DNA of 64,000 nucleotides. Origin: Alphaproteobacteria bacterium. GTDB taxonomy: Bacteria; Pseudomonadota; Alphaproteobacteria; UBA8366. The translations under genes and the position numbers were made by a program. Every line of letters starts with the position of its first letter. Positions within the stretch are counted from its first letter, which is position 1. Under the pieces are notes generated by a model. It was not told where the DNA came from, made no database searches, and saw only the letters and a list, made by a program, of their open reading frames with translations. Of the stretch, positions 1 through 64,000 are shown in pieces. The DNA is taken from assembly GCA_028281325.1 (NCBI GenBank), contig JANQKC010000005.1, positions 62,001-126,000 of the forward strand. Direction: 5' to 3'.

Positions 1-589
1 TCGCCGTTTCGACCAGCGTGCCTCTGCCCGTCGCCTGCCGGCCGAGCAGCGCCTGCAACACGCCCGCGTAGAGGTGGACGCCGCCCATGATGTCGCAAGG
101 CGTGCCGCCCGCGCGGGCCGGTGGTCCGCCGGTCTCGCCGGTGATGCTCATCAGTCCGGCGGCCGCCTGGATCGTATGGTCCATGGCGAGCATGTCCCGG
201 TCCGGCCCCGAGAGGCCGTAGCCGGTTCCCGACGCATAGATCAGTCGGGGATTGATCTCGCGCAGCACGGCATAGCCGAGACCCAGGCGGTCCATCGTGC
301 CGGCGGCGAAGTTCTCCACGAGCACGTCGGCTTCCTTGGCCATGGACTTCAGGATTTCCTTCCCCCGCGGATTTTTAAGGTCGAGGGTCAGGCTTTTCTT
401 GTTCGAATTCAGCATCGCGAAGGCAAGCGAGGTCTTGTCGCCGACGCCTTGGCGCATCCGCTCGCCGCCCGGCGGTTCGACCTTCACGATCTCCGCGCCG
501 GCCATCGCCATCAGGAAGGTCGCATACGGGCCTTGGTAAATCTGCGTGAGGTCGAGGACCCGGATGCCGTCGAGGGGCTTTGCGTCCAT
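1..589 (-). CDS. CaiB/BaiF (type III) CoA-transferase, 3' part outside the window
   Basis: The first 196 codons are present; the gene runs off the left edge. Family III CoA-transferases move CoA between carboxylic acids through an aspartyl-CoA intermediate. The N-terminus (MDAKPLDGIRVLDLTQ) has the classic 'G-I-R-V-L-D-L-T' opening of the CaiB/Frc fold, followed by GAEIVKVEPPGGE and SLTLDLKNPRGKE. Further on come the family signatures LIYASGTGYGLSGP and GLMSITGE. Asp166 in GTPCDIMGG is the candidate nucleophile by position (inferred). The start is the ATG at 589, next to a 224-base divergent gap shared with the dehydrogenase to the right. The substrate cannot be told; the family is broad. Family confident, function not. 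Confidence 0.9.
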   Translation of the reverse strand, partial: MDAKPLDGIRVLDLTQIYQGPYATFLMAMAGAEIVKVEPPGGERMRQGVGDKTSLAFAMLNSNKKSLTLDLKNPRGKEILKSMAKEADVLVENFAAGTMDRLGLGYAVLREINPRLIYASGTGYGLSGPDRDMLAMDHTIQAAAGLMSITGETGGPPARAGGTPCDIMGGVHLYAGVLQALLGRQATGRGTLVETA

Positions 590-813
590 GTGTTTTGTCC
601 TGTTTTGTTGGCGTGGCGGGGAGGGAACGACGGTGCAGGCGAAGTGTAGCGCATTTTTGGCGGGCGGATTCCCGGGCCGGAGTTGCATCGCGGCATCCGG
701 GCCGCATACCATTGCGACACCGGGCGGACGTTCGCGCCGCTCCAATGCCTTGCCGTTCGACGCTATTCGCCAGAATAGATGCCGCCTGCCTTCCACCGGG
801 AGACCCGAAAAGA

Positions 814-1884
814 ATGTCCGATAAGAATACTTCACGCGATAACGCACGCCGTGTCTGTTGGTTCGACGACAAGAAGACGCCGAATGTTGCGGATCACCTC
901 GACTCCGACGCTTCGGTCGCCATGCACCGCCTCGATTTTCAGGCCGCTGACGACGCCAATTGGGCGATCATGGAGACCTGCCACGCCTATTGCATCACCA
1001 GCGCGCGGGATGAAGTCCCGGACCGTTATAAGGTTGCGGCGGATTTGCTCGCCCGATGCCCTAAGCTTCTGGTCGTCTCCACATCGGGCGCCGGATACGA
1101 CCCGATCGACGTTCAGGCTTGCACCGAGGCGGGGGTCCTGGTGGTAAATCAGACCGGCGCGAATGCCGAAGCCGTTGCCGAACACGCCGTCGGCATGGTG
1201 CTTGCCCTGGCGAAAAAGATGGTCGAGACCGACCGGTCATTGCGGCGCGAACGCGGCGTCGATCGCGAGGTGTTCAAGGGATGGAACGCGGAAGGCAAGA
1301 CCATCGGCTTGATCGGTCTCGGCAACACGGGGCAGCGCGTCGCGCGGATCTGCGGCAAGGGCCTCAACATGAAGGTGATCGCCACCGACCCTTATGTCGA
1401 CCCGGCGGGGTTTCGGGAGCACGGCGCGGAGTCCGTCTCGCTCGACGATCTCATGGCCCGGTCGGACTTCGTCAGCGTGCACTGTCCGTACAACGCGGAG
1501 ACCAAGGACTTGGTCGATGCGCATGAGCTGTCCCTCATGAAGCCGGGCGCGTTCATCGTAAACTGCGCCCGCGGCGGCATTATCAACGAGGATGCGCTGG
1601 CGGATACGCTGGCGGCGAACGGTATCGCCGGGGCGGGGCTCGATGTCTGGAATGTGGAGCCGCCGCCCATGGATCATCGGCTGTTGGCTTTCGAGAACGT
1701 GATCGCGACCTATCACACTGCCGGGGTGACCTATGAATCGCGGCAAAACATGGCCGAATGGAACGCGGCGCAGGTCGTCAGCACGTTGCGGGGGGAGCGG
1801 CCGCCGCGGTTGATCAACCCGGAGGCGTGGGACCGTTTTGCCGCGCGGTTCGAGGAGATTTTCGGCCAACCGGTCGCGGGCTAA
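814..1884 (+). CDS. D-isomer-specific 2-hydroxyacid dehydrogenase family protein
   Basis: A 356-residue NAD(P)-dependent 2-hydroxyacid dehydrogenase of the D-lactate/phosphoglycerate dehydrogenase fold. The Rossmann motif GLGNTG lies at residues 168-173. The catalytic trio is readable: Arg253 in NCARGG, Glu282 in VEPPP and His301 in HTAG. The ATG at 814 is preferred to a longer in-frame opening at 580, because the family's N-terminus begins near here and a GGGAG lies about 10 bases upstream. The 3' end overlaps the convergent adenylation-carrier-thioesterase gene by 71 bases. The divergent neighbour is a CoA-transferase, so a role in hydroxy-acid catabolism is possible but is inference. Exact substrate unknown. 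Confidence 0.88.
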   Translation: MSDKNTSRDNARRVCWFDDKKTPNVADHLDSDASVAMHRLDFQAADDANWAIMETCHAYCITSARDEVPDRYKVAADLLARCPKLLVVSTSGAGYDPIDVQACTEAGVLVVNQTGANAEAVAEHAVGMVLALAKKMVETDRSLRRERGVDREVFKGWNAEGKTIGLIGLGNTGQRVARICGKGLNMKVIATDPYVDPAGFREHGAESVSLDDLMARSDFVSVHCPYNAETKDLVDAHELSLMKPGAFIVNCARGGIINEDALADTLAANGIAGAGLDVWNVEPPPMDHRLLAFENVIATYHTAGVTYESRQNMAEWNAAQVVSTLRGERPPRLINPEAWDRFAARFEEIFGQPVAG

Positions 1885-4525
1885 CCGCCCGATCCGGCCG
1901 CCGGCTCAGACAATCCGAAAGCGCGCGGGCGAGGTCGCGGACGTTCGGCTCCTCCAGCAGATCGTCATGCTGTCCGGGAACCGATCGGATCTCAAGGGTG
2001 CCGCCGATGAGCGTTTGCCAGCCTTCATGGGCGTCTGCCGCCATCCAGGCGTAGGGTTCCGCCTTGAACAGCACGGCGTCGCCGTCATACGGCTTGGGAT
2101 GATAGGATCGGACCGCCATCAAGTTCGCTTCGGCCGGTCGGTAGAGGAGGGCGGGGATGGATTTTCCGCGCTCCTCGGCCATCCGCCATGCGGTCGAGAA
2201 GAGCTTCCCGCGGGCCTTTATCGTCGCGATCTCACCCATGTTGCGCACCCGTTGGGCCAAGTAGGGACCGATGTCGACGGGTTGGAGTTCCGAGAGGCGG
2301 CGCCGGTGATGCCCGAGCCATTTCGACAAGGGCGCCCGGCCGGATGTCTGCCGAGGGGTCGTGTCGAACAGCGCCAGGAGAGCGACCGATTGCCCTATTT
2401 GGCTGAGTTGCTGCGCCATTTCGTAGGCGATCCATCCGCCCATCGAGTAGCCGCCGATAGAGTAGGGGCCGGACGGTTGTACCCGACGCATTTCGGTGAT
2501 GTAGCGCGCGGCCATGTCTTCGATCCGCACCAGGGGCGGTTCGGTTCCGTCCAACCCTGCGGATTGTATGCCGTAGACCGGCTGGTCGGCGTCCAATCGT
2601 TGCGCCAAGGGCCGGAAATTCAGGACTTCCCCGTTGATGTCATGCACGCAGAAAAGCGGCGGTCGGCGGCCGTCGGGACGGATCGGCACCACGCAGCCCG
2701 TGGATGTCGCCGTTTCAATATGCTTCGCCATCGCGGCGACGGTACCGGCTTCGAACAGCACCGACCGGGGTAGGGGATGACCCAACCTTTTCTCGATCTG
2801 CAGGAATAGTTGCACGGCCTGCAGGGAATCGCCGCCCAATTGGAAGAAGTCGTCGTCCAGGCCCACGTGGTCGCGTCCGAGCGCGGCCGCCCAAAGATCC
2901 TGTAGCCGCCGCTCCATGGCGCTGGGCTTGCGGTTCGGCGCGCCTTCGGCATTCGCCGGTGCGACGGGCGTGTCGGCGAAGACATCCGCCAGCGTGTGCC
3001 GCTGTACCTTGTCGGTCGGTCCCTTAGGAATCTCCGCGGTGAAGAAAAGTTGGCGCGGTATTTTGTACTCGGCGAGCCGCCCGCGCAGGAATTGGGAGAG
3101 CGCGCGGTGGTCGAGGGGCGCGCCGTTGCGGGTCACGATGGCGGCGGCGACGTCTTCGCCGAGCGTCGGGTGCGGAACCGGGAAGGCCGACGCCGCGATG
3201 ACGTCGGGATGGGCGAGGAGAGCGTCATCGATTTCGACCGGCGTGATGTTCTGTCCGCCGCGGTTGATCATTTCCTTGATGCGGCCGGTAACGAACAGAT
3301 AGCCATCGTCATCGAAATAGCCGAGATCGCCGGTGCGAAACCACTCTCCGATGAAGGCGATCCGGTTCGCGGCGTCGTCGTTCTCGTAGCCGTCGAACAC
3401 GGTCGGGCCGCGTACGGCAATCTCTCCGGTCGCGCCGGGCGGAAGCGGCTTGCCGGTGTCATCAAGGATTTCGACGCCGCGATGTCCCCGCTTCCCGACG
3501 CTGCTTCGGTCGGGTCGCGGCCGGTCCGGGGGATCGCTGGTCGAGGATCCGGCTTCCGAGGTGCCGTAGGTCACCACGATCGGAACGCCGAACGCGGCTT
3601 CGACGTCTTCGGCCACCGTGGCATTCAGCGGCCCTGTCCCCGACCGCATGAAGCGCAACCGCGACGCGATCCGTTCGATCGCCGGGCGGTAAGTCTTCAA
3701 GTGAGGGTGAATGGCGTGATAGACGGCGTAAGAAGCGGCGCACCACGTCACCTGCTCCGTGTCCAACGCTTCGAAGATACCCTCGACGCTGAAATCGGTC
3801 AGCACGGCCACGCTGCTGCCGGCGATCAAGGGGGTGGAAATTCCCTGGCCCAGCCCGCCGCTATGGTAGAGGCGCAGCATGTTGAGACCGCGGTCGCCGG
3901 GGGTTAGTCCCAGGTCGGCCGCGGCGATTTCGTTCCGGGCGGTCAATTGACGGTGCCGGATCGGCACGATCTTGCTGTGCGACGTGGTGCCGGATGTCGC
4001 CAGGACCGCGATAATGTCATCCGGCTGCACCGGGCCAGCATGTGCGTCGGATGGCGCATGGGCCCGCGTGGTCGCGGTAAGCATCATGCCGCCGTGGCCG
4101 TCCGGCCGCAGATCGAGAATCGGTAGGTCCAGATCGATCGCCGCGCGCCGCGCCGCCGTATCCATATCCGCGAGGATGGCGACCGCCGTGACCCGCATGT
4201 CGCGCAGGTGAAGGGCGAACTCGCCCAGCGTGCTGTCGGGATTCAGGGGAACCGGTGTCGCATAGCTCCAAATGCCGATGATCGCCGCGGCCATATCGCG
4301 ACCCCCGGGGTGGACGACCGCGATGCGATCGTTTCGGCCGAAACCCCAGCGGTTCAGCGCTGCGCCCATGGCGTCGGTCGACCGCAGCAGATCGCAGAAG
4401 GCGAGCGGGGGCCTTCCATGCTCAAGCAAAGCGGGACTGCGTGGCGTTTCGCCGGCCCAATGCCGCAGGACCTCATACATGGTGCCGAACCGCTGCGGGG
4501 CAGGTAGAACGCTGATATCCATCAT
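1814..4525 (-). CDS. Single-module NRPS-like protein: adenylation, carrier and thioesterase domains
   Basis: About 903 residues in three domains. The adenylation domain (about 20-520) has the P-loop ATSGTTSHSK at 176-185, YGTSEAG at 320-326, the WFRTGDLGYFDDDGY hinge region, GRIKEMINRGG, and a C-terminal catalytic lysine (Lys506, in DKVQR). The phosphopantetheine carrier has LGGDSL with Ser567. The thioesterase (about 610-885) has GYSMGG with Ser694, and His853 in PGQHDD. The logic is activation of a carboxylate, loading on the carrier, then hydrolysis or transfer. There is no condensation or ketosynthase domain. A TTG at 4540 is in frame, but the ATG pair at 4525/4522 sits 5-8 bases after AGGA and is preferred. 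No other biosynthetic cluster genes are nearby; the substrate is unknown. Confidence 0.85.
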   Translation of the reverse strand: MMDISVLPAPQRFGTMYEVLRHWAGETPRSPALLEHGRPPLAFCDLLRSTDAMGAALNRWGFGRNDRIAVVHPGGRDMAAAIIGIWSYATPVPLNPDSTLGEFALHLRDMRVTAVAILADMDTAARRAAIDLDLPILDLRPDGHGGMMLTATTRAHAPSDAHAGPVQPDDIIAVLATSGTTSHSKIVPIRHRQLTARNEIAAADLGLTPGDRGLNMLRLYHSGGLGQGISTPLIAGSSVAVLTDFSVEGIFEALDTEQVTWCAASYAVYHAIHPHLKTYRPAIERIASRLRFMRSGTGPLNATVAEDVEAAFGVPIVVTYGTSEAGSSTSDPPDRPRPDRSSVGKRGHRGVEILDDTGKPLPPGATGEIAVRGPTVFDGYENDDAANRIAFIGEWFRTGDLGYFDDDGYLFVTGRIKEMINRGGQNITPVEIDDALLAHPDVIAASAFPVPHPTLGEDVAAAIVTRNGAPLDHRALSQFLRGRLAEYKIPRQLFFTAEIPKGPTDKVQRHTLADVFADTPVAPANAEGAPNRKPSAMERRLQDLWAAALGRDHVGLDDDFFQLGGDSLQAVQLFLQIEKRLGHPLPRSVLFEAGTVAAMAKHIETATSTGCVVPIRPDGRRPPLFCVHDINGEVLNFRPLAQRLDADQPVYGIQSAGLDGTEPPLVRIEDMAARYITEMRRVQPSGPYSIGGYSMGGWIAYEMAQQLSQIGQSVALLALFDTTPRQTSGRAPLSKWLGHHRRRLSELQPVDIGPYLAQRVRNMGEIATIKARGKLFSTAWRMAEERGKSIPALLYRPAEANLMAVRSYHPKPYDGDAVLFKAEPYAWMAADAHEGWQTLIGGTLEIRSVPGQHDDLLEEPNVRDLARALSDCLSRRPDRAVSPRPVGRKSPRTARQNGPTPPG

Positions 4526-4686
4526 CCACTTCCTGCTCAAGTATGTGGGATGGGCGGCGCTGCGGCCAGCGCTCCAATGGGGGTAATCATCTGTGCCGCC
4601 GGACCCGTCGCCACGGTCCGACGTGACACGGTGGCGGGGCAGGCCTCATAATCGTGGCGTAACACCCAAATGAGTGCGGGATACGC

Positions 4687-6174
4687 GTGACCACAGATCG
4701 GACGACCAAGGGCCGCGCCGGGGCCAATGAGCAGCATCTGATCCTGTATGATGACCTGCGGGGCTGGATCGAGGAAACAGAGCGGCTCGGCGAGTTACGG
4801 CGGATAGACGGGGCTTCCTGGCAGGAAGAGATCGGCATGGCGGCGGAATTGGTAAGCCATGACGACACTGCGCCGGCGGTGTTGTTCGGTGAGGTCCCCG
4901 GCAGCCTCCAGGGATCGCGCGTGTTGGTCAACCTGTTCGGCGGACGGCGTAAGAACATGACGCTCGGCTTTCCGACCGACCTCGACAAGGTGGCGTTGAG
5001 CGAGGCGTTTGCCGCGGTTTACGCCGGGAACGAAGGGTTGATCGCGCCGGTCGAGGTCGACGACGGACCGGTGTTCGAGAACGTCATGCAGGGGGATTCC
5101 GTCGACTTGGAGGCCTTTCCGGCGCCGCATTGGCACGAGAAGGACGGCGGCCGCTACATCGGCACCGGCTGTTATCACGTCACGCGGGATCCGGAGACCG
5201 GGACGATCAACCTCGGGTCCTACCGGGTGATGATCCACGGCAAACGGTCGGTCTGCCACAACGTGCTGCCCGGGCGTCATGCCGACCTACACTTCAAGAA
5301 ATACCGCGCGCGGGGCGAGCGGATGCCGGTCGCCATCGTGGTCGGTGGCGACCCGTTGACCTTCATCATGGGTGGCTGCGATATCCCGGAGGGCGTTTCG
5401 GAATACGATGTGGCGGGTGCGCTGCGGGGCAAACCCATCCATGTCGTGGCGGGCAAGGTCACGGGGCTGCCGATTCCCGCGAATGCGGAGATCGTCCTGG
5501 AGGGTTACGTGGACGGCGACCGTCTGGAGCCGGAAGGGCCGTTCGGCGACTGGACCGGCACCTATACGGAGAAGGGCCGGGTCAATCCGGTGGTCGATAT
5601 CGCGGCGGTGTACTACCGCAACGAACCGATCCTGCTGGGATTCGCGCCGCAACGGCTGCCGGACGAGTATTCCCGGTTCCGCGCGATTACCCGCTCCCCG
5701 TTCCTGAAACGGGACCTGGAAGCCGCCGGCGTGCCCGGCGTCACCGCGGCGTGGTGCCACGAGGTCGGGGGATCGCGGATGTTGCTCGCCATCGCGATCG
5801 AGCAGCGTTATGCAGGGCATGCGCGGCAGGCGGGGCATGTGGCGTCGATGTGCCGAACCGGCGTCGACGGGAACCGCTGGGTGATCGTCACGGACAGCGA
5901 TGTCGACGTAACGAACCTGGAAGAACTGATCTTCGCCGCGCTGACCCGGGCGGATCCGGCGACCTCGATCGATTTTATCCGGGGCGCCAAGGGCGCGGTG
6001 TCGGATCCCCGCCTTGCCCCGTGGGACCGCGCGGCGAAGAATTTCACCAATTCGCGGATGATTATCGACGCCTGCATCCCGTATCACTGGCGCGACGACT
6101 TCCCGGAGATCAACCAACCGAGCCCGGACGCGTTGCGCCGGGCACGGGAAAAATTCGGATATCTGCTGGATTAG
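4687..6174 (+). CDS. UbiD-family decarboxylase
   Basis: A 495-residue UbiD-type enzyme, prenyl-FMN-dependent reversible decarboxylases of aromatic or unsaturated acids. The prFMN-site Arg is likely Arg180 in NLGSYRVM. The acidic pair of the E-R-E triad is Glu283 and Asp288 in EGPFGDWTG; an Asp at the second position also occurs in E. coli UbiD. Start: GTG at 4687; no nearby in-frame ATG exists and the ribosome site is poor. No ubiX (prenyltransferase) gene is in the window, so cofactor must come from elsewhere. It is divergent from the adenylation-carrier-thioesterase gene across 161 bases and could share its promoter region. It may be a catabolic paralogue rather than the ubiquinone enzyme; substrate uncertain. 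Confidence 0.87.
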   Translation: MTTDRTTKGRAGANEQHLILYDDLRGWIEETERLGELRRIDGASWQEEIGMAAELVSHDDTAPAVLFGEVPGSLQGSRVLVNLFGGRRKNMTLGFPTDLDKVALSEAFAAVYAGNEGLIAPVEVDDGPVFENVMQGDSVDLEAFPAPHWHEKDGGRYIGTGCYHVTRDPETGTINLGSYRVMIHGKRSVCHNVLPGRHADLHFKKYRARGERMPVAIVVGGDPLTFIMGGCDIPEGVSEYDVAGALRGKPIHVVAGKVTGLPIPANAEIVLEGYVDGDRLEPEGPFGDWTGTYTEKGRVNPVVDIAAVYYRNEPILLGFAPQRLPDEYSRFRAITRSPFLKRDLEAAGVPGVTAAWCHEVGGSRMLLAIAIEQRYAGHARQAGHVASMCRTGVDGNRWVIVTDSDVDVTNLEELIFAALTRADPATSIDFIRGAKGAVSDPRLAPWDRAAKNFTNSRMIIDACIPYHWRDDFPEINQPSPDALRRAREKFGYLLD

Positions 6175-6186
6175 GGGGCAGTTGCC

Positions 6187-6960
6187 CTAGTCGTCGCTCA
6201 GTTCCACGTAGACCGGCGTGTGGTCCGAGGCCTTTTCCTTGCCGCGGGGGCCACGTTCGATCTCACAGGCGACCAGGCGGTCGGCGGCTTGCGGCGACAG
6301 CAGCAGATGATCGATCCGTACGCCTTCGTCGCGGTTCCAGCGCCCGCCCTGGTAGTCCCAGTAGGAATAGGCGATTTCGCTGTGCAGCGCGCGCCAGGCT
6401 TCGGTCAGGCCCAGGTTGACCAATTCACGGAAGCGGCGGCGGGTTTCCGGACGGCAGAGCGCGTCGTTCGCGAACCCTTCCGGGTCGTAGACGTCCCGGT
6501 TGGTCGGACAGCAATTGTAGTCGCCACCCAGGACGATCGGCATTTCCGTCGGCAGGAGCGTGTCGCGGACATGCGCGGTCAACCGGTCCATCCAGGCGAG
6601 TTTGTAGGTGAACTTCTCGGTATCGACCGGGTTGCCGTTAGGCAGGTAGATGCCGCCGACGCGGACGCCTTTGACCGTCGCCTCGATATAGCGCGCCTGA
6701 TCGTCTTCGGGATCGCCCGGTAGTCCGGTCCTGATATCCTCGATCGAGTGCTTCGACAGGATCGCGACGCCGTTGTAGCTCTTCTGGCCGTGGGCAGCGA
6801 CATTGTAGTCCAAGGTCTTGAATTCGAGTTCCGGGAAGTCAGCGGTCTGCGTCTTGATTTCTTGCAGCAAGGCGACGTCCGGCTTGCTCTCTTCGAGCCA
6901 TTCGAGCACGCGCGGCAGCCGCGCCTTGATGGAGTTGACATTGAAAGTGGCGATCTTCAT
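6187..6960 (-). CDS. xthA: Exodeoxyribonuclease III
   Basis: A 257-residue AP endonuclease / 3'-5' exonuclease of base-excision repair. Active-site residues are in place: Asn7 (NVNS), Glu34 (LQEIK), Tyr105 (GIYLPNGN), Asp147 and Asn149 (GGDYN), Asp217 (RIDHLLL), and Asp246-His247 (SDHTPV). Length matches the family (about 255-270). Its ATG overlaps the stop of a 44-codon ORF upstream in an ATGA arrangement, which suggests translational coupling. The 3' end faces the UbiD-family gene with only 12 bases between stops. Confidence 0.95.
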   Translation of the reverse strand: MKIATFNVNSIKARLPRVLEWLEESKPDVALLQEIKTQTADFPELEFKTLDYNVAAHGQKSYNGVAILSKHSIEDIRTGLPGDPEDDQARYIEATVKGVRVGGIYLPNGNPVDTEKFTYKLAWMDRLTAHVRDTLLPTEMPIVLGGDYNCCPTNRDVYDPEGFANDALCRPETRRRFRELVNLGLTEAWRALHSEIAYSYWDYQGGRWNRDEGVRIDHLLLSPQAADRLVACEIERGPRGKEKASDHTPVYVELSDD

Positions 6961-7091
6961 CGCGTGTTGGCCGTCCTGTCTGTCTGGAAAAAGTTGCCGG
7001 TCGACAGCGCATCACCCTTGAAGGTGATGACCGGCGACAGCGGTTCGGTGCCGCCGCCGACGAACGTGATACGCCGTATCGGTTCCGTCAT
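6957..7091 (-). CDS. Small ORF (44 aa) translationally coupled to xthA, function unknown
   Basis: The reading frame MTEPIRRITFVGGG... ends in TGA overlapping the xthA ATG (ATGA). Most of its codons end in G or C, as in neighbouring genes, which argues for real coding. The frame stays open upstream, so a TTG at 7136 is an alternative start giving 59 residues. There is no clear ribosome site before the ATG. No family recognised; no membrane segment or signal peptide. It could be a leader peptide or a small conserved protein. Confidence 0.5.
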   Translation of the reverse strand: MTEPIRRITFVGGGTEPLSPVITFKGDALSTGNFFQTDRTANTR

Positions 7092-7192
7092 CGGAAGGTC
7101 GTCTTCGCTTTTTGCCCCGGTGATCGTCTTGGACAATAGCCGAAACGCTGCCGGATGACATGCTTATAGCGAATATTGACCGAAAGATGCGT

Positions 7193-7219
7193 GTGACGCG
7201 CAGCGTCACTAAGCGTCAC
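7193..7219. repeat. Short inverted and direct repeats downstream of erpA
   Basis: GTGACGC (7193-7199) and GCGTCAC (7203-7209) form a perfect 7-bp inverted repeat with a 3-base loop. A second GCGTCAC follows at 7213-7219 as a direct copy. It lies 19 bases past the erpA stop. There is no T-run, so a terminator role is only possible. Confidence 0.4.
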
Positions 7220-7237
7220 TGACGCCTCGGGGGCTGA

Positions 7238-7600
7238 TTAGATCGCGAAGGACGTCCCGCAGCCGCAGGACGAGGTGGCGTTCGGATTCTTAACCTGGAA
7301 GGAGGCGCCGATCAGGTCTTCGACGAAATCCAATTCCGAGCCGGCCAGCAAATCCAGCGATACGTCATCCACCACCACCGTGATGCCGCTTTTCTCGAAA
7401 AGATGGTCGTCGGCCGTGGTGTCGCTGTCGAAGCCGAAGCCGTATTGATAGCCGGAACAGCCGCCGCCCGAGACGGTAACGCGCAACATGGTGCCGTCCG
7501 ACTCGCCCTCCAGGAGGGTGGTGATTCGCTTAACCGCGCTGTCGCTGACCGAAAAAGCGCGATCAGGCTTGGTTTGCGTGCTGGCGAAGGCGTCGCTCAT
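7238..7600 (-). CDS. erpA: Iron-sulfur cluster insertion protein ErpA (HesB/IscA family)
   Basis: A 120-residue A-type carrier that receives and hands on Fe-S clusters to apo-enzymes. The three conserved cysteines are Cys48 (GGGCSGYQY), Cys112 and Cys114 (SSCGCG). Length is typical. It sits beside xthA and opposite dgt, a common alphaproteobacterial arrangement. ErpA is preferred over IscA because no isc/suf genes surround it, but the paralogues are hard to separate by sequence alone. Confidence 0.9.
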   Translation of the reverse strand: MSDAFASTQTKPDRAFSVSDSAVKRITTLLEGESDGTMLRVTVSGGGCSGYQYGFGFDSDTTADDHLFEKSGITVVVDDVSLDLLAGSELDFVEDLIGASFQVKNPNATSSCGCGTSFAI

Positions 7601-7742
7601 GGGCTGCTCCGATAGATACAGAATGGCGCTTTTGTAGGGGTTTAGATAGGGTTTTTCCAGGATTTGTCAATCCCATTCCCGATCCCGGCGCCATCGAATT
7701 TTGAGGCATTGCCTTCCCGCGAGGCCGCCGATACCTTCCGGC

Positions 7743-8921
7743 ATGCCTTCAGATTTAGCGCCGTATGCGAGCGATCCAGAGGCCAGCCGCGGACGGCTTC
7801 GGGCGGAGCCTGAAAGCCCCACACGGACGTGTTTCCAGCGCGATCGCGATCGGATTATTCACTCCACCGCCTTGCGCCGGCTCATGCATAAAACCCAGGT
7901 CTTCGTCTCGCCGGGCGGCGACCATTTCCGCACCCGGTTGACCCATAGCCTGGAGGTTGCGCAGGTCGCCCGCGGCTTGGCGCTCAATCTCGGCCTGAAT
8001 CAGGATTTGGCGGAAGCGCTGGCGCTGGCCCATGACTTCGGTCATCCGCCTTTTGGACATGCCGGCGAAGAAGCGCTCGACGAGGTCATGCGGCCCTTCG
8101 GCGGGTTCGACCACAATGATCAAACCTTGCGGATCGTCGTCCGGCTGGAACAGCGCTACGCGGCGTTCGACGGCCTGAACCTGACCTGGGAAACGCTCGA
8201 AGGACTGGTGAAACATAACGGGCCGCTAACGGGGCCGCATTCGGACGGCGCGCCGCTGCCGGAGACGATCGCAGGCTATACCGAGCTGCAGGATCTGGAA
8301 CTGGAAAGTTTTGCCGGACCGGAAGCGCAGGTCGCGGCGATCGCCGACGATATCGCCTATGACAATCACGACGTGGATGACGGACTGCGGGCCGAGGTTT
8401 TCACCATCGATGAGCTTTCCGCCGTTCCGCATGTGGCGGCGGCGATCGACCGCGTGCGCCGGCGGCATCCGCGACTCGAACGGCATCGGTTGAGCCATGA
8501 GGCGGTGCGAAGTCTGATCGACGCCATGGTCACCGATGTGTTGGAGGAGACTCGCGCGCGGTTAGCCGCGGCGTCGCCGGCGTCCGCAGCCGACATCCGC
8601 GCACTCGATCAGCCGGTCGTTGCCTTCTCGCCCGCAATGGTTCAAAAGGACCGCGCCATAAAGAAGTTCTTGTTTGGGAATATGTATCGCCATCCCGACG
8701 TCTTACGGGAGACGGACAAGGCGCGAAAAATCGTGAAGGATTTGTTCCGCCGCTTTGTCGAGGATCCTGCGTCGATGCCCGACGAATGGTCCGTCCTGGC
8801 GGCGGCGTCGGGAAGCGGGGAGACCGCGCGTGTTGCGGCGGATTACATTGCGGGCATGACCGACCGCTACGCCAAACGGGAACATGCGCGGCTGTTTGGA
8901 GCGAAGGAAGTGTCGACGTGA
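7743..8921 (+). CDS. dgt: Deoxyguanosinetriphosphate triphosphohydrolase-like protein
   Basis: A 392-residue HD-domain dNTPase that hydrolyses dNTPs to nucleoside and triphosphate. The metal-binding HD signature is seen at His68 (RLTHSLEV) and His97-Asp98 ([12 protein letters not shown]), with a further Asp in [11 protein letters not shown]. The N-terminal block [20 protein letters not shown] is characteristic of the family. ATG at 7743 was chosen over an in-frame TTG at 7701. Its stop overlaps the argS GTG start by 4 bases (GTGA), so the two are translationally linked. Confidence 0.93.
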
Positions 8922-10672
8922 ATCTATTTCGGGACATGCGGGACAAGGTCGTCGCCGCCATTGGCGCGTTGGGCGCGGAAGGCGTCTTGCCGGCCGATCT
9001 GGACACGGCGCGTCTTTCGGTCGAACCGCCGCGCGACGCGTCGCATGGCGACATGGCGACGAACGCCGCCATGGTCCTGGCCAAGCCCGCCAAGATGAAA
9101 CCCCGCGATATCGCCGACGCGCTGGCGGAAAAAATCGCCGCGTTGCCCGATGTCGCCGCGGTCGATGTGGCAGGTCCGGGTTTCATCAACATTCGCCTGG
9201 CTGACGCCATTTGGTGCCGTTCGGTTGCGACGATTCTCGAACAAGGCACGGAGTACGGACGGTCCACGGTCGGCGCGGGGCGGGCCGTCAATGTCGAGTA
9301 TGTCTCGGCCAACCCGACCGGTCCGCTGCATATCGGACATGCGCGCGGCACCGTGTTCGGCGACGTCCTGGCGTCCCTGCTGGAAACCGTCGGCTATGAC
9401 GTGTGCCGCGAGTATTACATCAACGACGCCGGGGCGCAGGTGGACGTGCTCGCGCGGTCCGCCTATCTGCGCTACCGCGAGGCGCTGGGCGAGGATATCG
9501 GCGAGATTCCAGAAGGCCTGTACCCCGGCGATTATCTGCAATCGGTCGGCGCGGCGCTGGCGGCCGAAGACGGCGACAAATGGTTGAGTGCCGAGGATTC
9601 CGATTGGCTGCCGCGCGTTCGGGACCATGCCGTGGAGGCGATGATGGCGCTCGTCCGGGACGACCTTGCGGCCGTGGGCGTGTCGCACGACGTCTTCACC
9701 TCGGAGCGCAAACTCGTCGAGGCCGGCAAGGTGGCCGAAGCGTTCGACCTGCTCGAGTCGCGCGGACTGATCTACACCGGCACGCTGGAGCCGCCCAAGG
9801 GCAAGCTGCCGGACGATTGGGAAGCGCGGCCGCAGACCTTGTTCCGGGCGTCGGATTTCGGAGACGATATCGATCGCCCGTTGAAAAAATCGGACGGGAG
9901 CTGGACCTACTTCGCCAGCGACATCGCCTATCATCTCGACAAGTATCAGCGCGGGTTCGCCAATCTGATCGACGTTCTCGGCGCGGATCACGGCGGCTAC
10001 GTGAAACGCATGCAGGCCGCGACGCGGGCGATCACGGAGGACAAGGCCGATCTGGACGTGAAACTCTGCCAGCTTGTCCGCCTCATGGACAAAGGCGAGC
10101 CGATGAAAATGTCCAAGCGGGCGGGCACTTTCGTGACGTTGCGCGACCTCGTCGACGAAGTCGGCAAGGATGTGGTGCGTTTCATCATGCTAACGCGCAA
10201 GAACGACGCCGGTCTCGATTTCGATCTGACCGCCGTGACCGAACAGTCGCGCGACAATCCGGTCTTCTACGTGCAATACGCCCACGCGCGCAGCCATTCC
10301 GTGATGAGGATGGCGAAGACCGCTATGCCGGGCATCGATCTGTCGGATTCGGCGTTGCAGGCGGCGGAGTTGGACCGCTTGACGGACGAATCCGAGCTTG
10401 CTCTGATCCGGGCCATGGGAAACTGGCCCCGCACCGTAGAGGCCGCCGCCGAAGCCCATGAGCCGCATCGGCTGGCCTTTTACCTCTACGATCTCGCGTC
10501 GGCCTTCCATGGCCTTTGGACCAAGGGTAAGGACGACGCCACGCTGCGTTTCATCATCGAGGATGACGTGGCGCTGACCACCGCACGGCTGGCGCTGGTG
10601 CGGGCCTTGCAAACGGTCGTGGGAGCCGGGCTGCGCATCTTCGGCGTCGATCCGGTCGAGGAGATGCGATGA
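8918..10672 (+). CDS. argS: Arginyl-tRNA synthetase
   Basis: A 584-residue class I aminoacyl-tRNA synthetase charging tRNA-Arg. The HIGH motif is at 138-141 ([13 protein letters not shown]) and the KMSK motif at 397-400 (PMKMSKRAG). The N-terminal tRNA-contact domain and the C-terminal DALR-type anticodon domain ([14 protein letters not shown]) are present. The true start is GTG 8918 with AAGGA at 8903-8907, overlapping dgt; longer in-frame openings lie inside dgt. Its stop overlaps the next ATG (ATGA). Confidence 0.96.
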
Positions 10673-11619
10673 GGGCGCGCCGATCCGATCCGCTTAACGA
10701 TGAGCTGACAGCCTTGGACGAACTCGAGGACGAGATTCGACGACCCAAGAAGCGATCCCTGTCTTTGATCGTCCCCTTGCTGATTACGATGATCGTCATG
10801 ACCGGCGGTGTCACCATCGCCTGGTATTCCTACACGGCGGGAATCAAGGAAGGCAGCGAAGGGGCGGCGCCGTTGCTGAAGCCGGAGGGGCCGATGAAGG
10901 TTGCGCCCGCCAACCCCGGCGGCCTGGCGATTCCGCATCAGGACAAGACCGTCTTCAATGCCATCGACGGGCGCGGCAAGGACGAAGGGGTGGAGCGCCT
11001 GTTGCCGCCGCCCGAGAAGCCGATGTCGATCCCGGTGCGCCCGGTGCCGTCGCCGGCGGTCACGCCTACCGAGCCTCCCGTCGGGTCGCGGGTGCGGGCC
11101 GCCGACCGCGCCGGAGAGAGCAGGGCGGCGGTCGGAAAACCGGTGCCGCTGACGCCTGGCGGATCGCGGCCGGAGCAGCCCGTTGCGCCGACACCTTCCG
11201 CGCCGCTACCTTCCGCACCAACGCCTCCCGCGCCGTCGGCCGGGTTGACGGCGCCGAAAGCGCCCACGGTGACCCCGAGCCCGCCAAAGACGCCGCCCGC
11301 GGCGCAAAAGACAGCCCGCGCGACCCCTGCAACGAAGCCGGCCAAGCCGGCGGCCGCCGCTGGCAAGGCGTTCCGAATCCAAATCGGATCGGTGTCGTCG
11401 GATGTCCAAGGCAGGAAATACTGGGAAAGCGAGAGCGCGAAACACCGAGACCTGTTCGGCACGCTGAGCCTCAATCTCCAGAAAGCGACGGTGAAGGGGA
11501 AGGTGTTCTTCCGTATCCAGGGCGGGCCGTTACCGAACCGCGCGGCGGCGGCGGACCTCTGCCGGAAGCTGAAGGCGCGCAAGATCGGCTGTATCGTCGT
11601 TCCGCCCGGGAGAGGCTGA
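10669..11619 (+). CDS. SPOR-domain inner-membrane protein
   Basis: A 316-residue bitopic protein. It has a short cytoplasmic head (1-30), one transmembrane helix (about 31-53), a long Pro/Ala/Thr-rich periplasmic linker (about 60-225), and a C-terminal SPOR domain (about 230-312: [10 protein letters not shown] ... [20 protein letters not shown]). SPOR domains bind denuded septal peptidoglycan, so a role at the division site or in wall remodelling is likely. It starts inside the argS stop and is followed directly by nagZ with no gap, fitting a wall-related operon. Confidence 0.88.
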
Positions 11620-12636
11620 GTGCCGCTCGCGGCAATCTTCGGGTGCGCCGGCCTGTCGCTGACGGCGGAGGAGAAATCCTTCTACCAAGAGTGGGATCCC
11701 GTCGGATTCATCCTCTTCGCGCGCAATGTGGACACGCCGGATCAGGTTCGGCGACTGACCCATGACCTGCGGGAAACCATTCAGCGGGACGACGCGCCGA
11801 TCCTGATCGATCAGGAAGGCGGCAGGGTGGCTCGGCTGAAACCGCCGCATTGGCGTCAACCGCCGCCGGCCGAGCTGTTCGGGCGTATCCATGCCCGGGA
11901 TGCAACGGCCGGCGTGCAGGCGGCGCGGTTGAACGCGGCCGTGATCGGGGCCGAGCTTTTGGATCTAGGGTTGACCGTGGATTGCCTGCCGTTGGTCGAT
12001 CTCCGCTTCGAGGGCGCGCATGACATCATCGGCGACCGGGCGTTTTCGGACGATCCCGGGGTGGTCGCGACGCTCGGTCGGGCGGCGGCCGACGGCCTGA
12101 TGGATGCCGGCGTGTTGCCGGTGATCAAGCATATTCCGGGACATGGTCGGGCGGTTGTCGATACGCATGAGGCGCTGCCGACGGTAGAGGCGCCGTTGGA
12201 CGATTTGCGCGCGACCGATTTTCGTCCCTTCCGCGCCTTGTCCGACCTGCCAATCGCGATGACCGCGCATATCGTATATCGAGCGGTCGATCCGTTGTTC
12301 CCGGCGACCACATCGCCGACGGTGATCGAGGAGGTTATCCGCGGCGAGTTGGCTTTCGACGGGTTACTGCTGAGCGACGATCTCAGCATGAAGGCGCTAA
12401 AGGGCGGGTTGGAAGCGCGCGCGCGGGACGCGGTCGGCGCCGGATGCGATATTGCGCTTCATTGCAATGGCGATATGGCGGAAATGCGCGATGTTGCGGC
12501 GGGCGCGCCGGCCTTGTCCGACTCGGGATCGGCGCGCTTGAAACAGGCGCAATCCCGCGTGTCGGAAGGCGGGATTGACGATGCCGACGAGCGGCTCGCA
12601 GAACTCGATGAATTAATATCTAAATCAGCCGGTTAA
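11620..12636 (+). CDS. nagZ: Beta-N-acetylglucosaminidase NagZ (GH3)
   Basis: A 338-residue glycoside hydrolase family 3 enzyme that removes GlcNAc from anhydro-muropeptides during wall recycling in the cytoplasm. Signatures: LIDQEGGRVARL, KHIPGHG at 170-176 with the catalytic His183 loop (VDTHE), and the nucleophile Asp253 in LLSDDLSM. It starts at GTG 11620, immediately after the stop of the SPOR gene. No signal peptide, as expected. Confidence 0.94.
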   Translation: MPLAAIFGCAGLSLTAEEKSFYQEWDPVGFILFARNVDTPDQVRRLTHDLRETIQRDDAPILIDQEGGRVARLKPPHWRQPPPAELFGRIHARDATAGVQAARLNAAVIGAELLDLGLTVDCLPLVDLRFEGAHDIIGDRAFSDDPGVVATLGRAAADGLMDAGVLPVIKHIPGHGRAVVDTHEALPTVEAPLDDLRATDFRPFRALSDLPIAMTAHIVYRAVDPLFPATTSPTVIEEVIRGELAFDGLLLSDDLSMKALKGGLEARARDAVGAGCDIALHCNGDMAEMRDVAAGAPALSDSGSARLKQAQSRVSEGGIDDADERLAELDELISKSAG

Positions 12637-12730
12637 CGGGCAATGCTTAAGAGGTTGTGGCAGCGTATGCAGGCGCGCCGTCATCTTCCCCATGGGATAA
12701 AGATTTCTCCTAACGTATGATGCGCGGCTT

Positions 12731-13558
12731 ATGTCGAACGAAACCCCGCCGCAAGACGGCGCACCCTTTTTCGAAGAAGACGCCCGCCCGGCCGAACCGG
12801 GCGAGACGGGAACGCTGTTTCTCGACCTGGAAGGATTCGAAGGACCGATCGATATCCTGCTGACGTTGGCGCGCGATCAGAAGGTCGATCTGACGAAGAT
12901 TTCAATTCTCAAGCTTGCGGACCAGTATCTCGAATTCATTACGCAGGCGCGGGAACTGCGCCTTGAGCTCGCGGCCGATTATCTGGTCATGGCGGCGTGG
13001 CTTGCGTATCTCAAATCGCGGCTGCTGCTGCCGACGGTCGAGGAGGACGGCGAGCAACTGTCCGCCGCTGAAATGGCGGAACGTCTGGCGTTCCAGCTTC
13101 AGCGCCTGGAGGCGATGCGCAAGATCGGCCGGGCCTTGATGGAACGTCCGCGGCTGAACCGGGATTTCTTCTCGCGGGGCGAACCCGAGCCGGTCGAGGT
13201 GGTGAACAATCCGGTTTACGAACTGTCGCTGTTCGAGTTGTTGAAGGCGTATGGCGAGTTCCGGACGCGCGAGAACATCACGTCCTTGCGCATCGACCCG
13301 ACGGAATTGTTCTCGACCGAGGCCGCGCTCGACCGCCTGCGGGCGCTGTTGGGCGACGTGCCCGACTGGGCGACGTTATCGACCTTCCTGCCGGCCGACA
13401 TGCCGCGGGGGTTGGTGGCGCGTTCGGCGATGGCGGCGACCTTTGCCGCCAGCCTTGAAATGGTCAAGGCGGGCGAGCTGATGGTCCGGCAGGCCGGGAC
13501 GTTCGAGCCGATATACGTACGAAAAGCGACACGAGAAACGCCGATGGGGACATCATAG
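12731..13558 (+). CDS. scpA: Segregation and condensation protein A
   Basis: A 275-residue kleisin subunit of the SMC-ScpAB condensin. The family opening is clear: FEGPIDILLTLARDQKVDLTKI. The C-terminal winged-helix part carries the region around LSLFELLKAYGEF and ends near MVKAGELMVRQ. It is followed two bases later by scpB. The smc gene is not in the window. Confidence 0.94.
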   Translation: MSNETPPQDGAPFFEEDARPAEPGETGTLFLDLEGFEGPIDILLTLARDQKVDLTKISILKLADQYLEFITQARELRLELAADYLVMAAWLAYLKSRLLLPTVEEDGEQLSAAEMAERLAFQLQRLEAMRKIGRALMERPRLNRDFFSRGEPEPVEVVNNPVYELSLFELLKAYGEFRTRENITSLRIDPTELFSTEAALDRLRALLGDVPDWATLSTFLPADMPRGLVARSAMAATFAASLEMVKAGELMVRQAGTFEPIYVRKATRETPMGTS

Positions 13559-13560
13559 GA

Positions 13561-14343
13561 ATGGATCATTTTCAGCAGCTTCGCGTGCTCGAGGCCATGC
13601 TGTTCGCCGCCGCCGCGCCGGTGCCCGTAAAGACGATCGTCGACCGCATGCCCGAAGAAGCGGACGTCAAGGCGCTGCTTGAGGAATTGAAGGGCATCTA
13701 CGCCAACCGCGGCGTCCATCTGTGCCGTATCGGCAAGGGCTGGGCCTTTCGGACCGCGCCGGATTTGGCGCCGCATCTGCGGGTCGAGAACACGGTGACC
13801 CGGCGAATGTCGCGGGCGGCGATCGAAACGCTGGCGATCATTGCCTATCATCAGCCGATCACCCGGGCGGAAATCGAGGAAATGCGGGGTGTCGCGCTCA
13901 GCCGGGGCACGCTCGACCTGCTGCTGGAAGCTGGTTGGATCCGACCGCGCGGCCGGCGGCGGACGGCGGGGCGGCCGGTGACGTGGGGCACGTCGGAGAA
14001 TTTCCTCGATCACTTCGGGCTGGAAACTGTCGATGCATTGCCGGGCGTCGACGAGTTGAAGGCGGCGGGGCTGTTGGACCGTAAACCGGGCTTCGGACCG
14101 TTGAGCGAAATCCGCGAACAACCTACGACGGAGGAAACCGACGAAAGCGCCCCTGACGAGGAGGAATTGTCTGCCGAGGAGGCCGTCGAAGCGGATTTCG
14201 GCGACGATCCCGGACCGGAGGATGCGGCCGGGGAGGCGCCGGCGGCCGGCGGGGAGGCCGCGGAGTCCCCAGAGCAAGACGAACGCCCGACGGCGGAAGT
14301 GGTCGATTTGCCGCAGTTTGCGCGCTCCCGCGGCGGTGAATAG
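13561..14343 (+). CDS. scpB: Segregation and condensation protein B
   Basis: A 260-residue winged-helix partner of ScpA. Signatures: LEAMLFAAAAPV at the N-terminus, AIETLAIIAYHQPITRAEIE and the GRPVTWGTSENFLDHFGL stretch. After residue about 175 there is an acidic, low-complexity tail (Glu/Asp/Ala/Pro), longer than in minimal ScpB. Only two bases separate it from scpA, so the two are co-translated. Confidence 0.94.
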   Translation: MDHFQQLRVLEAMLFAAAAPVPVKTIVDRMPEEADVKALLEELKGIYANRGVHLCRIGKGWAFRTAPDLAPHLRVENTVTRRMSRAAIETLAIIAYHQPITRAEIEEMRGVALSRGTLDLLLEAGWIRPRGRRRTAGRPVTWGTSENFLDHFGLETVDALPGVDELKAAGLLDRKPGFGPLSEIREQPTTEETDESAPDEEELSAEEAVEADFGDDPGPEDAAGEAPAAGGEAAESPEQDERPTAEVVDLPQFARSRGGE

Positions 14344-14436
14344 CGTCAACGCATACCTTGTGTTAACGCAATTGCGACTTAATCTAGATAGCAGTATGAA
14401 TGACGCGCAACGCAGCGACTGCATCTGGGGCGATAG

Positions 14437-15504
14437 GTGACCACACCGGCAGCACTCGAAATGGAAGGCCTCGGCCACGCCTACGGCGACGTCAAAGCCG
14501 TGAATTCATTCAGCCTTTCCGTGGCGCCCGGGGAAGTCGTCTGCCTGCTCGGACCCTCCGGTTGCGGCAAGACGACGGTTCTGCGGCTAGCGGCGGGGCT
14601 GGAAAAAGTGCAGCAGGGCCGTATTGCGATCAACGGCCAGGAGGTCGCCGGACCCGGCGTGTGGGTTCCGCCCGAGGATCGCAACGTCGGGCTGGTCTTC
14701 CAGGATTTCGCGCTTTTTCCCCATCTGACCGTCGCGCAGAATGTCGATTTCGGACTGACCGGGATGGACGACGAGGAGCGCCGGGCGCGCTGCGACGAGG
14801 TGTTGCGCCGTGTCGGGGTGGCGCAGCTTGCCGATCGCTATCCGCACGCCTTGTCCGGTGGGCAGCAGCAACGTGTCGCGCTGGCCCGGGCCCTGGCGCC
14901 GAGCCCGCCGTTGATCCTGCTGGATGAGCCGTTCTCCGGACTCGATTCCCGGCTGCGGGATCAGGTTCGGGACCGGACGCTCCATTTGCTGAAGCGGAGC
15001 GGGCAGGCGACGTTGATGGTCACCCATGATGCCGAGGAAGCCATGTTCATGGCGGATCGTATCGCCGTCATGCGAGACGGGCACAACGTTCAAACCGATC
15101 GGCCGGACGCGCTCTATTGCGAGCCGGCCGATGCCTTCGTGACCGAATTCTTCAGTGATGTGAACCGTTTAAGCGGTGTTGTCGAGAAAGGCGATGTCTA
15201 TACGCCTTTCGGCAATCTGTCGGCGGCGCCGATGCGGGACGGCGAGAAGGCGGAAATCCTGATTCGCCCGGAAGCGTTGCGCCTTGGCGCGGTTCCGGAT
15301 GGCGAGGAAGGCTCCGCCCGCGTGCTCGCATCCCGCATGCTGGGCCGGTCGAGCCTCGTTCACCTATGCACCTGCCGCCAGATCGGCGAAGAAATCCACC
15401 TTCATGCCCGGGTGCCGGGACGCTTCCTCCCGAAGGAGAACGAGGTCCTTCAGGTAACGTTGGATTCCAAACAGGCCTTCGTCTTTCCGGCCAATCAAGG
15501 CTGA
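14437..15504 (+). CDS. ABC transporter ATP-binding protein (FbpC/PotA-like, orphan)
   Basis: A 355-residue ATPase. Walker A GPSGCGKTT is at 39-47, Q-loop VFQDFALFPH, signature LSGGQQQ at 139-145, Walker B LILLDEP at 159-165, and switch His197. The C-terminal about 110 residues are a TOBE-like regulatory region. It is closest to Fe(III)/spermidine/sulfate import ATPases. No permease or binding protein lies next to it, so the cargo is unknown. GTG start at 14437, after a 93-base gap that may hold its own promoter. Confidence 0.88.
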   Translation: MTTPAALEMEGLGHAYGDVKAVNSFSLSVAPGEVVCLLGPSGCGKTTVLRLAAGLEKVQQGRIAINGQEVAGPGVWVPPEDRNVGLVFQDFALFPHLTVAQNVDFGLTGMDDEERRARCDEVLRRVGVAQLADRYPHALSGGQQQRVALARALAPSPPLILLDEPFSGLDSRLRDQVRDRTLHLLKRSGQATLMVTHDAEEAMFMADRIAVMRDGHNVQTDRPDALYCEPADAFVTEFFSDVNRLSGVVEKGDVYTPFGNLSAAPMRDGEKAEILIRPEALRLGAVPDGEEGSARVLASRMLGRSSLVHLCTCRQIGEEIHLHARVPGRFLPKENEVLQVTLDSKQAFVFPANQG

Positions 15505-15509
15505 TCGCA

Positions 15510-15536
15510 GGGCAATATCGCAGATGTGATTTGCCC
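15510..15536 (+). terminator. Possible hairpin after the ABC ATPase gene
   Basis: GGGCAA (15510-15515) pairs with TTGCCC (15531-15536), with an inner ATC/GAT extension. It lies just past the stop codon. There is no U-tract, so termination is uncertain. Confidence 0.35.
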
Positions 15537-15686
15537 GTGAAGCAAGCCACCCTCCGAATGGCTTGGAATGCGGGCGTTTCGTGATATCTCTCCTATCAAA
15601 GGATCGTTGCGAGGGCGTGCGTGTTCTGCAATGATCGGCGCCATCTGGCGTGTATCAATCCGCGCCGGTAACGAGGAGACTTCAGC

Positions 15687-15929
15687 TTGGGCACATTCAG
15701 TATTTGGCATTGGCTTATCGTCCTGGCCGTTGTCCTGATCTTGTTCGGCGGCGGCGGGAAATTGTCGCGCCTTATGGGCGATTTCGGGAAGGGTCTGAAG
15801 TCCTTCAAAAAACAGGTGAAGGACGACAACAGCGATAACGCGGACGCCCCGCCGGTCACGCATAATAGGGAGACGGAAGAGGTCGTCTCTCCGACGGCAG
15901 CGGAAAATGACAAGGCAGCGAAAGGCTGA
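15687..15929 (+). CDS. tatA: Sec-independent translocase protein TatA
   Basis: An 80-residue Tat pore-forming subunit. N-terminal membrane helix ([18 protein letters not shown]), then an amphipathic helix ([20 protein letters not shown]) and an acidic tail. The initiator is TTG at 15687: GAGGAG at 15673-15678 is 8 bases upstream, and this start gives the canonical [12 protein letters not shown] opening. First gene of a tatABC operon exporting folded proteins with twin-arginine signals. Confidence 0.95.
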
Positions 15930-15973
15930 CAGCGTCGCCGTCTTCTCATCACTTCAAGGCATGACGTGCCGCC

Positions 15974-16408
15974 ATGTTTGACATCGGCTGGCAAGAACTC
16001 TTTCTGGTCGCCCTGATCACGATCATCGTGGTCGGGCCCAAGGAGTTGCCGCGGGTGATTCGCACCGTGACCCTATGGATTCGCAAGGTCCGGTCGATGG
16101 CGCGGGAATTCCAGGATGGGATCGACGATCTCGCCCGGGAGGCCGATCTGGACGATCTGCGCAAAGAGATCGAGACGGGCGGCGGCATGGATCTGGAAGA
16201 CGAAATCAGCCGTACGATAGACCCTTCCGGCGAGTTGAGGGATGTGGCGACGGACATCGGCGGCGCGCTCGACGATGCCAAGGATACGATGAATGTCCCG
16301 AAAATCGGGACGGAGAGGCCCGACGATACCGAACCCGGACCGCGAGCGTCCGAAGCTGCCGGCCCGCCGCCCAAAGTCGCCGGCGGTAAGACGGAAAGCG
16401 CCGGATGA
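15974..16408 (+). CDS. tatB: Sec-independent translocase protein TatB
   Basis: A 144-residue TatB. The opening MFDIGWQELFLVALITIIVVGPKELPRVIR... is diagnostic: a helix with a central Gly-Pro, then a long charged amphipathic region (DDLAREADLDDLRKEIE) and a variable Pro-rich tail. It forms the substrate receptor with TatC. Its stop overlaps the tatC start by 4 bases. Confidence 0.95.
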   Translation: MFDIGWQELFLVALITIIVVGPKELPRVIRTVTLWIRKVRSMAREFQDGIDDLAREADLDDLRKEIETGGGMDLEDEISRTIDPSGELRDVATDIGGALDDAKDTMNVPKIGTERPDDTEPGPRASEAAGPPPKVAGGKTESAG

Positions 16409-17208
16409 GCGGGGATATCCAGGAAGCGAAGATGCCGCTGCTCGATCATCTGATCGAACTGCGGCGGCGTTTGATCTATAGCGCCGTTTCCTTTCTCGTC
16501 TGTTTTCTGATCTGTTTCTATTTCGCCGATCCGATCTTCAATTTCCTTGTGGCGCCGCTGGCCGACCTTTGGACCGGGCAGGAAGCCCGACGCCTGATTT
16601 TCACGGCGCTGCACGAGAAATTCTTTACGGAGATCAAGGTCGCCTTCTTTGCGGGAGCGTTTCTGGCGTTTCCGTTGATCTCCAATCAAATCTGGATGTT
16701 CGTGGCCCCTGGATTGTACCGTCACGAAAAGCGGGCGTTCCTGCCGTTTCTGATCGCCACCCCCTTCCTGTTCCTGACGGGCGCGGCCTTTGTCTACTAT
16801 CTCGTGCTGCCGGTCGCCTGGCAGTTCTTCGCCGGGTTCGAGCAACTCGGCGGGGAGGGACAACTCGCCATCACCCTCGAACCCAAGGTCAACGAGTACC
16901 TGTCCCTGGTCATGCGGTTGATCTTTGCGTTCGGCATCAGTTTCGAATTGCCGGTCTTGCTGACGCTGTTGGCGCGGGCCGGGTTGGCCACCAGCAAGGG
17001 CATGCGCGAAAAACGCCGCTACGCCATCGTCGCGGCCTTCGTCGCCGCGGCGATTCTGACGCCGCCGGACCCGCTGAGCCAGATCGGGCTCGCCTTGCCG
17101 ATCATCCTTCTCTACGAGATTTCGATCTGGTGCGCCCGTCTGGTCGAACGCCAGCGCAAGGAGCGCGAGGACGCGTTGGACCGCGAACTCGAGGATGATG
17201 ACATCTGA
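16405..17208 (+). CDS. tatC: Sec-independent translocase protein TatC
   Basis: A 267-residue, six-helix polytopic subunit that recognises twin-arginine signal peptides. Signatures: LLDHLIELRRRLIYS at the N-terminus, FLAFPLISNQIWMFVAPGLYRHEK, FGISFELPVLLTLLARAG and the ILTPPDPLSQIGLALPI stretch. ATGA overlap with tatB. Confidence 0.96.
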   Translation: MSGDIQEAKMPLLDHLIELRRRLIYSAVSFLVCFLICFYFADPIFNFLVAPLADLWTGQEARRLIFTALHEKFFTEIKVAFFAGAFLAFPLISNQIWMFVAPGLYRHEKRAFLPFLIATPFLFLTGAAFVYYLVLPVAWQFFAGFEQLGGEGQLAITLEPKVNEYLSLVMRLIFAFGISFELPVLLTLLARAGLATSKGMREKRRYAIVAAFVAAAILTPPDPLSQIGLALPIILLYEISIWCARLVERQRKEREDALDRELEDDDI

Positions 17209-17270
17209 CGGCTAGCCCCGTATAAAGCCGCAGAAACTCATCCATATCCATTCGAGACCGGTCTAGGGCC

Positions 17271-18551
17271 ATGCACGACCTGCGCTTCATCCGCGAGAAT
17301 CCCGATGCTTTCGACAAGGGCCTTGCCCGTCGCGGCGTTTCGCCCGCGTCGGCGCGGATTCTGGAACTGGACGTGCAACGGCGCGCGGCGCAAACCGCGA
17401 TGCAGGAAATGCAGCAGCGCCGAAATGAAGCGTCCAAGCTGATCGGCGCGGCGAAGAAGAGCGGCGAGAACGCGGACGATCTGATCGCCGAGGTGCAGTC
17501 GATCAAGGATCGCATGGACACGGCCGAGAAAGACGAACGCGGCCATGCCGCGGCGTTGAAGGACATTCTCGAGACGCTGCCCAACCTGCCGGCGGACGAC
17601 GCGCCGGACGGGGCGGATGAAGAGGACAACCGCGAGGAACGGGTGGTCGGCGACGCCCGCCGGATGGATTTCGAGGCGCGGGAGCATTTCGACCTCGGCG
17701 AGGCGCTCGGCATGATGGATTTCGAAACCGCGGCGCGGCTGTCCGGTTCGCGTTTCGTCGTGCTGTCGGGCGCGTTGGCGAAACTGGACCGCGCGCTGGC
17801 GAATTTCATGCTGACCCTGCATACCGAGGAGTTCGGCTATACCGAGGTGGCGCCGCCGGCGTTGGTGCGCTCGCAGACCATGTACGGCACCGGACAATTG
17901 CCGAAGTTCGAGGAAGACCTCTATCGCACCGGCGACGATTTCTGGCTGATCCCCACGGCCGAGGTCCCATTGACCAGCCTGGTCGCCGACGCGGTGACGA
18001 ATGTCGACGAACTGCCGATCCGGGTGACCGCCTGGACGCCGTGTTTCCGGTCGGAAGCGGGGGCGGCGGGCAAGGATACCCGGGGCATGTTGCGCCAGCA
18101 CCAGTTCAGCAAGGTGGAGCTGGTCAGCATCACGCATCCGGACAAGTCCGACGACGAGTTGGAGCGTATGACCGCCTGTGCGGAGGAAGTGCTGAAGCGC
18201 CTCGGCCTGTCGTACCGCGTGGTGACGCTGTGCACCGGGGATATGGGCTTCAACGCCCGCAAGACCTATGACATCGAAGTCTGGCTGCCGGGTCAGGACC
18301 GCTACCGCGAGATTTCAAGCTGCTCCAACTGCTGGGACTTTCAGGCACGGCGCATGAATGCGCGGTTCAAGGTGCCGACCGAGAAGGGAACCCGGTTCGT
18401 CCACACGTTGAACGGCTCGGGCCTTGCCGTCGGACGCACGCTGATCGCCGTGCTCGAGAACTATCAGCAAGAGGACGGCTCCATTGCCGTCCCCGATGTC
18501 CTGCAACCCTTCATGGGCGGGCAGGACCGTATCGACGTCGATCGCCGATAG
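17271..18551 (+). CDS. serS: Seryl-tRNA synthetase
   Basis: A 426-residue class II synthetase. It has an N-terminal antiparallel coiled-coil arm (about 1-105) that binds the long tRNA-Ser arm, then the catalytic core. Motif 2 is seen around [22 protein letters not shown], and motif 3 around [20 protein letters not shown]. Length is normal. It lies 62 bases after tatC and 23 bases before surE. Confidence 0.96.
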
Positions 18552-18574
18552 GCCGAAGGAGCCGGCGCCGCACG

Positions 18575-19363
18575 ATGGTGGATTTGCCGAACGCCCGCAT
18601 CCTGGTGGTCAATGACGACGGGATCGCTGCGCCCGGCCTCAAGGTCCTGGAAAAGATTGCCCGCTCGCTGGGCAAAGACGTTTGGGTGGTTGCCCCCAGC
18701 ACGGAACAAAGCGGCGCCAGTCATGCTTTCACGGTAACCAGTTCGATCCGGGTCGAGAAGCTTGGCCGCCGGCGGTTCGCCGTCTCGGGCAGCCCGACGG
18801 ACTGCGTGTTGCTGGCGGTCGGCGAGATCATGGCGGGGTCGCCGCCAGATCTGGTGCTGTCGGGCGTCAACAAGGGCGCCAATCTTGCCGAGGAAGTGAT
18901 CTATTCCGGCACCGTGGCCGGGGCGATGGAGGGGGCCTTGCTGGGGTTCCGGTCGATTGCCCTGAGCCAGGCCACCGGCGCGGGACGGGTGACCGACTGG
19001 GCGACGTCGCGTCATTATGGAGCGGATGTCATACGGCGGCTGCTGTCGGTCGAATGGACGCGCGACGTTTTCATGAACGTGAATTTCCCTGCCTGTCCGG
19101 TCAAGGATGTCGGCGATACGGTCGTGGCGCCGCAAGGCCGGCGCAGCGGCGGATACGAGATACACGGCGTGCCGTTGCGCGGCCGTCAGTACTACATGAT
19201 CGGCGAGCCGCAGCATGACAACAACCGTAAGCGCGGCGACGCCGACTTCCGGGCGATCGATCGGAACGACATCGCGATCACGCCGCTGCATGTCGATTTG
19301 ACGCATCGCGGGTCGTTAACGACTATTCGCTCGCTTTTTGCTAAAACAAGGACCGATCGTTAG
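18575..19363 (+). CDS. surE: 5'/3'-nucleotidase SurE
   Basis: A 262-residue divalent-metal phosphatase acting on nucleoside monophosphates, linked to stationary-phase survival. The metal-site acid pair is Asp14-Asp15 in VVNDDGI, with Ser46 in TEQSGASHA and Asn in SGVNKGANL. AAGGAG upstream supports the ATG at 18575. Followed by pcm and an nlpD-like gene, the same order as surE-pcm-nlpD in E. coli. Confidence 0.95.
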   Translation: MVDLPNARILVVNDDGIAAPGLKVLEKIARSLGKDVWVVAPSTEQSGASHAFTVTSSIRVEKLGRRRFAVSGSPTDCVLLAVGEIMAGSPPDLVLSGVNKGANLAEEVIYSGTVAGAMEGALLGFRSIALSQATGAGRVTDWATSRHYGADVIRRLLSVEWTRDVFMNVNFPACPVKDVGDTVVAPQGRRSGGYEIHGVPLRGRQYYMIGEPQHDNNRKRGDADFRAIDRNDIAITPLHVDLTHRGSLTTIRSLFAKTRTDR

Positions 19364-19387
19364 ACGCAAACCAGACGGGAATACGCG

Positions 19388-20038
19388 GTGACGCCGCCGA
19401 CCCAAAAAATTCGATTGATTCTCGACCTCCGCCGCGCCGGGATCACCGACACGGAATTGTTGTCGGCGTTGGAAAAAGTGCCGCGCGGATTGTTCGTTCC
19501 CGACGCGTTTCAAGATCAGACCTGGGAGGACACCGCGCTTCCCATCGGTCATGGGCAGACGATCAGCCAGCCGACGGTCGTGGCACGAATGGTGCAAGCG
19601 CTGAATCCCGATAGAAACTTGAAAGTGTTGGAAATCGGCAGCGGTTCGGGGTATCAGACGGCGATCCTGTCGTATCTGTTCCGCCGGGTCTATGCGATCG
19701 AACGCGAAGGGAAGCTGATGCAACGCGCCGACGACTGTATCGCGGAGTTGCGCCGTCACAATGTGACAGGCCGCAACGGCGACGGGAGTTTGGGGTGGCC
19801 CGAGCAGGCGCCGTTCGAACGGATTTTGGTTTCCGCCGCGTCCGAGGAGATTCCGCCGTTGTTGTGGGACCAACTCGCGATCGGCGGGATCATGGTTTGT
19901 CCCTTGGGAGAGGACCGCGGGGAACAACATCTCATGCGATTCGTCAAAACTACGGGCGTTCCCGACGTGTCGGACCTGGGCCCGATCCGCTTCGTCCCCC
20001 TCGTTTCCGGGCGCGCGGACCGGCGGATGGCGGTGTAA
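19388..20038 (+). CDS. pcm: Protein-L-isoaspartate O-methyltransferase
   Basis: A 216-residue SAM-dependent repair enzyme that methylates isoaspartyl residues in aged proteins. It contains GHGQTISQPTVVARM and the SAM-binding stretch VLEIGSGSGYQTAILSYL, both diagnostic. GTG start at 19388. The TAA stop shares one base with the ATG of the next gene (TAATG), indicating coupled translation. Confidence 0.94.
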   Translation: MTPPTQKIRLILDLRRAGITDTELLSALEKVPRGLFVPDAFQDQTWEDTALPIGHGQTISQPTVVARMVQALNPDRNLKVLEIGSGSGYQTAILSYLFRRVYAIEREGKLMQRADDCIAELRRHNVTGRNGDGSLGWPEQAPFERILVSAASEEIPPLLWDQLAIGGIMVCPLGEDRGEQHLMRFVKTTGVPDVSDLGPIRFVPLVSGRADRRMAV

Positions 20039-21279
20039 TGCCAGGGACGCGCTCTTCCTCCAGGACCATCGGTTTTTCGGCCGTGTTGCTCGCCTTGGTG
20101 TGCGGCGCCTGCGCGCAACCGGCCAACGTGGTTCTATACGAGGAACGGGCGCGCGCCTCGGAACGGCAGTTGGCGTCACGCCGGGGCATCAAGGAGCCCC
20201 AAGTGCCTATCCCGCGCTCGAAACCGCGTCCTGGGCGTCGTGCGATAATCGAAAGCAAGCCGCTGCCGCCGATTGGCGGAACGCCCCAGAAACAGGCCTT
20301 GAGCGGGTTTACCCGCGGCGGCGCATCGGTCGCCGCGGTTGATCGAAAGAGCGCGGCCGGTCAATACCGCCCGGTTCCGGCCAGCGGGTTTCACACCGTT
20401 ATGAGAAAGCAGACAGTCTATGCGATTTCGCGCCTTTACGGCGTTCCGGTGCGCAGCTTGCTGATCATCAATAACCTGGAGCCGCCGTACATCCTGGCGC
20501 TGGGCCAGAAAATAAAGATTCCGGCGCAGCGGACGCATGTGGTGAGCAAAGGCGATACGGTCTTTGCGATTTCCAAGCGTTACGATGTTTCGCGCAAGGA
20601 ACTGATGCGCCTGAACGGGGTCGGTGCGCCGTTTACGATCAAGATCGGGCAGACCTTGTTGCTCCCGGCCCCGCAAGCCACCGGGACGGCGGTCGCCGCC
20701 GTGGACCGGGGGGAGGGCGATCAGTCGACCGGCCCGTCGGTTTCGGCGACGCCGCCCGCCTCGTCGCAGGTCGCCATCGCGCCGCCGCCGCGACAGGTCA
20801 TCGTGCCGCCCTCGACGAATATTCCGCGGCCGAAGGGGCTCAGCAAGGACGGGTTCCTGTGGCCGGTTTCAGGACGGGTGATTTCGCGGTTCGGCCCGAA
20901 ACGCGGCGGCTTGCATAACGACGGTATCAATATCTCGGCCCCGCGCGGGACCCCGATCGTGGCGGCGCAGAACGGCGTGGTGGCTTACCGGGGCAACGAG
21001 TTGCGCGGGTTCGGCAACCTTATCCTGATCAAGCACGCCAAGGGCTATATGACCGCCTATGCGCATACCGACAGGATAACGGTGAAGCGGGGCCAGCGGG
21101 TGCAACGCGGCCAGACGATCGCCAAGGTCGGCAGCTCGGGCAATGTGGGGAAGCCGCAGCTCCATTTCGAGATCCGGAAAGGGCGCCGCGCGGTCAATCC
21201 GGCGAAATACCTGCGTCAACGCCGCGCGGCCTTGAACGGGTCAGGAACCGTCGAGACGTTGGCCAAGCCGTCCGGCTAA
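20038..21279 (+). CDS. NlpD-like lipoprotein: two LysM domains and a degenerate M23 (LytM) domain
   Basis: A 413-residue cell-envelope protein. The N-terminal hydrophobic stretch ends at Cys25 (CGAC), a non-ideal lipobox. Two LysM repeats (about 118-162 and 166-210) bind peptidoglycan. A Pro-rich linker leads to an M23 domain (about 272-400). Two M23 zinc ligands are replaced: the usual Gly-Ile-Asp reads GIN (Asn297), and the usual His-Leu-His reads QLH (Gln373). So it is probably not a peptidase but an amidase activator, like E. coli NlpD. The surE-pcm-nlpD order supports this. Its last 39 bases overlap the convergent DUF815 gene. Confidence 0.88.
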   Translation: MPGTRSSSRTIGFSAVLLALVCGACAQPANVVLYEERARASERQLASRRGIKEPQVPIPRSKPRPGRRAIIESKPLPPIGGTPQKQALSGFTRGGASVAAVDRKSAAGQYRPVPASGFHTVMRKQTVYAISRLYGVPVRSLLIINNLEPPYILALGQKIKIPAQRTHVVSKGDTVFAISKRYDVSRKELMRLNGVGAPFTIKIGQTLLLPAPQATGTAVAAVDRGEGDQSTGPSVSATPPASSQVAIAPPPRQVIVPPSTNIPRPKGLSKDGFLWPVSGRVISRFGPKRGGLHNDGINISAPRGTPIVAAQNGVVAYRGNELRGFGNLILIKHAKGYMTAYAHTDRITVKRGQRVQRGQTIAKVGSSGNVGKPQLHFEIRKGRRAVNPAKYLRQRRAALNGSGTVETLAKPSG

Positions 21280-22107
21280 ATCCTGCACATACTGCCAGGC
21301 GACCCGTCCCGATCGGGCGCCGCGGGTCACCGACCATTCTTTCGCTTCCGCCTGCCAGGGGATATCCCCGACCTTCAGGCCGTAATGCGCGATATAGCCT
21401 TCGATCATCGCGAAGAAGGTGTCCTGATCGCAGTTGTGGAAGCCGAGCCAAAGGCCGAACCGGTCCGACAACGACACCTTTTCCTCCACCGCCTCGGAGG
21501 GGTTGATCGCGGTCGACCGTTCGTTCTCCATCATGTCGCGCGGCAGCAGGTGCCGGCGATTCGACGTGGCGTAGAAGATGACGTTGCCGGGCCGTCCCTC
21601 GATACCGCCTTCCAGCATCGCCTTCAGGGATTTGTAGCTGGCGTCGTCGCCGTCGAAAGACAGATCGTCGCAGAACACCACGCAGCGCCGGTCGGTGCCG
21701 CGGAGCAGGCCCAGGAGATACGGCAGGCTCGGAATGTCCTCGCGATGGATTTCCACCAAGGCCAGGCTGCGGCCGTCTTCGGCGTTGATCTGGGCGTGCG
21801 CCGCCTTCACCAGCGAACTCTTGCCGGTGCCGCGCGCGCCCCAGAGCAAGGCGTTGTTGGCGGGAAGCCCGTCGGCGAAGCGCCGGGTATTCTCGAGAAG
21901 GGTCTCAACCTGACGGCCTATGCCCCTGAGAAGGTTGATATCGATGCGGTTCACCGCCGCCACCGGATCGAGCGTGTTGGTCTCGGCGCGCCAGACGAAG
22001 GCGTCGGCGGCGTCGAAATCGGCCGTCGCGTCGGACTCCGGGGCTAACCGTTCCAGCGCGTCGGCGATTCGCGTTAACAGGGTATGGGTCTTGTTATTGT
22101 CGTCCAT
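21241..22107 (-). CDS. DUF815-family AAA+-like ATPase
   Basis: About 288 residues from the ATG at 22107 (MDDNNKTH); an earlier in-frame ATG at 22182 would add 25 residues that look like out-of-phase sequence. The P-loop is GARGTGKSSLVKA, a Walker B-like segment is CVVFCDDLSF, and a sensor-like stretch is VIFYATSNRRHLLPRD. DUF815 proteins are widespread AAA-type ATPases of unknown cellular role. No clear ribosome site. The 3' end overlaps the convergent nlpD-like gene. Confidence 0.85.
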   Translation of the reverse strand: MDDNNKTHTLLTRIADALERLAPESDATADFDAADAFVWRAETNTLDPVAAVNRIDINLLRGIGRQVETLLENTRRFADGLPANNALLWGARGTGKSSLVKAAHAQINAEDGRSLALVEIHREDIPSLPYLLGLLRGTDRRCVVFCDDLSFDGDDASYKSLKAMLEGGIEGRPGNVIFYATSNRRHLLPRDMMENERSTAINPSEAVEEKVSLSDRFGLWLGFHNCDQDTFFAMIEGYIAHYGLKVGDIPWQAEAKEWSVTRGARSGRVAWQYVQDLAGRLGQRLDGS

Positions 22108-22289
22108 CACATCGATATACCGGAAATGGCGTGCTTGTTCACGCGGGCGGCGGACCCTAGCGATGGGCGGGGCGGCCGTCAATTAGGGGCGGATTGGCTG
22201 GCAAGCGCTTAGCTCGATTGAAATTACGGCACGGACCGGTATAGTCCGCCCTCTGTGCACAGCCATGTAAGCCCATCTGGGAGACTCTG

Positions 22290-22667
22290 ATGTTTATTTC
22301 GACTGCTTGGGCCCAGGGGGCCGGCGGTGGCGGCGGGGGCGGCCTTCTCGAGGCGATGATCCCGCTGGTACTGATTTTCGCCGTTTTCTACTTCCTGCTG
22401 ATCCGGCCGCAACAAAAGAAGATGAAGGCCCACCGGCAAATGCTTTCCGAGGTGCGGCGGGGCGACAAGATCATCACCGGCGGCGGCATTTACGGCACCG
22501 TGACCAAGGTGGTCAACGAGAACGAAGTCGCGGTTCAGATCGCCGACGGCGTGCGGATTCGCGTCTCGCGCGGCACGATCGCCGAAGTCCTGTCGAAAAC
22601 CGAACCGGTGCAAGCCGAAAAGAAGGAAAAGGGCGGCAAAGCCGCCGGCGACGCCAAGGCAAGCTGA
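22290..22667 (+). CDS. yajC: Preprotein translocase subunit YajC
   Basis: A 125-residue single-pass protein of the SecDF-YajC complex. It has a Gly-rich N-terminus, a helix (MIPLVLIFAVFYFLLI) and then the hallmark RPQQKKMKAHRQM. The cytoplasmic domain has VRRGDKIITGGGIYGTV. GGGAG upstream fits the ATG. Directly followed by secD and secF. The Lys-rich C-terminal tail is low complexity. Confidence 0.95.
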   Translation: MFISTAWAQGAGGGGGGGLLEAMIPLVLIFAVFYFLLIRPQQKKMKAHRQMLSEVRRGDKIITGGGIYGTVTKVVNENEVAVQIADGVRIRVSRGTIAEVLSKTEPVQAEKKEKGGKAAGDAKAS

Positions 22668-22700
22668 GCCGTTTCCGGACCGTAGCTGAAGCAGGGGCCC

Positions 22701-24266
22701 ATGCTAGATTTCCCAACTTGGAAGCGAATTCTCGTCCTGGCCGTGTGTCTGCTGGGGCTCCTTTACGCCGCGCCGAATTTTCTGCCGGCCGGGTCGCTCG
22801 AGGGCAGCCCGGAATGGGCGCCCGGTAAGCGCATCAATCTTGGCCTCGACCTTCAGGGCGGCGCGCATCTGCTGATGCAGGTCGACACCCAAGGCTATGT
22901 CAACGACATCCTGGATAAGAGCTATAAGGCGGCGATCCGGACGGCCATGCGCAGCGAGCGCGTCCGGGGGACCGTCACCCTCGAAGGCCGCGACCTGGTG
23001 TTTCAGATTCCCGACGAGGAGAGAGCGGACGCCGTACGGTCCCGGATTCGGCTCGAAAACCCGGACCTGATCATCTCGTCCGAAGGCGACGGCAAGTTTC
23101 GAGCGAGCCTGACCGATCAGGCGTTGCGCGACCGCATCACGACCGTGATCGGGCAGTCGATCGAGGTCATCCGCCGCCGTATCGACGAATTGGGGACCCG
23201 CGAGCCGATTATTCAGCGCCAGGGCGCCGACCGGATCTTGATCCAGGTTCCGGGCGCCCGAGACACCGAACGGTTGAAGGCCACGATCGGCAAGACGGCG
23301 AAGATGAGCTTCCATATGGTGAACATGGCGTGCGATCCGAACGGCGCGCGGGTGCCGCCGGGGTCGCAGGTATTGCCGTCGGACGAACTCGGCCCCGACG
23401 GTCAGCCGTACCTGCACTGCATTCATCGGCGCGTCCGTCTCAGCGGCCAGAACCTGGTCGACGCGCAGCCGAGTTTCCAGGATAACCAACCGGTCGTCAG
23501 CTTCCGCTTCGACACGCGGGGTGCGCGGATTTTCGGCGATATCACATCCAACAATGTCGGCCGCCTGTTTGCGGTCGTGCTCGATGGCAAGGTCATTTCC
23601 GCGCCGCGTATCAACGAGCCGATCCTCGGCGGTTCCGGGATCATCCAGGGCAATTTCACGACACAGAGTTCGCGGGACCTTGCGGTGCTGTTGCGCGCCG
23701 GCGCGCTGCCCGCCGATTTGACCTATCTGGAGGAGCGGTCTGTCGGGCCCGGTCTGGGTCAGGACTCGGTCGACGCGGGTAAGATCGCCAGCATCATCGG
23801 GATGGTCTTGGTGGTGATCTTCATGATCGTCACCTACGGGAAGTTCGGGATCATGGCCAACGTGGCCTTGGCCTTCAATATCGCCCTGATCTTCGGGTTG
23901 CTGTCGCTTCTGCAGGCCACCCTGACGTTGCCCGGCATCGCCGGGATCGTGCTGACCATGGGGATGGCGGTGGACGCGAACGTGCTGATCTTCGAGCGAA
24001 TACGCGAGGAGATCAATGCCGGACGATCGCCCTTGAATGCGGTGGACGCGGGGTACAGACGCGCGTTGACCACGATTATCGACTCGAACCTGACAACGCT
24101 GATCGCGGCGATTCTGCTGTTCGCGTTCGGATCGGGCCCGATCAAGGGGTTTGCCGTCACCTTATCCATCGGGATTATGACCTCGATGTTCACCGCCATC
24201 ATGGTGACGCGCTTCCAGGTCGTGTTGTGGCTGCGCCGAAAACGCCCGCAGACTTTGCCGATTTAA
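22701..24266 (+). CDS. secD: Protein translocase subunit SecD
   Basis: A 521-residue RND-like subunit that uses the proton gradient to pull exported proteins. There is one N-terminal helix, then the LGLDLQGGAHLLMQVD motif, a large periplasmic P1 domain, and a C-terminal five-helix block with GIVLTMGMAVDANVLIFERIREE, the SecD signature carrying the membrane acidic residue. Normal length. Confidence 0.96.
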   Translation: MLDFPTWKRILVLAVCLLGLLYAAPNFLPAGSLEGSPEWAPGKRINLGLDLQGGAHLLMQVDTQGYVNDILDKSYKAAIRTAMRSERVRGTVTLEGRDLVFQIPDEERADAVRSRIRLENPDLIISSEGDGKFRASLTDQALRDRITTVIGQSIEVIRRRIDELGTREPIIQRQGADRILIQVPGARDTERLKATIGKTAKMSFHMVNMACDPNGARVPPGSQVLPSDELGPDGQPYLHCIHRRVRLSGQNLVDAQPSFQDNQPVVSFRFDTRGARIFGDITSNNVGRLFAVVLDGKVISAPRINEPILGGSGIIQGNFTTQSSRDLAVLLRAGALPADLTYLEERSVGPGLGQDSVDAGKIASIIGMVLVVIFMIVTYGKFGIMANVALAFNIALIFGLLSLLQATLTLPGIAGIVLTMGMAVDANVLIFERIREEINAGRSPLNAVDAGYRRALTTIIDSNLTTLIAAILLFAFGSGPIKGFAVTLSIGIMTSMFTAIMVTRFQVVLWLRRKRPQTLPI

Positions 24267-24288
24267 TCCGGTCCGGAGGACGCTAGGT

Positions 24289-25218
24289 ATGAAGACGCTC
24301 AAATTGGTTCCCCCCGGGACGAAAATCGATTTCATCGGGAAACGTTTCATTGCGATGGGCCTATCGGTATTCCTGGTCGTCGCCTCGCTGGGTCTGTACA
24401 TGACCAAGGGACTGAATCTCGGGATCGATTTCCTGGGCGGCATCATGCTGGAGATCGAGACCAAGGGGCCGGCCGACCTGTCGGACATGCGCGGCAAGAT
24501 CGGCGGGCTTGGACTAGGCGATATCAGTCTGCAGGAATTCGGCCAACCCGACGTCGTGCTCCTTCGCGTGCAGCGGCAGGAAGGCGGCGATAACGCGCAG
24601 CAGGAAGCGGTATCCCGGATCAAGAGCGTCATCGACGACCAGGTGGTCGAATACCGCCGGACCGAGTTGGTCGGACCGACCGTCGGCGCGGAATTGCAGC
24701 AATCGGCCATCTGGGCGGTGCTCGCCGCCATCGGCGCGATCCTGATGTATATTTGGTTCCGGTTCGAGTGGCAGTTCGGCGTCGGCGCGGTGATCGCCTT
24801 GACCCATGACGTGATCACGACGATCGGGTTGTTTTCGCTCATCGCGCTGGAGTTCAATTTGGCCACCGTCGCGGCGGTGCTGACCATCGCCGGCTATTCG
24901 ATCAACGATACGGTCGTCGTCTACGACCGGGTGCGCGAAAATCTGCGTAAATACAAGAAAATGCCGCTGCCCGACGTTTTCAATAAGTCGATCAACGAAA
25001 CGCTGGCCCGTACGGTCATGACGAGTGTGACCACCCTGTTGGCCCTGCTCGCGTTGTACACGTTCGGCGGTGAGGTCATCCGCGGCTTCACCATCGCCTT
25101 GATCTGGGGCGTCGTGATCGGCACCTACTCGTCGGTCGCGCTGGCGGTGCCGTTGCTGCTGTACCTCAACGTGCACCGTGGCGATGAGCCGAGCGGCGCA
25201 CAAGAGGCCACGCCGTAG
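24289..25218 (+). CDS. secF: Protein translocase subunit SecF
   Basis: A 309-residue partner of SecD. Signatures: LNLGIDFLGGIMLEIE near the N-terminus, the TVGAEL segment before the second helix, and TIAGYSINDTVVVYDRVREN in the membrane block. It follows secD by 22 bases with GGAGG upstream, and is probably co-transcribed with the Mth938-like gene after it. Confidence 0.96.
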   Translation: MKTLKLVPPGTKIDFIGKRFIAMGLSVFLVVASLGLYMTKGLNLGIDFLGGIMLEIETKGPADLSDMRGKIGGLGLGDISLQEFGQPDVVLLRVQRQEGGDNAQQEAVSRIKSVIDDQVVEYRRTELVGPTVGAELQQSAIWAVLAAIGAILMYIWFRFEWQFGVGAVIALTHDVITTIGLFSLIALEFNLATVAAVLTIAGYSINDTVVVYDRVRENLRKYKKMPLPDVFNKSINETLARTVMTSVTTLLALLALYTFGGEVIRGFTIALIWGVVIGTYSSVALAVPLLLYLNVHRGDEPSGAQEATP

Positions 25219-25237
25219 CGGCGGGGCGCGTCGGCGC

Positions 25238-25618
25238 ATGGAATTCTCCACAACGGTTCCCGACAGCCAGCAAGTGGTCGAGAGCTACGGCGCGGGCCGC
25301 TTCCGCGTGTCCGGGGTGGAACATGCCGGATCGGTGCTGGTGTTTCAGGACCAGACGGTTCGTTGGGACGTTGAACGGATGGACGCCCTGACTGCCGAGA
25401 GCTTCGCGCCGGTTATCGCAGCGGAGCCGTCGGTCGAGATTCTGCTCATTGGCTGCGGCGAAAACCTGCAATTCCTGGCCCCGGACCTTCGATCGGTGTT
25501 GCGCGAGCATGGGATCGGATGCGACGTGATGGACACTGGGGCCGCCTGCCGGACCTACAACGTGCTGATTTCCGAGTCGCGGCGCGTCGCGGCGGCGCTG
25601 ATCGCCCTGCCGACCTGA
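25238..25618 (+). CDS. Mth938-like domain protein (DUF498/DUF598)
   Basis: About 126 residues from the ATG at 25238; in-frame ATGs at 25178 and 25184 fall inside secF and would add a basic, non-conserved head. The fold family is seen from SVLVFQDQTVRWDV, ILLIGCGENLQFLAPDLRSVLREHGIG and TGAACRTYNVL. Human NDUFAF3 belongs to this superfamily, and bacterial members often sit next to secDF as here. Molecular role unclear; possible respiratory complex I assembly link is inference. Confidence 0.88.
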   Translation: MEFSTTVPDSQQVVESYGAGRFRVSGVEHAGSVLVFQDQTVRWDVERMDALTAESFAPVIAAEPSVEILLIGCGENLQFLAPDLRSVLREHGIGCDVMDTGAACRTYNVLISESRRVAAALIALPT

Positions 25619-25641
25619 TCCCGGACTGTCGGTCGAACGAA

Positions 25642-25665
25642 AAACGGGGCCCGAAGGCCCCGTTT
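25642..25665. terminator. Bidirectional hairpin terminator between convergent genes
   Basis: A perfect 10-bp stem, AAACGGGGCC (25642-25651) with GGCCCCGTTT (25656-25665), closed by a CGAA loop. A and T runs flank it on the two sides, so it can act on both strands. It lies between the convergent Mth938-like and urate-oxidase-N-like genes. Confidence 0.8.
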
Positions 25666-25691
25666 CCCGCCAAAACCGGCGTGTCCGCCGA

Positions 25692-26294
25692 TTAAGATGT
25701 CGTGAACAGATTCTGCGCCGACACCATGGCAAACAGCATGGGGACGGACAGCATCGTGTTGGTGCGCGAGAACAACATCGCGGTACGGGCCGACGCGGCT
25801 TTCGTCGCATCGTCCGCTTCGATGATACCCAGCGCTTTCTTCTGGGCCGGCCAAATGATGAACCAGACGTTGAACCACATAATGGTGCCCAACCACATGC
25901 CGATACCGATCATGGTATGGCCGAGAGCACCGCTGGTGGCGCCCAGCGCGAGCGCATCCATGAAGTAGCCGTTCGCCAGGGCAAGCAGCACGCCGGTGAT
26001 GAGCGTGGCCATGGCGCCCCATCGGAACCACCAAAGCGCCGCCGGCGCGATAACCTTGCCGATTGCCGGCTTTTGCTCGTCCGGGATGTTCGGCATATTC
26101 GGGATCTGAACGAAATTGAAGTACCAGAGTATGCCGATCCACATAACGCCGCTGAGAACATGCAGCCAGCGGAACAGGAACTTTACGAATGCTAGGTTGT
26201 CGTATTGCTGCGTCGCATATATGCCGAAGAGTATGGCCGCGAGAATGAATCCCGCGGTCACGGTCCTGGACAGTGACGTGAGTATTGCAGCCAT
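25692..26294 (-). CDS. Urate hydroxylase PuuD-like / Urate_ox_N membrane protein
   Basis: A 200-residue multi-span membrane protein from the ATG at 26294; GGGGGAG lies about 6 bases upstream, so it is preferred over a longer opening at 26339. About four to five helices are visible, with FRWLHVLSGVMWIGILWYFNFVQ and a GHTMIGIGMWLGTIMWFNVWFIIWPAQKK block. These match the membrane domain of PuuD-type proteins (Urate_ox_N). The usual C-terminal cytochrome domain is absent. Conserved His in the helices suggests haem or metal binding (inference). Function uncertain. Confidence 0.75.
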   Translation of the reverse strand: MAAILTSLSRTVTAGFILAAILFGIYATQQYDNLAFVKFLFRWLHVLSGVMWIGILWYFNFVQIPNMPNIPDEQKPAIGKVIAPAALWWFRWGAMATLITGVLLALANGYFMDALALGATSGALGHTMIGIGMWLGTIMWFNVWFIIWPAQKKALGIIEADDATKAASARTAMLFSRTNTMLSVPMLFAMVSAQNLFTTS

Positions 26295-26388
26295 GTCTTT
26301 CTTTCTCCCCCAAGGTACGATCAGAAAGAAATATAACACAGGCTCGACATTCGGCTAGTCGTGCAAAAGAAAAGGAAATTTCAGCGCA

Positions 26389-27249
26389 ATGCCGACGGAG
26401 TCCGGCTTCGAACGGGACCTTTCATACTGCGGCGCGGCGGTGCGGCGGTATGATCCGGAGCGGTTCGCGACCGCGATGGTCGCGCCGACCGAGTCGCGCG
26501 AGGGCCTTTTCAGCCTTTACGCGTTCAACCTTGAAGTCGCGAAAACGCGTGAAACGGTCAGCGAGGCAATGCTTGGCGAAATCCGCCTGCAATGGTGGCG
26601 TGAGGCGATCGAAGGCATCTACGACGGGTCGCCGCGCCGGCACGAGGTCGTTTTGCCTCTGGCGGAACTGGTCGGCGAACGGACGCTCACGCGGCGGTAC
26701 TTCGACGACCTGATCGACGCACGGGCACGGGACCTCGACGACGAGGCGCCAGAATCGGTCGACGCGCTTGTCCGCTATGCGGAAGGAACGTCGGCGAACT
26801 TGATCTGGTTGGCGCTCGAAGCGCTCGGCGTGCGGTCCGACGCCGCGATGAAGGCGGCCCGTCATATCGGGATCGCATGGGCGTTGACCGGATTGATACG
26901 CGCATTGCCTTTTCATCTATCGCAACGGCGTTTGTACCTGCCGGACGACCTGATCGACCGGCATGGGCTCAATCGGCGCAACCTGATGGAATTGCGGCCG
27001 GAACCCGCCCTTGCATCGGCGGTCCGGGAAATCGCCGATGTCGCCCGCGACCATTTGGAGCGGGCGCGGGCCTTGAGAGCGGATGTCCCGCGCGAGGCCT
27101 TGCCGGCGCTCATGCTCGCGCCGCTGGCTGATATGCATCTGCGCCGGCTGTGGAAGGCGCGCGGTGATGCGTTCGACGCGGATGTCGCGCTGCCGGCTCG
27201 GTTCGTCGGTATCCGCCTTGCGATACGAATGATGATGGGGCGCTACTGA
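26389..27249 (+). CDS. Squalene/phytoene synthase family protein (NDUFAF6-like)
   Basis: A 286-residue protein of the trans-isoprenyl diphosphate synthase fold. Motifs: LFSLYAFNLEVAKTRE, EIRLQWWREAIEGIYDG, YAEGTSANLIWLALEALG and LYLPDDLIDRHGL. The aspartate-rich DxxxD sites of true squalene synthases are not clearly conserved, and this pattern resembles the NDUFAF6-type subfamily linked to complex I assembly. Gene context (secDF, Mth938, trmFO) is the usual alphaproteobacterial one for that subfamily. Catalytic activity is doubtful. Confidence 0.82.
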   Translation: MPTESGFERDLSYCGAAVRRYDPERFATAMVAPTESREGLFSLYAFNLEVAKTRETVSEAMLGEIRLQWWREAIEGIYDGSPRRHEVVLPLAELVGERTLTRRYFDDLIDARARDLDDEAPESVDALVRYAEGTSANLIWLALEALGVRSDAAMKAARHIGIAWALTGLIRALPFHLSQRRLYLPDDLIDRHGLNRRNLMELRPEPALASAVREIADVARDHLERARALRADVPREALPALMLAPLADMHLRRLWKARGDAFDADVALPARFVGIRLAIRMMMGRY

Positions 27250-27254
27250 CCGGA

Positions 27255-28613
27255 TTATTCGGCAGCCGCCTGTGCGCCGGTCAGCCAGCCGTTCAAATCG
27301 GCAAGGGCGCGCTGGGAATAGGCGCGCTTGCGGTCGCGGCCGCGCAGCCGTCGCTTGCCCGATCCCGCGTCCGGCAACGGCGGGAACAAGCCGAAGTTCA
27401 CGTTCATGGGCTGGAAGCTATCGGCGACCGCGCCGCCGGTAATGTGGTTGAGGAGCGCGCCGAGGGCTGTCGTCTCCGGCGGCGGCGACGGTGACACGCC
27501 GTGTTCCTCCGACGCGGCGAAGCGCCCGGCAAGTAGTCCGATGGCGGCGGATTCGACATACCCTTCGACCCCGGTCACCTGGCCGGCGAACCGCAGATGC
27601 GGGGCCTTGTTGAGCCGCAGGGCGCCGTCCAGCAGGCGCGGGCTGTTGAGGAATGTATTGCGGTGGATGCCCCCGAGCCGCGCGAATCGGGCGTTTTCCA
27701 GCCCGGGGATGGCGGTGAAGATGCGTTTCTGCTCCGCGTAGTTCATCTTCGTCTGGAAGCCGACCATGTTGTAGAGCGTTCCCAGCGCATTGTCCTGGCG
27801 GAGTTGGACGACGGCATAGGGTTTCTCCGGCGCATGCGGGTTCGTCAGGCCGACCGGCTTCATCGGGCCGAAGCGCAAGGTCTCCGGGCCGCGTTCGGCC
27901 ATCACCTCGATCGGCAGGCATCCTTCGAAATACGGCGTGATGGCTTCCCACTCGCGGAACTGGATCTTCTCGGAGCCGATCAAGCCGTCGATAAAGGCTT
28001 TGTATTGTTCCTCGCTGAGCGGGCAGTTGACGTAATCGTCGCCGTCGCCCTTGTCGTAGCGGGATTGCATCCATGCCTTCGACATGTCGATGGAGTCGCG
28101 ATAGACGATCGGCGCGATCGCATCGAAGAAGGCCAGTTCCTCTTCGCCGGTCAAGGCCGAGACGGCCTCGCTCAGGGCGGCAGAAGTCAGCGGCCCGGTC
28201 GCGATGATGACCGACCCCCAATCCGCCGGCGGCAGTGTATCGATTTCGCGGCGCTCGATGGTGACCAGCGGGTCGGCGGTCAGGGCCGCGGTGACCGCAT
28301 CGCTGAACCGTTCCCGGTCCACCGCGAGCGCGCCGCCCGCCGGCAGACGCGTCTCATCCGCCATGGTCAGGATCAGCGACCCGCAGCGCCGCATTTCCTC
28401 ATGCAACAGGCCGACGGCGTTGTATTCGGCGTCGTCGGATCGAAAGGAGTTGGAACAGACCAGTTCGGCCAAGCCATCGGTCTGATGGGCGTCGGTCGCC
28501 ACCTGCGGGCGCATTTCGTACAGCACGGCGGGAATCTCCCGGCGCGCGAGCTGCCAAGCGGCCTCGCACCCGGCGAGACCGCCGCCGACGATGTAGACGG
28601 GTCGTTGCGGCAC
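27255..28613 (-). CDS. trmFO: tRNA (uracil-54-C5)-methyltransferase TrmFO, FADH2/folate dependent
   Basis: A 452-residue flavoprotein making ribothymidine at position 54 of tRNAs using methylene-tetrahydrofolate. It has an N-terminal FAD site ([14 protein letters not shown]), [12 protein letters not shown], the [17 protein letters not shown] segment, and a C-terminal [11 protein letters not shown] motif. Length is usual. The stop faces the squalene synthase-like gene five bases away. Confidence 0.95.
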
Positions 28614-28692
28614 CGTGCGGGTCCTTGTTATGTCCTGGACTGGAAAATCACGGCCCTATGTCGCGCAGCGGCAGTGCATTTGCAAGGGCGCG

Positions 28693-29013
28693 CTAGGGCT
28701 TGTCGCCCGGCCAGTCTTCAAAGGGAAACGGCATTTTCTCGGTGTTGAAGGTCAGGAACTGGACGACCTGATAGATAAACCGGCCCAACTTCTCGCCGAA
28801 GTCCGTAAGGCGCTCGTTGCGGCCGCCGGTGAACAAGGCCGAGAGAAACTGCAATATGGCGACGGCGAACAAGACAATATTGGCGATGTAGAGAATCACC
28901 GCAAAGAGCACCATGAAGACCAGCCGCAGCCACGTGCTGCGGGATTTCAGGTGTTCCTTGACGTCATTGACGTCATTGTCGGGCCCGGAAACACGGTTAA
29001 TCTGTTCACTCAT
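28693..29013 (-). CDS. DUF4389-domain membrane protein
   Basis: A 106-residue small membrane protein. The start at ATG 29013 (MSEQINRV) has AAGGA about 8 bases upstream. It has one clear hydrophobic segment (LRLVFMVLFAVILYIANIVLFAVAILQFL, probably two helices), then an amphipathic region and ends EKMPFPFEDWPGDKP, typical of DUF4389. Role unknown. It lies between trmFO and the nucleotide cyclase gene, all on the minus strand with about 80-100 bases between them. Confidence 0.78.
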   Translation of the reverse strand: MSEQINRVSGPDNDVNDVKEHLKSRSTWLRLVFMVLFAVILYIANIVLFAVAILQFLSALFTGGRNERLTDFGEKLGRFIYQVVQFLTFNTEKMPFPFEDWPGDKP

Positions 29014-29113
29014 CAAAATCGTCCTTCGACTGACTGCCGGTCGTAACGGTTCCCCCGATAAATGGGGATGGCCGGCATTCTGTACAAGCAGCGCCGGGGG
29101 CACATCCACTGGG

Positions 29114-30313
29114 CTATCGATGTCCGATGATCGTGTCCACGGACGGCTTGAGGGAATAGGCGCGCTGGTCGATGGCGATTCCCTTCAAGGCATGCCGGCC
29201 CAAATCGATGAATTCGCGGCGGCTGTGGGAGACGAAGGCGTCGGACAGGATCAGCGTTTGCCTTAATCGTGCGGACAAGTCCTGCAGCCGGCTGACCAGG
29301 TTCACGTCCCGGCCGATTACTGTAAAGTCCAGCCGGTTTTCCGACCCGACATTGCCGAAGACCACATCGCCGACATGCAGGGCGACCCCGAATCCGATCG
29401 GCGGATCGCCGGCCGCCTCGCGGGACGCGCTGAGCGATTGGACGTTCTCGACGGCGTTCTCGGCGGCGGCCAAGGCGACCTCGCAGACGACGTCGGCGGC
29501 GATTGCCCGTTCGGGCAGGGGAAACACCGCGAGGACCGCGTCGCCGATGAATTTCAAGACCTCGCCGCCGCCGTCTTCGACCGGGCCGACGATGCATTCG
29601 AAATAGTCGTTCAACAAGGCGATCAAGGCGTCGCTGCGCATATGTTCGGTCAGTTGGGTGAATTGGCGCAGATCGGCATACCACAGCACGGCGTTGATGC
29701 ACTTCCCGGCGCCGCGCGCAATCTCGCCCGACAAAACCTGACGGCCGGCCGACGGGCCGACATAGGTGTCCAACATGGTGTGCACCATCTGATCCAGAAC
29801 CAGCACCTCGAGTTGCAAGGAGGCGGCGGTCACGACCGAATTGACGAGCGCGAGGTTTTCCTCGGCGAAGCCGCCGGCGCAGTCGGTTGCGATGCTGAGC
29901 GCCTGGCGGTCGCCGCCGCGGAAGGGAATTGGGAAGATGGCGTAGTCGGTGAACCCTTCCTCCTGCAGATCGTCGAGAATGGGAAAGTCGAGGGCGTTAT
30001 CGTCCGGCGCGATGCGGCGACGGATCATCGACGACCCTTCGAAGATCATGCGGACCGGGCTCTTTTCGTAGGCGGCGCTCTCTAACGGTGTATTGGTCCG
30101 ATAGAAACGACGCATCTCCACGCCGCTGCGGCGCCATTCGAAACTTCGGGCCAGATACTCGGGATGCAGTTCGCGCAGACTCATCGACGCGCGCCGAATC
30201 GGGACGCCCTTGTCGACAAGCCGTTCGCAGGTCTCTTTAAAAAGGCCGCCGAGCGTCAAATCGCGGGCGTCGCCATGCAGCCAACGCAAAATGTCGGCCG
30301 GCGCGTCGTTCAT
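29114..30313 (-). CDS. Class III adenylate/guanylate cyclase with N-terminal GAF-like region
   Basis: A 399-residue soluble protein from the ATG at 30313, with AAGGGG 8 bases upstream. The N-terminal half (about 20-175) looks GAF-like (YAIFPIPFRGGDRQALSIATD). The cyclase domain (about 200-395) has metal aspartates Asp214 (WYADLRQFT) and Asp258 (KFIGDAVLAVFP), and the substrate/transition-state region IGRDVNLVSRLQ with Asn338 and Arg342. It likely makes cAMP in response to an unknown signal; a substrate Lys/Asp assignment for ATP versus GTP was not attempted. Confidence 0.88.
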   Translation of the reverse strand: MNDAPADILRWLHGDARDLTLGGLFKETCERLVDKGVPIRRASMSLRELHPEYLARSFEWRRSGVEMRRFYRTNTPLESAAYEKSPVRMIFEGSSMIRRRIAPDDNALDFPILDDLQEEGFTDYAIFPIPFRGGDRQALSIATDCAGGFAEENLALVNSVVTAASLQLEVLVLDQMVHTMLDTYVGPSAGRQVLSGEIARGAGKCINAVLWYADLRQFTQLTEHMRSDALIALLNDYFECIVGPVEDGGGEVLKFIGDAVLAVFPLPERAIAADVVCEVALAAAENAVENVQSLSASREAAGDPPIGFGVALHVGDVVFGNVGSENRLDFTVIGRDVNLVSRLQDLSARLRQTLILSDAFVSHSRREFIDLGRHALKGIAIDQRAYSLKPSVDTIIGHR

Positions 30314-30502
30314 CTCGTAAACCCCTTCCCAAGTGGCCGATTTGGTCGGTTGAAGCACATGTGGCGACGAAGACCGAAATTGCGAACCCCGCCAGGGTAA
30401 AGTGTCCGTGAGGATTAAGGGTGCACGTGATGATTGACGGCGCAAGGACTTGATGGAAAGCTACGCATGCTGCGCGATTTTCCGACAACAGGAGACTGCC
30501 TC

Positions 30503-31297
30503 ATGCGTCGAATTGTTTGGATTGCGAGTTTCCTTTTCCTGTTCCCGACCGGCTTTGCCCAGGCTGCCCCGCAAATTCTCGGGTTGTTCGCCACGGGACC
30601 GGCCCCGACGCAATTACATTGCAAGGACGGTGTTTGCAGTGCGCAATTCTCCGCCTTCTGTTTGCAACAGCACCGCGATGCGCCGCTCAGCGGGCAAGCC
30701 TATGTCCCGGCCGAGGGGACGAAACTGCATTTCGTCATCACCGACCGCGACGGATACCAACGGATGGCGCCGGCCGATGGCGTGACCATCCGCAGCGCAA
30801 GCCATTACGCATCGGTGTCGATCAGCGTTGCGGAAGACGACATCCGCGCCCTTGGCGGCGAGACCGTGGCGCTCGTGGTGCCGTCGCGGGCGACGCTTCT
30901 GCCGGCGTCGTTGGCGACGGATCCCAATCCTCAGACCGAGGCGGAAATCGCGTTGGCCGTGGGACAGCACCGTCAAATCGGCGAGGGCATGGTGGAGCAG
31001 GGCGGCAAGCTGTCGGAAGCGGCCCAGGCGGCGATGGCGATGATCAATCGCTTGCGCGGAAGTTCGGACCCGTTGCCGAAGGCGGCCCAGACGACGGTCG
31101 CCAAGAGCGTCTTGAACCAGACGAAAATCTCGTCCTCGGCGCAGGGCATAATGGAGAACCGGGTGCAGCTTTGCGATAACCTGAACCAGAGCGCCTGGTA
31201 CAAGGGCGGCCTCTCGACCTGTCTGCAAAGCTATCACGACAGCTTCGTCAGCACGCTGAACACGGAGTTCTGGGAAGCGCTCGGCGCCGGTATCTAA
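30503..31297 (+). CDS. Secreted protein of unknown function (264 aa)
   Basis: Starts at ATG 30503 with GGAGA about 8 bases upstream; the frame is open further left. The N-terminus is a clear Sec signal peptide (MRRIVWIASFLFLFPTGFAQA). The mature part has cysteines spaced like a secreted disulfide protein (LHCKDGVCSAQFSAFC, plus two more near the end: QLCDNL and STCLQS). Two thirds in, it becomes Ala/Gln-rich and helical. No family recognised. It borders the CRISPR array but runs away from it and shows no nuclease or ring-nuclease motif, so no link to Cas13a is proposed. Confidence 0.75.
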   Translation: MRRIVWIASFLFLFPTGFAQAAPQILGLFATGPAPTQLHCKDGVCSAQFSAFCLQQHRDAPLSGQAYVPAEGTKLHFVITDRDGYQRMAPADGVTIRSASHYASVSISVAEDDIRALGGETVALVVPSRATLLPASLATDPNPQTEAEIALAVGQHRQIGEGMVEQGGKLSEAAQAAMAMINRLRGSSDPLPKAAQTTVAKSVLNQTKISSSAQGIMENRVQLCDNLNQSAWYKGGLSTCLQSYHDSFVSTLNTEFWEALGAGI

Positions 31298-31531
31298 TCG
31301 GGCCGAGGCTTACGCGCTTTTGCGGCGCTAGGCGCTGCGGTAGGCGGAGCCGCGGCACACGATTCTTGTGAAAGGGCGTGATCCACCCGCTCCAAGATTT
31401 CTCAAACCGTATGGTAATGCCCGGCACCGTGCGACGCGGTGGCCGTCAGTCGCCTCGTGCGATAGCGCAGTGCCGCGTTTCCCTATGCTTTTGCGGATTT
31501 TTCCTGACAGGCAGAGAACCTTCTTATGACA
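31298..31531. other. Intergenic stretch at the trailer end of the CRISPR array
   Basis: This 234-base stretch separates the secreted-protein gene from the degenerate last repeat. I see no further repeat copies, no convincing hairpin with a U-tract and no supported gene. A 73-codon minus-strand frame reads into the array and is not credible. Confidence 0.5.
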
Positions 31532-31896
31532 CGTGCAGTCCTCCTTCATTTTGGGGTGATGTCAGACCATCACGCGGCGCAGGATTATCCCGGTCTAGGT
31601 GCAGTCCCCCTTCATTTGGGGGTGATGTCAGGCATATCGCCCTTCTAAGCTGTAGCTTCCCTTGGTGCAGTCCCCCTTCATTTGGGGGTGATGTCAGGCG
31701 CCTTCTCGACGGCACCAACATACTGATACGGTGCAGTCCCCCTTCATTTGGGGGTGATGTCAGGCTTCCTAACGAAGCCCTAGAGGCGGTGACACGGTGC
31801 AGTCCCCCTTCATTTGGGGATGATGTCAGGCCAACCGCAGGCCGGAGCTAACCCCACCCCGGTGCAGTCCCCCTTCATTTGGGGGTGATGTCAGGC
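31532..31896 (-). CRISPR. Type VI-A CRISPR array, six 36-bp repeats and five spacers
   Basis: Repeats start at 31532, 31598, 31664, 31730, 31796 and 31861; spacers are 30, 30, 30, 30 and 29 bases. On the minus strand the repeat opens GCCTGACATCACC, has a 5-bp stem CCCCC/GGGGG around AAATGAA, and ends GGGGGACTGCACC. This resembles the Rhodobacter capsulatus Cas13a repeat (from memory), with the conserved ends GCCT-ACATCACC and GGACTG-ACC. The repeat at 31532 is degenerate (4 changes, two inside the stem) and marks the trailer end. The one at 31796 has a single change that leaves a G-U pair in the stem. Polarity therefore runs from 31896 to 31532, the same direction as cas13a. No tracrRNA is needed for this type. 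Confidence 0.97.
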
Positions 31897-31958
31897 AGAT
31901 ACCGCTTAAGCCTTTAATCAAAAAATCATTATCACCAATCTGCCGGGAAAAAACCATG
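31897..31958 (-). promoter_or_regulatory. AT-rich leader between cas13a and the CRISPR array
   Basis: Sixty-two bases, clearly more AT-rich than the flanks. Read on the minus strand it contains T-runs and TGATAATGA, whose GATAAT could be a -10 box about 31 bases before the first repeat; no good -35 is visible. It may be a short leader/promoter, or the array may be read through from cas13a. Confidence 0.4.
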
Positions 31959-34900
31959 CTAAGAACGCCGCCGACGGCGTTGCTTATGCCGTTTTCTTTT
32001 CGTTTTTCGTCTGCCCCGGCTCGATGAATTGGACTTCACCGGGTGCGTCGTCCCGCCGCCAAGGATATCCCGCCGCGCCGTTGCCGTGCCGCCGAACAAT
32101 GCGGCGACCATGGCTATATACGTGTCGCTGTGCAGATTCTCCCGGATCGGGCCGTCCCCTTTCTCTTTTCCTTTCGTCCGTTTCGCCAGATGTGTCGCTT
32201 GCCGCGACTTGACCACCGCGCCGTTGAGCGCGTGATTTTTGCCGCACATTTTCCACGTAATCTCGATTCCCTCCCGATGCAAAAGCTCGGCGACCGATTT
32301 GCTGACCGCATTTTTCAACTTGCGGTCATAACGCATCAGGCGGCGGGTCGCGTTGACCCAGTCGGTAAGGTTCAACGGGGCTTTCGTATCGCGCAGCATG
32401 TTGAAATGGGCGAGGTCGTTTCGAGTTTTGGCCGCGCCCGTTTTGCCGCTTAGGAACAACTCACCGAAATAGCATTGAAGGACGCTGGTCAGCGCGGTGT
32501 CGGCGGTCGATTCGGTCAAGGACCGCAATGCGCGCACAGTCTGGCCGTTTGCAAGAAATGCACGCGCTTTAGCGGTGGCAAAACGGTCTTTCGGAGTGTC
32601 GCCTTGCCGGTTCAGAAGGGCGAGTGTCGCGAAGTAGAGATCGCGCTCCCAGAGGCCCGCGTAGTCGACCAAACGGCCGAGCACCTGCATCGTCAACCGG
32701 TGCAGCCGGACGGGATCGGTCAAATAGACAGCCGACGCCAAGCGGCGATGCCGAACGACGGTGGTCAGGACGCTGCGATATTCCTCGTACTTCTCCGATG
32801 AAAACTTGCGCGGATTCTTGGCGTACTCGTCGTGCAGGGCGATACGGCGATTCTGCGCCCGAGCGACGGCGGAGGGGCCGTCTTCTCCAGTCTCATCTGT
32901 CGGCGCGTCAAGGGCGGCGAGGCGTTCGACATCTCCTTGCGAGACCCTGTGGCATCGGAGGAACGGCATCAATGGTTGTGAGTTACCGAAGCGGATCATC
33001 TCGCGCAGGCCGCGCCGGGGAATCGGCCAGTCATGGTCCGTGTCGGCCCGGTCGGGGAACACCTGTTGGAACAGGTCTTCACTCTCGTAAAGCGCCGCTA
33101 GTGCCGAACTGCGGGCAAGGTCCAGACTTCCCGCGAACTTGGCGTCGTGCATGTCCACGTAGAGATCGAGCACCCGCTCCACTTCGGTCACCGAAATCGA
33201 CGGCGCACCTTCGAGGATCGTCCATTTGCGAAGCTGATGTCGCAATTTCACGACTTCCTCGATTGGAACAAGATGCAGCAGGAGGTAGAGCACGGCCTTC
33301 CATCCGTGCGGTTCGATGTCCGGTCCGGTCTGTGGGGGGAGCGACTCCAGGTCGCACAGCGGCGGATCGGCAGGCGCGTTGGTCCATTCGCCGGTCAGCC
33401 AGGCGAAACTCGCATCGTTCAGATACGCCTCGAACGCCTGCGCGATCACGTCGCAGCGGAAATCGTCGAGATACTTAGACTGTTTGCGCGCGTTGTCCGC
33501 GTCGGGATCGTAACCACGTTGCACACGATACTCCGTCGCCGTGGCGGCCGAAATGCGGTCGACGAATTGATCGATCGTCTCGTCCGGGCCTAGGCGCGGC
33601 AGACTTCTTGCCCGGGCGGTGGCGTTCTTGTCGTTGATATCTTGCGCCGCCTTGTCGGTGCGGGCGATTGCGCGGTTGATGAAGCCGTTCAGTTCCGCCG
33701 CCGGTCGGGCGGCGAGCCACGGCGGGAATGCGCGTTCGTATAGCATCTTTATCGCGGTGTATTGGCAAAGCCGCGCCGGGTTCTTCAAATCCTCGGAGTT
33801 GGCGGGCAGCGGTAGGTTGAGGCGATAAGGCTTGCGGTCCCAAGCCGTCTCAGCGCGCCGGAGAATTCGCTTGAACCTGGGGATCGGCGGATGTGTGCCT
33901 TGCGCATCGCAGATCGCCGCATCCAAGGCCACGAGCCGCGACCGATCCAGAAAATACTCCACATGTGCGGCACGCAGGACCGTGCGCATCTGACGGCGAT
34001 GGTCGGAAAAATCGTTCGTCAGCAGCGAAGTTGCCGCCGCGACGGCGCTTGGCGGCGCGTTCTTCGGAATTTCGGTCAGCGTTTTCACGAGGCCGTCGCG
34101 TCCCTTGAAATGGAAGGCGCTGTTGCGATAACCGGCAAGTCCGGTGAGCGTGAGCTTTAAGATCGCCTTCTTAAGATCGGGCTCGCCGGTGAAAAGCGCG
34201 GCATCTTTTCCGAATAACGCCGGAAGCTTCGCATCGTAAGCGGCTTCATCGAAGCTAGCCCCGGCGACGCGACCGATCATATTCGTACCGAGAACATCCT
34301 CCGGGATCGCGCCCTGCGGGTCGGCCCAATCGCTTGCGGTGCGGGCCGCTAGCGCTAGAACGCTACGCCAGACGCGTACGAACGCCTCGTTCCGCTTAAT
34401 CTCGGACTGGCCCTCGGATGTCCAGTATCGACTTTTGGCGATATTTTTGGGCCGGTGGTCGAGGATGCTTGCGGTCACTTCCGCCTCGGCGCTGTCGCCC
34501 GCTTGGTAATGGATGACTTTGCCGAGGCGAATCAACGCATTCAGGCCCCTGTTATCGCGTTTTTTCGCCACCAGAAGGTACAGCGCATCCATGTCCTTGG
34601 GTAGAACCGTCGCGAAATTCCGCTTCTTACCGTCAAGCGTCCGCCGATAGGTGTCCTTGATCGCCATATGCAAGGCGAACAGGCCCGGCGCGACGGAACA
34701 CGCCCTTGCGGTGGGAAGTCCGATGCCGTCAGGGCCAGGGAAAAGGCGGCCATACTGCGCATAAAGGATTGGTGCAATGTCGCGCATCGCTAGTCGGGCG
34801 CGCCTCGGCGTACTCTCGGCTTCCACCTTCATCGCCGTTTCGCGGATCGCTTTGGCGACATCGCTGGCCGCCGCATAGGTCGCTTCGTCGTTATCGGTCC

Positions 34901-35498
34901 AGTGCGGGTCGCCGAGCAAAGTCTCGTCCGGTGGCGTGAGGACATTGGCTTGAATACTGCCCGCCCGTGCCGCGATCCGGCCCTGCCGCTTTGTCGGTAG
35001 ATCGGTCGCCTTGCGGTATTCCCCTTCATGCAGGTGCGCATGGATTTGTTTGACGATTCCCGCCGCGTCGATATCGACGATTGCCGACGGCCCCGCAAAT
35101 CGTGCGTACCAATGGCCTTTCGCCATACCGGTATTCTTGGGGTGATCTTTCTTTCCATAGGGATGAATCTTGGACCGCCACAGTTTTTCGAACTCGTCGC
35201 GTCGAGTGTCGCTGTCGGCAAGCAGATCGTTTTCGAACAAGAAGCTCAGCGCCGCCGCGCCGAGTGTCTCGCGTAGCACCCGCTGGTCAGCGGTCGGGTC
35301 ATCCTGTCCGCGCGGCTTTGCGGCGATTTTGTCGATTGCGGAAATCCATTGCGCAATCACCAGTTCGGGATGACTAAGCGCAAACTCGGTGATGTCGTGG
35401 GGTCGGTTGGGATCGGTATTCGGACGGATGGCTCGCCGCAAACCCGTGGTTGCGTCAGTCTCGGTGCTGCTGCGGCCATACGGTTTTACAATGAGCAT
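31959..35498 (-). CDS. cas13a: CRISPR-associated RNA-guided RNase Cas13a (C2c2), type VI-A
   Basis: A 1179-residue single effector that processes its own pre-crRNA and cleaves target RNA, usually with collateral RNase activity. Both HEPN active sites are intact: R-N-S-A-F-H at 458-463 and R-N-D-L-A-H at 1026-1031, in the positions and local contexts (RNxxFHF, RNDLAHFN) typical of Cas13a. Blocks recalled from R. capsulatus Cas13a recur: QWISAIDKI (50-58), SRYWTSEGQSEIK (356-368), ATEYRVQRGY (654-663) and YDRKLKNAV (1057-1065). The C-terminus ends in a Lys/Arg-rich tail (about 1153-1179) and lacks the S1-like extension I recall in the R. capsulatus protein. Start: ATG 35498 with GGAGG 8 bases upstream. 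The array follows 62 bases after the stop. No cas1, cas2 or accessory gene is adjacent; uvrA lies upstream on the same strand. Confidence 0.97.
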   Translation of the reverse strand: MLIVKPYGRSSTETDATTGLRRAIRPNTDPNRPHDITEFALSHPELVIAQWISAIDKIAAKPRGQDDPTADQRVLRETLGAAALSFLFENDLLADSDTRRDEFEKLWRSKIHPYGKKDHPKNTGMAKGHWYARFAGPSAIVDIDAAGIVKQIHAHLHEGEYRKATDLPTKRQGRIAARAGSIQANVLTPPDETLLGDPHWTDNDEATYAAASDVAKAIRETAMKVEAESTPRRARLAMRDIAPILYAQYGRLFPGPDGIGLPTARACSVAPGLFALHMAIKDTYRRTLDGKKRNFATVLPKDMDALYLLVAKKRDNRGLNALIRLGKVIHYQAGDSAEAEVTASILDHRPKNIAKSRYWTSEGQSEIKRNEAFVRVWRSVLALAARTASDWADPQGAIPEDVLGTNMIGRVAGASFDEAAYDAKLPALFGKDAALFTGEPDLKKAILKLTLTGLAGYRNSAFHFKGRDGLVKTLTEIPKNAPPSAVAAATSLLTNDFSDHRRQMRTVLRAAHVEYFLDRSRLVALDAAICDAQGTHPPIPRFKRILRRAETAWDRKPYRLNLPLPANSEDLKNPARLCQYTAIKMLYERAFPPWLAARPAAELNGFINRAIARTDKAAQDINDKNATARARSLPRLGPDETIDQFVDRISAATATEYRVQRGYDPDADNARKQSKYLDDFRCDVIAQAFEAYLNDASFAWLTGEWTNAPADPPLCDLESLPPQTGPDIEPHGWKAVLYLLLHLVPIEEVVKLRHQLRKWTILEGAPSISVTEVERVLDLYVDMHDAKFAGSLDLARSSALAALYESEDLFQQVFPDRADTDHDWPIPRRGLREMIRFGNSQPLMPFLRCHRVSQGDVERLAALDAPTDETGEDGPSAVARAQNRRIALHDEYAKNPRKFSSEKYEEYRSVLTTVVRHRRLASAVYLTDPVRLHRLTMQVLGRLVDYAGLWERDLYFATLALLNRQGDTPKDRFATAKARAFLANGQTVRALRSLTESTADTALTSVLQCYFGELFLSGKTGAAKTRNDLAHFNMLRDTKAPLNLTDWVNATRRLMRYDRKLKNAVSKSVAELLHREGIEITWKMCGKNHALNGAVVKSRQATHLAKRTKGKEKGDGPIRENLHSDTYIAMVAALFGGTATARRDILGGGTTHPVKSNSSSRGRRKTKRKRHKQRRRRRS

Positions 35499-35623
35499 TG
35501 CATCCTCCGCAGTTGGTATGCGCCCGATCCGGAGCAGGCGTCATACAACTGTAATGCGATGCAGATCGCGTGAGGAGGCAATTCGTAGTGGAAAGCGCTC
35601 GGAATCAGTACCCGCGCCGACGC

Positions 35624-38476
35624 TTAGGCGCTCTTCCGGCGTGCCGACGGTTTCCGGAAATACGGCTGAAGGTACCGGCCGGTGTGGCTGCGCGGTTCCT
35701 TGGCGATGTCCTCCGGCGTGCCGGCGGCGATGATCTCGCCGCCGCGGCTGCCGCCGTCGGGGCCGAGATCGATCACATGGTCGGCGGTTTTGATGACTTC
35801 CAGATTGTGTTCGATCACGACGACCGTGTTGCCCTGATCGACCAGCGCCTGCAGCACTTCCAGCAGCTTGCGCACATCCTCGAAATGCAGGCCGGTTGTC
35901 GGCTCGTCGAGGATATACAGCGTCCGCCCGGTGGCGCGGCGCGATAGCTCCTTGGCGAGTTTCACGCGTTGCGCTTCGCCGCCGGACAGGGTCGTCGCCT
36001 GTTGTCCCACATGTATATAGCCGAGGCCGACGCGCTTCAGCGTTTCCAGCTTGTCGCGGATCGCCGGGACCGCTTGGAAAAAATCGGCGGCTTCCTCGAC
36101 GGTCATTTCCAGGACATCGGCGATCGATTTGTCCTTGAAGGTAATCTCCAACGTTTCCCTGTTGTAGCGCTTGCCTTTGCAGACGTCGCACTGGACATAC
36201 ACGTCCGGTAGGAAATGCATCTCGATCTTGATGACGCCGTCGCCCTGGCACGCCTCGCAGCGCCCACCCTTCACGTTGAAGGAGAAGCGTCCCGGCGCAT
36301 AGCCGCGCGTCTTCGCCTCGGGCAGGCCGGAGAACCATTCGCGGATCGGCGTGAACGCGCCGGTATAGGTGGCCGGATTGGAGCGCGGTGTTCGGCCGAT
36401 CGGCGACTGATCGATGTCGATTACCTTATCCAGGAATTCGAGGCCGGTGATCCGGTCGTGCTCGCCGGGATGGGTGCGGCTGTTGTGCAGGTGCCGGGCG
36501 AGGGCGCGATACAGCGTCTCCACCACGCAGGTGGACTTCCCGCTGCCGGACACGCCGGTAAAGCAGGTGAAGGTGCCGAGCGGAATCGTCACGTCGATCG
36601 ATTGCAGATTGTTCGCGCGCGCGCCGATGATTTCGAGCTGCTGTTTCGGATGTCCTTCGCGGCGCGTGTCGGGCATCGGGATTTGGCGGAACCCGGTGAG
36701 ATATTGCGCCGTCAGGCTTTCGCTCGACTGCATCACCTCCGCCGGGGTGCCGTGAGCGACCAGCCGGCCGCCGTGGATGCCGGCGCCGGGCCCAAGGTCC
36801 ACGAGATAGTCGGCCTCGCGCATTGCTTCCTCGTCATGCTCGACGACGATCACGGTGTTGCCCAGGTCGCGCAGCCGCTTCAGGGTTTCGAGCAGACGGT
36901 TGTTGTCGCGGGGATGCAGGCCGATCGACGGTTCGTCGAGGACGTAGAGAACGCCCATGAGTCCGGAGCCGATCTGCGACGCCAACCGGATGCGTTGACT
37001 CTCCCCGCCGGAGAGCGTGCCGGACGCGCGATCCAGCGTCAGATAGTCGAGGCCGACATCGACGAGGAACCCGAGCCGTTCGTTGATTTCCTTTAGGATA
37101 CGTTCGGCGATTTCTTTTTGCTTCTCGTTCAACGTGGCGTCGAGCGACAGGAACCAGTTGCGCGCCTCGGCGATCGACATGCGCGATACATTGGCGATAT
37201 GCAATCCGTCGATCTTGACGGCGAGCGCTTCCGGTTTCAGCCGATCACCGTCGCAGGCGGGACAGGGATAGACGTTCTGATAGCGTTCCAACTCCTCGCG
37301 CACCCAGCTCGAGTCGGTTTCCCGCCAGCGCCGCTGCATGTTCGGCATGACGCCTTCGAACGGCTTCTTGGTTTTGTAGCTGCGCATGCCGTCGTCATAT
37401 TCCATCGTTACCGATGTCTTGCCGGTGCCTTGCAAGATGCCGTTTTGCACGTCGTCCGGCAGGTCGCGGAACGGCGTATGCATGCTGACCCCGAAATGCT
37501 TGGCCAGGCTTTCGAGGGTCTGTCGGTAGTAGGGCGACGTCGAATTGGACCACGGCCGGATCGCGCCATCGGACAGCGACTTGTCGCGGTCGGGCACGAT
37601 GAGGTTCGGGTCGAAATGCATCGTCGTGCCGAGACCGTCGCAGGTCGGACAGGCGCCGAACGGATTGTTGAAGGAGAAGAGCCGCGGTTCGATTTCGTCG
37701 ATCGTGAAGCCGGAGACCGGGCAGGCGAACCGCGCCGAGAAGATCGTGCGCTCCTCGGTCGTCGCGTCCTCGGCGAAGGCGAGCCCGTCGGCGAGGTCGA
37801 GCGCGGTCTCGAACGAATCGGCGAGTCGCGACGCCAACCCGTCGCGCACGATCACCCGGTCGACGACCACTTCGATGTCGTGTTTCCGCTTCTTGTCGAG
37901 CGCGGGTACGTCCTCGATTTCGTACAGCGCGCCGTCGACCTTGACCCGCTGGAAACCGCGTTTCTGCAGGTCGGCGAACTCCTTGCGGTATTCGCCCTTG
38001 CGGCCGCGGACGATCGGCGCGAGCAAATAGAGCCGGGTGCCTTCCTCCATCGCCATGACACGGTCGACCATCTGGCTGACGGTCTGGCTCTCGATCGGCA
38101 GGCCGGTCGCCGGCGAGTAGGGAATGCCGACGCGGGCGAACAGCAGCCGCATGTAGTCGTAGATCTCCGTAACCGTGCCGACCGTCGAGCGGGGATTCCG
38201 GCTCGTGGTTTTCTGTTCGATCGAGATGGCGGGCGAGAGACCTTCGATCGTCTCCACATCCGGTTTTTCCATCAGTTCAAGGAATTGCCGCGCATAGGCC
38301 GAGAGGCTTTCGACGTAGCGGCGTTGACCTTCGGCGTAAATCGTGTCGAAGGCGAGCGAGGACTTGCCCGATCCGGATAAGCCGGTCACCACGATCAGTT
38401 TATCCCGCGGCAAGTCGATATCGATGTTGCGAAGGTTATGTTCGCGTGCGCCGCGAATGGTAATCGTGTCTGGCAT
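35624..38476 (-). CDS. uvrA: Excinuclease ABC subunit A
   Basis: A 950-residue DNA damage sensor of nucleotide excision repair with two ABC ATPase modules. Walker A sites: GLSGSGKSS at 32-40 and GVSGSGKST in the second half. Zinc-finger pairs are CPVSGF ... CPTCDGLG and CEACQGDG ... CDVCKGKRY. Both ABC signatures ([24 protein letters not shown]) are present. Start set at ATG 38476 ([15 protein letters not shown]), matching the family; a longer opening at 38560 is in frame. Divergent from ssb, the usual arrangement. The cas13a start lies 125 bases beyond its stop. Confidence 0.97.
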
Positions 38477-38639
38477 TTCGGTGATCCGGTGCTTCAAAAA
38501 TCGGCCTTGAGCCGTACAGCGAATATAGGCCCGTGGTTCGGGGAGAGCGACCCTTGTCATGCAGGAAAATTGGCCGTGCGATAGCTTGGGCGAGGGAGTA
38601 TGATGCCGCCGTCTCAGTCACGGTATAGGTAATGAAGCG

Positions 38640-39098
38640 ATGTCAGGGAGCGTAAACAAAGTCATTCTCGTCGGTAATCTCGGCCGTGAACCGGAGATTC
38701 GGACGATGCAGAATGGCGGCAAGGTCTGCAATTTATCCGTCGCGACATCGGAGCGTTGGAAAGACCGCAACACCGGTGAAAACCAGGAACGCACGGAATG
38801 GCATCGCGTCGTCATTTTCGATGACCGGCTCTGCGATGTCGCCGAGCGCTATTTGCAGAAGGGATCCAAGGTCTATCTGGAAGGCGAACTGCAAACCCGC
38901 AAATGGCAGGACCAGAGCGGCCAGGACCGTTATTCGACCGAGGTCGTGTTACGGCGTTTCCGCGGCGTGCTGACGATGCTCGACAGCCGTGGGGGCGGCG
39001 GCGGCGGCGGTGGGGGCAGTGGCGGTGGGAACTTCCCGCAGGACGACGGCATGTCGTCCGGCCCGTCGAACGATCTCGACGACGAAATCCCGTTTTAA
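38640..39098 (+). CDS. ssb: Single-stranded DNA-binding protein
   Basis: A 152-residue SSB. The OB-fold occupies about 1-110 ([42 protein letters not shown]). A Gly-rich linker (about 118-133) leads to the acidic tip DDEIPF that recruits repair and replication partners. Divergent from uvrA over 163 bases. Confidence 0.97.
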
Positions 39099-39300
39099 AG
39101 GACGATACGGTCGGACACCTGCCCGGTGTTCGATTTCGTTGCAAAACAGGGGTATCCGCGCGCGGTCTAAGTTGCGCTTAAGATTGGATGCCTCTAAGTT
39201 TGTTTCATGCTACGCGGACGAGCAGTTGGCACTCGGGTTGGCGAACGCCTCAATCAGTCTTCGTGTGGTGATCAAATAAAAAGGAGGTTTTGGTAGGACT

Positions 39301-39768
39301 ATGAAAAAGTTTCTGATTTTGGCATGTGCGCTCGGCGTGGGTGCACTGGGTGCTTGTGCGAGCATGGAAAGCGGAACCGGCAAAGCGGAAGCGACGGCCA
39401 AGAAGGCCGACACGGCGAAGAAAAAGAAGAAATTGCCGCCGTCGGGCAGCCCCTTTACCGTTTACTTCAAGCAGAACTCCGTCGAGATGACCGAAAAATC
39501 GCAGGGGGCGATTTTCGACATCATGCAGAAGGTTCGCGTCTACAAGCCGAAGTCGGTGCACATCGTAACGCATGCCGACCGTACGGGATCGGCGGCAGCG
39601 AACAAGAAGATGACCGAGAAACGCGCCGCGGACCTCGCGGAGAAGATGAAGGGCGCAGGCGCCAAGAACATCACGACGGAAGCGATGGGTGATACCCAGC
39701 CCGCCGTCGACGTGGAGGGACCGAGCGCGGTGAACCGGCGCGGCATCATCATCTTTAAGCAGAAATAG
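39301..39768 (+). CDS. OmpA-family lipoprotein, paralogue 1
   Basis: A 155-residue outer-membrane lipoprotein. The lipobox LGAC places Cys19 as the lipidated residue. A Lys/Ala-rich spacer precedes an OmpA C-terminal-like peptidoglycan-binding domain (about 50-155): FTVYFKQNSVEMTEKSQGAI, VTHADRTGSAAANKKMTEKRA, and VNRRGIIIF at the end. It shares the motif YF-x-x-NS/DS-x-x-x-TE-x-S-x-G with the proteins at 40037 and 42149. AGGAGG lies 13 bases upstream and TAGGA closer. A strong terminator follows. Confidence 0.88.
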   Translation: MKKFLILACALGVGALGACASMESGTGKAEATAKKADTAKKKKKLPPSGSPFTVYFKQNSVEMTEKSQGAIFDIMQKVRVYKPKSVHIVTHADRTGSAAANKKMTEKRAADLAEKMKGAGAKNITTEAMGDTQPAVDVEGPSAVNRRGIIIFKQK

Positions 39769-39810
39769 CCATTCGGTTACCGGCGTTCCTTTCAGGACGC
39801 CATACAGTTC

Positions 39811-39849
39811 GAAAAGCGGGTCAGCGATGGCCCGCTTTTCTTGTTTTTT
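39811..39849 (+). terminator. Rho-independent terminator
   Basis: A perfect 10-bp stem, GAAAAGCGGG (39811-39820) with CCCGCTTTTC (39831-39840), loop of 10 bases, then TTGTTTTTT. It ends the first OmpA-like lipoprotein gene. Confidence 0.9.
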
Positions 39850-39973
39850 ACGGCGGTTCGCCCGCAAAGATCGCATAAATTCAGAGTTGTACGAAGATTC
39901 GCTTTCGCCCCGTGGTTGCGTGCCTCGCGATATGAGAATACGCTCCCGCCAAGAGGGGCATAACTCTTGTGGC

Positions 39974-39998
39974 TCCCCAATCGACAGTTGGGGATTTT
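39974..39998 (+). promoter_or_regulatory. Hairpin with T-run in the 5' leader of the second OmpA-like gene
   Basis: TCCCCAA (39974-39980) pairs with TTGGGGA (39988-39994), then TTTT and a run of A. It sits about 40 bases before the next start codon. It could be a small attenuator, an mRNA-stabilising hairpin, or the end of a short upstream transcript. Confidence 0.4.
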
Positions 39999-40036
39999 AA
40001 AAAACTCGGGGCACTAAATTTGAGAGGTATCTTCAA

Positions 40037-40870
40037 ATGCATAAGAGGACTGTACTAGCGAGTGCTGCGTGTGCGCTGATATTGGGCGCCTGCGCCAGCG
40101 CGGACCAAGTGAAGGAAGCGGCGACCGCGAAGCCGACGGGGTCCGCCTTCAGCCAAAGTCTGCACAAGGAGTATGTCGATCTCGCCAAAGCCGAACTCGC
40201 GGAGGGCGACCGGGGCGATGCGTCGCATTTCGCCCTCAAGGCGAAAGAAGCGGCAACGGGCAAAAGCGTCGCGCCGGACGATTTCAAGATTCGGACGATC
40301 GGCGGACCGGCGGGCAAGACGCTTGCGGGGGAGCGCGTCCGTCTCGTCTCCGCATTGCAGGGCGCGGAAGCCAAGCGCAAGCCGGCGGTCGCCGCGAAGG
40401 CGCAGGGCATGTTCGATTGTTGGATGCAGGAACAGGAAGAGGGATGGCAGTCCCAGGACATCAAGGCCTGCCGGACCGGCTACGAAAAGGCCATGGCCCT
40501 CTTAACGCCGAAGAAGAAGGAAAAGAAGGCGCCGACGGTGGCGTCCAAGAGTCCGTACACGGTTTACTTCAAGTTCGATTCGGCGGACCTGACCGAGAAG
40601 TCCGAAGGCGCGTTGTACGACCTGATGCAGGACGCCGGCAAAGTGAAGCCCAAATCCGTTCACGTGATTGCCTATACCGACCTGTCGGGCGATGCGGACT
40701 ATAACGCGAAGCTCGCCGCGAAACGGGCGGCGGGCCTCCAAAAGAAGCTCCAGGAGGCTGGTGTCAAGACTGTAACGGTCGAGGCCAAAGGCGCGGTCGA
40801 TCCGGTTGTCGATACCGGCAAGCCGAGCCAGCCGAACCGTCGCGCCATCGTTGTCTTCAATAAAAAGTAG
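40037..40870 (+). CDS. OmpA-family lipoprotein, paralogue 2 with extra N-terminal domain
   Basis: A 277-residue lipoprotein with lipobox LGAC (Cys19). Residues about 35-160 form an extra Ala/Lys-rich helical domain (EYVDLAKAELAEGDRGDASHFALKAKEAA ... WMQEQEEGWQSQDIKACRTGYEKAM), which resembles periplasmic TPR-like helices. The OmpA-like domain follows (about 172-277: YTVYFKFDSADLTEKSEGALYDLM, IAYTDLSGDADYNAKLAAKRA). GAGAGG upstream supports the ATG. Likely links the outer membrane to peptidoglycan. Confidence 0.88.
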   Translation: MHKRTVLASAACALILGACASADQVKEAATAKPTGSAFSQSLHKEYVDLAKAELAEGDRGDASHFALKAKEAATGKSVAPDDFKIRTIGGPAGKTLAGERVRLVSALQGAEAKRKPAVAAKAQGMFDCWMQEQEEGWQSQDIKACRTGYEKAMALLTPKKKEKKAPTVASKSPYTVYFKFDSADLTEKSEGALYDLMQDAGKVKPKSVHVIAYTDLSGDADYNAKLAAKRAAGLQKKLQEAGVKTVTVEAKGAVDPVVDTGKPSQPNRRAIVVFNKK

Positions 40871-40893
40871 TCGTCAATTTCGAATCGGCGGAT

Positions 40894-40923
40894 ATCGGGG
40901 CAGGGCTTTCGCCTTGCCCTGAT
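40894..40923 (+). terminator. Hairpin terminator after the second OmpA-like gene
   Basis: A 13-bp stem with two G-T pairs: 40894-40906 with 40911-40923, TTTC loop. The following sequence has only a weak T-run, so strength is uncertain. Confidence 0.55.
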
Positions 40924-41031
40924 CCGTCGGTTTGCACTCATGCCAACGGACGTGACTCAGGTCGATGGCATCGCATGGCCATTCTGAGCGCGCCTGAACT
41001 GAAACCGCGATAGATCAAGGAATCGGGGGAA

Positions 41032-41853
41032 ATGGAACAAACAGTAACGGAAACAGTCGACGCAATTATCGAGGTCGTAGCCACTTATGGCCTCGACGTC
41101 GTCGGCGCAGTTGTCATCCTCATCATTGGGCTGATGTTTGCCGGTTGGGCGCATCGTGCAAGTCTGAAAGGCTTCAGCAAGATCGACAAACTCGACCCAA
41201 TGCTGCGCGGCTTTTTCGCAAGCATCATCAAGTATTTCATCATCATCGTCGTCATCCTGGCCGTGCTCAACCAGTTCGGCGTTCAGACGACCAGTCTCAT
41301 TGCCGTTCTCGGCGCCGCCGGCCTGGCGATCGGTTTGGCGTTGCAGGGCACGCTCAGCAATGTCGCCGCCGGCGTCATGTTGCTGATCTTCCGTCCCTTC
41401 AAGGTGGGCGATTTCATCGACGCGGGCGGGGAGTCGGGGACCGTCCATGCGCTGACGTTGTTCGTGACCGAACTGAACACGCCGGACAATGTGCGCATCA
41501 TCGTGCCCAACAGCCAGATTTGGGGCTCGGCGGTCAAGAATTTCAGCTTCAACGCCACCCGCCGCGTCGATATCGTCGTCGGCATCGCCTATGAAGATGA
41601 CATCAACAAGGCGATGGAGTCGGTTCATGCGGTCATCAAGGCCGATGACCGGGCGCATGAGTCTCCCGATCCGATGGTCGCGGTGACCGAATTGGCCGAC
41701 AGCTCGGTCAATCTGGTGATCCGCGTCTGGTGCGATGCGGGGAATTATTGGCCGCTCAAGTTCGACCTGACAAAGGCCGTCAAGGAGCGGCTGGACGCGG
41801 ATAGCATCTCCATCCCATATCCTCAGCGGCAAATCCACATGGCGCAAGGATAG
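41032..41853 (+). CDS. Small-conductance mechanosensitive channel (MscS family)
   Basis: A 273-residue MscS-type channel that opens on hypo-osmotic membrane tension. It has an N-terminal helix (TYGLDVVGAVVILIIGLMFAGW), two more, and the pore-lining TM3 with Gly/Ala packing (LIAVLGAAGLAIGLALQGTLSNVAAGVMLL). The beta domain has RPFKVGDFIDAGGESGTV and NSQIWGSAVKNFS. GGGGGAA upstream. It lies among the OmpA-like lipoproteins but ends in its own terminator. Confidence 0.93.
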   Translation: MEQTVTETVDAIIEVVATYGLDVVGAVVILIIGLMFAGWAHRASLKGFSKIDKLDPMLRGFFASIIKYFIIIVVILAVLNQFGVQTTSLIAVLGAAGLAIGLALQGTLSNVAAGVMLLIFRPFKVGDFIDAGGESGTVHALTLFVTELNTPDNVRIIVPNSQIWGSAVKNFSFNATRRVDIVVGIAYEDDINKAMESVHAVIKADDRAHESPDPMVAVTELADSSVNLVIRVWCDAGNYWPLKFDLTKAVKERLDADSISIPYPQRQIHMAQG

Positions 41854-41893
41854 CCTTATCGGCACGACCGCGGGTCTTTCCGCGGACAGCGCC

Positions 41894-41929
41894 AAGCGTC
41901 GGGAGCTTTCGGGCTTCCGGCGCTTTTTT
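41894..41929 (+). terminator. Rho-independent terminator after the MscS gene
   Basis: A 13-bp stem with two G-T pairs, 41894-41906 with 41913-41925, then a T-run to 41929. Confidence 0.85.
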
Positions 41930-41970
41930 GTCGCCTTCAAGCGTCTCGATTAGGGATACGATCCTATTCG

Positions 41971-41986
41971 TTAACAATGTCTTAAC
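41971..41986. promoter_or_regulatory. Candidate CtrA-binding site
   Basis: TTAA-CAATGTC-TTAAC matches the alphaproteobacterial CtrA consensus TTAA-N7-TTAA(C) exactly. It lies about 160 bases upstream of the third OmpA-like lipoprotein gene. Basis is sequence match only; such short sites also occur by chance. Confidence 0.45.
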
Positions 41987-42148
41987 CCGCGCGGGCAAGA
42001 CTCTAGGAACAAATCACGGCGGATTATCTCGTGATGCCAGCATGTTAACCATATTACCCATGCTTGCGGACGCGGTATTCGAAGAACATCGACCGTTCAT
42101 CGCCGCTCGGGTGTTCCGTACGTGAGTCTTCGCACGGAGGAAGAGAGA

Positions 42149-42574
42149 ATGAAGGTAAAAACGGTTTTGTTCAGCATCGGAATGCTGACCCTGCTAGGGG
42201 CCTGCCAGACGATGTCTGAATACGGTGAAAAAGTGAAGAGTTGGGCCTCTTTCGAAGATGACAAAAAATATGTCGTCTACTTCCGGTCCAACTCTACCGC
42301 GCTAACCGAATCGTCCGAGGGCACCCTGTATGACGTCATGCAGGAAATCCGTCAGGACAAGATCGGGACGGTCCGGGTTGTCGCCTACACCGACAGCAGA
42401 GGAAGCCCGAAATACAACCAGCAGCTTTCGATGCGGCGGGCCGAGTCGATCAAAAAACGGCTATCGACCAGCGGCGCCGACGCAATTGAAGTCTCCGGCG
42501 CCGGCGAAACCTCTGAGGCGAGCGCCATCAGCGGTGAGAAGGCCCGGCGAGCTGAAATTTTTCTCGTTAAATAA
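42149..42574 (+). CDS. OmpA-family lipoprotein, paralogue 3
   Basis: A 141-residue lipoprotein, lipobox LGAC (Cys19). Start at ATG 42149 with GGAGGAAGAG just upstream; an in-frame GTG at 42122 is less likely. The OmpA-like domain (about 40-141) reads YVVYFRSNSTALTESSEGTLYDVMQ, then VAYTDSRGSPKYNQQLSMRRAESIK and ARRAEIFLV. No extra domain. It may be under CtrA control through the site at 41971. Confidence 0.88.
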   Translation: MKVKTVLFSIGMLTLLGACQTMSEYGEKVKSWASFEDDKKYVVYFRSNSTALTESSEGTLYDVMQEIRQDKIGTVRVVAYTDSRGSPKYNQQLSMRRAESIKKRLSTSGADAIEVSGAGETSEASAISGEKARRAEIFLVK

Positions 42575-42595
42575 CAGTTAGTTGAGATATGTCTT

Positions 42596-42634
42596 GGCGG
42601 AGGGGCGGGATTTCGCCTCTCCGCCTTTTCTTTT
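42596..42634 (+). terminator. Rho-independent terminator after the third OmpA-like gene
   Basis: An 11-bp stem with one G-T pair, GGCGGAGGGGC (42596-42606) with GCCTCTCCGCC (42615-42625), then TTTTCTTTT. Confidence 0.88.
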
Positions 42635-42776
42635 GCCGCGGCCGTCGTCCGGATAGCGCCCTCGCATTGTTTGTGCGGCGCAGTTCTGCTACATTCCGAC
42701 GTCGTTTGAGATGGATGTGCGAGGCATTCTCTCAAACAAACCATTCCCTTAACCCACATCGATCCGAAAACCCGAT

Positions 42777-45467
42777 TTGAGCAATCCGCCCACCGGCGAT
42801 AAGCCGTTTGACATAAGCCAGGTCACCATCGAGGAGGAGATGAAGCGCTCCTACCTCGATTACGCGATGAGCGTGATCGTGAGCCGGGCGCTTCCGGACG
42901 TGCGCGATGGGTTGAAGCCGGTGCATCGGCGCATCCTCTATTCCATGAAGGAAGGGGGATACGATTCCAGCAAGCCCTACCGCAAGTCGGCCCGGATCGT
43001 GGGCGAGGTCATGGGTAAGTACCATCCCCATGGCGATCAGGCGATCTACGACGCCATGGTCCGGATGGCGCAGGATTTTTCGATGCGTCTGCCGCTCATC
43101 GACGGACAGGGCAACTTCGGTTCCATGGACGGCGACCCGGCCGCGGCGATGCGTTACACCGAAGCGCGGCTGGCCAAGGCGGCCGAATCGCTGCTGGACG
43201 ATATCGACAAGGAAACCGTCGATTTCCAGCTGAATTACGACGATTCCATCGAGGAACCGGCGGTTCTGCCTGCCCGTTACCCGAACATGCTGGTCAACGG
43301 GGCCGGCGGCATCGCGGTCGGAATGGCGACGAACATCCCGCCGCATAACCTCGGCGAAGTCATCGATGCGTGCTTGGCCTATATCGAGAATCCGGGGATC
43401 ACGCCGGATGAGCTGATCGAGATCGTCCCGGGACCGGATTTCCCGACCGGGGCGCTGATCCTCGGGCGTAACGGCATCCGGGCCGCTTACCATACGGGCC
43501 GCGGCTCCGTGGTGATGCGCGGCCGCACGCATATCGAATCGGTCAGCAAGGACCGCGAGGCGATCGTGGTCACCGAGATTCCGTATCAGGTGAACAAGGC
43601 GCGGATGCTGGAGCGCATCGCCGAACTGGTGCGCGACAAGACGATCGAGGGCATCTCCGACCTGCGAGACGAATCCGACCGCGAAGGATTGCGCGTCGTC
43701 ATCGAATTGCGCCGCGACACCATCGCCGACGTGATCCTGGCGCAGCTCTACCGCTATTCGCCGCTGCAGACCAGTTTCGGCGTGAACATGTTGGCCTTGA
43801 ACCAGGGGCGGCCCGAGATGATGCCGCTCAAGGAGATCATCGCGGCCTTCGTTGAATTCCGCGAAGAGGTCATCACGCGGCGCACGGTCTATGAATTACG
43901 CAAGGCGCGCGAGCGGGCCCATGTCCTGGCCGGATTGCTGGTCGCGATCAACAACATCGACCCGGTCATCGAATTGATCCGCGCCGCGCCGGATCCCGCG
44001 ACCGCACGCGAGCAGTTGATGGCCCGCGATTGGCCGGCCACGGATGTCGAGCCGTTCATCAAGATCATCGACGATCCCGGGCATGAGGTGGTCGACGGCA
44101 AATACCGCCTGTCGGAGACCCAGGCGCGCGCGATCCTGGAACTGCGCCTCCAGCGTCTGACCGGCATGGAACGCGAGAAGTTGGCGGAGGAGACCAACGA
44201 ACTCGCCGCGAAGATCAATGGGTATCTCGAAATTCTTCAATCGCGCGAGCGCCTTATCGAGGTGCTGCGCGAAGAATTGCTGGAGATGCGGGAGGCCTAT
44301 GCGAACGATCGCCGGACCACGATCGAGGAAGCGGAATTCGAGCACGACATCGAAGACCTGATCCAGCGCGAGGATATGGTCGTAACGGTGACCCACGCCG
44401 GGTACATTAAGCGGGTGCCGTTGTCGACCTATCGGGCGCAGCGCCGCGGCGGACGGGGACGGGCGGGGATGAGCACCCGCGACGGCGATTTCCTCAGCCG
44501 TGTCTTCGTGACCTCGACGCATACGCCGGTCTTGTTTTTCTCGACCCGCGGCATCGTCTACGAAATGAAGGTCTACAAACTGCCGCTCGGCAGCCCGCAA
44601 GCGCGCGGCAAGGCCATGGTGAACCTCCTGCCGCTGGAGGAAGGCGAATCGATCTCCACGGTCATGACGTTGCCCGAGGAGGAAGAGGAGCAGCAGGAGA
44701 AGTTCGTGATGTTCTCGACCGCCGGCGGCAATGTGCGCCGGAACCGGCTGAACGACTTCGTGAACATCAAGGCGAACGGCAAGATCGCAATGAAGCTCGC
44801 CGACGGCGACCGCCTCGTGAATGTCCGTATTTGCAAAGAAAATCAAGATGTTATGCTTGCGACGCGGAAGGGGATGTGTATCCGCTTCCCGGTCACCGAC
44901 GTTCGTGTTTTCACCGGCCGGACATCGACAGGCGTGCGCGGCATTCGGCTGGATAAGGGCGATGAAGTGATTTCGATGTCGATCCTGTCCCATGCCGAAA
45001 TCGATATGAACGTGCGCGACGATTATCTACGCATCGCCGCGCATAACCGGCGAACCGAAGGAAACGGCGGCGAGAACGGGGATAACCTGCCCGAGATGGC
45101 GGACGAGCAGTTCAACGAGCTTGCCGAACGCGAACAGTTCATTCTCGCGGTGACCGAAAAGGGCTTCGGCAAGCGGACCTCGGCCTACGAGTACCGGGTG
45201 ACCGGACGCGGCGGCAAGGGAATAGGCAACCTGGACGTGACCAGCCGGAACGGTCCGGTCGCCGCGACCTTCCCGATTGATTCTAGCGACCAGATCATGC
45301 TGGTGACCAACGCGGGACAATTGATTCGCTGCCCGGTAGACGATATTCGTATCGCCGGGCGAAAGACACAGGGCGTCACCTTGTTCCGCGTCGACAACGA
45401 CGAGAAGGTGGTGTCCGTCGCGCGCCTGCGGGAAGTGGGCGACGAAGATGACGAAGACGAGCAATAA
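42777..45467 (+). CDS. gyrA: DNA gyrase subunit A
   Basis: An 896-residue type II topoisomerase subunit that breaks and rejoins DNA. Catalytic Tyr127 in AAMRYTE; the quinolone region reads [13 protein letters not shown], where Gln88 stands at the position of E. coli Ser83 and Asp92 at Asp87. The GyrA box QRRGGRG is in the C-terminal wrapping domain, and the tail is acidic. The start is TTG 42777, which gives the family's MSNPP...[17 protein letters not shown] opening; no clear ribosome site is seen. Confidence 0.97.
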
Positions 45468-45496
45468 GGAACCTCGGAGAAAAGGAATAACCAAGA

Positions 45497-46003
45497 ATGT
45501 CTGAGGGTCGTGTCGGTTTATATCCGGGAACATTCGATCCCATTACGAATGGGCATCTCGACATCATCACGCGGGCGGCGAACCATTTGGTCGATACGTT
45601 GATCGTGGCCGTGGCGCGCAACATCGGTAAAGGACCGTTGTTCAGCGTCGATGAACGCGTGCAAATGGTTAAAGACGAAGTTGCGGCGAACGGCGAAAGG
45701 TTGAATGCCAACATCATCGTGAAGTCCTTCGACAACCTGCTCGTCGACTTCGCGCGGCAGAACGGCGCCGGGATGATCGTCCGCGGCCTCCGCGCCGTTT
45801 CGGACTTCGAGTATGAGTTCCAAATGGCCTCGATGAACCGGTGCCTGGATGACGGCATCGAAACCACGTTCTTGATGGCGTCCGACCGCAACCATTTCAT
45901 TTCATCGCGCTTCGTCAAGGAAATCGCCATGTTGGGCGGCGACATCAAACCCTTCGTGCCGCCACGCATTGCCAAGATCGTCGATACGAAATTCGCCCGC
46001 TGA
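45497..46003 (+). CDS. coaD: Phosphopantetheine adenylyltransferase
   Basis: A 168-residue enzyme of coenzyme A synthesis (4'-phosphopantetheine + ATP to dephospho-CoA). The nucleotidyltransferase signature GTFDPITNGH is at 11-20; RGLRAVSDFEYEFQMA and the ISSRFVKEIA motif follow. GGAGAAAAGGA precedes the start, 29 bases after gyrA, so co-transcription is possible. Confidence 0.96.
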   Translation: MSEGRVGLYPGTFDPITNGHLDIITRAANHLVDTLIVAVARNIGKGPLFSVDERVQMVKDEVAANGERLNANIIVKSFDNLLVDFARQNGAGMIVRGLRAVSDFEYEFQMASMNRCLDDGIETTFLMASDRNHFISSRFVKEIAMLGGDIKPFVPPRIAKIVDTKFAR

Positions 46004-46084
46004 CAAGATTTGGTTAAGCATTTCTCCGTTTAATACCCGCCGGGGCCGGCGGTACCGCTGGTCATTGGATATGACACAGCGGGC

Positions 46085-46852
46085 ATGCGCGGAATCCGGC
46101 GATTCTTCCTCCTTTCGATGACGGCCTTCATGCTCGTATCGGGATCCGTGGCGGCGGAAGAAATGGCCGAACCGACCGTGCCGTCGCGGTTGGCCCCGAG
46201 TTTCATCGAATTCTTCGACACATTGGCGTTGACGGCCGATTTCGGGCCGTTCAACCGTCGGCCGGCTTGGGTCCGGAAATGGAATGGGCCGGTCACGGTG
46301 ACTTTGTCTGGATCAGCCGAGAAACTCCGCGGCGAGATCGAGCGGTTGACTCGCCGCGTTTCCGTTTGGACCGGCTTGCCGTTCTCGGTCGCGTCGCCGG
46401 GGGCCCGGCCGATCGCCGATGGCCGCAATACCATCGATGTTCGGCTCATTCCGCAGACGGACGCCAACAACACCTTTGCCTCGGGCGATATTGTCTGCCA
46501 AGCCGAAACGCACGGTATGGGCGGCGCCCTTCACACCGGCTACATTGTCGTCAGCGAGCGGTATGTAGACTGTCTCACGCATGAATTCATGCATGTCCTC
46601 GGTTTTGATTCGCATTGGCGGCCGACGGGTCCGACGAATATCCGGTCCGTCCTGGCGTTGCGCGGCACCGAGATGCGAACGTCGGATTTCTCCAACTGGG
46701 ATATCTTGGCGATCCGGCTGTTGTACAACCAGCGCATCCATGCCGGGATGCCGCGCGGACGGAGTTTGGTGATCGCCAATGAGGTGATCCGACGTGGCCC
46801 GCAGCGAGCCGAATTGCCGCCCGCCGATAGGGGCCGGCAGACCGATTGGTAA
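46085..46852 (+). CDS. DUF2927-like secreted protein with a metzincin-type zinc motif
   Basis: A 255-residue exported protein with a signal peptide (MRGIRRFFLLSMTAFMLVSGSVAA). The key feature is HEFMHVLGFDSH at 166-177, an exact HExxHxxGxxxH zinc-binding site, followed by SNWDILAIRLLYNQRI, a family-like helix after the active site. So it may be an active periplasmic metallopeptidase. DUF2927 is my family assignment from this pattern; no substrate known. No strong ribosome site is seen. Confidence 0.8.
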   Translation: MRGIRRFFLLSMTAFMLVSGSVAAEEMAEPTVPSRLAPSFIEFFDTLALTADFGPFNRRPAWVRKWNGPVTVTLSGSAEKLRGEIERLTRRVSVWTGLPFSVASPGARPIADGRNTIDVRLIPQTDANNTFASGDIVCQAETHGMGGALHTGYIVVSERYVDCLTHEFMHVLGFDSHWRPTGPTNIRSVLALRGTEMRTSDFSNWDILAIRLLYNQRIHAGMPRGRSLVIANEVIRRGPQRAELPPADRGRQTDW

Positions 46853-47097
46853 AGACGCTCTTGAGGTTGCGCGTGCCGGATATAAGTCTGGTACCGATAG
46901 CGCGTTATCCGTATACCTCTTGCCGCTTTGGGGCGATTTACGCGTCTGCCCGGGCGAGACGTTGACCGCACGGCGGCGCGCCGATCTTACCTAAGGCGGA
47001 TATCGCCTCCCGGAAACCAACCAAACCGCGGAACGGCCGGAATGATGACCTGTCCGGTATGACGCGTCCGGCAGATGGGAATGTTGGAGAACAATGC

Positions 47098-49266
47098 ATG
47101 ACTGAACGAATTCAATCGGGCGGCCTAGCCGTCGCAAAGATCCTCTATGACTTCGTGAATGACGAGGCGCTTCCCGGTACCGGCGTTGCGGCCGAGCGCT
47201 TCTGGTCCGAGCTTGACGCCATCGTGCATGACCTGACGCCGAAGAACCGGGCGTTGTTGGCGACGCGGGATGATCTTCAGGCGAAAATCGATGCATGGCA
47301 TCGCGAGCATAAGGCGCAGTCTTTTGATCTCGCGGCGTACCGCAGCTTTTTGGAAGAGATCGGCTATCTACAATCGGAAGGGCCGGACTTCTCCGTGAGC
47401 ACCGACAAGGTCGATCCGGAAATCAAGTCGATTGCGGGGCCGCAGCTTGTCGTGCCGCTCACGAACGCCCGGTATGCATTGAACGCGGCGAATGCGCGTT
47501 GGGGAAGCCTGTATGACGCCCTATATGGCACCGATGCGATCTCGGATGACGGCGGCGCCGCGATCGGCGCGGAATACAATCCGGCGCGGGGACGGAAAGT
47601 CATCGCCTGGGCCCGCGATTTCCTGGATCAGGCCATTCCCTTGTCATCGGGGTCGCATCGCGATGCGACGGGGTATGCGGTCGCGGACGGCGCGCTCACC
47701 GTCGCCATGGAATCGGCTGCAAGCGTCGGCCTGGCGGATCCCGCGAAATTCGTCGGGTATCAAGGAACGGCGGACGACCCGACGGTTCTGTTGTTCGTGA
47801 ACCACGCCCTGCATATCGAGCTATGCATCGACGCGACGCATCCGATCGGCAAGGATGACCCGGCGGGTGTCAGTGATGTCGTGCTTGAAGCGGCGGTGAC
47901 GACGATCGTCGATTGCGAGGATTCGGTCGCGACAGTGGACGCCGAAGACAAGGTGGCGGCCTATCGCAATTGGTTGGGCCTAATGAACGGCACGCTGACG
48001 GCGCAATTCGCGAAAGGCGGGCGTCAGGTCGACCGTCATCTCAACCCGGACCGCTCTTATACGGCGCCGGACGGCGGGTCGCTCACGCTGGCCGGGCGTA
48101 GTCTGTTGCTGATCCGCAATGTCGGCCATCTGATGACGATCGACGCGATCCTCGATCGGGACGGCAATCCGATCCCGGAAGGTATCCTGGACGGCATGGT
48201 CACCTCGATGATCGCGATGCACGACCTGCAGGGACACGGCGATTTCCGCAACAGTCGGTCCGGGTCGGTCTACATCGTCAAACCCAAGATGCATGGCCCG
48301 GACGAAGTTGCGTTCGCGAGCGAACTGTTCGGCCGCGTCGAGCAGGCGCTCGGCCTCGATCCCGCCACGCTCAAGATGGGTATCATGGACGAAGAGCGCC
48401 GGACCACGGTCAATCTCAAGGAGTGCATTCGCGCGGCCAGCGACCGCGTCGTGTTCATCAACACCGGCTTCCTCGACCGCACCGGCGACGAGATGCATAC
48501 CGCCATGGAAGCGGGGCCGATGATCCGCAAAGGCGACATGAAAGCGGCGGCGTGGATCCAGGCCTACGAGGACTGGAATGTCGATATCGGACTCGAATGC
48601 GGCCTTCAGGGGCATGCGCAGATCGGCAAGGGCATGTGGGCCATGCCGGATTTGATGGCGGACATGCTTGAGGCGAAGATCGTCCATCCCCAGGCCGGCG
48701 CGAATACCGCCTGGGTGCCGTCGCCGACGGCGGCCACGCTGCATGCCACGCATTACCATCAAGTCGACGTGGCGGCGCGCCAATCGGCGCTGACATCGCG
48801 GGACCGGGCGAAATTGGACGATATCCTGACGATCCCGTTGGCCGACCGGCCGAATTGGTCGCCGGAAGACGTGCAGCAGGAGCTCGACAACAATGCGCAG
48901 GGCATCCTGGGATATGTCGTCCGCTGGATCGATCAGGGCGTCGGGTGTTCCAAGGTTCCGGACATCAATGACGTCGGTCTCATGGAGGACCGCGCAACCT
49001 TGCGCATTTCCAGCCAGCATATCGCCAACTGGCTGTACCACGGCATTTGCACGGAAGAGCAGGTGGTCGAGACCATGAAGCGGATGGCCGCGGTGGTCGA
49101 TCGGCAGAATGCGGACGATCCGGCGTACCGGCCGATGGCGACGGACTTCGACGACAGCATCGCCTTTCAGGCTGCCTGCGACCTGGTTTTCAAGGGGCGG
49201 GAACAGCCGAGCGGTTATACCGAGCCCATCCTCCATGCGCGTCGGATCGAACTGAAACGCCAGTAG
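47098..49266 (+). CDS. glcB: Malate synthase G
   Basis: A 722-residue monomeric malate synthase (glyoxylate + acetyl-CoA to malate), the same size as E. coli GlcB. Signatures: [37 protein letters not shown] and [21 protein letters not shown] 47098 has GGAGA about 9 bases upstream, so the in-frame ATG at 47059 is not used. Isocitrate lyase is not in the window; the gene stands alone, so glycolate use or a distant glyoxylate bypass is possible. Confidence 0.96.
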
Positions 49267-49287
49267 GCCGGTCGGCGGTATGCACGA

Positions 49288-49857
49288 TCAGTCCGCGGCG
49301 TCTTTGTCGTCCAGCAGGCCGGTCGGCAAGCCGTCGATGCTATGGGTGTTCTTCTCGAGCCGGTAGGCGACAAGGCCGTCTTCGCCCTTGGCCTCGGCCC
49401 AACGCGCCATGGTGTCGCGCTCGCCGGCATACTCGAAGAACGGCACGCCGAAGCCGCAGGACGTCTGCACCAAATCCACGTCGAGCCGGACAATCTGTCG
49501 GGCGCCGAGAGGGGCGACACCGTCGTAGGCATCCGTGAGCAGCTTCTCATAGGCGTCGCTTCCGACGGCATGCGTCCGGCCGCGTCCATACAGGCGGAGG
49601 ATGAGCGGCGCGCCTTCGACGGCGCATAGCATGATGGTCATGCGGCCGTCGGCCCGCAGATGGGCGGCTGTCTCGTTACCGCTGCCGGTGAGGTCGAGAT
49701 AGGCCACGGTGTTGGCGTCCAGCACCCGCAAGGCATCGGTGCTGCGCGGCGATATGTTGACGCGCGATGCGTCTGTCGCCGTGGCGGTAAAGAACATATG
49801 CTGCCGCTCGATGAAATCGCGGTGTTTCTGTTCGATTTCGGGGAATTGTTGGGCCAT
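49288..49857 (-). CDS. Pyridoxamine 5'-phosphate oxidase-family FMN-binding protein
   Basis: A 189-residue split-barrel protein from the ATG at 49857, with AAAAGGAG upstream. Motifs: HMFFTATATDASRVNISPR, VAYLDLTGSGNETAAHLRADGRMTIMLCAVEG and RLYGRGR, the flavin-site region of the PNPOx-like family. Not the vitamin B6 enzyme itself, since the usual C-terminal dimerisation part is absent. Substrate unknown. Confidence 0.82.
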   Translation of the reverse strand: MAQQFPEIEQKHRDFIERQHMFFTATATDASRVNISPRSTDALRVLDANTVAYLDLTGSGNETAAHLRADGRMTIMLCAVEGAPLILRLYGRGRTHAVGSDAYEKLLTDAYDGVAPLGARQIVRLDVDLVQTSCGFGVPFFEYAGERDTMARWAEAKGEDGLVAYRLEKNTHSIDGLPTGLLDDKDAAD

Positions 49858-49954
49858 TGCGATGCTCCTTTTCGCCGACCGACAGGCGCGACCGGGCAAC
49901 GCACTATAGCCGTCATCCCCTGATCTTCCCAGAAGCCTTGCCGATGATGCGCCG

Positions 49955-51238
49955 CTAGGCGATCTGCAGCATCCCGACGACGGTTCCGGTCATGCAGGTG
50001 GCGATCGTGCCGGCGATCAGCGACTTGAAGCCCAACTTGATGATCTCGCGCCGACGCTCCGACGCCATCGTCGTCAGACCGGCGATCATGATGCCCAGGC
50101 CCGCCAAATTGGCGAAACCGCACAAGGCATATGTCATCATCAGCCGGGTCCGGTCGGTCAGTGCGTCTTCGGGCAAGGCCGCGAGTTTGGTATAGGCAAT
50201 CAATTCATTGAGGATCAGTTTGGTGCCAAGCAACTCGCCGGCTATCAGCGCCTCGGACCAATCGTGAATGCCCATGAGCCAGGCAATCGGCGCGAAGACC
50301 CAACCGAAGAGCCGGGAGAGGGTTATCGGCTCGTCCTGAACATAGGGCAGAAAATCCAACAGTTGATCCGACAGGCTGACGAAGGTGACCGCAACGATCA
50401 GCATCGCGATGATGTTGATGACCAGTTTCACGCCGCTGATCGTGCCTTCCGTGATCGCTTCGAGCGTGGTGTGCGGCGTGTCCTCGGAATCGATACTGCC
50501 CAGGGGGATATGCGCGCCGGTCGGCGGCGAGGAGTCCGGAACCATGATCCGTGCGATCATCAGCGCCGCGGGCAGCGTGATCACCGATGCGGCGAGGAGT
50601 TGAACAATCGCATTCGGCACGATCGGCTCCAGGATCGTGGCGAACAGCACCATGACCGTCCCGGCAATTGTCGCCATGCCGCAGGTCATGACGGCGAACA
50701 ACTCGCCCCGGCTGAGCCGGTTGAGATAGGGGCGGATCAGCAGCGGCGCCTCGACCATGCCTAGGAACACATTGGCGCCGGCCGCAACGCCCAAGGGTCC
50801 GCCAACGCCCAACGTTTTCTGCAGAACCCAAGCCAAGCCGCGGACGATAACCGGCAGGACCCGCCAATGAAAAAGCATGGCGGAGAGGGCGCTCATGATG
50901 ATGACGAGCGGCAGGGACTGGAAGGCGAAGACATAGGTTGCGCCCATCTTCGTCGGCTTGAACGGAAGCTCGCCGCCGCCCAGAAATCCGAAAACGAAGG
51001 CCGTTCCCGCGGCCGTCGCGGCCTGCAGCGCCCGGACCGCATTGCTGAGCAATATGAATATCTCGGTGAACTCGAAGAGTTTGAGCAGCAGAACGGCGAA
51101 TATGATTTGGAAGGCCAGGCCGCCGGCAATCGTCTTGGCTTGTTGCCGTCCCGGCGTTTGCAGACGATTTTCCCCAAGCAGCCATGCAATGGCGACGAAG
51201 CCAAAAAGTCCGAATAGCCCCTTGAGGATGAATTCCAT
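49955..51238 (-). CDS. NupC-type concentrative nucleoside transporter (CNT family)
   Basis: A 427-residue inner-membrane symporter with about ten helices. Hallmarks of the CNT family: FVFGFLGGGELPF, ANVFLGMVEAPLLIRPYLNRLSRGELF and the C-terminal YALCGFANLAGLGIMIAGL. Start ATG 51238 (MEFILKG); a GTG-type opening 21 bases upstream is less likely. It imports nucleosides with a cation; which one cannot be told. Confidence 0.92.
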   Translation of the reverse strand: MEFILKGLFGLFGFVAIAWLLGENRLQTPGRQQAKTIAGGLAFQIIFAVLLLKLFEFTEIFILLSNAVRALQAATAAGTAFVFGFLGGGELPFKPTKMGATYVFAFQSLPLVIIMSALSAMLFHWRVLPVIVRGLAWVLQKTLGVGGPLGVAAGANVFLGMVEAPLLIRPYLNRLSRGELFAVMTCGMATIAGTVMVLFATILEPIVPNAIVQLLAASVITLPAALMIARIMVPDSSPPTGAHIPLGSIDSEDTPHTTLEAITEGTISGVKLVINIIAMLIVAVTFVSLSDQLLDFLPYVQDEPITLSRLFGWVFAPIAWLMGIHDWSEALIAGELLGTKLILNELIAYTKLAALPEDALTDRTRLMMTYALCGFANLAGLGIMIAGLTTMASERRREIIKLGFKSLIAGTIATCMTGTVVGMLQIA

Positions 51239-51445
51239 GCGTGTCCCACCCTGCCCCAAGGCCGGGAATATCGTGTCGGACCACAGAGATACACCGCAAT
51301 ATATTTAGCTATCGTTAAATCTTGTTAAGTTGATTCCATCCTTCTTTTCAATTCATTAAAAGGCGATCTTGAGAGGCTTGCCGGCATGGCGCGGCGGCAA
51401 TGTCCCATCCCTTCCTGTCGTCCGGCAGCGAAGCGGGCAACGAGC

Positions 51446-52505
51446 CTATTGATCCGGCATCGTGCGGGGTTGCTTTCCGTCCGCGATACGCTGGATGTCC
51501 TCGAAACGGTCGCGGGGCATGGGGATGCCTATTTCGAGCGTTTCCGCCATGCTTTCCGCCTCGGGCTCGCCCGGAATCAGGACCGGCAGGTCGGGATCGG
51601 CGGCCGGGGTCGCCTTGATCGCCCGGCAGAATGTCTCCATCTGCTCGTAATAGGTTTCCTCGCCGAGCAGGCGGGCCGGATCCAGGGCGATGAAGAAATG
51701 CGCGACCCCTTGCGGCATCGCGTCGCGGCGGAAAAGTTGATTGACGCCGGTCGCCGTGTGGCCGCCGGACAGCACGCCCGACAGCATATCCACCGCCAGC
51801 GCCAATCCATAGCCTTTATGGCCGCCGATCGGCAGGACCCATCCCTTCATTCCCGCAAGCGGATCGGTCGTGACACGCCCCTTCGCGTCCGCGGCCCAGC
51901 CTTCGGGGATTGTTTCGCCGGCTTCGTGGGCATGGCGGAGCTTGCTGAACGCCACCACGCTCTGCGCCATGTCCAGGATGAACGGCGGCTTGTCCCGGCG
52001 CGGGGCGGCGATGCCGATGGGGTTGTTGCCGTGGGCGAGGGCGGCGCCGCGCCAGGGCGCCATGACCGGCTGGGTATTCGTGCCCATGATGGAGACCAGG
52101 CCGGCATCGCAGGCGCGCGCCGAATAGGGGGCGACGGGGCCGAAATGATGGCTGTTGCGGCACCCCACATAGGCCATGCCGCTCTCCTTGGCCAGCCGGA
52201 TGGCGGCAGCGACGCCGCGGCTGCCGATCACCGGTCCCAATGCCGTTGCCGCCATCGATGACCGCCAGGCAGGGCGACCGCTCGTCGACCGTAATCTCGG
52301 GGTCGGCGACGATCGCGCCGTCGAGAATGCGCTGACAGTAGATGATGACGCGGCGGGTTCCGTGGGTGCTGATTCCCATCAAGTCGCCGACCACCAGGAT
52401 ACCCGCCGCCGCGTCGGCATCGTCCGCGGGTACGCCGACACGTTCGAAGGCGGCGCGGCAAACGATATGAAGGTCGTCTTTCGGAATTCGGATGATGTCG
52501 GTCAT
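51446..52505 (-). pseudogene. Ldh2-type malate/L-lactate dehydrogenase broken by a +1 frameshift
   Basis: Two overlapping frames make one gene. The start (MTDIIRIPKDDL, ATG 52505) runs through VGDLMGISTHGTRRV to AVIDGGNGIG. There one extra base near 52235 shifts the frame. The rest continues in another frame as PVIGSRGVAAAIRLAKESG and ends at 51446. Removing that one base (coding-strand A after GGG) restores G-I-G-P-V-I-G-S-R. The family is the NAD(P)-dependent Ldh2/YlbC/DlgD type. The C-terminal frame is intact and could be translated from an internal start. A sequencing error is equally possible. Confidence 0.85.
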
Positions 52506-52586
52506 TTCGGTCTTCCAAGGCGGGAAACGGTCCGAAAGGCTATGCAATCGATTCCGGCGACGCAAGGCGAGACGCCGGATGAAGAA

Positions 52587-52609
52587 CGGGCCCCATCGAT
52601 AGGGGCCCG
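52587..52609 (-). terminator. Hairpin downstream of the VWA lipoprotein gene
   Basis: An 8-bp stem, CGGGCCCC (52587-52594) with GGGGCCCG (52602-52609), then TTCTTC on the minus strand. Short U-tract, so a weak terminator. Confidence 0.55.
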
Positions 52610-52646
52610 CAAGTGGGTCGGAATTTTCTTGGAAGTCCGGGAGTGG

Positions 52647-53297
52647 CTAGTTCAACAAAACATGGTCCAATCGGTCGAGATCGTTGATCACCTGCCAGGC
52701 GCCGCCGCCGGATTCGACTCGGCTTTGCCAATTGTTCAGGCGGTTCAGGTAATCCCGCGGATCGACGTTGTCGCTGCCGAGCTTCGTGACGTTGAGCGCC
52801 ACGACGTTGACCCCGTCGAGCGGCAAGGAGATGTCGCGGATATAGCCTTTCTTCAAATCCTCGGCGAGGTCCGAGAAGATGAGGATCGTCTTGTTGCCGG
52901 GATTCTTCTCGGTGAGATACTCGGAAGCCTGCAACAAACCGCCGGTGATATCGGTGTACCGGGCCGGACGGACTCCCTTGACGAAGCTGTTGATCGCATC
53001 GCGGAACTGGCGTTTTTCCTTGTTCGCGACGCTGGGGCGATCGTCGAAGGTCGCCTTGGCGACGATGTCCTTCTCGCTGAAGCTGCCGGTATCGATCCGC
53101 GCGACCGCGAAGGAATCGCCCGGATCGAGACGCGTCAGGATCACGTTGATGATCTGCTGCGCCTTCCGCAGTTCCTCGGTATAGGTCCCGGACGTGTCGA
53201 GCAACAGGTAGACGCCGCGGTTCTGCGGCCCTTGCTCGGAGCAGGCGGCGAGCGCCAGCAGTCCCAGGGCCGCGATACAGGCGGTTAGACGGTTCAT
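52647..53297 (-). CDS. VWA-domain lipoprotein
   Basis: A 216-residue exported lipoprotein, lipobox LAAC (Cys19). A von Willebrand A domain follows with the MIDAS-type motif D-T-S-G-T at 34-38 and a later TDITGG threonine. A second part reads KTILIFSDLAEDLKKGY. Its ATG overlaps the TAA of the upstream membrane-protein gene (TAATG), so both are made together. It probably binds a partner through a metal ion; the obvious partner is that membrane protein. No named family recognised. Confidence 0.83.
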   Translation of the reverse strand: MNRLTACIAALGLLALAACSEQGPQNRGVYLLLDTSGTYTEELRKAQQIINVILTRLDPGDSFAVARIDTGSFSEKDIVAKATFDDRPSVANKEKRQFRDAINSFVKGVRPARYTDITGGLLQASEYLTEKNPGNKTILIFSDLAEDLKKGYIRDISLPLDGVNVVALNVTKLGSDNVDPRDYLNRLNNWQSRVESGGGAWQVINDLDRLDHVLLN

Positions 53298-54739
53298 TAC
53301 AGCACCTCTCTTGCTGTTGCCGGGTCGTGGCTGTTGCGCATGTCGGCGGTGTGCGCCTTGATGCGCCGTTCGAGCCATAGCGGCAGGAAGATGATCATGT
53401 CGTACAGGTCGATCAGGATGGCGGCCATGTGATGGAACACGCTGCCCAGGAGCCGCAGGAAAAGCGCGAGCGCCCGCATCAACGCGCCGCCGGCGAGACC
53501 CAGCACGGTGCGGAGCGAGTGTACGAAGGTTTCCAACGGAATGGCGACGAAGACCAGAGCGAAGGGCAGGATGAAGCCCATGCCCATTTGGGCCGCCGTG
53601 GTGATCCACACGAAGTTCGTGGCCTCGACCGCGACGCTTTCCGACCCACGGAGCAAGGCGCTCGTGGCCAATTCGTCTTCCAACAGGATTTCCCGCATAT
53701 AGGCGAGGCCGGCCTCGACGCTGGCCAGCAGGAACAGGATCGTGAAGGTGATCCAGATCATGCGGACGCGCATCTTATCCGGCAACGCGCTGATAACCGG
53801 GAAAAGCCGCGTGATCCGGAGCGATTCCATGAGGAACAGGCCCATGGAAATCTCGACCATGATGATGACCAAGGCGGCGATATCGGAAATCTTGAAGGCC
53901 CCGATCATGTTGTTCCCGCCGACCATCTCGGCCATCGGTCGGGCGATCAGGTGGAAATTGATCATCGCGCCTCCGATGGCGATCGCCAGCACCAGCGCCG
54001 ACACGAAGAACTGCACCAGCGATGAGGACGACAGCATACGGGCCGCGCGGTCGGACCCCTGGAGGATGTTTTCGTATTCCTCCATATGGCGGTCGATGAC
54101 CTTTGCGCGGTGCAGCAGAGAGTTGACGTTCTTGTCGACGGATGAGAGCTGCTGCTGAATCTTGCGCCAGTGCGGCAGCATGTTGCGCAGGAATTGATGC
54201 CGCGCGCGCGTTGCGTCGCGATACTGGTCGCGCGCTTTTTGCTGCGCTTCCACCAGGGATTCGTGGATTTTATCCAGGATGTTCGCGACCATCGGATCGC
54301 CTTTGGACGGAATGTTCGCGACCGCCTCGACGGCATGCGCCCATCCCGGCGGCGTCGGCGGCACCTCGGAACTCTTTTGGTGATCTTCCTCGACGTTCGA
54401 AATCTGTTCCTCGATCTTGCGCTGCAGGGCCGGGCACTCGGCCAAGTCCCGCCGCACGGCCGCGTCCATCCGGTCGAACTCACGCTCGATAATGCGTTCC
54501 GCGGCTTCGCGGCCGGCGGCAAGCAGGACCTCGCGGTTCCGCTCCGTCATGCGTTTTTCCGCCTTGAAGACCGAATGCGCGGCGAGGCGCATCGTCGCGT
54601 GCAGAACGCGGCACAGCGACAGGATGGCGCTATGCGCCGGGGCCCTGGTCAAATACAGGGCGATGACCGCAAGCAAGATAACGGTCAGCCAAGTCAGAAT
54701 CGATCCTGACCCCGCCGACAGCGTGTTGAAGATCGGCAT
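53297..54739 (-). CDS. Multi-span membrane protein with a long coiled-coil domain, unknown function
   Basis: A 480-residue protein. One N-terminal helix (14-30) is followed by a 210-residue charged, helical region (about 45-235; REAAERIIEREFDRMDAAV, EQISNVEEDHQKSSEV), probably a coiled coil. Then come about five to six helices (around 243-265, 284-306, 326-347, 376-403 and 411-455). GGAGGGG sits 7 bases before the ATG at 54739. It is translationally coupled to the VWA lipoprotein gene. The architecture suggests a sensor or scaffold spanning the inner membrane with a lipoprotein partner. No homologue recognised. Confidence 0.78.
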   Translation of the reverse strand: MPIFNTLSAGSGSILTWLTVILLAVIALYLTRAPAHSAILSLCRVLHATMRLAAHSVFKAEKRMTERNREVLLAAGREAAERIIEREFDRMDAAVRRDLAECPALQRKIEEQISNVEEDHQKSSEVPPTPPGWAHAVEAVANIPSKGDPMVANILDKIHESLVEAQQKARDQYRDATRARHQFLRNMLPHWRKIQQQLSSVDKNVNSLLHRAKVIDRHMEEYENILQGSDRAARMLSSSSLVQFFVSALVLAIAIGGAMINFHLIARPMAEMVGGNNMIGAFKISDIAALVIIMVEISMGLFLMESLRITRLFPVISALPDKMRVRMIWITFTILFLLASVEAGLAYMREILLEDELATSALLRGSESVAVEATNFVWITTAAQMGMGFILPFALVFVAIPLETFVHSLRTVLGLAGGALMRALALFLRLLGSVFHHMAAILIDLYDMIIFLPLWLERRIKAHTADMRNSHDPATAREVL

Positions 54740-55206
54740 TGTTTAACCCCTCCATGACCGATCGATCGAGACCGCTAGGCCGCCGCTCGCCGGTCACCCT
54801 CCGTCATTCCCTGGCCGAATGATTGGCCGCTATCGATAACAATTCGTTAATTAAAACTAAGGTTTCGTTAATTTTCTGGTTAATGTATTCGCCTAAGTAT
54901 TCAGATACTTAAAGTAATTTCTCTATGCCGGTTCATAATTACTGGCGTGTTTTGAATGAAGACGGTCCCATGCCTTAACGGCGACAATAAGGCGAGACTA
55001 CGGCGGGAGCGAGGATTGGCCGATCGATAGTATTTCCGTTCGAAATACTTTTGAAACCGGCTTATGGGAGGGCGGGGAGCCAGCGTGCGGATACCGGTTC
55101 CCCGGCGGTTTTCGCCGTGTTTGAAGGTAGGGTCGGCCGGCCAAGCCGCCAGTGCATTGGATCGTCGCTCGGATAGCGGCTTCAGCGTCGATCTGTTTGC
55201 TGAAGC
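54740..55206. other. Non-coding 467-base gap with an AT-rich stretch and two small palindromes
   Basis: No supported gene. From about 54836 to 54915 the DNA is strongly AT-rich, with repeated CGTTAATT/GTTAA words, likely the promoter region of the coiled-coil membrane-protein gene. AGTATTTC (55029-55036) and GAAATACT (55042-55049) form an 8-bp palindrome with a T-run. GGCTTCAGC (55178-55186) and GCTGAAGCC (55199-55207) form a 9-bp hairpin overlapping the stop of the hydrolase gene. Confidence 0.6.
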
Positions 55207-56103
55207 CTAGCCGGACATCTTGGCCGTGGGGCGGTTCGGTAGCGTGTCCAGAAACTCGACGATGGTATCGACCACGCCGTCTTCCTTTTGAAACGGCTGG
55301 GCGATTTCCAAGAGGATGCCGATGTGGCCGACATCCTCGAGTTCGACATGCCGGACGGGCACCCGCGCTGCCTTCAGTTTCTGGGTCAATTCGGTCGAGT
55401 TCTCCGGCCATACGGTGGTGTCGTCGCGGCCATGGATCAGCAGCGACGGCGCTTGTCCAGGCCTTACGAAGGTGATGGGTCGGGCCTCGTCCGGGTGTTT
55501 GACGGTCTCGAAAACACCGCGCAGGCTGACGTATTTCAGGGGATCGAAGTAATACGGGCCGGCGAGCCCCACGAGAGCGGCGATCGAGGCCATCGGCACC
55601 TCCGCCTCGGCCAAATACCGCTTGTCATACGCCAAGAGCGCCGCGATATGCGCCCCGGCCGAATGACCGGCCACGACGATGCGGTTGGGATCGCCGCCGA
55701 ATTTGGAAATATTCTTGCGAACCCATGCGACCGCCGCCGCGGCGTCCTGGACGAAGGCGGGGAAGCGTACCTCGGGATACGTGCGATAGTCCGGCACCAC
55801 GGTGACGTAACCGCGGGACGCAAATGCCTGACCCGCGAACCGGTAGTTCTCGCGCTTGCCGCGCTTCCAACTGCCGCCGTAGAAGAAGACCACCACCGGT
55901 TTGGCGCCATCTACGGCGTGCGGCTTATAGACGTCCAACTTTTGCCGCGCCTGCGGCCCATAGGAGATACCGCTGGTGCGCTGATGATCGTCCTCCGGCA
56001 CGAGGGCATTGATCGCCGACATCGGCGAGCAACCGGGGATCACGAAGAGGGCGGCAGCCGCGAGGCCGACGCGCATATGTTGCAGAGAGTATGTCATCAG
56101 CAT
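55207..56103 (-). CDS. Alpha/beta-hydrolase lipoprotein (BD-FAE / esterase type)
   Basis: A 298-residue exported hydrolase. A lipobox-like IPGC places Cys25 as the anchor. The oxyanion motif is YGGSW (75-79), the nucleophile Ser148 is in AGHSAGA, Asp227/228 in GRDD and His260 in VGHIG complete the triad. The fold is the kynurenine-formamidase / carboxylesterase type. The start is one of several close ATGs (56103, 56097, 56076); none has a clear ribosome site. Substrate unknown; an ester or amide is likely. Confidence 0.85.
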   Translation of the reverse strand: MLMTYSLQHMRVGLAAAALFVIPGCSPMSAINALVPEDDHQRTSGISYGPQARQKLDVYKPHAVDGAKPVVVFFYGGSWKRGKRENYRFAGQAFASRGYVTVVPDYRTYPEVRFPAFVQDAAAAVAWVRKNISKFGGDPNRIVVAGHSAGAHIAALLAYDKRYLAEAEVPMASIAALVGLAGPYYFDPLKYVSLRGVFETVKHPDEARPITFVRPGQAPSLLIHGRDDTTVWPENSTELTQKLKAARVPVRHVELEDVGHIGILLEIAQPFQKEDGVVDTIVEFLDTLPNRPTAKMSG

Positions 56104-56158
56104 TTTCTACGCATCCGGCCGCAGATTGGATGACTCCCGGTCTTTCTCGCGGCCGGCG

Positions 56159-57193
56159 TTATGAACCGGCCCTGAATTTGGTCATCACCGTTTCGGACCA
56201 TTCGCGCATGAAGCGTTCCTTGTCGGCGAAATGCACGCTCATCCAGAAATGCCGTGCCCCGGCTTCGGCCGCGGCCTCGATCTTGGCGACGCAGTCGTCC
56301 ACGGTTCCGACGATGGCGAAACGATCGGCGAGATAATCTACGAGGCCCAGGTCCTCGATCATCTTCACGTTGTCGCTGCCCGGCATCTGATGCTGATCGA
56401 AGCGGTAACGCTTCTTGGCTTCGCGAATCTTGTCGAGGAACTGGCTCGGGATGTGCTTGCCTTCGGTCGTGAACCGGCCGAGATGCTTTGCGCCCGAGGC
56501 GAGCGAATGCTTGATCTTATCGACCGCTTCGTCGCGGGTGTTCGCGACGCTGACCCAGGGAAACCATGTCTTGTCGATGGCGTCATAGTCGCGGCCCGCG
56601 CGTTCCGCGCCGCGCCGGATACACCCCAGCGCGTCTTCGATCACTTCCGGGACCAGGCCGGTCTGGATGATCACGCCGTCGGCGACCTCGCCCGCGAGTT
56701 CAAGGGTTTTCGGGCCAGAGGCGGCGAGATAGACGGGCACGTCGGCCGGCCCCCAGGTCAATTTCGCCGTTTCGCCCTGGTATTCGGTCTCGCCCTTCGC
56801 CAGCAGATCGCGTATCGACGCGGTATACGCCCGCGTCTCGGCCATCCGGGCCGGCCGGACGCCCGCGTTGTGCACCGAACTGTCGCCGCTGCCGATGCCG
56901 AGAAGGGCGCGGCCGGGCGCCAGTTCCGCCAAGGTCGCGGCGCCGGACGCCGCGACCGCCGGATGGCGGGTCATCGGGTTGATCACCCGCGGCCCGAATT
57001 TCACGCGTTCGGTCTCCTGCGCGCAAAGCGCCGCCGTGATGAAGACTTCCCGGTAAAGCGACTGGGAATCACCGATGCCGATGGTGTCGAAGCCGTTGTC
57101 TTCCGCTGTGCGGCACCAGGACAGGAATTCGTCCAGCGCGTTCGGCAAGAGGGTTACGCCGAAACCGACCCGCGTGTCTTCGCGTCGTAGCAT
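56159..57193 (-). CDS. LLM-class flavin-dependent oxidoreductase
   Basis: A 344-residue luciferase-like monooxygenase-fold enzyme from ATG 57193, with GGAG about 9 bases upstream. Motifs: GFDTIGIGDSQSLYREV, LAPGRALLGIGSGDSSVHNAG and GVIIQTGLVPEV. Such proteins use FMN or F420. It is the last gene of a minus-strand group with two cyclase-family hydrolases, so a shared degradation pathway is likely. Confidence 0.87.
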   Translation of the reverse strand: MLRREDTRVGFGVTLLPNALDEFLSWCRTAEDNGFDTIGIGDSQSLYREVFITAALCAQETERVKFGPRVINPMTRHPAVAASGAATLAELAPGRALLGIGSGDSSVHNAGVRPARMAETRAYTASIRDLLAKGETEYQGETAKLTWGPADVPVYLAASGPKTLELAGEVADGVIIQTGLVPEVIEDALGCIRRGAERAGRDYDAIDKTWFPWVSVANTRDEAVDKIKHSLASGAKHLGRFTTEGKHIPSQFLDKIREAKKRYRFDQHQMPGSDNVKMIEDLGLVDYLADRFAIVGTVDDCVAKIEAAAEAGARHFWMSVHFADKERFMREWSETVMTKFRAGS

Positions 57194-57225
57194 GCTTTTT
57201 CTTCTCCTTCGAGGAACGGAACGGG

Positions 57226-58248
57226 TTAGACCGTGGCGACCGGCGTGGCAGGCGACCCGACGGCCCCGGGCAGCCGGAGCGGAGGCGCGGTCAGCAGGAA
57301 GCGCGACCGGTTGTTCGACCGCAGCCACGCCGCCAGTTCGGTCAGATACCACAGCTCGCCGAGATGCACGCCGAGCTTGAACAAGCAGTGTTCGTGCAGC
57401 GGAAGGGCGGGGCCGCGGTCGCCGAGGCGCGGGTCGGGCCCCAGATTGGACGACCGTTCGACGGCCAGGTTGTCGGAAATCAGCGCCGCGGCACCGCTGT
57501 CGGTGATCCATTGCAGGAGTTTCTCGTCGCGTCCGTCCAGCACCGCGCAGAGTTCGCGGACCGAGTCATCGGGATCGCGTTTCATGTCCAGCAGGCGTTG
57601 CGCGAGGCCGGTATGGAGGCAGACCATGTCGCCGGTTTCGACCTCGACATTATCGGCCTCCATGATCCGCATCAGGGCGTCGTAATCGACCGCTACCCGG
57701 TCGTCGCCCATGTGATGGCGCAGATCCACCATGACGCCCCGGCCCTGGACGCAGGTTTCGGCCATGCGGTCGATGGACAACGCGGCCGCGCCCGCCTCGC
57801 CATGCGTCGGTTTGCCGGTATCGGCGGGTATCACCGCGTGGCCGTTGTAATAGACCTTTTCCGGCGTGCCGTCGCCGTCGGCATCGAAGACCGAGCCTTT
57901 ATGGGCGAAGGCGTCCCACTGGGTCGAATACTGACTGTAGAGGGTAACGGCCTCGTCGGAGCTTACATCCGTGAAGCGGGGATCGATCTTCGATCCCTCG
58001 ATGTCGAAGTAAAGATGCCCGTCGCGATGGACGCCGTGGAACTGCGGCGGGAAGCGTGACGCGTTGAGGACGTTCTTGCCGGGATAATCGAGCGGCAGGC
58101 TGAGACAGAAGACCTTGCCGGTGCGAACCTCCGTCATCGCCTTCAAGCGCCGTTCCGGCGTCAGGAGGTTCATCCGGCCATACTGATCGTCGGGGCCGAA
58201 ATCGCCCCAGTTCGAGCCGTCGGGCCGGTTCTTCCAGCGGTTCGCCAT
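57226..58248 (-). CDS. Cyclase-family (kynurenine-formamidase-like) hydrolase, copy 1
   Basis: A 340-residue metal-dependent hydrolase of the putative cyclase family. The signature STQWDAFAH (108-116) corresponds to the usual GTHxDAPxH metal site, with Q and W in place of the first His and its neighbour. It starts WKNRPDGSNWGDFGPDDQYGRMNLLTP and ends GPPLRLPGAVGSPATPVATV in style shared with the upstream gene. GGGAG precedes ATG 58248. Twelve bases separate it from that gene. Substrate unknown. Confidence 0.88.
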   Translation of the reverse strand: MANRWKNRPDGSNWGDFGPDDQYGRMNLLTPERRLKAMTEVRTGKVFCLSLPLDYPGKNVLNASRFPPQFHGVHRDGHLYFDIEGSKIDPRFTDVSSDEAVTLYSQYSTQWDAFAHKGSVFDADGDGTPEKVYYNGHAVIPADTGKPTHGEAGAAALSIDRMAETCVQGRGVMVDLRHHMGDDRVAVDYDALMRIMEADNVEVETGDMVCLHTGLAQRLLDMKRDPDDSVRELCAVLDGRDEKLLQWITDSGAAALISDNLAVERSSNLGPDPRLGDRGPALPLHEHCLFKLGVHLGELWYLTELAAWLRSNNRSRFLLTAPPLRLPGAVGSPATPVATV

Positions 58249-58260
58249 CACAAAAGCTCC

Positions 58261-59280
58261 CTAGACCGTCGCCACCGGCGTCGCCGGCGATCCGACCGCG
58301 CCCGGCATCCGCAGCGGCGGACCGGTGAACAGGAAGCGCGAGCGCTCGTTTTCGCGGAGCCAGCGCGCCAGCGGACCGAGATTGAACATCTCGCCGAGAT
58401 GGACGCCGAGCCGGAACAGGCAGAGATCGTGCAACGCCAATAACGGGCCGGGTTCGGTGACCTCCATGACGCCGCCCCATTCGTATTCGACGGCCCGGTT
58501 GTCGCAGACCAGGACGGCGAGACCGCTGTCGGTGATCCATTGCAGCAGTTTTTCGTCGCGCCCGTTGAAGGCGGCGCCGGATTTGAACATGACGTCCGGG
58601 TCCGGATCGCCGGCAAAGTCGAGAAGCAGGTCGCTCCACCCCGTATGCAGCAGCACGATATCGCCTTCGTCGACTTCGACCCGGTCTTCATCCAGGATGC
58701 GCATCAGATCGTCATATCCGACGGCCTTGTGCTCGGTGCCGTAATGGGCGTGCAGATCGATCATCACGCCGCGCCCCTGCACGCAGGATTCCGCCATATG
58801 TTCGATGCCGAGCGAGACCGCGCCGACCTCGCCCTGCGTCGGCTTGCCGGTCTCCTCGTCGACCACCGCGAAGCCGTTATAGAAGACCACCTTCGGGTTG
58901 CCGTCGCCATGGATGTCGAACTCGCCGCCGTAATGGGCGAGGGCGTCCCATTGCGTCGAATATTGGCTGTGAAGATACATGGCGTCGTCGCATGTGGCGC
59001 TGGTGACGATCGGATTGAAGCGGCTCATCGGTTGGCAGAACGCGACCTCGCCCTCGCGGTAGACGGGCTTCAGTTCCGGCGGATGACGCCGCGGGTTCAA
59101 GGCCGTGCCGCCCGGTAGGTTGAGCGGCAGGCTGAGGCAGAAATTGATGCCTTCTTTGACCTCCGCCACGCCTTGACGGACTTTTTCCGGGGTGAGCAGA
59201 TTAAGCCGGCCCAATTGGTCGTCCTCGCCGAAATCCCCCCACGTCGATCCTTCGGGGCGGTGTGTCCAACGCTTGCTCAC
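58261..59280 (-). CDS. Cyclase-family hydrolase, copy 2
   Basis: A 339-residue paralogue of the next gene, with the same STQWDALAH (108-116) site and nearly identical ends (WGDFGEDDQLGRLNLLTPE; PGAVGSPATPVATV). GTG start at 59280 with GGGAG upstream. Probably first gene of the operon cyclase-cyclase-LLM oxidoreductase. Two co-directional copies could act on related substrates or as a heteromer. Confidence 0.88.
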   Translation of the reverse strand: MSKRWTHRPEGSTWGDFGEDDQLGRLNLLTPEKVRQGVAEVKEGINFCLSLPLNLPGGTALNPRRHPPELKPVYREGEVAFCQPMSRFNPIVTSATCDDAMYLHSQYSTQWDALAHYGGEFDIHGDGNPKVVFYNGFAVVDEETGKPTQGEVGAVSLGIEHMAESCVQGRGVMIDLHAHYGTEHKAVGYDDLMRILDEDRVEVDEGDIVLLHTGWSDLLLDFAGDPDPDVMFKSGAAFNGRDEKLLQWITDSGLAVLVCDNRAVEYEWGGVMEVTEPGPLLALHDLCLFRLGVHLGEMFNLGPLARWLRENERSRFLFTGPPLRMPGAVGSPATPVATV

Positions 59281-59381
59281 GGTGGCGGTCTCCCTTTTTC
59301 GTCGCTGTGTTCTGGCGGCAATGCCGCGTCTGTCGGTATGATACAGTGAAACGCGTGCAGGGTCAGATCGAGGAGGCGGAA
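59281..59381. promoter_or_regulatory. Divergent promoter region of two catabolic gene groups
   Basis: The 101 bases between the GTG of the cyclase gene (minus) and the ATG of the cupin gene (plus) must hold both promoters. No clear operator palindrome was seen. No adjacent regulator gene exists. Confidence 0.4.
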
Positions 59382-59981
59382 ATGGCGGAAACCGGCGAAC
59401 GGGACGAGGCGGTTGCGGAAGCCCTTGAGGAAATCAGGGCGATCGAAGCGAAGGACGGCGTAACCGAGGAATCGCTGGAGGCGATCAAGGGGGTGTTGCT
59501 GCGGCTGGCTCAAAAACGCGCCTTGTTCGACGAACGGGCCTTTCCGCCGCCGGATCGCGACGGGATCAGCAACTTCTACAAACTGTCGATCGACGAGGAC
59601 GATCGCTACGCCCTCTATCTGTCGGTGGGCCGGAAGGGACGGGAAACCCCGCCGCATAACCACACCACCTGGGCGGTCATCGTCGGCATGTCCGGCGAGG
59701 AGGAGAATCGCATCTACGCCCGGTCGGATGACGGATCGGTCGACGGCAAGGCGGACCTGAAGCAAATCGACAGCAGGATCCTCCGCGCCGATGACGGGCT
59801 CGCCTATATGCCTGACGCCATTCACAGCATCCACGTGATCAGCGACGAACCGACCCGCCATTTCCATATGTACGGAACGGCGCTGCATGCGTTGCCCGAC
59901 CGCGTGCAATTCGATACCGACGCCGGCGAATACAGTCATTTCCCGGCGATCCCGAGCATGCCGGCAAAGGCCGGGGCATGA
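59382..59981 (+). CDS. Cysteine-dioxygenase-like cupin protein
   Basis: A 199-residue cupin from ATG 59382, with AGGAGG upstream (a longer frame opens at 59262). The iron site is His92 and His94 (PPHNHTTWAVIVG) and His148 or His151 (IHSIHVI), as in thiol dioxygenases that turn cysteine or 3-mercaptopropionate into sulfinates. First gene of a plus-strand group, overlapping the next by 4 bases. Thiol substrate not known. Confidence 0.83.
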   Translation: MAETGERDEAVAEALEEIRAIEAKDGVTEESLEAIKGVLLRLAQKRALFDERAFPPPDRDGISNFYKLSIDEDDRYALYLSVGRKGRETPPHNHTTWAVIVGMSGEEENRIYARSDDGSVDGKADLKQIDSRILRADDGLAYMPDAIHSIHVISDEPTRHFHMYGTALHALPDRVQFDTDAGEYSHFPAIPSMPAKAGA

Positions 59982-60577
59982 CGGCCGCGGCGCGGAGAGG
60001 GATCGGCGGCTGCCTTGCTCTTGGCGTTGTCCTGTGGGCCTTCACGGCCTCGGCGGTCGAGATCGTGGTGTCGACCCGGGTCTGCGACCCGATCCCGGCG
60101 GGAGCCGGGGTGAGCATTTCGGCGGCGGATGACGCCGATCTCTACCGGTCGGTGGACAAGCCGCTGCGGGCGGCCCTAACGAAAGCCGGCCATGCGGAAT
60201 CCGCAGCCGGCCCCATGGAGCTGTATTACACGATTACCGAAGCGCCGGTCGCCCTACGCCGAAGCGGCCCGTCGCTGGGGACGTTGGAGGTCGATACCAC
60301 CCGAAGCGGACAGCGGGCGTTGCTGTTGCTGAACGTCTGGTCCACCCGGAAGGACAGCATCCTGGGCGGCCGCAAGAGCCAATCCGGCTCGCAGTTCTCG
60401 ACCTATATCTTCATGTCCTTCGAGGTTAACGACAAGGAATCCGGTCGTTGCCTGTGGCGCGGGGAAGGCGGCACGGCGCTCGTCGGCGACCCCAAGGTAT
60501 TGACCGTTCTGATTACCGAAACGGTCATGGATCACCTGGGGCAGGCGGTCGACAATAAGTCCGTCATCGCCGAATAG
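59978..60577 (+). CDS. Exported protein of unknown function (199 aa)
   Basis: It overlaps the cupin gene in an ATGA. The N-terminus is a signal peptide (GIGGCLALGVVLWAFTASAVE). The mature part is beta-rich (ITEAPVALRRSGPSLGTLEV; YIFMSFEVNDKESGRCLWRGEGGTALVGD). No family recognised; the pattern resembles small DUF4136-type lipoproteins, but no lipobox is present. The coupling to an enzyme gene is unexplained. Confidence 0.72.
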   Translation: MTAAARRGIGGCLALGVVLWAFTASAVEIVVSTRVCDPIPAGAGVSISAADDADLYRSVDKPLRAALTKAGHAESAAGPMELYYTITEAPVALRRSGPSLGTLEVDTTRSGQRALLLLNVWSTRKDSILGGRKSQSGSQFSTYIFMSFEVNDKESGRCLWRGEGGTALVGDPKVLTVLITETVMDHLGQAVDNKSVIAE

Positions 60578-60592
60578 CCGGTTCCTTACCCC

Positions 60593-61303
60593 GTGAAACC
60601 ATACGTCTCCTTGATTACCGGCGCGAGCCGGGGTATCGGCCTCGCCATCGCTCGGCGTCTCGCCGGCAATGGCGGCACGGTGATCGGCGTGGCGCGCAGG
60701 CGTCCGGATGGGGAATTTCCCGGCGCGTTCTTCGAAATCGACCTGTCGAACCGGGAAGAAACCGATCAAGCCCTGCGCGACATCGTCGACGCGCATCCGG
60801 TCGATCATCTCGTGAACAACGCCGGCTATCTCATTGCATCCACGATCGACGAGACGACGCCGACAGACTTCGACACAGAGGTCGCCGTGAACCTGCGGGC
60901 CGCTGTACAGTGCGCTCAGGCGTGCTTGCCGCGAATGAAGGCGCGGGGGCGCGGGCGGATCGTCAATATCGCCAGCCGCGCGACGCTGGGGCGGATCAAG
61001 CGCACCGCCTATGCCGCGGCGAAAACCGGCGTCATCGGCCTGACCAAGACTTGGGCGCTTGAACTCGCCGCGTCGGGTATCACGGTGAATACGGTTGCGC
61101 CGGGGCCGGTCGCGACCGAGATGTTCCAAACCAACATGCCGCCCGGATCGGCCGAATATGAAACCGTCATCGCCGGTATTCCCATGAAGCGGATGGGAAC
61201 GCCGGAAGAGGTCGCCGCCGCCGTGGAATTCTTTCTGAGCGATGACGCCGGCTTCATAACGGGCCAAACACTGTACGTATGCGGCGGCGGCAGCGTCGGA
61301 TAG
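60593..61303 (+). CDS. Short-chain dehydrogenase/reductase
   Basis: A 236-residue NAD(P)-dependent oxidoreductase. Cofactor motif TGASRGIG (9-16), NNAGY, and the catalytic Ser128, Tyr140 and Lys144 (YAAAK). The C-terminal GGGSVG ending and PGPVATEM are typical. GTG start at 60593, 15 bases after the previous stop. It is probably co-expressed with the cupin and DehI-family genes. Confidence 0.92.
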   Translation: MKPYVSLITGASRGIGLAIARRLAGNGGTVIGVARRRPDGEFPGAFFEIDLSNREETDQALRDIVDAHPVDHLVNNAGYLIASTIDETTPTDFDTEVAVNLRAAVQCAQACLPRMKARGRGRIVNIASRATLGRIKRTAYAAAKTGVIGLTKTWALELAASGITVNTVAPGPVATEMFQTNMPPGSAEYETVIAGIPMKRMGTPEEVAAAVEFFLSDDAGFITGQTLYVCGGGSVG

Positions 61304-61319
61304 GAAAGGGAGCGCATCG

Positions 61320-62159
61320 ATGGGATCAGGAGACCCCGTGCCAAGCATACCGGAAGCGGAGGCGACCGGTGACATCGCCGCGCTCTACGCGGATATTCGG
61401 CAAACGATTGGGGTGCCGTTGGTCAACCTGATCTGGCGGAATCTCGCGACGATCCCCGGCGCCCTCGATTGGGCGTGGTCCACGCTCAAACCGGCCTACG
61501 AGAACGGCAGCATTCAGGCCGAGGCACGCGCGCTGCGTATTGGCCAATCGTTGCCGGACGTTGCCGTGCTCCGCCCCTCCGTGCTTTCGGATGCCGGCCT
61601 TTCCGCGGCGGATCTTGTGGCGATCGGGACCATCCTGGAGTCCTACGACCGGAGCAACCCGCTCAATCTGGTCGCGATCGGGGCCTTGCTTGTGCTGTTG
61701 CAGGGCAACGCCGATGGCGCACCGGCGGGGACCCCGGCCGAGCGGGTCGCGGAGCCGCCGGTCGCCGGGGAGTTGCCGTCGTTGCTGGCGCTTGACGCGA
61801 TGGCGCCGGAGACGGCGGACCTCGCCCGCGCGGTAAACGCGCTGGGCGCGCGGGGACGGACGCATATCATGGTCAGCATGCCACGCCATCTCGCCCATTG
61901 GCCCGGCTATCTGCGCCTGTATCGCTCGATCATCGCGCCTTTGGACGAGGACGGGCGGCTCGCCGCCAGGATCGACGCCGTGATGACCGAGGGACGGTCG
62001 CGAGGCGCACTGCTCGCGGCGCACTTGTCGGCCAGCGCCGCACTGAAAGGCAAGGCGCGGGCGGCAACGGTGGCGACGCTCGAAGACTTCTACGAGAACG
62101 CCATCGCCCGCATGATCCCGGTGGTCGGCCTTTTGAAAAACGCGATGCCGCAATCCTGA
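61320..62159 (+). CDS. DehI-family halocarboxylic-acid dehalogenase-like protein
   Basis: A 279-residue helical protein. The block VPLVNLIWRNLATIPGALDWAWSTLKP is the family signature of DehI-type (group I) 2-haloacid dehalogenases; two internal repeats fit the fold (a similar IMVSMPRHLAHWPGYLRLYRSI in the second half). The catalytic Asp could not be mapped with certainty, and members often have other roles. Last gene before a terminator. Confidence 0.8.
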   Translation: MGSGDPVPSIPEAEATGDIAALYADIRQTIGVPLVNLIWRNLATIPGALDWAWSTLKPAYENGSIQAEARALRIGQSLPDVAVLRPSVLSDAGLSAADLVAIGTILESYDRSNPLNLVAIGALLVLLQGNADGAPAGTPAERVAEPPVAGELPSLLALDAMAPETADLARAVNALGARGRTHIMVSMPRHLAHWPGYLRLYRSIIAPLDEDGRLAARIDAVMTEGRSRGALLAAHLSASAALKGKARAATVATLEDFYENAIARMIPVVGLLKNAMPQS

Positions 62160-62172
62160 TCGATAAAACGGA

Positions 62173-62200
62173 ACGGGCGGACGCCAAAACGCCCGCCCGT
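62173..62200. terminator. Hairpin between convergent genes
   Basis: An 8-bp stem, ACGGGCGG (62173-62180) with CCGCCCGT (62193-62200). No long U-tract. It separates the DehI-family gene from the AsmA-like gene, which end toward each other. Confidence 0.55.
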
Positions 62201-62225
62201 CGTCATTCAACCGGTTGCGCGCCGT

Positions 62226-63065
62226 TTACTGGCCAAACAGCTTCTTCAGGCCTTTCTCGGCCTCGCTGGCGCCTTCCTTAAGCGCTTTGCCGGCGTCGCC
62301 GCCTTTCTCCAGGGTCTTTTGCAGCCCCTCTGCGGCGCCGCCCAGTTCCTTGCCGAGCGCATCCTTGATAGCGCCGACATCCAGTTTCCCGACCGCGCCC
62401 GTGGCGGCCGTGCTGATCGCGGCGACCACCTTCTGCGCGACCTCGGCCGGGGAGGCGCCGGAACTCCGACCGCCTTCCTTCCCGATATCCTTGAGGTGGA
62501 TAGTCGGCAGGGATGCGCCGGTTTTCTGTCCTTGCAGGAAATCGGCGCTGACATTCACCTTGCCGTCCCGGACATAGAGGTTTTCGATCACCAGCTTTGG
62601 CCCTTCGCCGGCGCTATCGCCGCTTGACGATCCGCCGCCGCTGCCGCCGCCCGACGATGCGCCGCCGGCCGCTTGCTCCACATTCTTCTGGATCGTGCCG
62701 ATGTTGCTGCCGCCCGAGCCGAATTCATACGTCACTTCCGGCGCGGCGATCACGACTTCCTTGATGACGATCACATCGGAGGTCACCGTGGCGGGATCGA
62801 CCTTGACGCTGACTTCGCCGAGTTTGAACGCGGAGTCGGTCTGAAAACCGGCGGGGTTGCCGACCGTCAGCCCGCGTATGGCGGCCTGTCCGTCGGTGAG
62901 GTTGTCGACGTCGACGGCATTCAGCGTGACGCTGACTTGCGTTACCTCGGACCCTGCTTCTTCAACGGCCGTCTTGATGATGGAGCCGAGATTCGACCAA
63001 ACAAAATACAGTCCGCCGGCAACGACGATGACGAGCACCGCCAGTCCAATAAGAACCTTTTTCAT
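62226..63065 (-). CDS. AsmA-like membrane-anchored protein
   Basis: A 279-residue protein with an N-terminal anchor (MKKVLIGLAVLVIVVAGGLYFVW). The next part has the AsmA/DUF748-like pattern of a beta-strand repeat (DVDNLTDGQAAIRGLTVGNPAGF; FKLGEVSVKVDPATV; VIVIKEVVIAAPEVTYEF). A Gly/Ser linker (about 136-153) follows, and the C-terminal 70 residues are an amphipathic Ala/Lys/Gly helix. AsmA-type proteins are tied to lipid traffic at the inner membrane; the truncated size makes this inference weak. Confidence 0.75.
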   Translation of the reverse strand: MKKVLIGLAVLVIVVAGGLYFVWSNLGSIIKTAVEEAGSEVTQVSVTLNAVDVDNLTDGQAAIRGLTVGNPAGFQTDSAFKLGEVSVKVDPATVTSDVIVIKEVVIAAPEVTYEFGSGGSNIGTIQKNVEQAAGGASSGGGSGGGSSSGDSAGEGPKLVIENLYVRDGKVNVSADFLQGQKTGASLPTIHLKDIGKEGGRSSGASPAEVAQKVVAAISTAATGAVGKLDVGAIKDALGKELGGAAEGLQKTLEKGGDAGKALKEGASEAEKGLKKLFGQ

Positions 63066-63227
63066 ATCTAATCTCTATTCCTGTCTCTACCCAAGTGCCC
63101 TGCCCATGTGAGCCGCACTCTACCTTCAGCGGCAATTGTCTGCACGAAAATATGGCCGTCGTGTGATGTCGAATTGCCCGGATACATGCCACGGGGCCGA
63201 CAACTTCAGGCTCCGTCATGCGGGCAT

Positions 63228-63260
63228 AAAAAAGCCTCGCCGGATTCAATCCGGCGAGGC
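63228..63260 (-). terminator. Strong rho-independent terminator for the 51-codon ORF
   Basis: A perfect 12-bp stem, 63234-63245 with 63249-63260, TCA loop, followed on the minus strand by a run of six T (63233-63228). It lies 41 bases past the stop of the small ORF, marking a separate minus-strand transcript. Confidence 0.9.
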
Positions 63261-63301
63261 GGAGGCTACAGCCACTGGGAGGAGGCTGAAGGAAAACTCG
63301 G

Positions 63302-63457
63302 TTACCGGTTCGTGTGCAGGAACCGGCGCAGGCCGCGGACCAGAAACTCGGCGCGGGTCTGCTCCGCCTTGCTGACCAAGGCGGAAATGTGGTCGTCGGT
63401 GGGCAGCGCGCCGGTCGGCAGCGGGGTCACACCCTTGGCATGTCGGCTATACGGCAT
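63302..63457 (-). CDS. Small protein (51 aa), unknown function
   Basis: Frame MPYSRHAKGVTPLPTGALPT... to ...RRFLHTNR, from ATG 63457 with AGGAG 8 bases upstream, ending before the strong terminator. Codon use is GC-rich at third positions like its neighbours. No membrane segment. The C-terminal half is basic and helical (KAEQTRAEFLVRGLRRFL). No family recognised. The own ribosome site and terminator argue it is real. Confidence 0.8.
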   Translation of the reverse strand: MPYSRHAKGVTPLPTGALPTDDHISALVSKAEQTRAEFLVRGLRRFLHTNR

Positions 63458-63656
63458 TGTACGAACTCCTAGCTTGCGTCTAAAACTTCAGAGAATTTTA
63501 ACTGTAATATTGCGCACTTTTCGGCAAGCGTTTAAACGTTGTTAACTATGTCGCTTATATCTCTAAGCGTTGACAGGTATATAGGGTAACTCGCCGTGAA
63601 TCGCAAACGATCATTTTTCACATATAATTTTAGAAAAACTAAAATTGAGGGTCGCT

Positions 63657-64000
63657 ATGGCCGTTAAGATGCCGCCGCTGAACGCCCTGCGCGCCTTCGA
63701 TGCGTCCGCCCGGCATCGTAGTTTCACGCGGGCCGCCGAGGACCTGAACGTTACGCCTGCCGCGATAAGCCATCAGATAAAGGGATTGGAGGCGTTTCTC
63801 GGCGCGAAGCTGTTCCGTCGCGCCAAGGGTACATTGATGCTCACGGAGGCCGGACAGCGCATCATGCCCGGCGTCCGCAAGGGCTTTTCCGCCTTCGAGG
63901 AGGCGATGGAGAATTTCGGTCTTTACGACAAGACGGGCCAGATCAACGTCGCGGTGACGCCGTCTTTCGGCGCGAAATGGCTGATTCCGCGCCTGGAGCA
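63657..64000 (+). CDS. LysR-family transcriptional regulator (GcvA-like), 3' end outside the window
   Basis: The first 114 codons. The winged-helix DNA-binding part reads LNALRAFDASARHRSFTRAAEDLNVTPAAISHQIKGLE, with the recognition helix around residues 33-44. The GcvA-like pattern (VTPAAISHQIK, GVTLMLTEAG-type wing) is clear. It is divergent from the 51-codon ORF over a 199-base AT-rich gap, so it may control that gene. Confidence 0.9.
   Translation, partial: MAVKMPPLNALRAFDASARHRSFTRAAEDLNVTPAAISHQIKGLEAFLGAKLFRRAKGTLMLTEAGQRIMPGVRKGFSAFEEAMENFGLYDKTGQINVAVTPSFGAKWLIPRLE

Follow-up and report, generated by a model that had tools for sequence, protein, structure and literature searches.

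What do two tightly coupled genes encode when the pair recurs across classes of bacteria and matches no named system? The pair lies on the minus strand of a 64,000-nucleotide stretch of an alphaproteobacterial contig, the whole of which is referred to here as the window. Based on open reading frames and translation, gene 1 (53297-54739, 480 aa) encodes a polytopic membrane protein with a long, predicted cytoplasmic helical hairpin, and gene 2 (52647-53297, 216 aa) encodes a lipoprotein with a VWA fold. The initial annotation had noted a one-base overlap between them, which the ORF coordinates bear out, since the base at 53297 belongs both to the gene-1 stop codon and to the ATG with which gene 2 begins. 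Compared with the nearest relative (L002), dN/dS was 0.095 for gene 1 (0.055/0.58) and ~0.07 for gene 2 (0.041/0.60); purifying selection acts on both genes. Because dN/dS is low in both and the pair recurs across classes, the pairing is not a product of chance.

The window's genome carries a single copy of the pair. A non-coding stretch of ~470 bases in which no neighbouring gene was recognised (54740-55206, no strand assigned) lies upstream of gene 1 and likely contains its promoter; no sigma-70-type promoter match was found in 52450-55250. Given this gap and the dehydrogenase-like frame (named by eye) that comes next downstream, the two genes look like an operon of their own. The dehydrogenase-like gene (51446-52565, minus strand) is broken into two frames, 51446-52255 and 51816-52565, and its L002 counterpart is a single frame of 352 aa (8258-9316); the split is a frameshift or an assembly error.

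A scan of GTDB genome contigs yielded 146 relatives, and 80 loci were retained. Gene 2 directly followed gene 1 in all 80 fetched loci, and the genes overlapped in 52 of the 78 loci with a readable gap, by 4 bases in 41 of the 52. Among 369 sampled gammaproteobacterial genomes, a gene-1 homologue adjoined 48 of 49 gene-2 places. These counts strongly support the view that the two genes form a unit and agree with the initial annotation, which had described the genes as coupled and had proposed, as a check, asking if they are conserved together across genomes. The one exception is a gene-2 homologue (G839:C56:9327-9782) with no detected gene 1; G839 is a relative of G1038, and its gene 1 may be too divergent for detection.

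Gene 1 was present in 51 of the 369 gammaproteobacterial genomes (one class draw), in 16 of 78 genomes of the class of G453, taken as Zetaproteobacteria (Mariprofundaceae locus L031), and, with the window's genome included each time, in 2 of 289 genomes from the class to which the window belongs and in 7 of 59 near relatives. Strains of Microbulbifer, Steroidobacter and Thiohalophilus are among the carriers. At one locus of the G453 class (L113, G338:C7), both genes look decayed, with gene 1 fragmented and six TGA codons within one match. For a more divergent set, 20 loci were fetched and two orders were searched with a wider profile (27/54 and 15/115 genomes). Some gene-1 homologues stand solo, and others adjoin a gene for a lipoprotein or secreted protein with a decayed MIDAS. 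Two gene-1 homologues per genome were seen in G986, G795, G973, G1052, G1056, G1101, G1106, G1141 and G1195; in several two-copy genomes, one copy is accompanied by an intact VWA gene and the other is solo or has a decayed partner.

Gene 1 passed no Pfam, NCBIfam or PADLOC cut-off; its weak matches were mostly to coiled-coil or membrane stretches and, for models with a curated cut-off, scored far below it. Foldseek returned no PDB structure for gene 1 at E<=0.001 (the best, at E 0.1, was an SMC coiled coil), and a sequence search of the PDB with the gene-1 family (A1) reached a best E of 0.073. VIA-align gave Z scores of up to 9.7 with unrelated helical proteins, which may reflect a common arrangement only. 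Kinship with MotA/TolQ/ExbB (PF01618) was rejected when hhalign compared A1 with 14 proteins of the MotA_ExbB family taken from related genomes and gave a probability of 0.7% over 24 columns; the window protein itself has no Pfam match. A literature search limited to open-licence papers found none on the pair. For the Pfam, NCBIfam and PADLOC libraries searched, neither gene belongs to a named system, in line with the initial annotation, which had recognised neither as one. Gene 1 defines a new family of membrane proteins whose partner is a VWA lipoprotein, and the pair is a variant form of a known kind, a VWA protein with a membrane partner. The family is conserved, ranges over Gamma-, Zeta- and some Alphaproteobacteria, and is represented by no Pfam or NCBIfam model.

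The patchy spread of the pair (51/369 gammaproteobacterial and 2/289 alphaproteobacterial genomes, the window's own counted) would suit defence or mobile-element cargo. However, identity of about 60% is maintained across classes with many invariant residues, no worthwhile PADLOC family was found (best E 0.0046, over a coiled-coil stretch), and the pair had no match among 72,556 plasmid records, 50,697 phage records or viral contigs. We regard a role as cargo as very improbable.

Gene 2 begins with a signal peptide carrying the Cys box LAAC. Among 47 aligned members, the lipobox cysteine C19 (53241-53243), MIDAS motif 1, D34-T-S-G-T38 (53184-53198), the MIDAS residues T115-D116 (52950-52955) and the MIDAS aspartate D143 of FSD (52869-52871; all minus strand) were invariant; homologues with a decayed motif 1 form a separate set. 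The MIDAS residues DxSx(S/T), T and D are therefore complete (D34, S36, T38, T115 and D143 in 47/47), in keeping with the earlier description of gene 2 as a lipoprotein with a D-T-S-G-T metal-site motif. The AlphaFold model adopts a VWA fold (mean pLDDT 87) that VIA-align matched to many VWA and integrin-I domains with a Z of about 15 over about 160 residues. Gene 2 scored below the Pfam gathering thresholds for VWA (PF13519/PF00092; 23.8 bits vs 27 and 21.4 vs 23.8), and 39 of the 47 members had a VWA_2 match at E<=1. Taken together, gene 2 is a lipoprotein with a putative metal-binding MIDAS.

In the enterobacterial +2 rule, a residue other than Asp after the lipobox cysteine leads to export to the outer membrane. 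The +2 residue among the 47 members is S, G, A, T, N or E and never Asp, which predicts an outer-membrane location, beyond the reach of short inner-membrane loops. The VWA domain begins about nine residues past the lipobox cysteine and must therefore lie close to whichever membrane anchors it. The +2 residue thus argues for the outer membrane, while the partner-linked membrane residues of gene 1 described below would argue for the inner membrane.

Gene 1 has five clear membrane helices and a doubtful C-terminal one, so "about six helices," as first proposed, was a fair count. TM1 spans residues 13-30 (54650-54703, minus strand, as are all gene-1 features) by hydropathy and as a helix in the structure model. 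It is followed by the coiled-coil-like hairpin (residues 32-228, 54056-54646), whose long model helices, 32-124 and 149-227, make up about 200 residues, close to the 210 initially annotated. Model and hydropathy place TM2 at residues 238-266 (53942-54028), TM3 at 284-306 (53822-53890), TM4 at 323-347 (53699-53773) and TM5 at 377-400 (53540-53611), and a long hydrophobic or amphipathic helix runs up to about residue 456 at the C-terminus. Charge is positive after TM1 and between TM3 and TM4, and residues 348-376 are acidic; based on this pattern and the positive-inside rule, the hairpin is predicted to face the cytoplasm, and loops 267-283 and 348-376 the periplasm. The structure model as a whole is of medium confidence (pLDDT 77, pTM 0.52).

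Each of four helices carries one conserved polar residue on its conserved face, namely N261 in TM2 (53957-53959), the putative buried glutamates E296 in TM3 (53852-53854) and E342 in TM4 (53714-53716), and Q384 in TM5 (53588-53590), at 6°, 15°, 0° and 32°, respectively, from that face. The conserved-face moment was strong in TM2 and TM4 only; in TM3 and TM5, shuffling showed it to be non-significant (573 and 825 of 5000 shuffles). An arrangement in which each helix places a single oxygen-bearing residue on its packed face would resemble a cation- or proton-handling site.

The identity of these residues was compared with the state of the partner gene across the gene-1 family. The 218 raw matches gave 182 distinct homologues, and 175 were classified after dropping four at contig edges and L043, L085 and L014, whose VWA gene is truncated, masked or frameshifted; these last three all retain E296, E342 and Q384. 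A MIDAS-core partner adjoined 138 homologues, a decayed partner 9, and 28 were without a partner. In five partners (L177, L185, L186, L214 and L216), MIDAS position 38 is D, E or N; these were moved from the automatic non-MIDAS class to the intact class because D34, S36, S/T115 and D143 remain. Four decayed partners, those of L190 and L192-L194, were identified by visual inspection of the neighbouring ORF.

E296 and E342 were both kept in 138/138 homologues with a MIDAS-core partner, in 0/9 with a decayed partner and in 0/28 without a partner. Taken singly, in the same order of classes, E296 was kept in 138/138, 5/9 and 2/28, E342 in 138/138, 1/9 and 6/28, and Q384 in 137/138, 2/9 and 6/28. 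E271, which lies in the predicted periplasmic loop after TM2 (53927-53929), tracked any partner, intact or decayed (137/138, 9/9 and 4/28). When the automatic classes alone were used, both glutamates were present in 133/133 intact, 8/13 non-MIDAS and 0/32 no-VWA homologues, with the 8 consisting of the five moved and the three dropped cases. Gene 1 does occur alone, which speaks in part against the initial annotation, since that had named homologues occurring apart as a refutation, but there the buried glutamate pair has been lost.

In the raw sequences, the TM3 and TM4 cores were never both acidic in a partnerless or decayed-partner homologue, so the loss is not an alignment shift. As a control for divergence, all 11 intact-partner homologues with only 22-30% identity to the window protein kept E296, E342, Q384, N261 and E271, whereas 37 other homologues at 22-41% identity kept these residues in 7, 7, 8, 12 and 13 cases, respectively. 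R32, L155, L184, R324, Y446 and D447 were conserved with or without a partner. Partner-linked positions fell mainly in the periplasmic half of the membrane helices (Mann-Whitney p 1.3e-4, 34 conserved positions), with the outer and inner labels having been set by hand from hydropathy segments after the data were seen and the retention values rounded; a Fisher p-value that disregards kinship was given no weight. A recent loss was apparent in G440, where the gene directly after gene 1 is GDPD, whose Microbulbifer counterpart follows the VWA gene; here E296 is replaced by Q, and N261, E271, E342, E350 and Q384 are unchanged, with A289 and R308 also differing among the 22 positions checked.

On a tree built without the tested columns, there were four independent contrasts between intact and not-intact partners on well-supported, starred branches and five on the best tree, so that only four to five losses count as independent. 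The glutamate pair went the same way in all four or five, although the sign test (p 0.125) falls short of p<0.05 because there are only four pairs. The association of E271 with partner presence was weaker, with about 2.4 of 4 contrasts agreeing and the rest showing no difference. Several partnerless rows sit on long branches and their placement is unsure. Partnerless homologues also evolve fast, and relaxed selection could strip the glutamates without any ion function. Overall, the MIDAS core and the putative buried glutamates are retained or lost jointly in the homologues compared, which suggests a functional link between the metal site and the intramembrane acidic residues.

We propose that the two genes are more than an ordinary pair and probably encode an envelope machine that has not been described before. 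Gene 1 would span the membrane about five times and extend its long helical hairpin into the cytoplasm, with the lipid-anchored VWA protein on its periplasmic face touching the E271-containing loop and the ends of TM2 and TM4. Since it tracks any partner, E271 fits docking; E296 and E342 follow the state of the metal site and would fit a functional coupling of the MIDAS to the buried site. N261, E296, E342 and Q384 probably come together to form a buried site for a cation or proton, because each sits on the conserved face of its own helix; metal-dependent docking or movement of the VWA domain would then open, load or sense this site, and a change there would reach the cytoplasmic coiled coil. 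Physical contact, the inner-membrane location, ion or proton coupling and the signal to the coiled coil are what we infer from the conservation patterns. We assign a probability of roughly 0.45 to the reading that the two proteins form one inner-membrane complex in which the MIDAS and the buried site work as a single device coupled to the coiled coil. More tentative is the idea that they represent a new class of two-part machine, in which a lipoprotein MIDAS gates an intramembrane cation or proton site and drives or signals through the hairpin, with solo homologues having lost the buried glutamates and kept only a cytoplasmic function. Against an ion-based reading, no third gene or phenotype ties the pair to ion transport.

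The same residues could instead serve structural docking only, with the glutamates and polar residues stabilising helix ends that hold the VWA protein so that the pair acts as a scaffold or landmark and no ions are moved. VWA and MIDAS domains mostly mediate protein binding, and the long coiled coil would suit a scaffold; moreover, according to PMC9512821, localisation of McaA in magnetic bacteria uses an intact MIDAS. However, E296 sits some 10-12 residues deep in TM3, where a periplasmic domain could not touch it, and homologues with decayed partners keep E271 in 9/9 cases and the glutamate pair in 0/9, which would make docking and the buried site separate features. Docking alone appears unlikely, if the strongest of the alternatives. 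Less likely still is a sensor of envelope stress or divalent cations, in which MIDAS occupancy would report periplasmic Mg2+, Mn2+ or Ca2+ and gene 1 would relay this through its coiled coil to a cytoplasmic partner. Such a sensor would account for the metal-site motif, for the acidic residues buried in the membrane and for a cytoplasmic coiled coil in which some positions are conserved whether or not the partner is present, but there is no signalling domain and no conserved regulator adjoining the pair. The envelope sensor or scaffold first suggested for this locus is therefore possible but not the best reading; partner-tracking residues in the periplasmic half, including the putative buried glutamates, point more to a cation- or proton-coupled or metal-gated complex.

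The neighbouring genes gave few further clues. No third gene was common to more than 10 of the 80 loci, and no AAA+ ATPase was recognised beside the pair in the window or as a conserved neighbour in the 80 loci. The largest neighbour groups were FliA (10/80), DUF1249 (9), a SPOR/Sel1 protein (7), an AAA/FHA protein (7) and GDPD (5 loci), with gene calls in one neighbourhood analysis coming from a home-made codon score and being rough. In one family, the gene after solo homologues (L201, L202, L204, L206, L207 and L209, and L199) is a TetR-like regulator (named by eye), and L159 and L162 lie near secF-like genes (named by eye).

The FliA sigma-factor gene is located just upstream of gene 1 in L004, L009, L013, L014, L016, L020, L021, L023, L028 and L033, and in five of these loci it belongs to a cheR-cheD-cheB-fliA run; a check against NCBIfam covered three of the ten FliA genes, with which the others cluster. 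Most FliA loci have DUF1249 and a SPOR/DamX-like gene after the pair. FlhA was also more frequent in gene-1-positive gammaproteobacterial genomes (28/36) than in gene-1-negative ones (18/40), the latter chosen by handle number, with seven listed as unmatched by name and the other 33 presumed unmatched. These associations would be expected of a flagellum- or chemotaxis-associated factor, but genome size and kinship confound the FlhA comparison, 8 of the 36 gene-1-positive genomes lack FlhA, and the other 70 loci have no FliA neighbour. Flagellum-less carriers mostly refute a flagellar role as the general function, and we consider such a role improbable.

The pair could reveal how bacteria use a VWA domain to control a site embedded in the membrane, and because an extracytoplasmic metal site and buried glutamates are kept or lost together, it leads to directly testable single-residue predictions.

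Among known systems, MotA/TolQ/ExbB/ZorA resemble the proposed complex in working principle only, having buried acidic residue(s), a membrane pair and long cytoplasmic helices, the last of which are found in ZorA; in contrast, there is no profile relation, and the pair has no peptidoglycan-binding partner of the MotB/TolR type. CglB is a VWA outer-membrane lipoprotein and a surface-exposed adhesin of the large Myxococcus gliding machine. By description, CglB is like gene 2 a VWA lipoprotein with a MIDAS motif, whereas the pair is a two-gene unit with a putative inner-membrane partner of no known family. A functional MIDAS motif is also described for a further bacterial protein, Bd0875 of Bdellovibrio. 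RavA-ViaA, whose RavA is a MoxR AAA+ ATPase, likewise involves a VWA protein acting with a partner at the inner membrane (PMC9489729); however, ViaA is cytoplasmic and needs the AAA+ ATPase, and the pair has no such conserved neighbour. McaA/McaB, which positions magnetosomes in Magnetospirillum, is similar in that a MIDAS-bearing VWA domain, periplasmic at the inner membrane, is needed for function and is paired with a second membrane protein (PMC9512821). A single McaA chain contains the VWA domain, a TM and a cytoplasmic tail, and one TM is predicted for McaB, whereas here the VWA domain is a separate lipoprotein and gene 1, likened to McaB by description only, is polytopic with putative buried glutamates.
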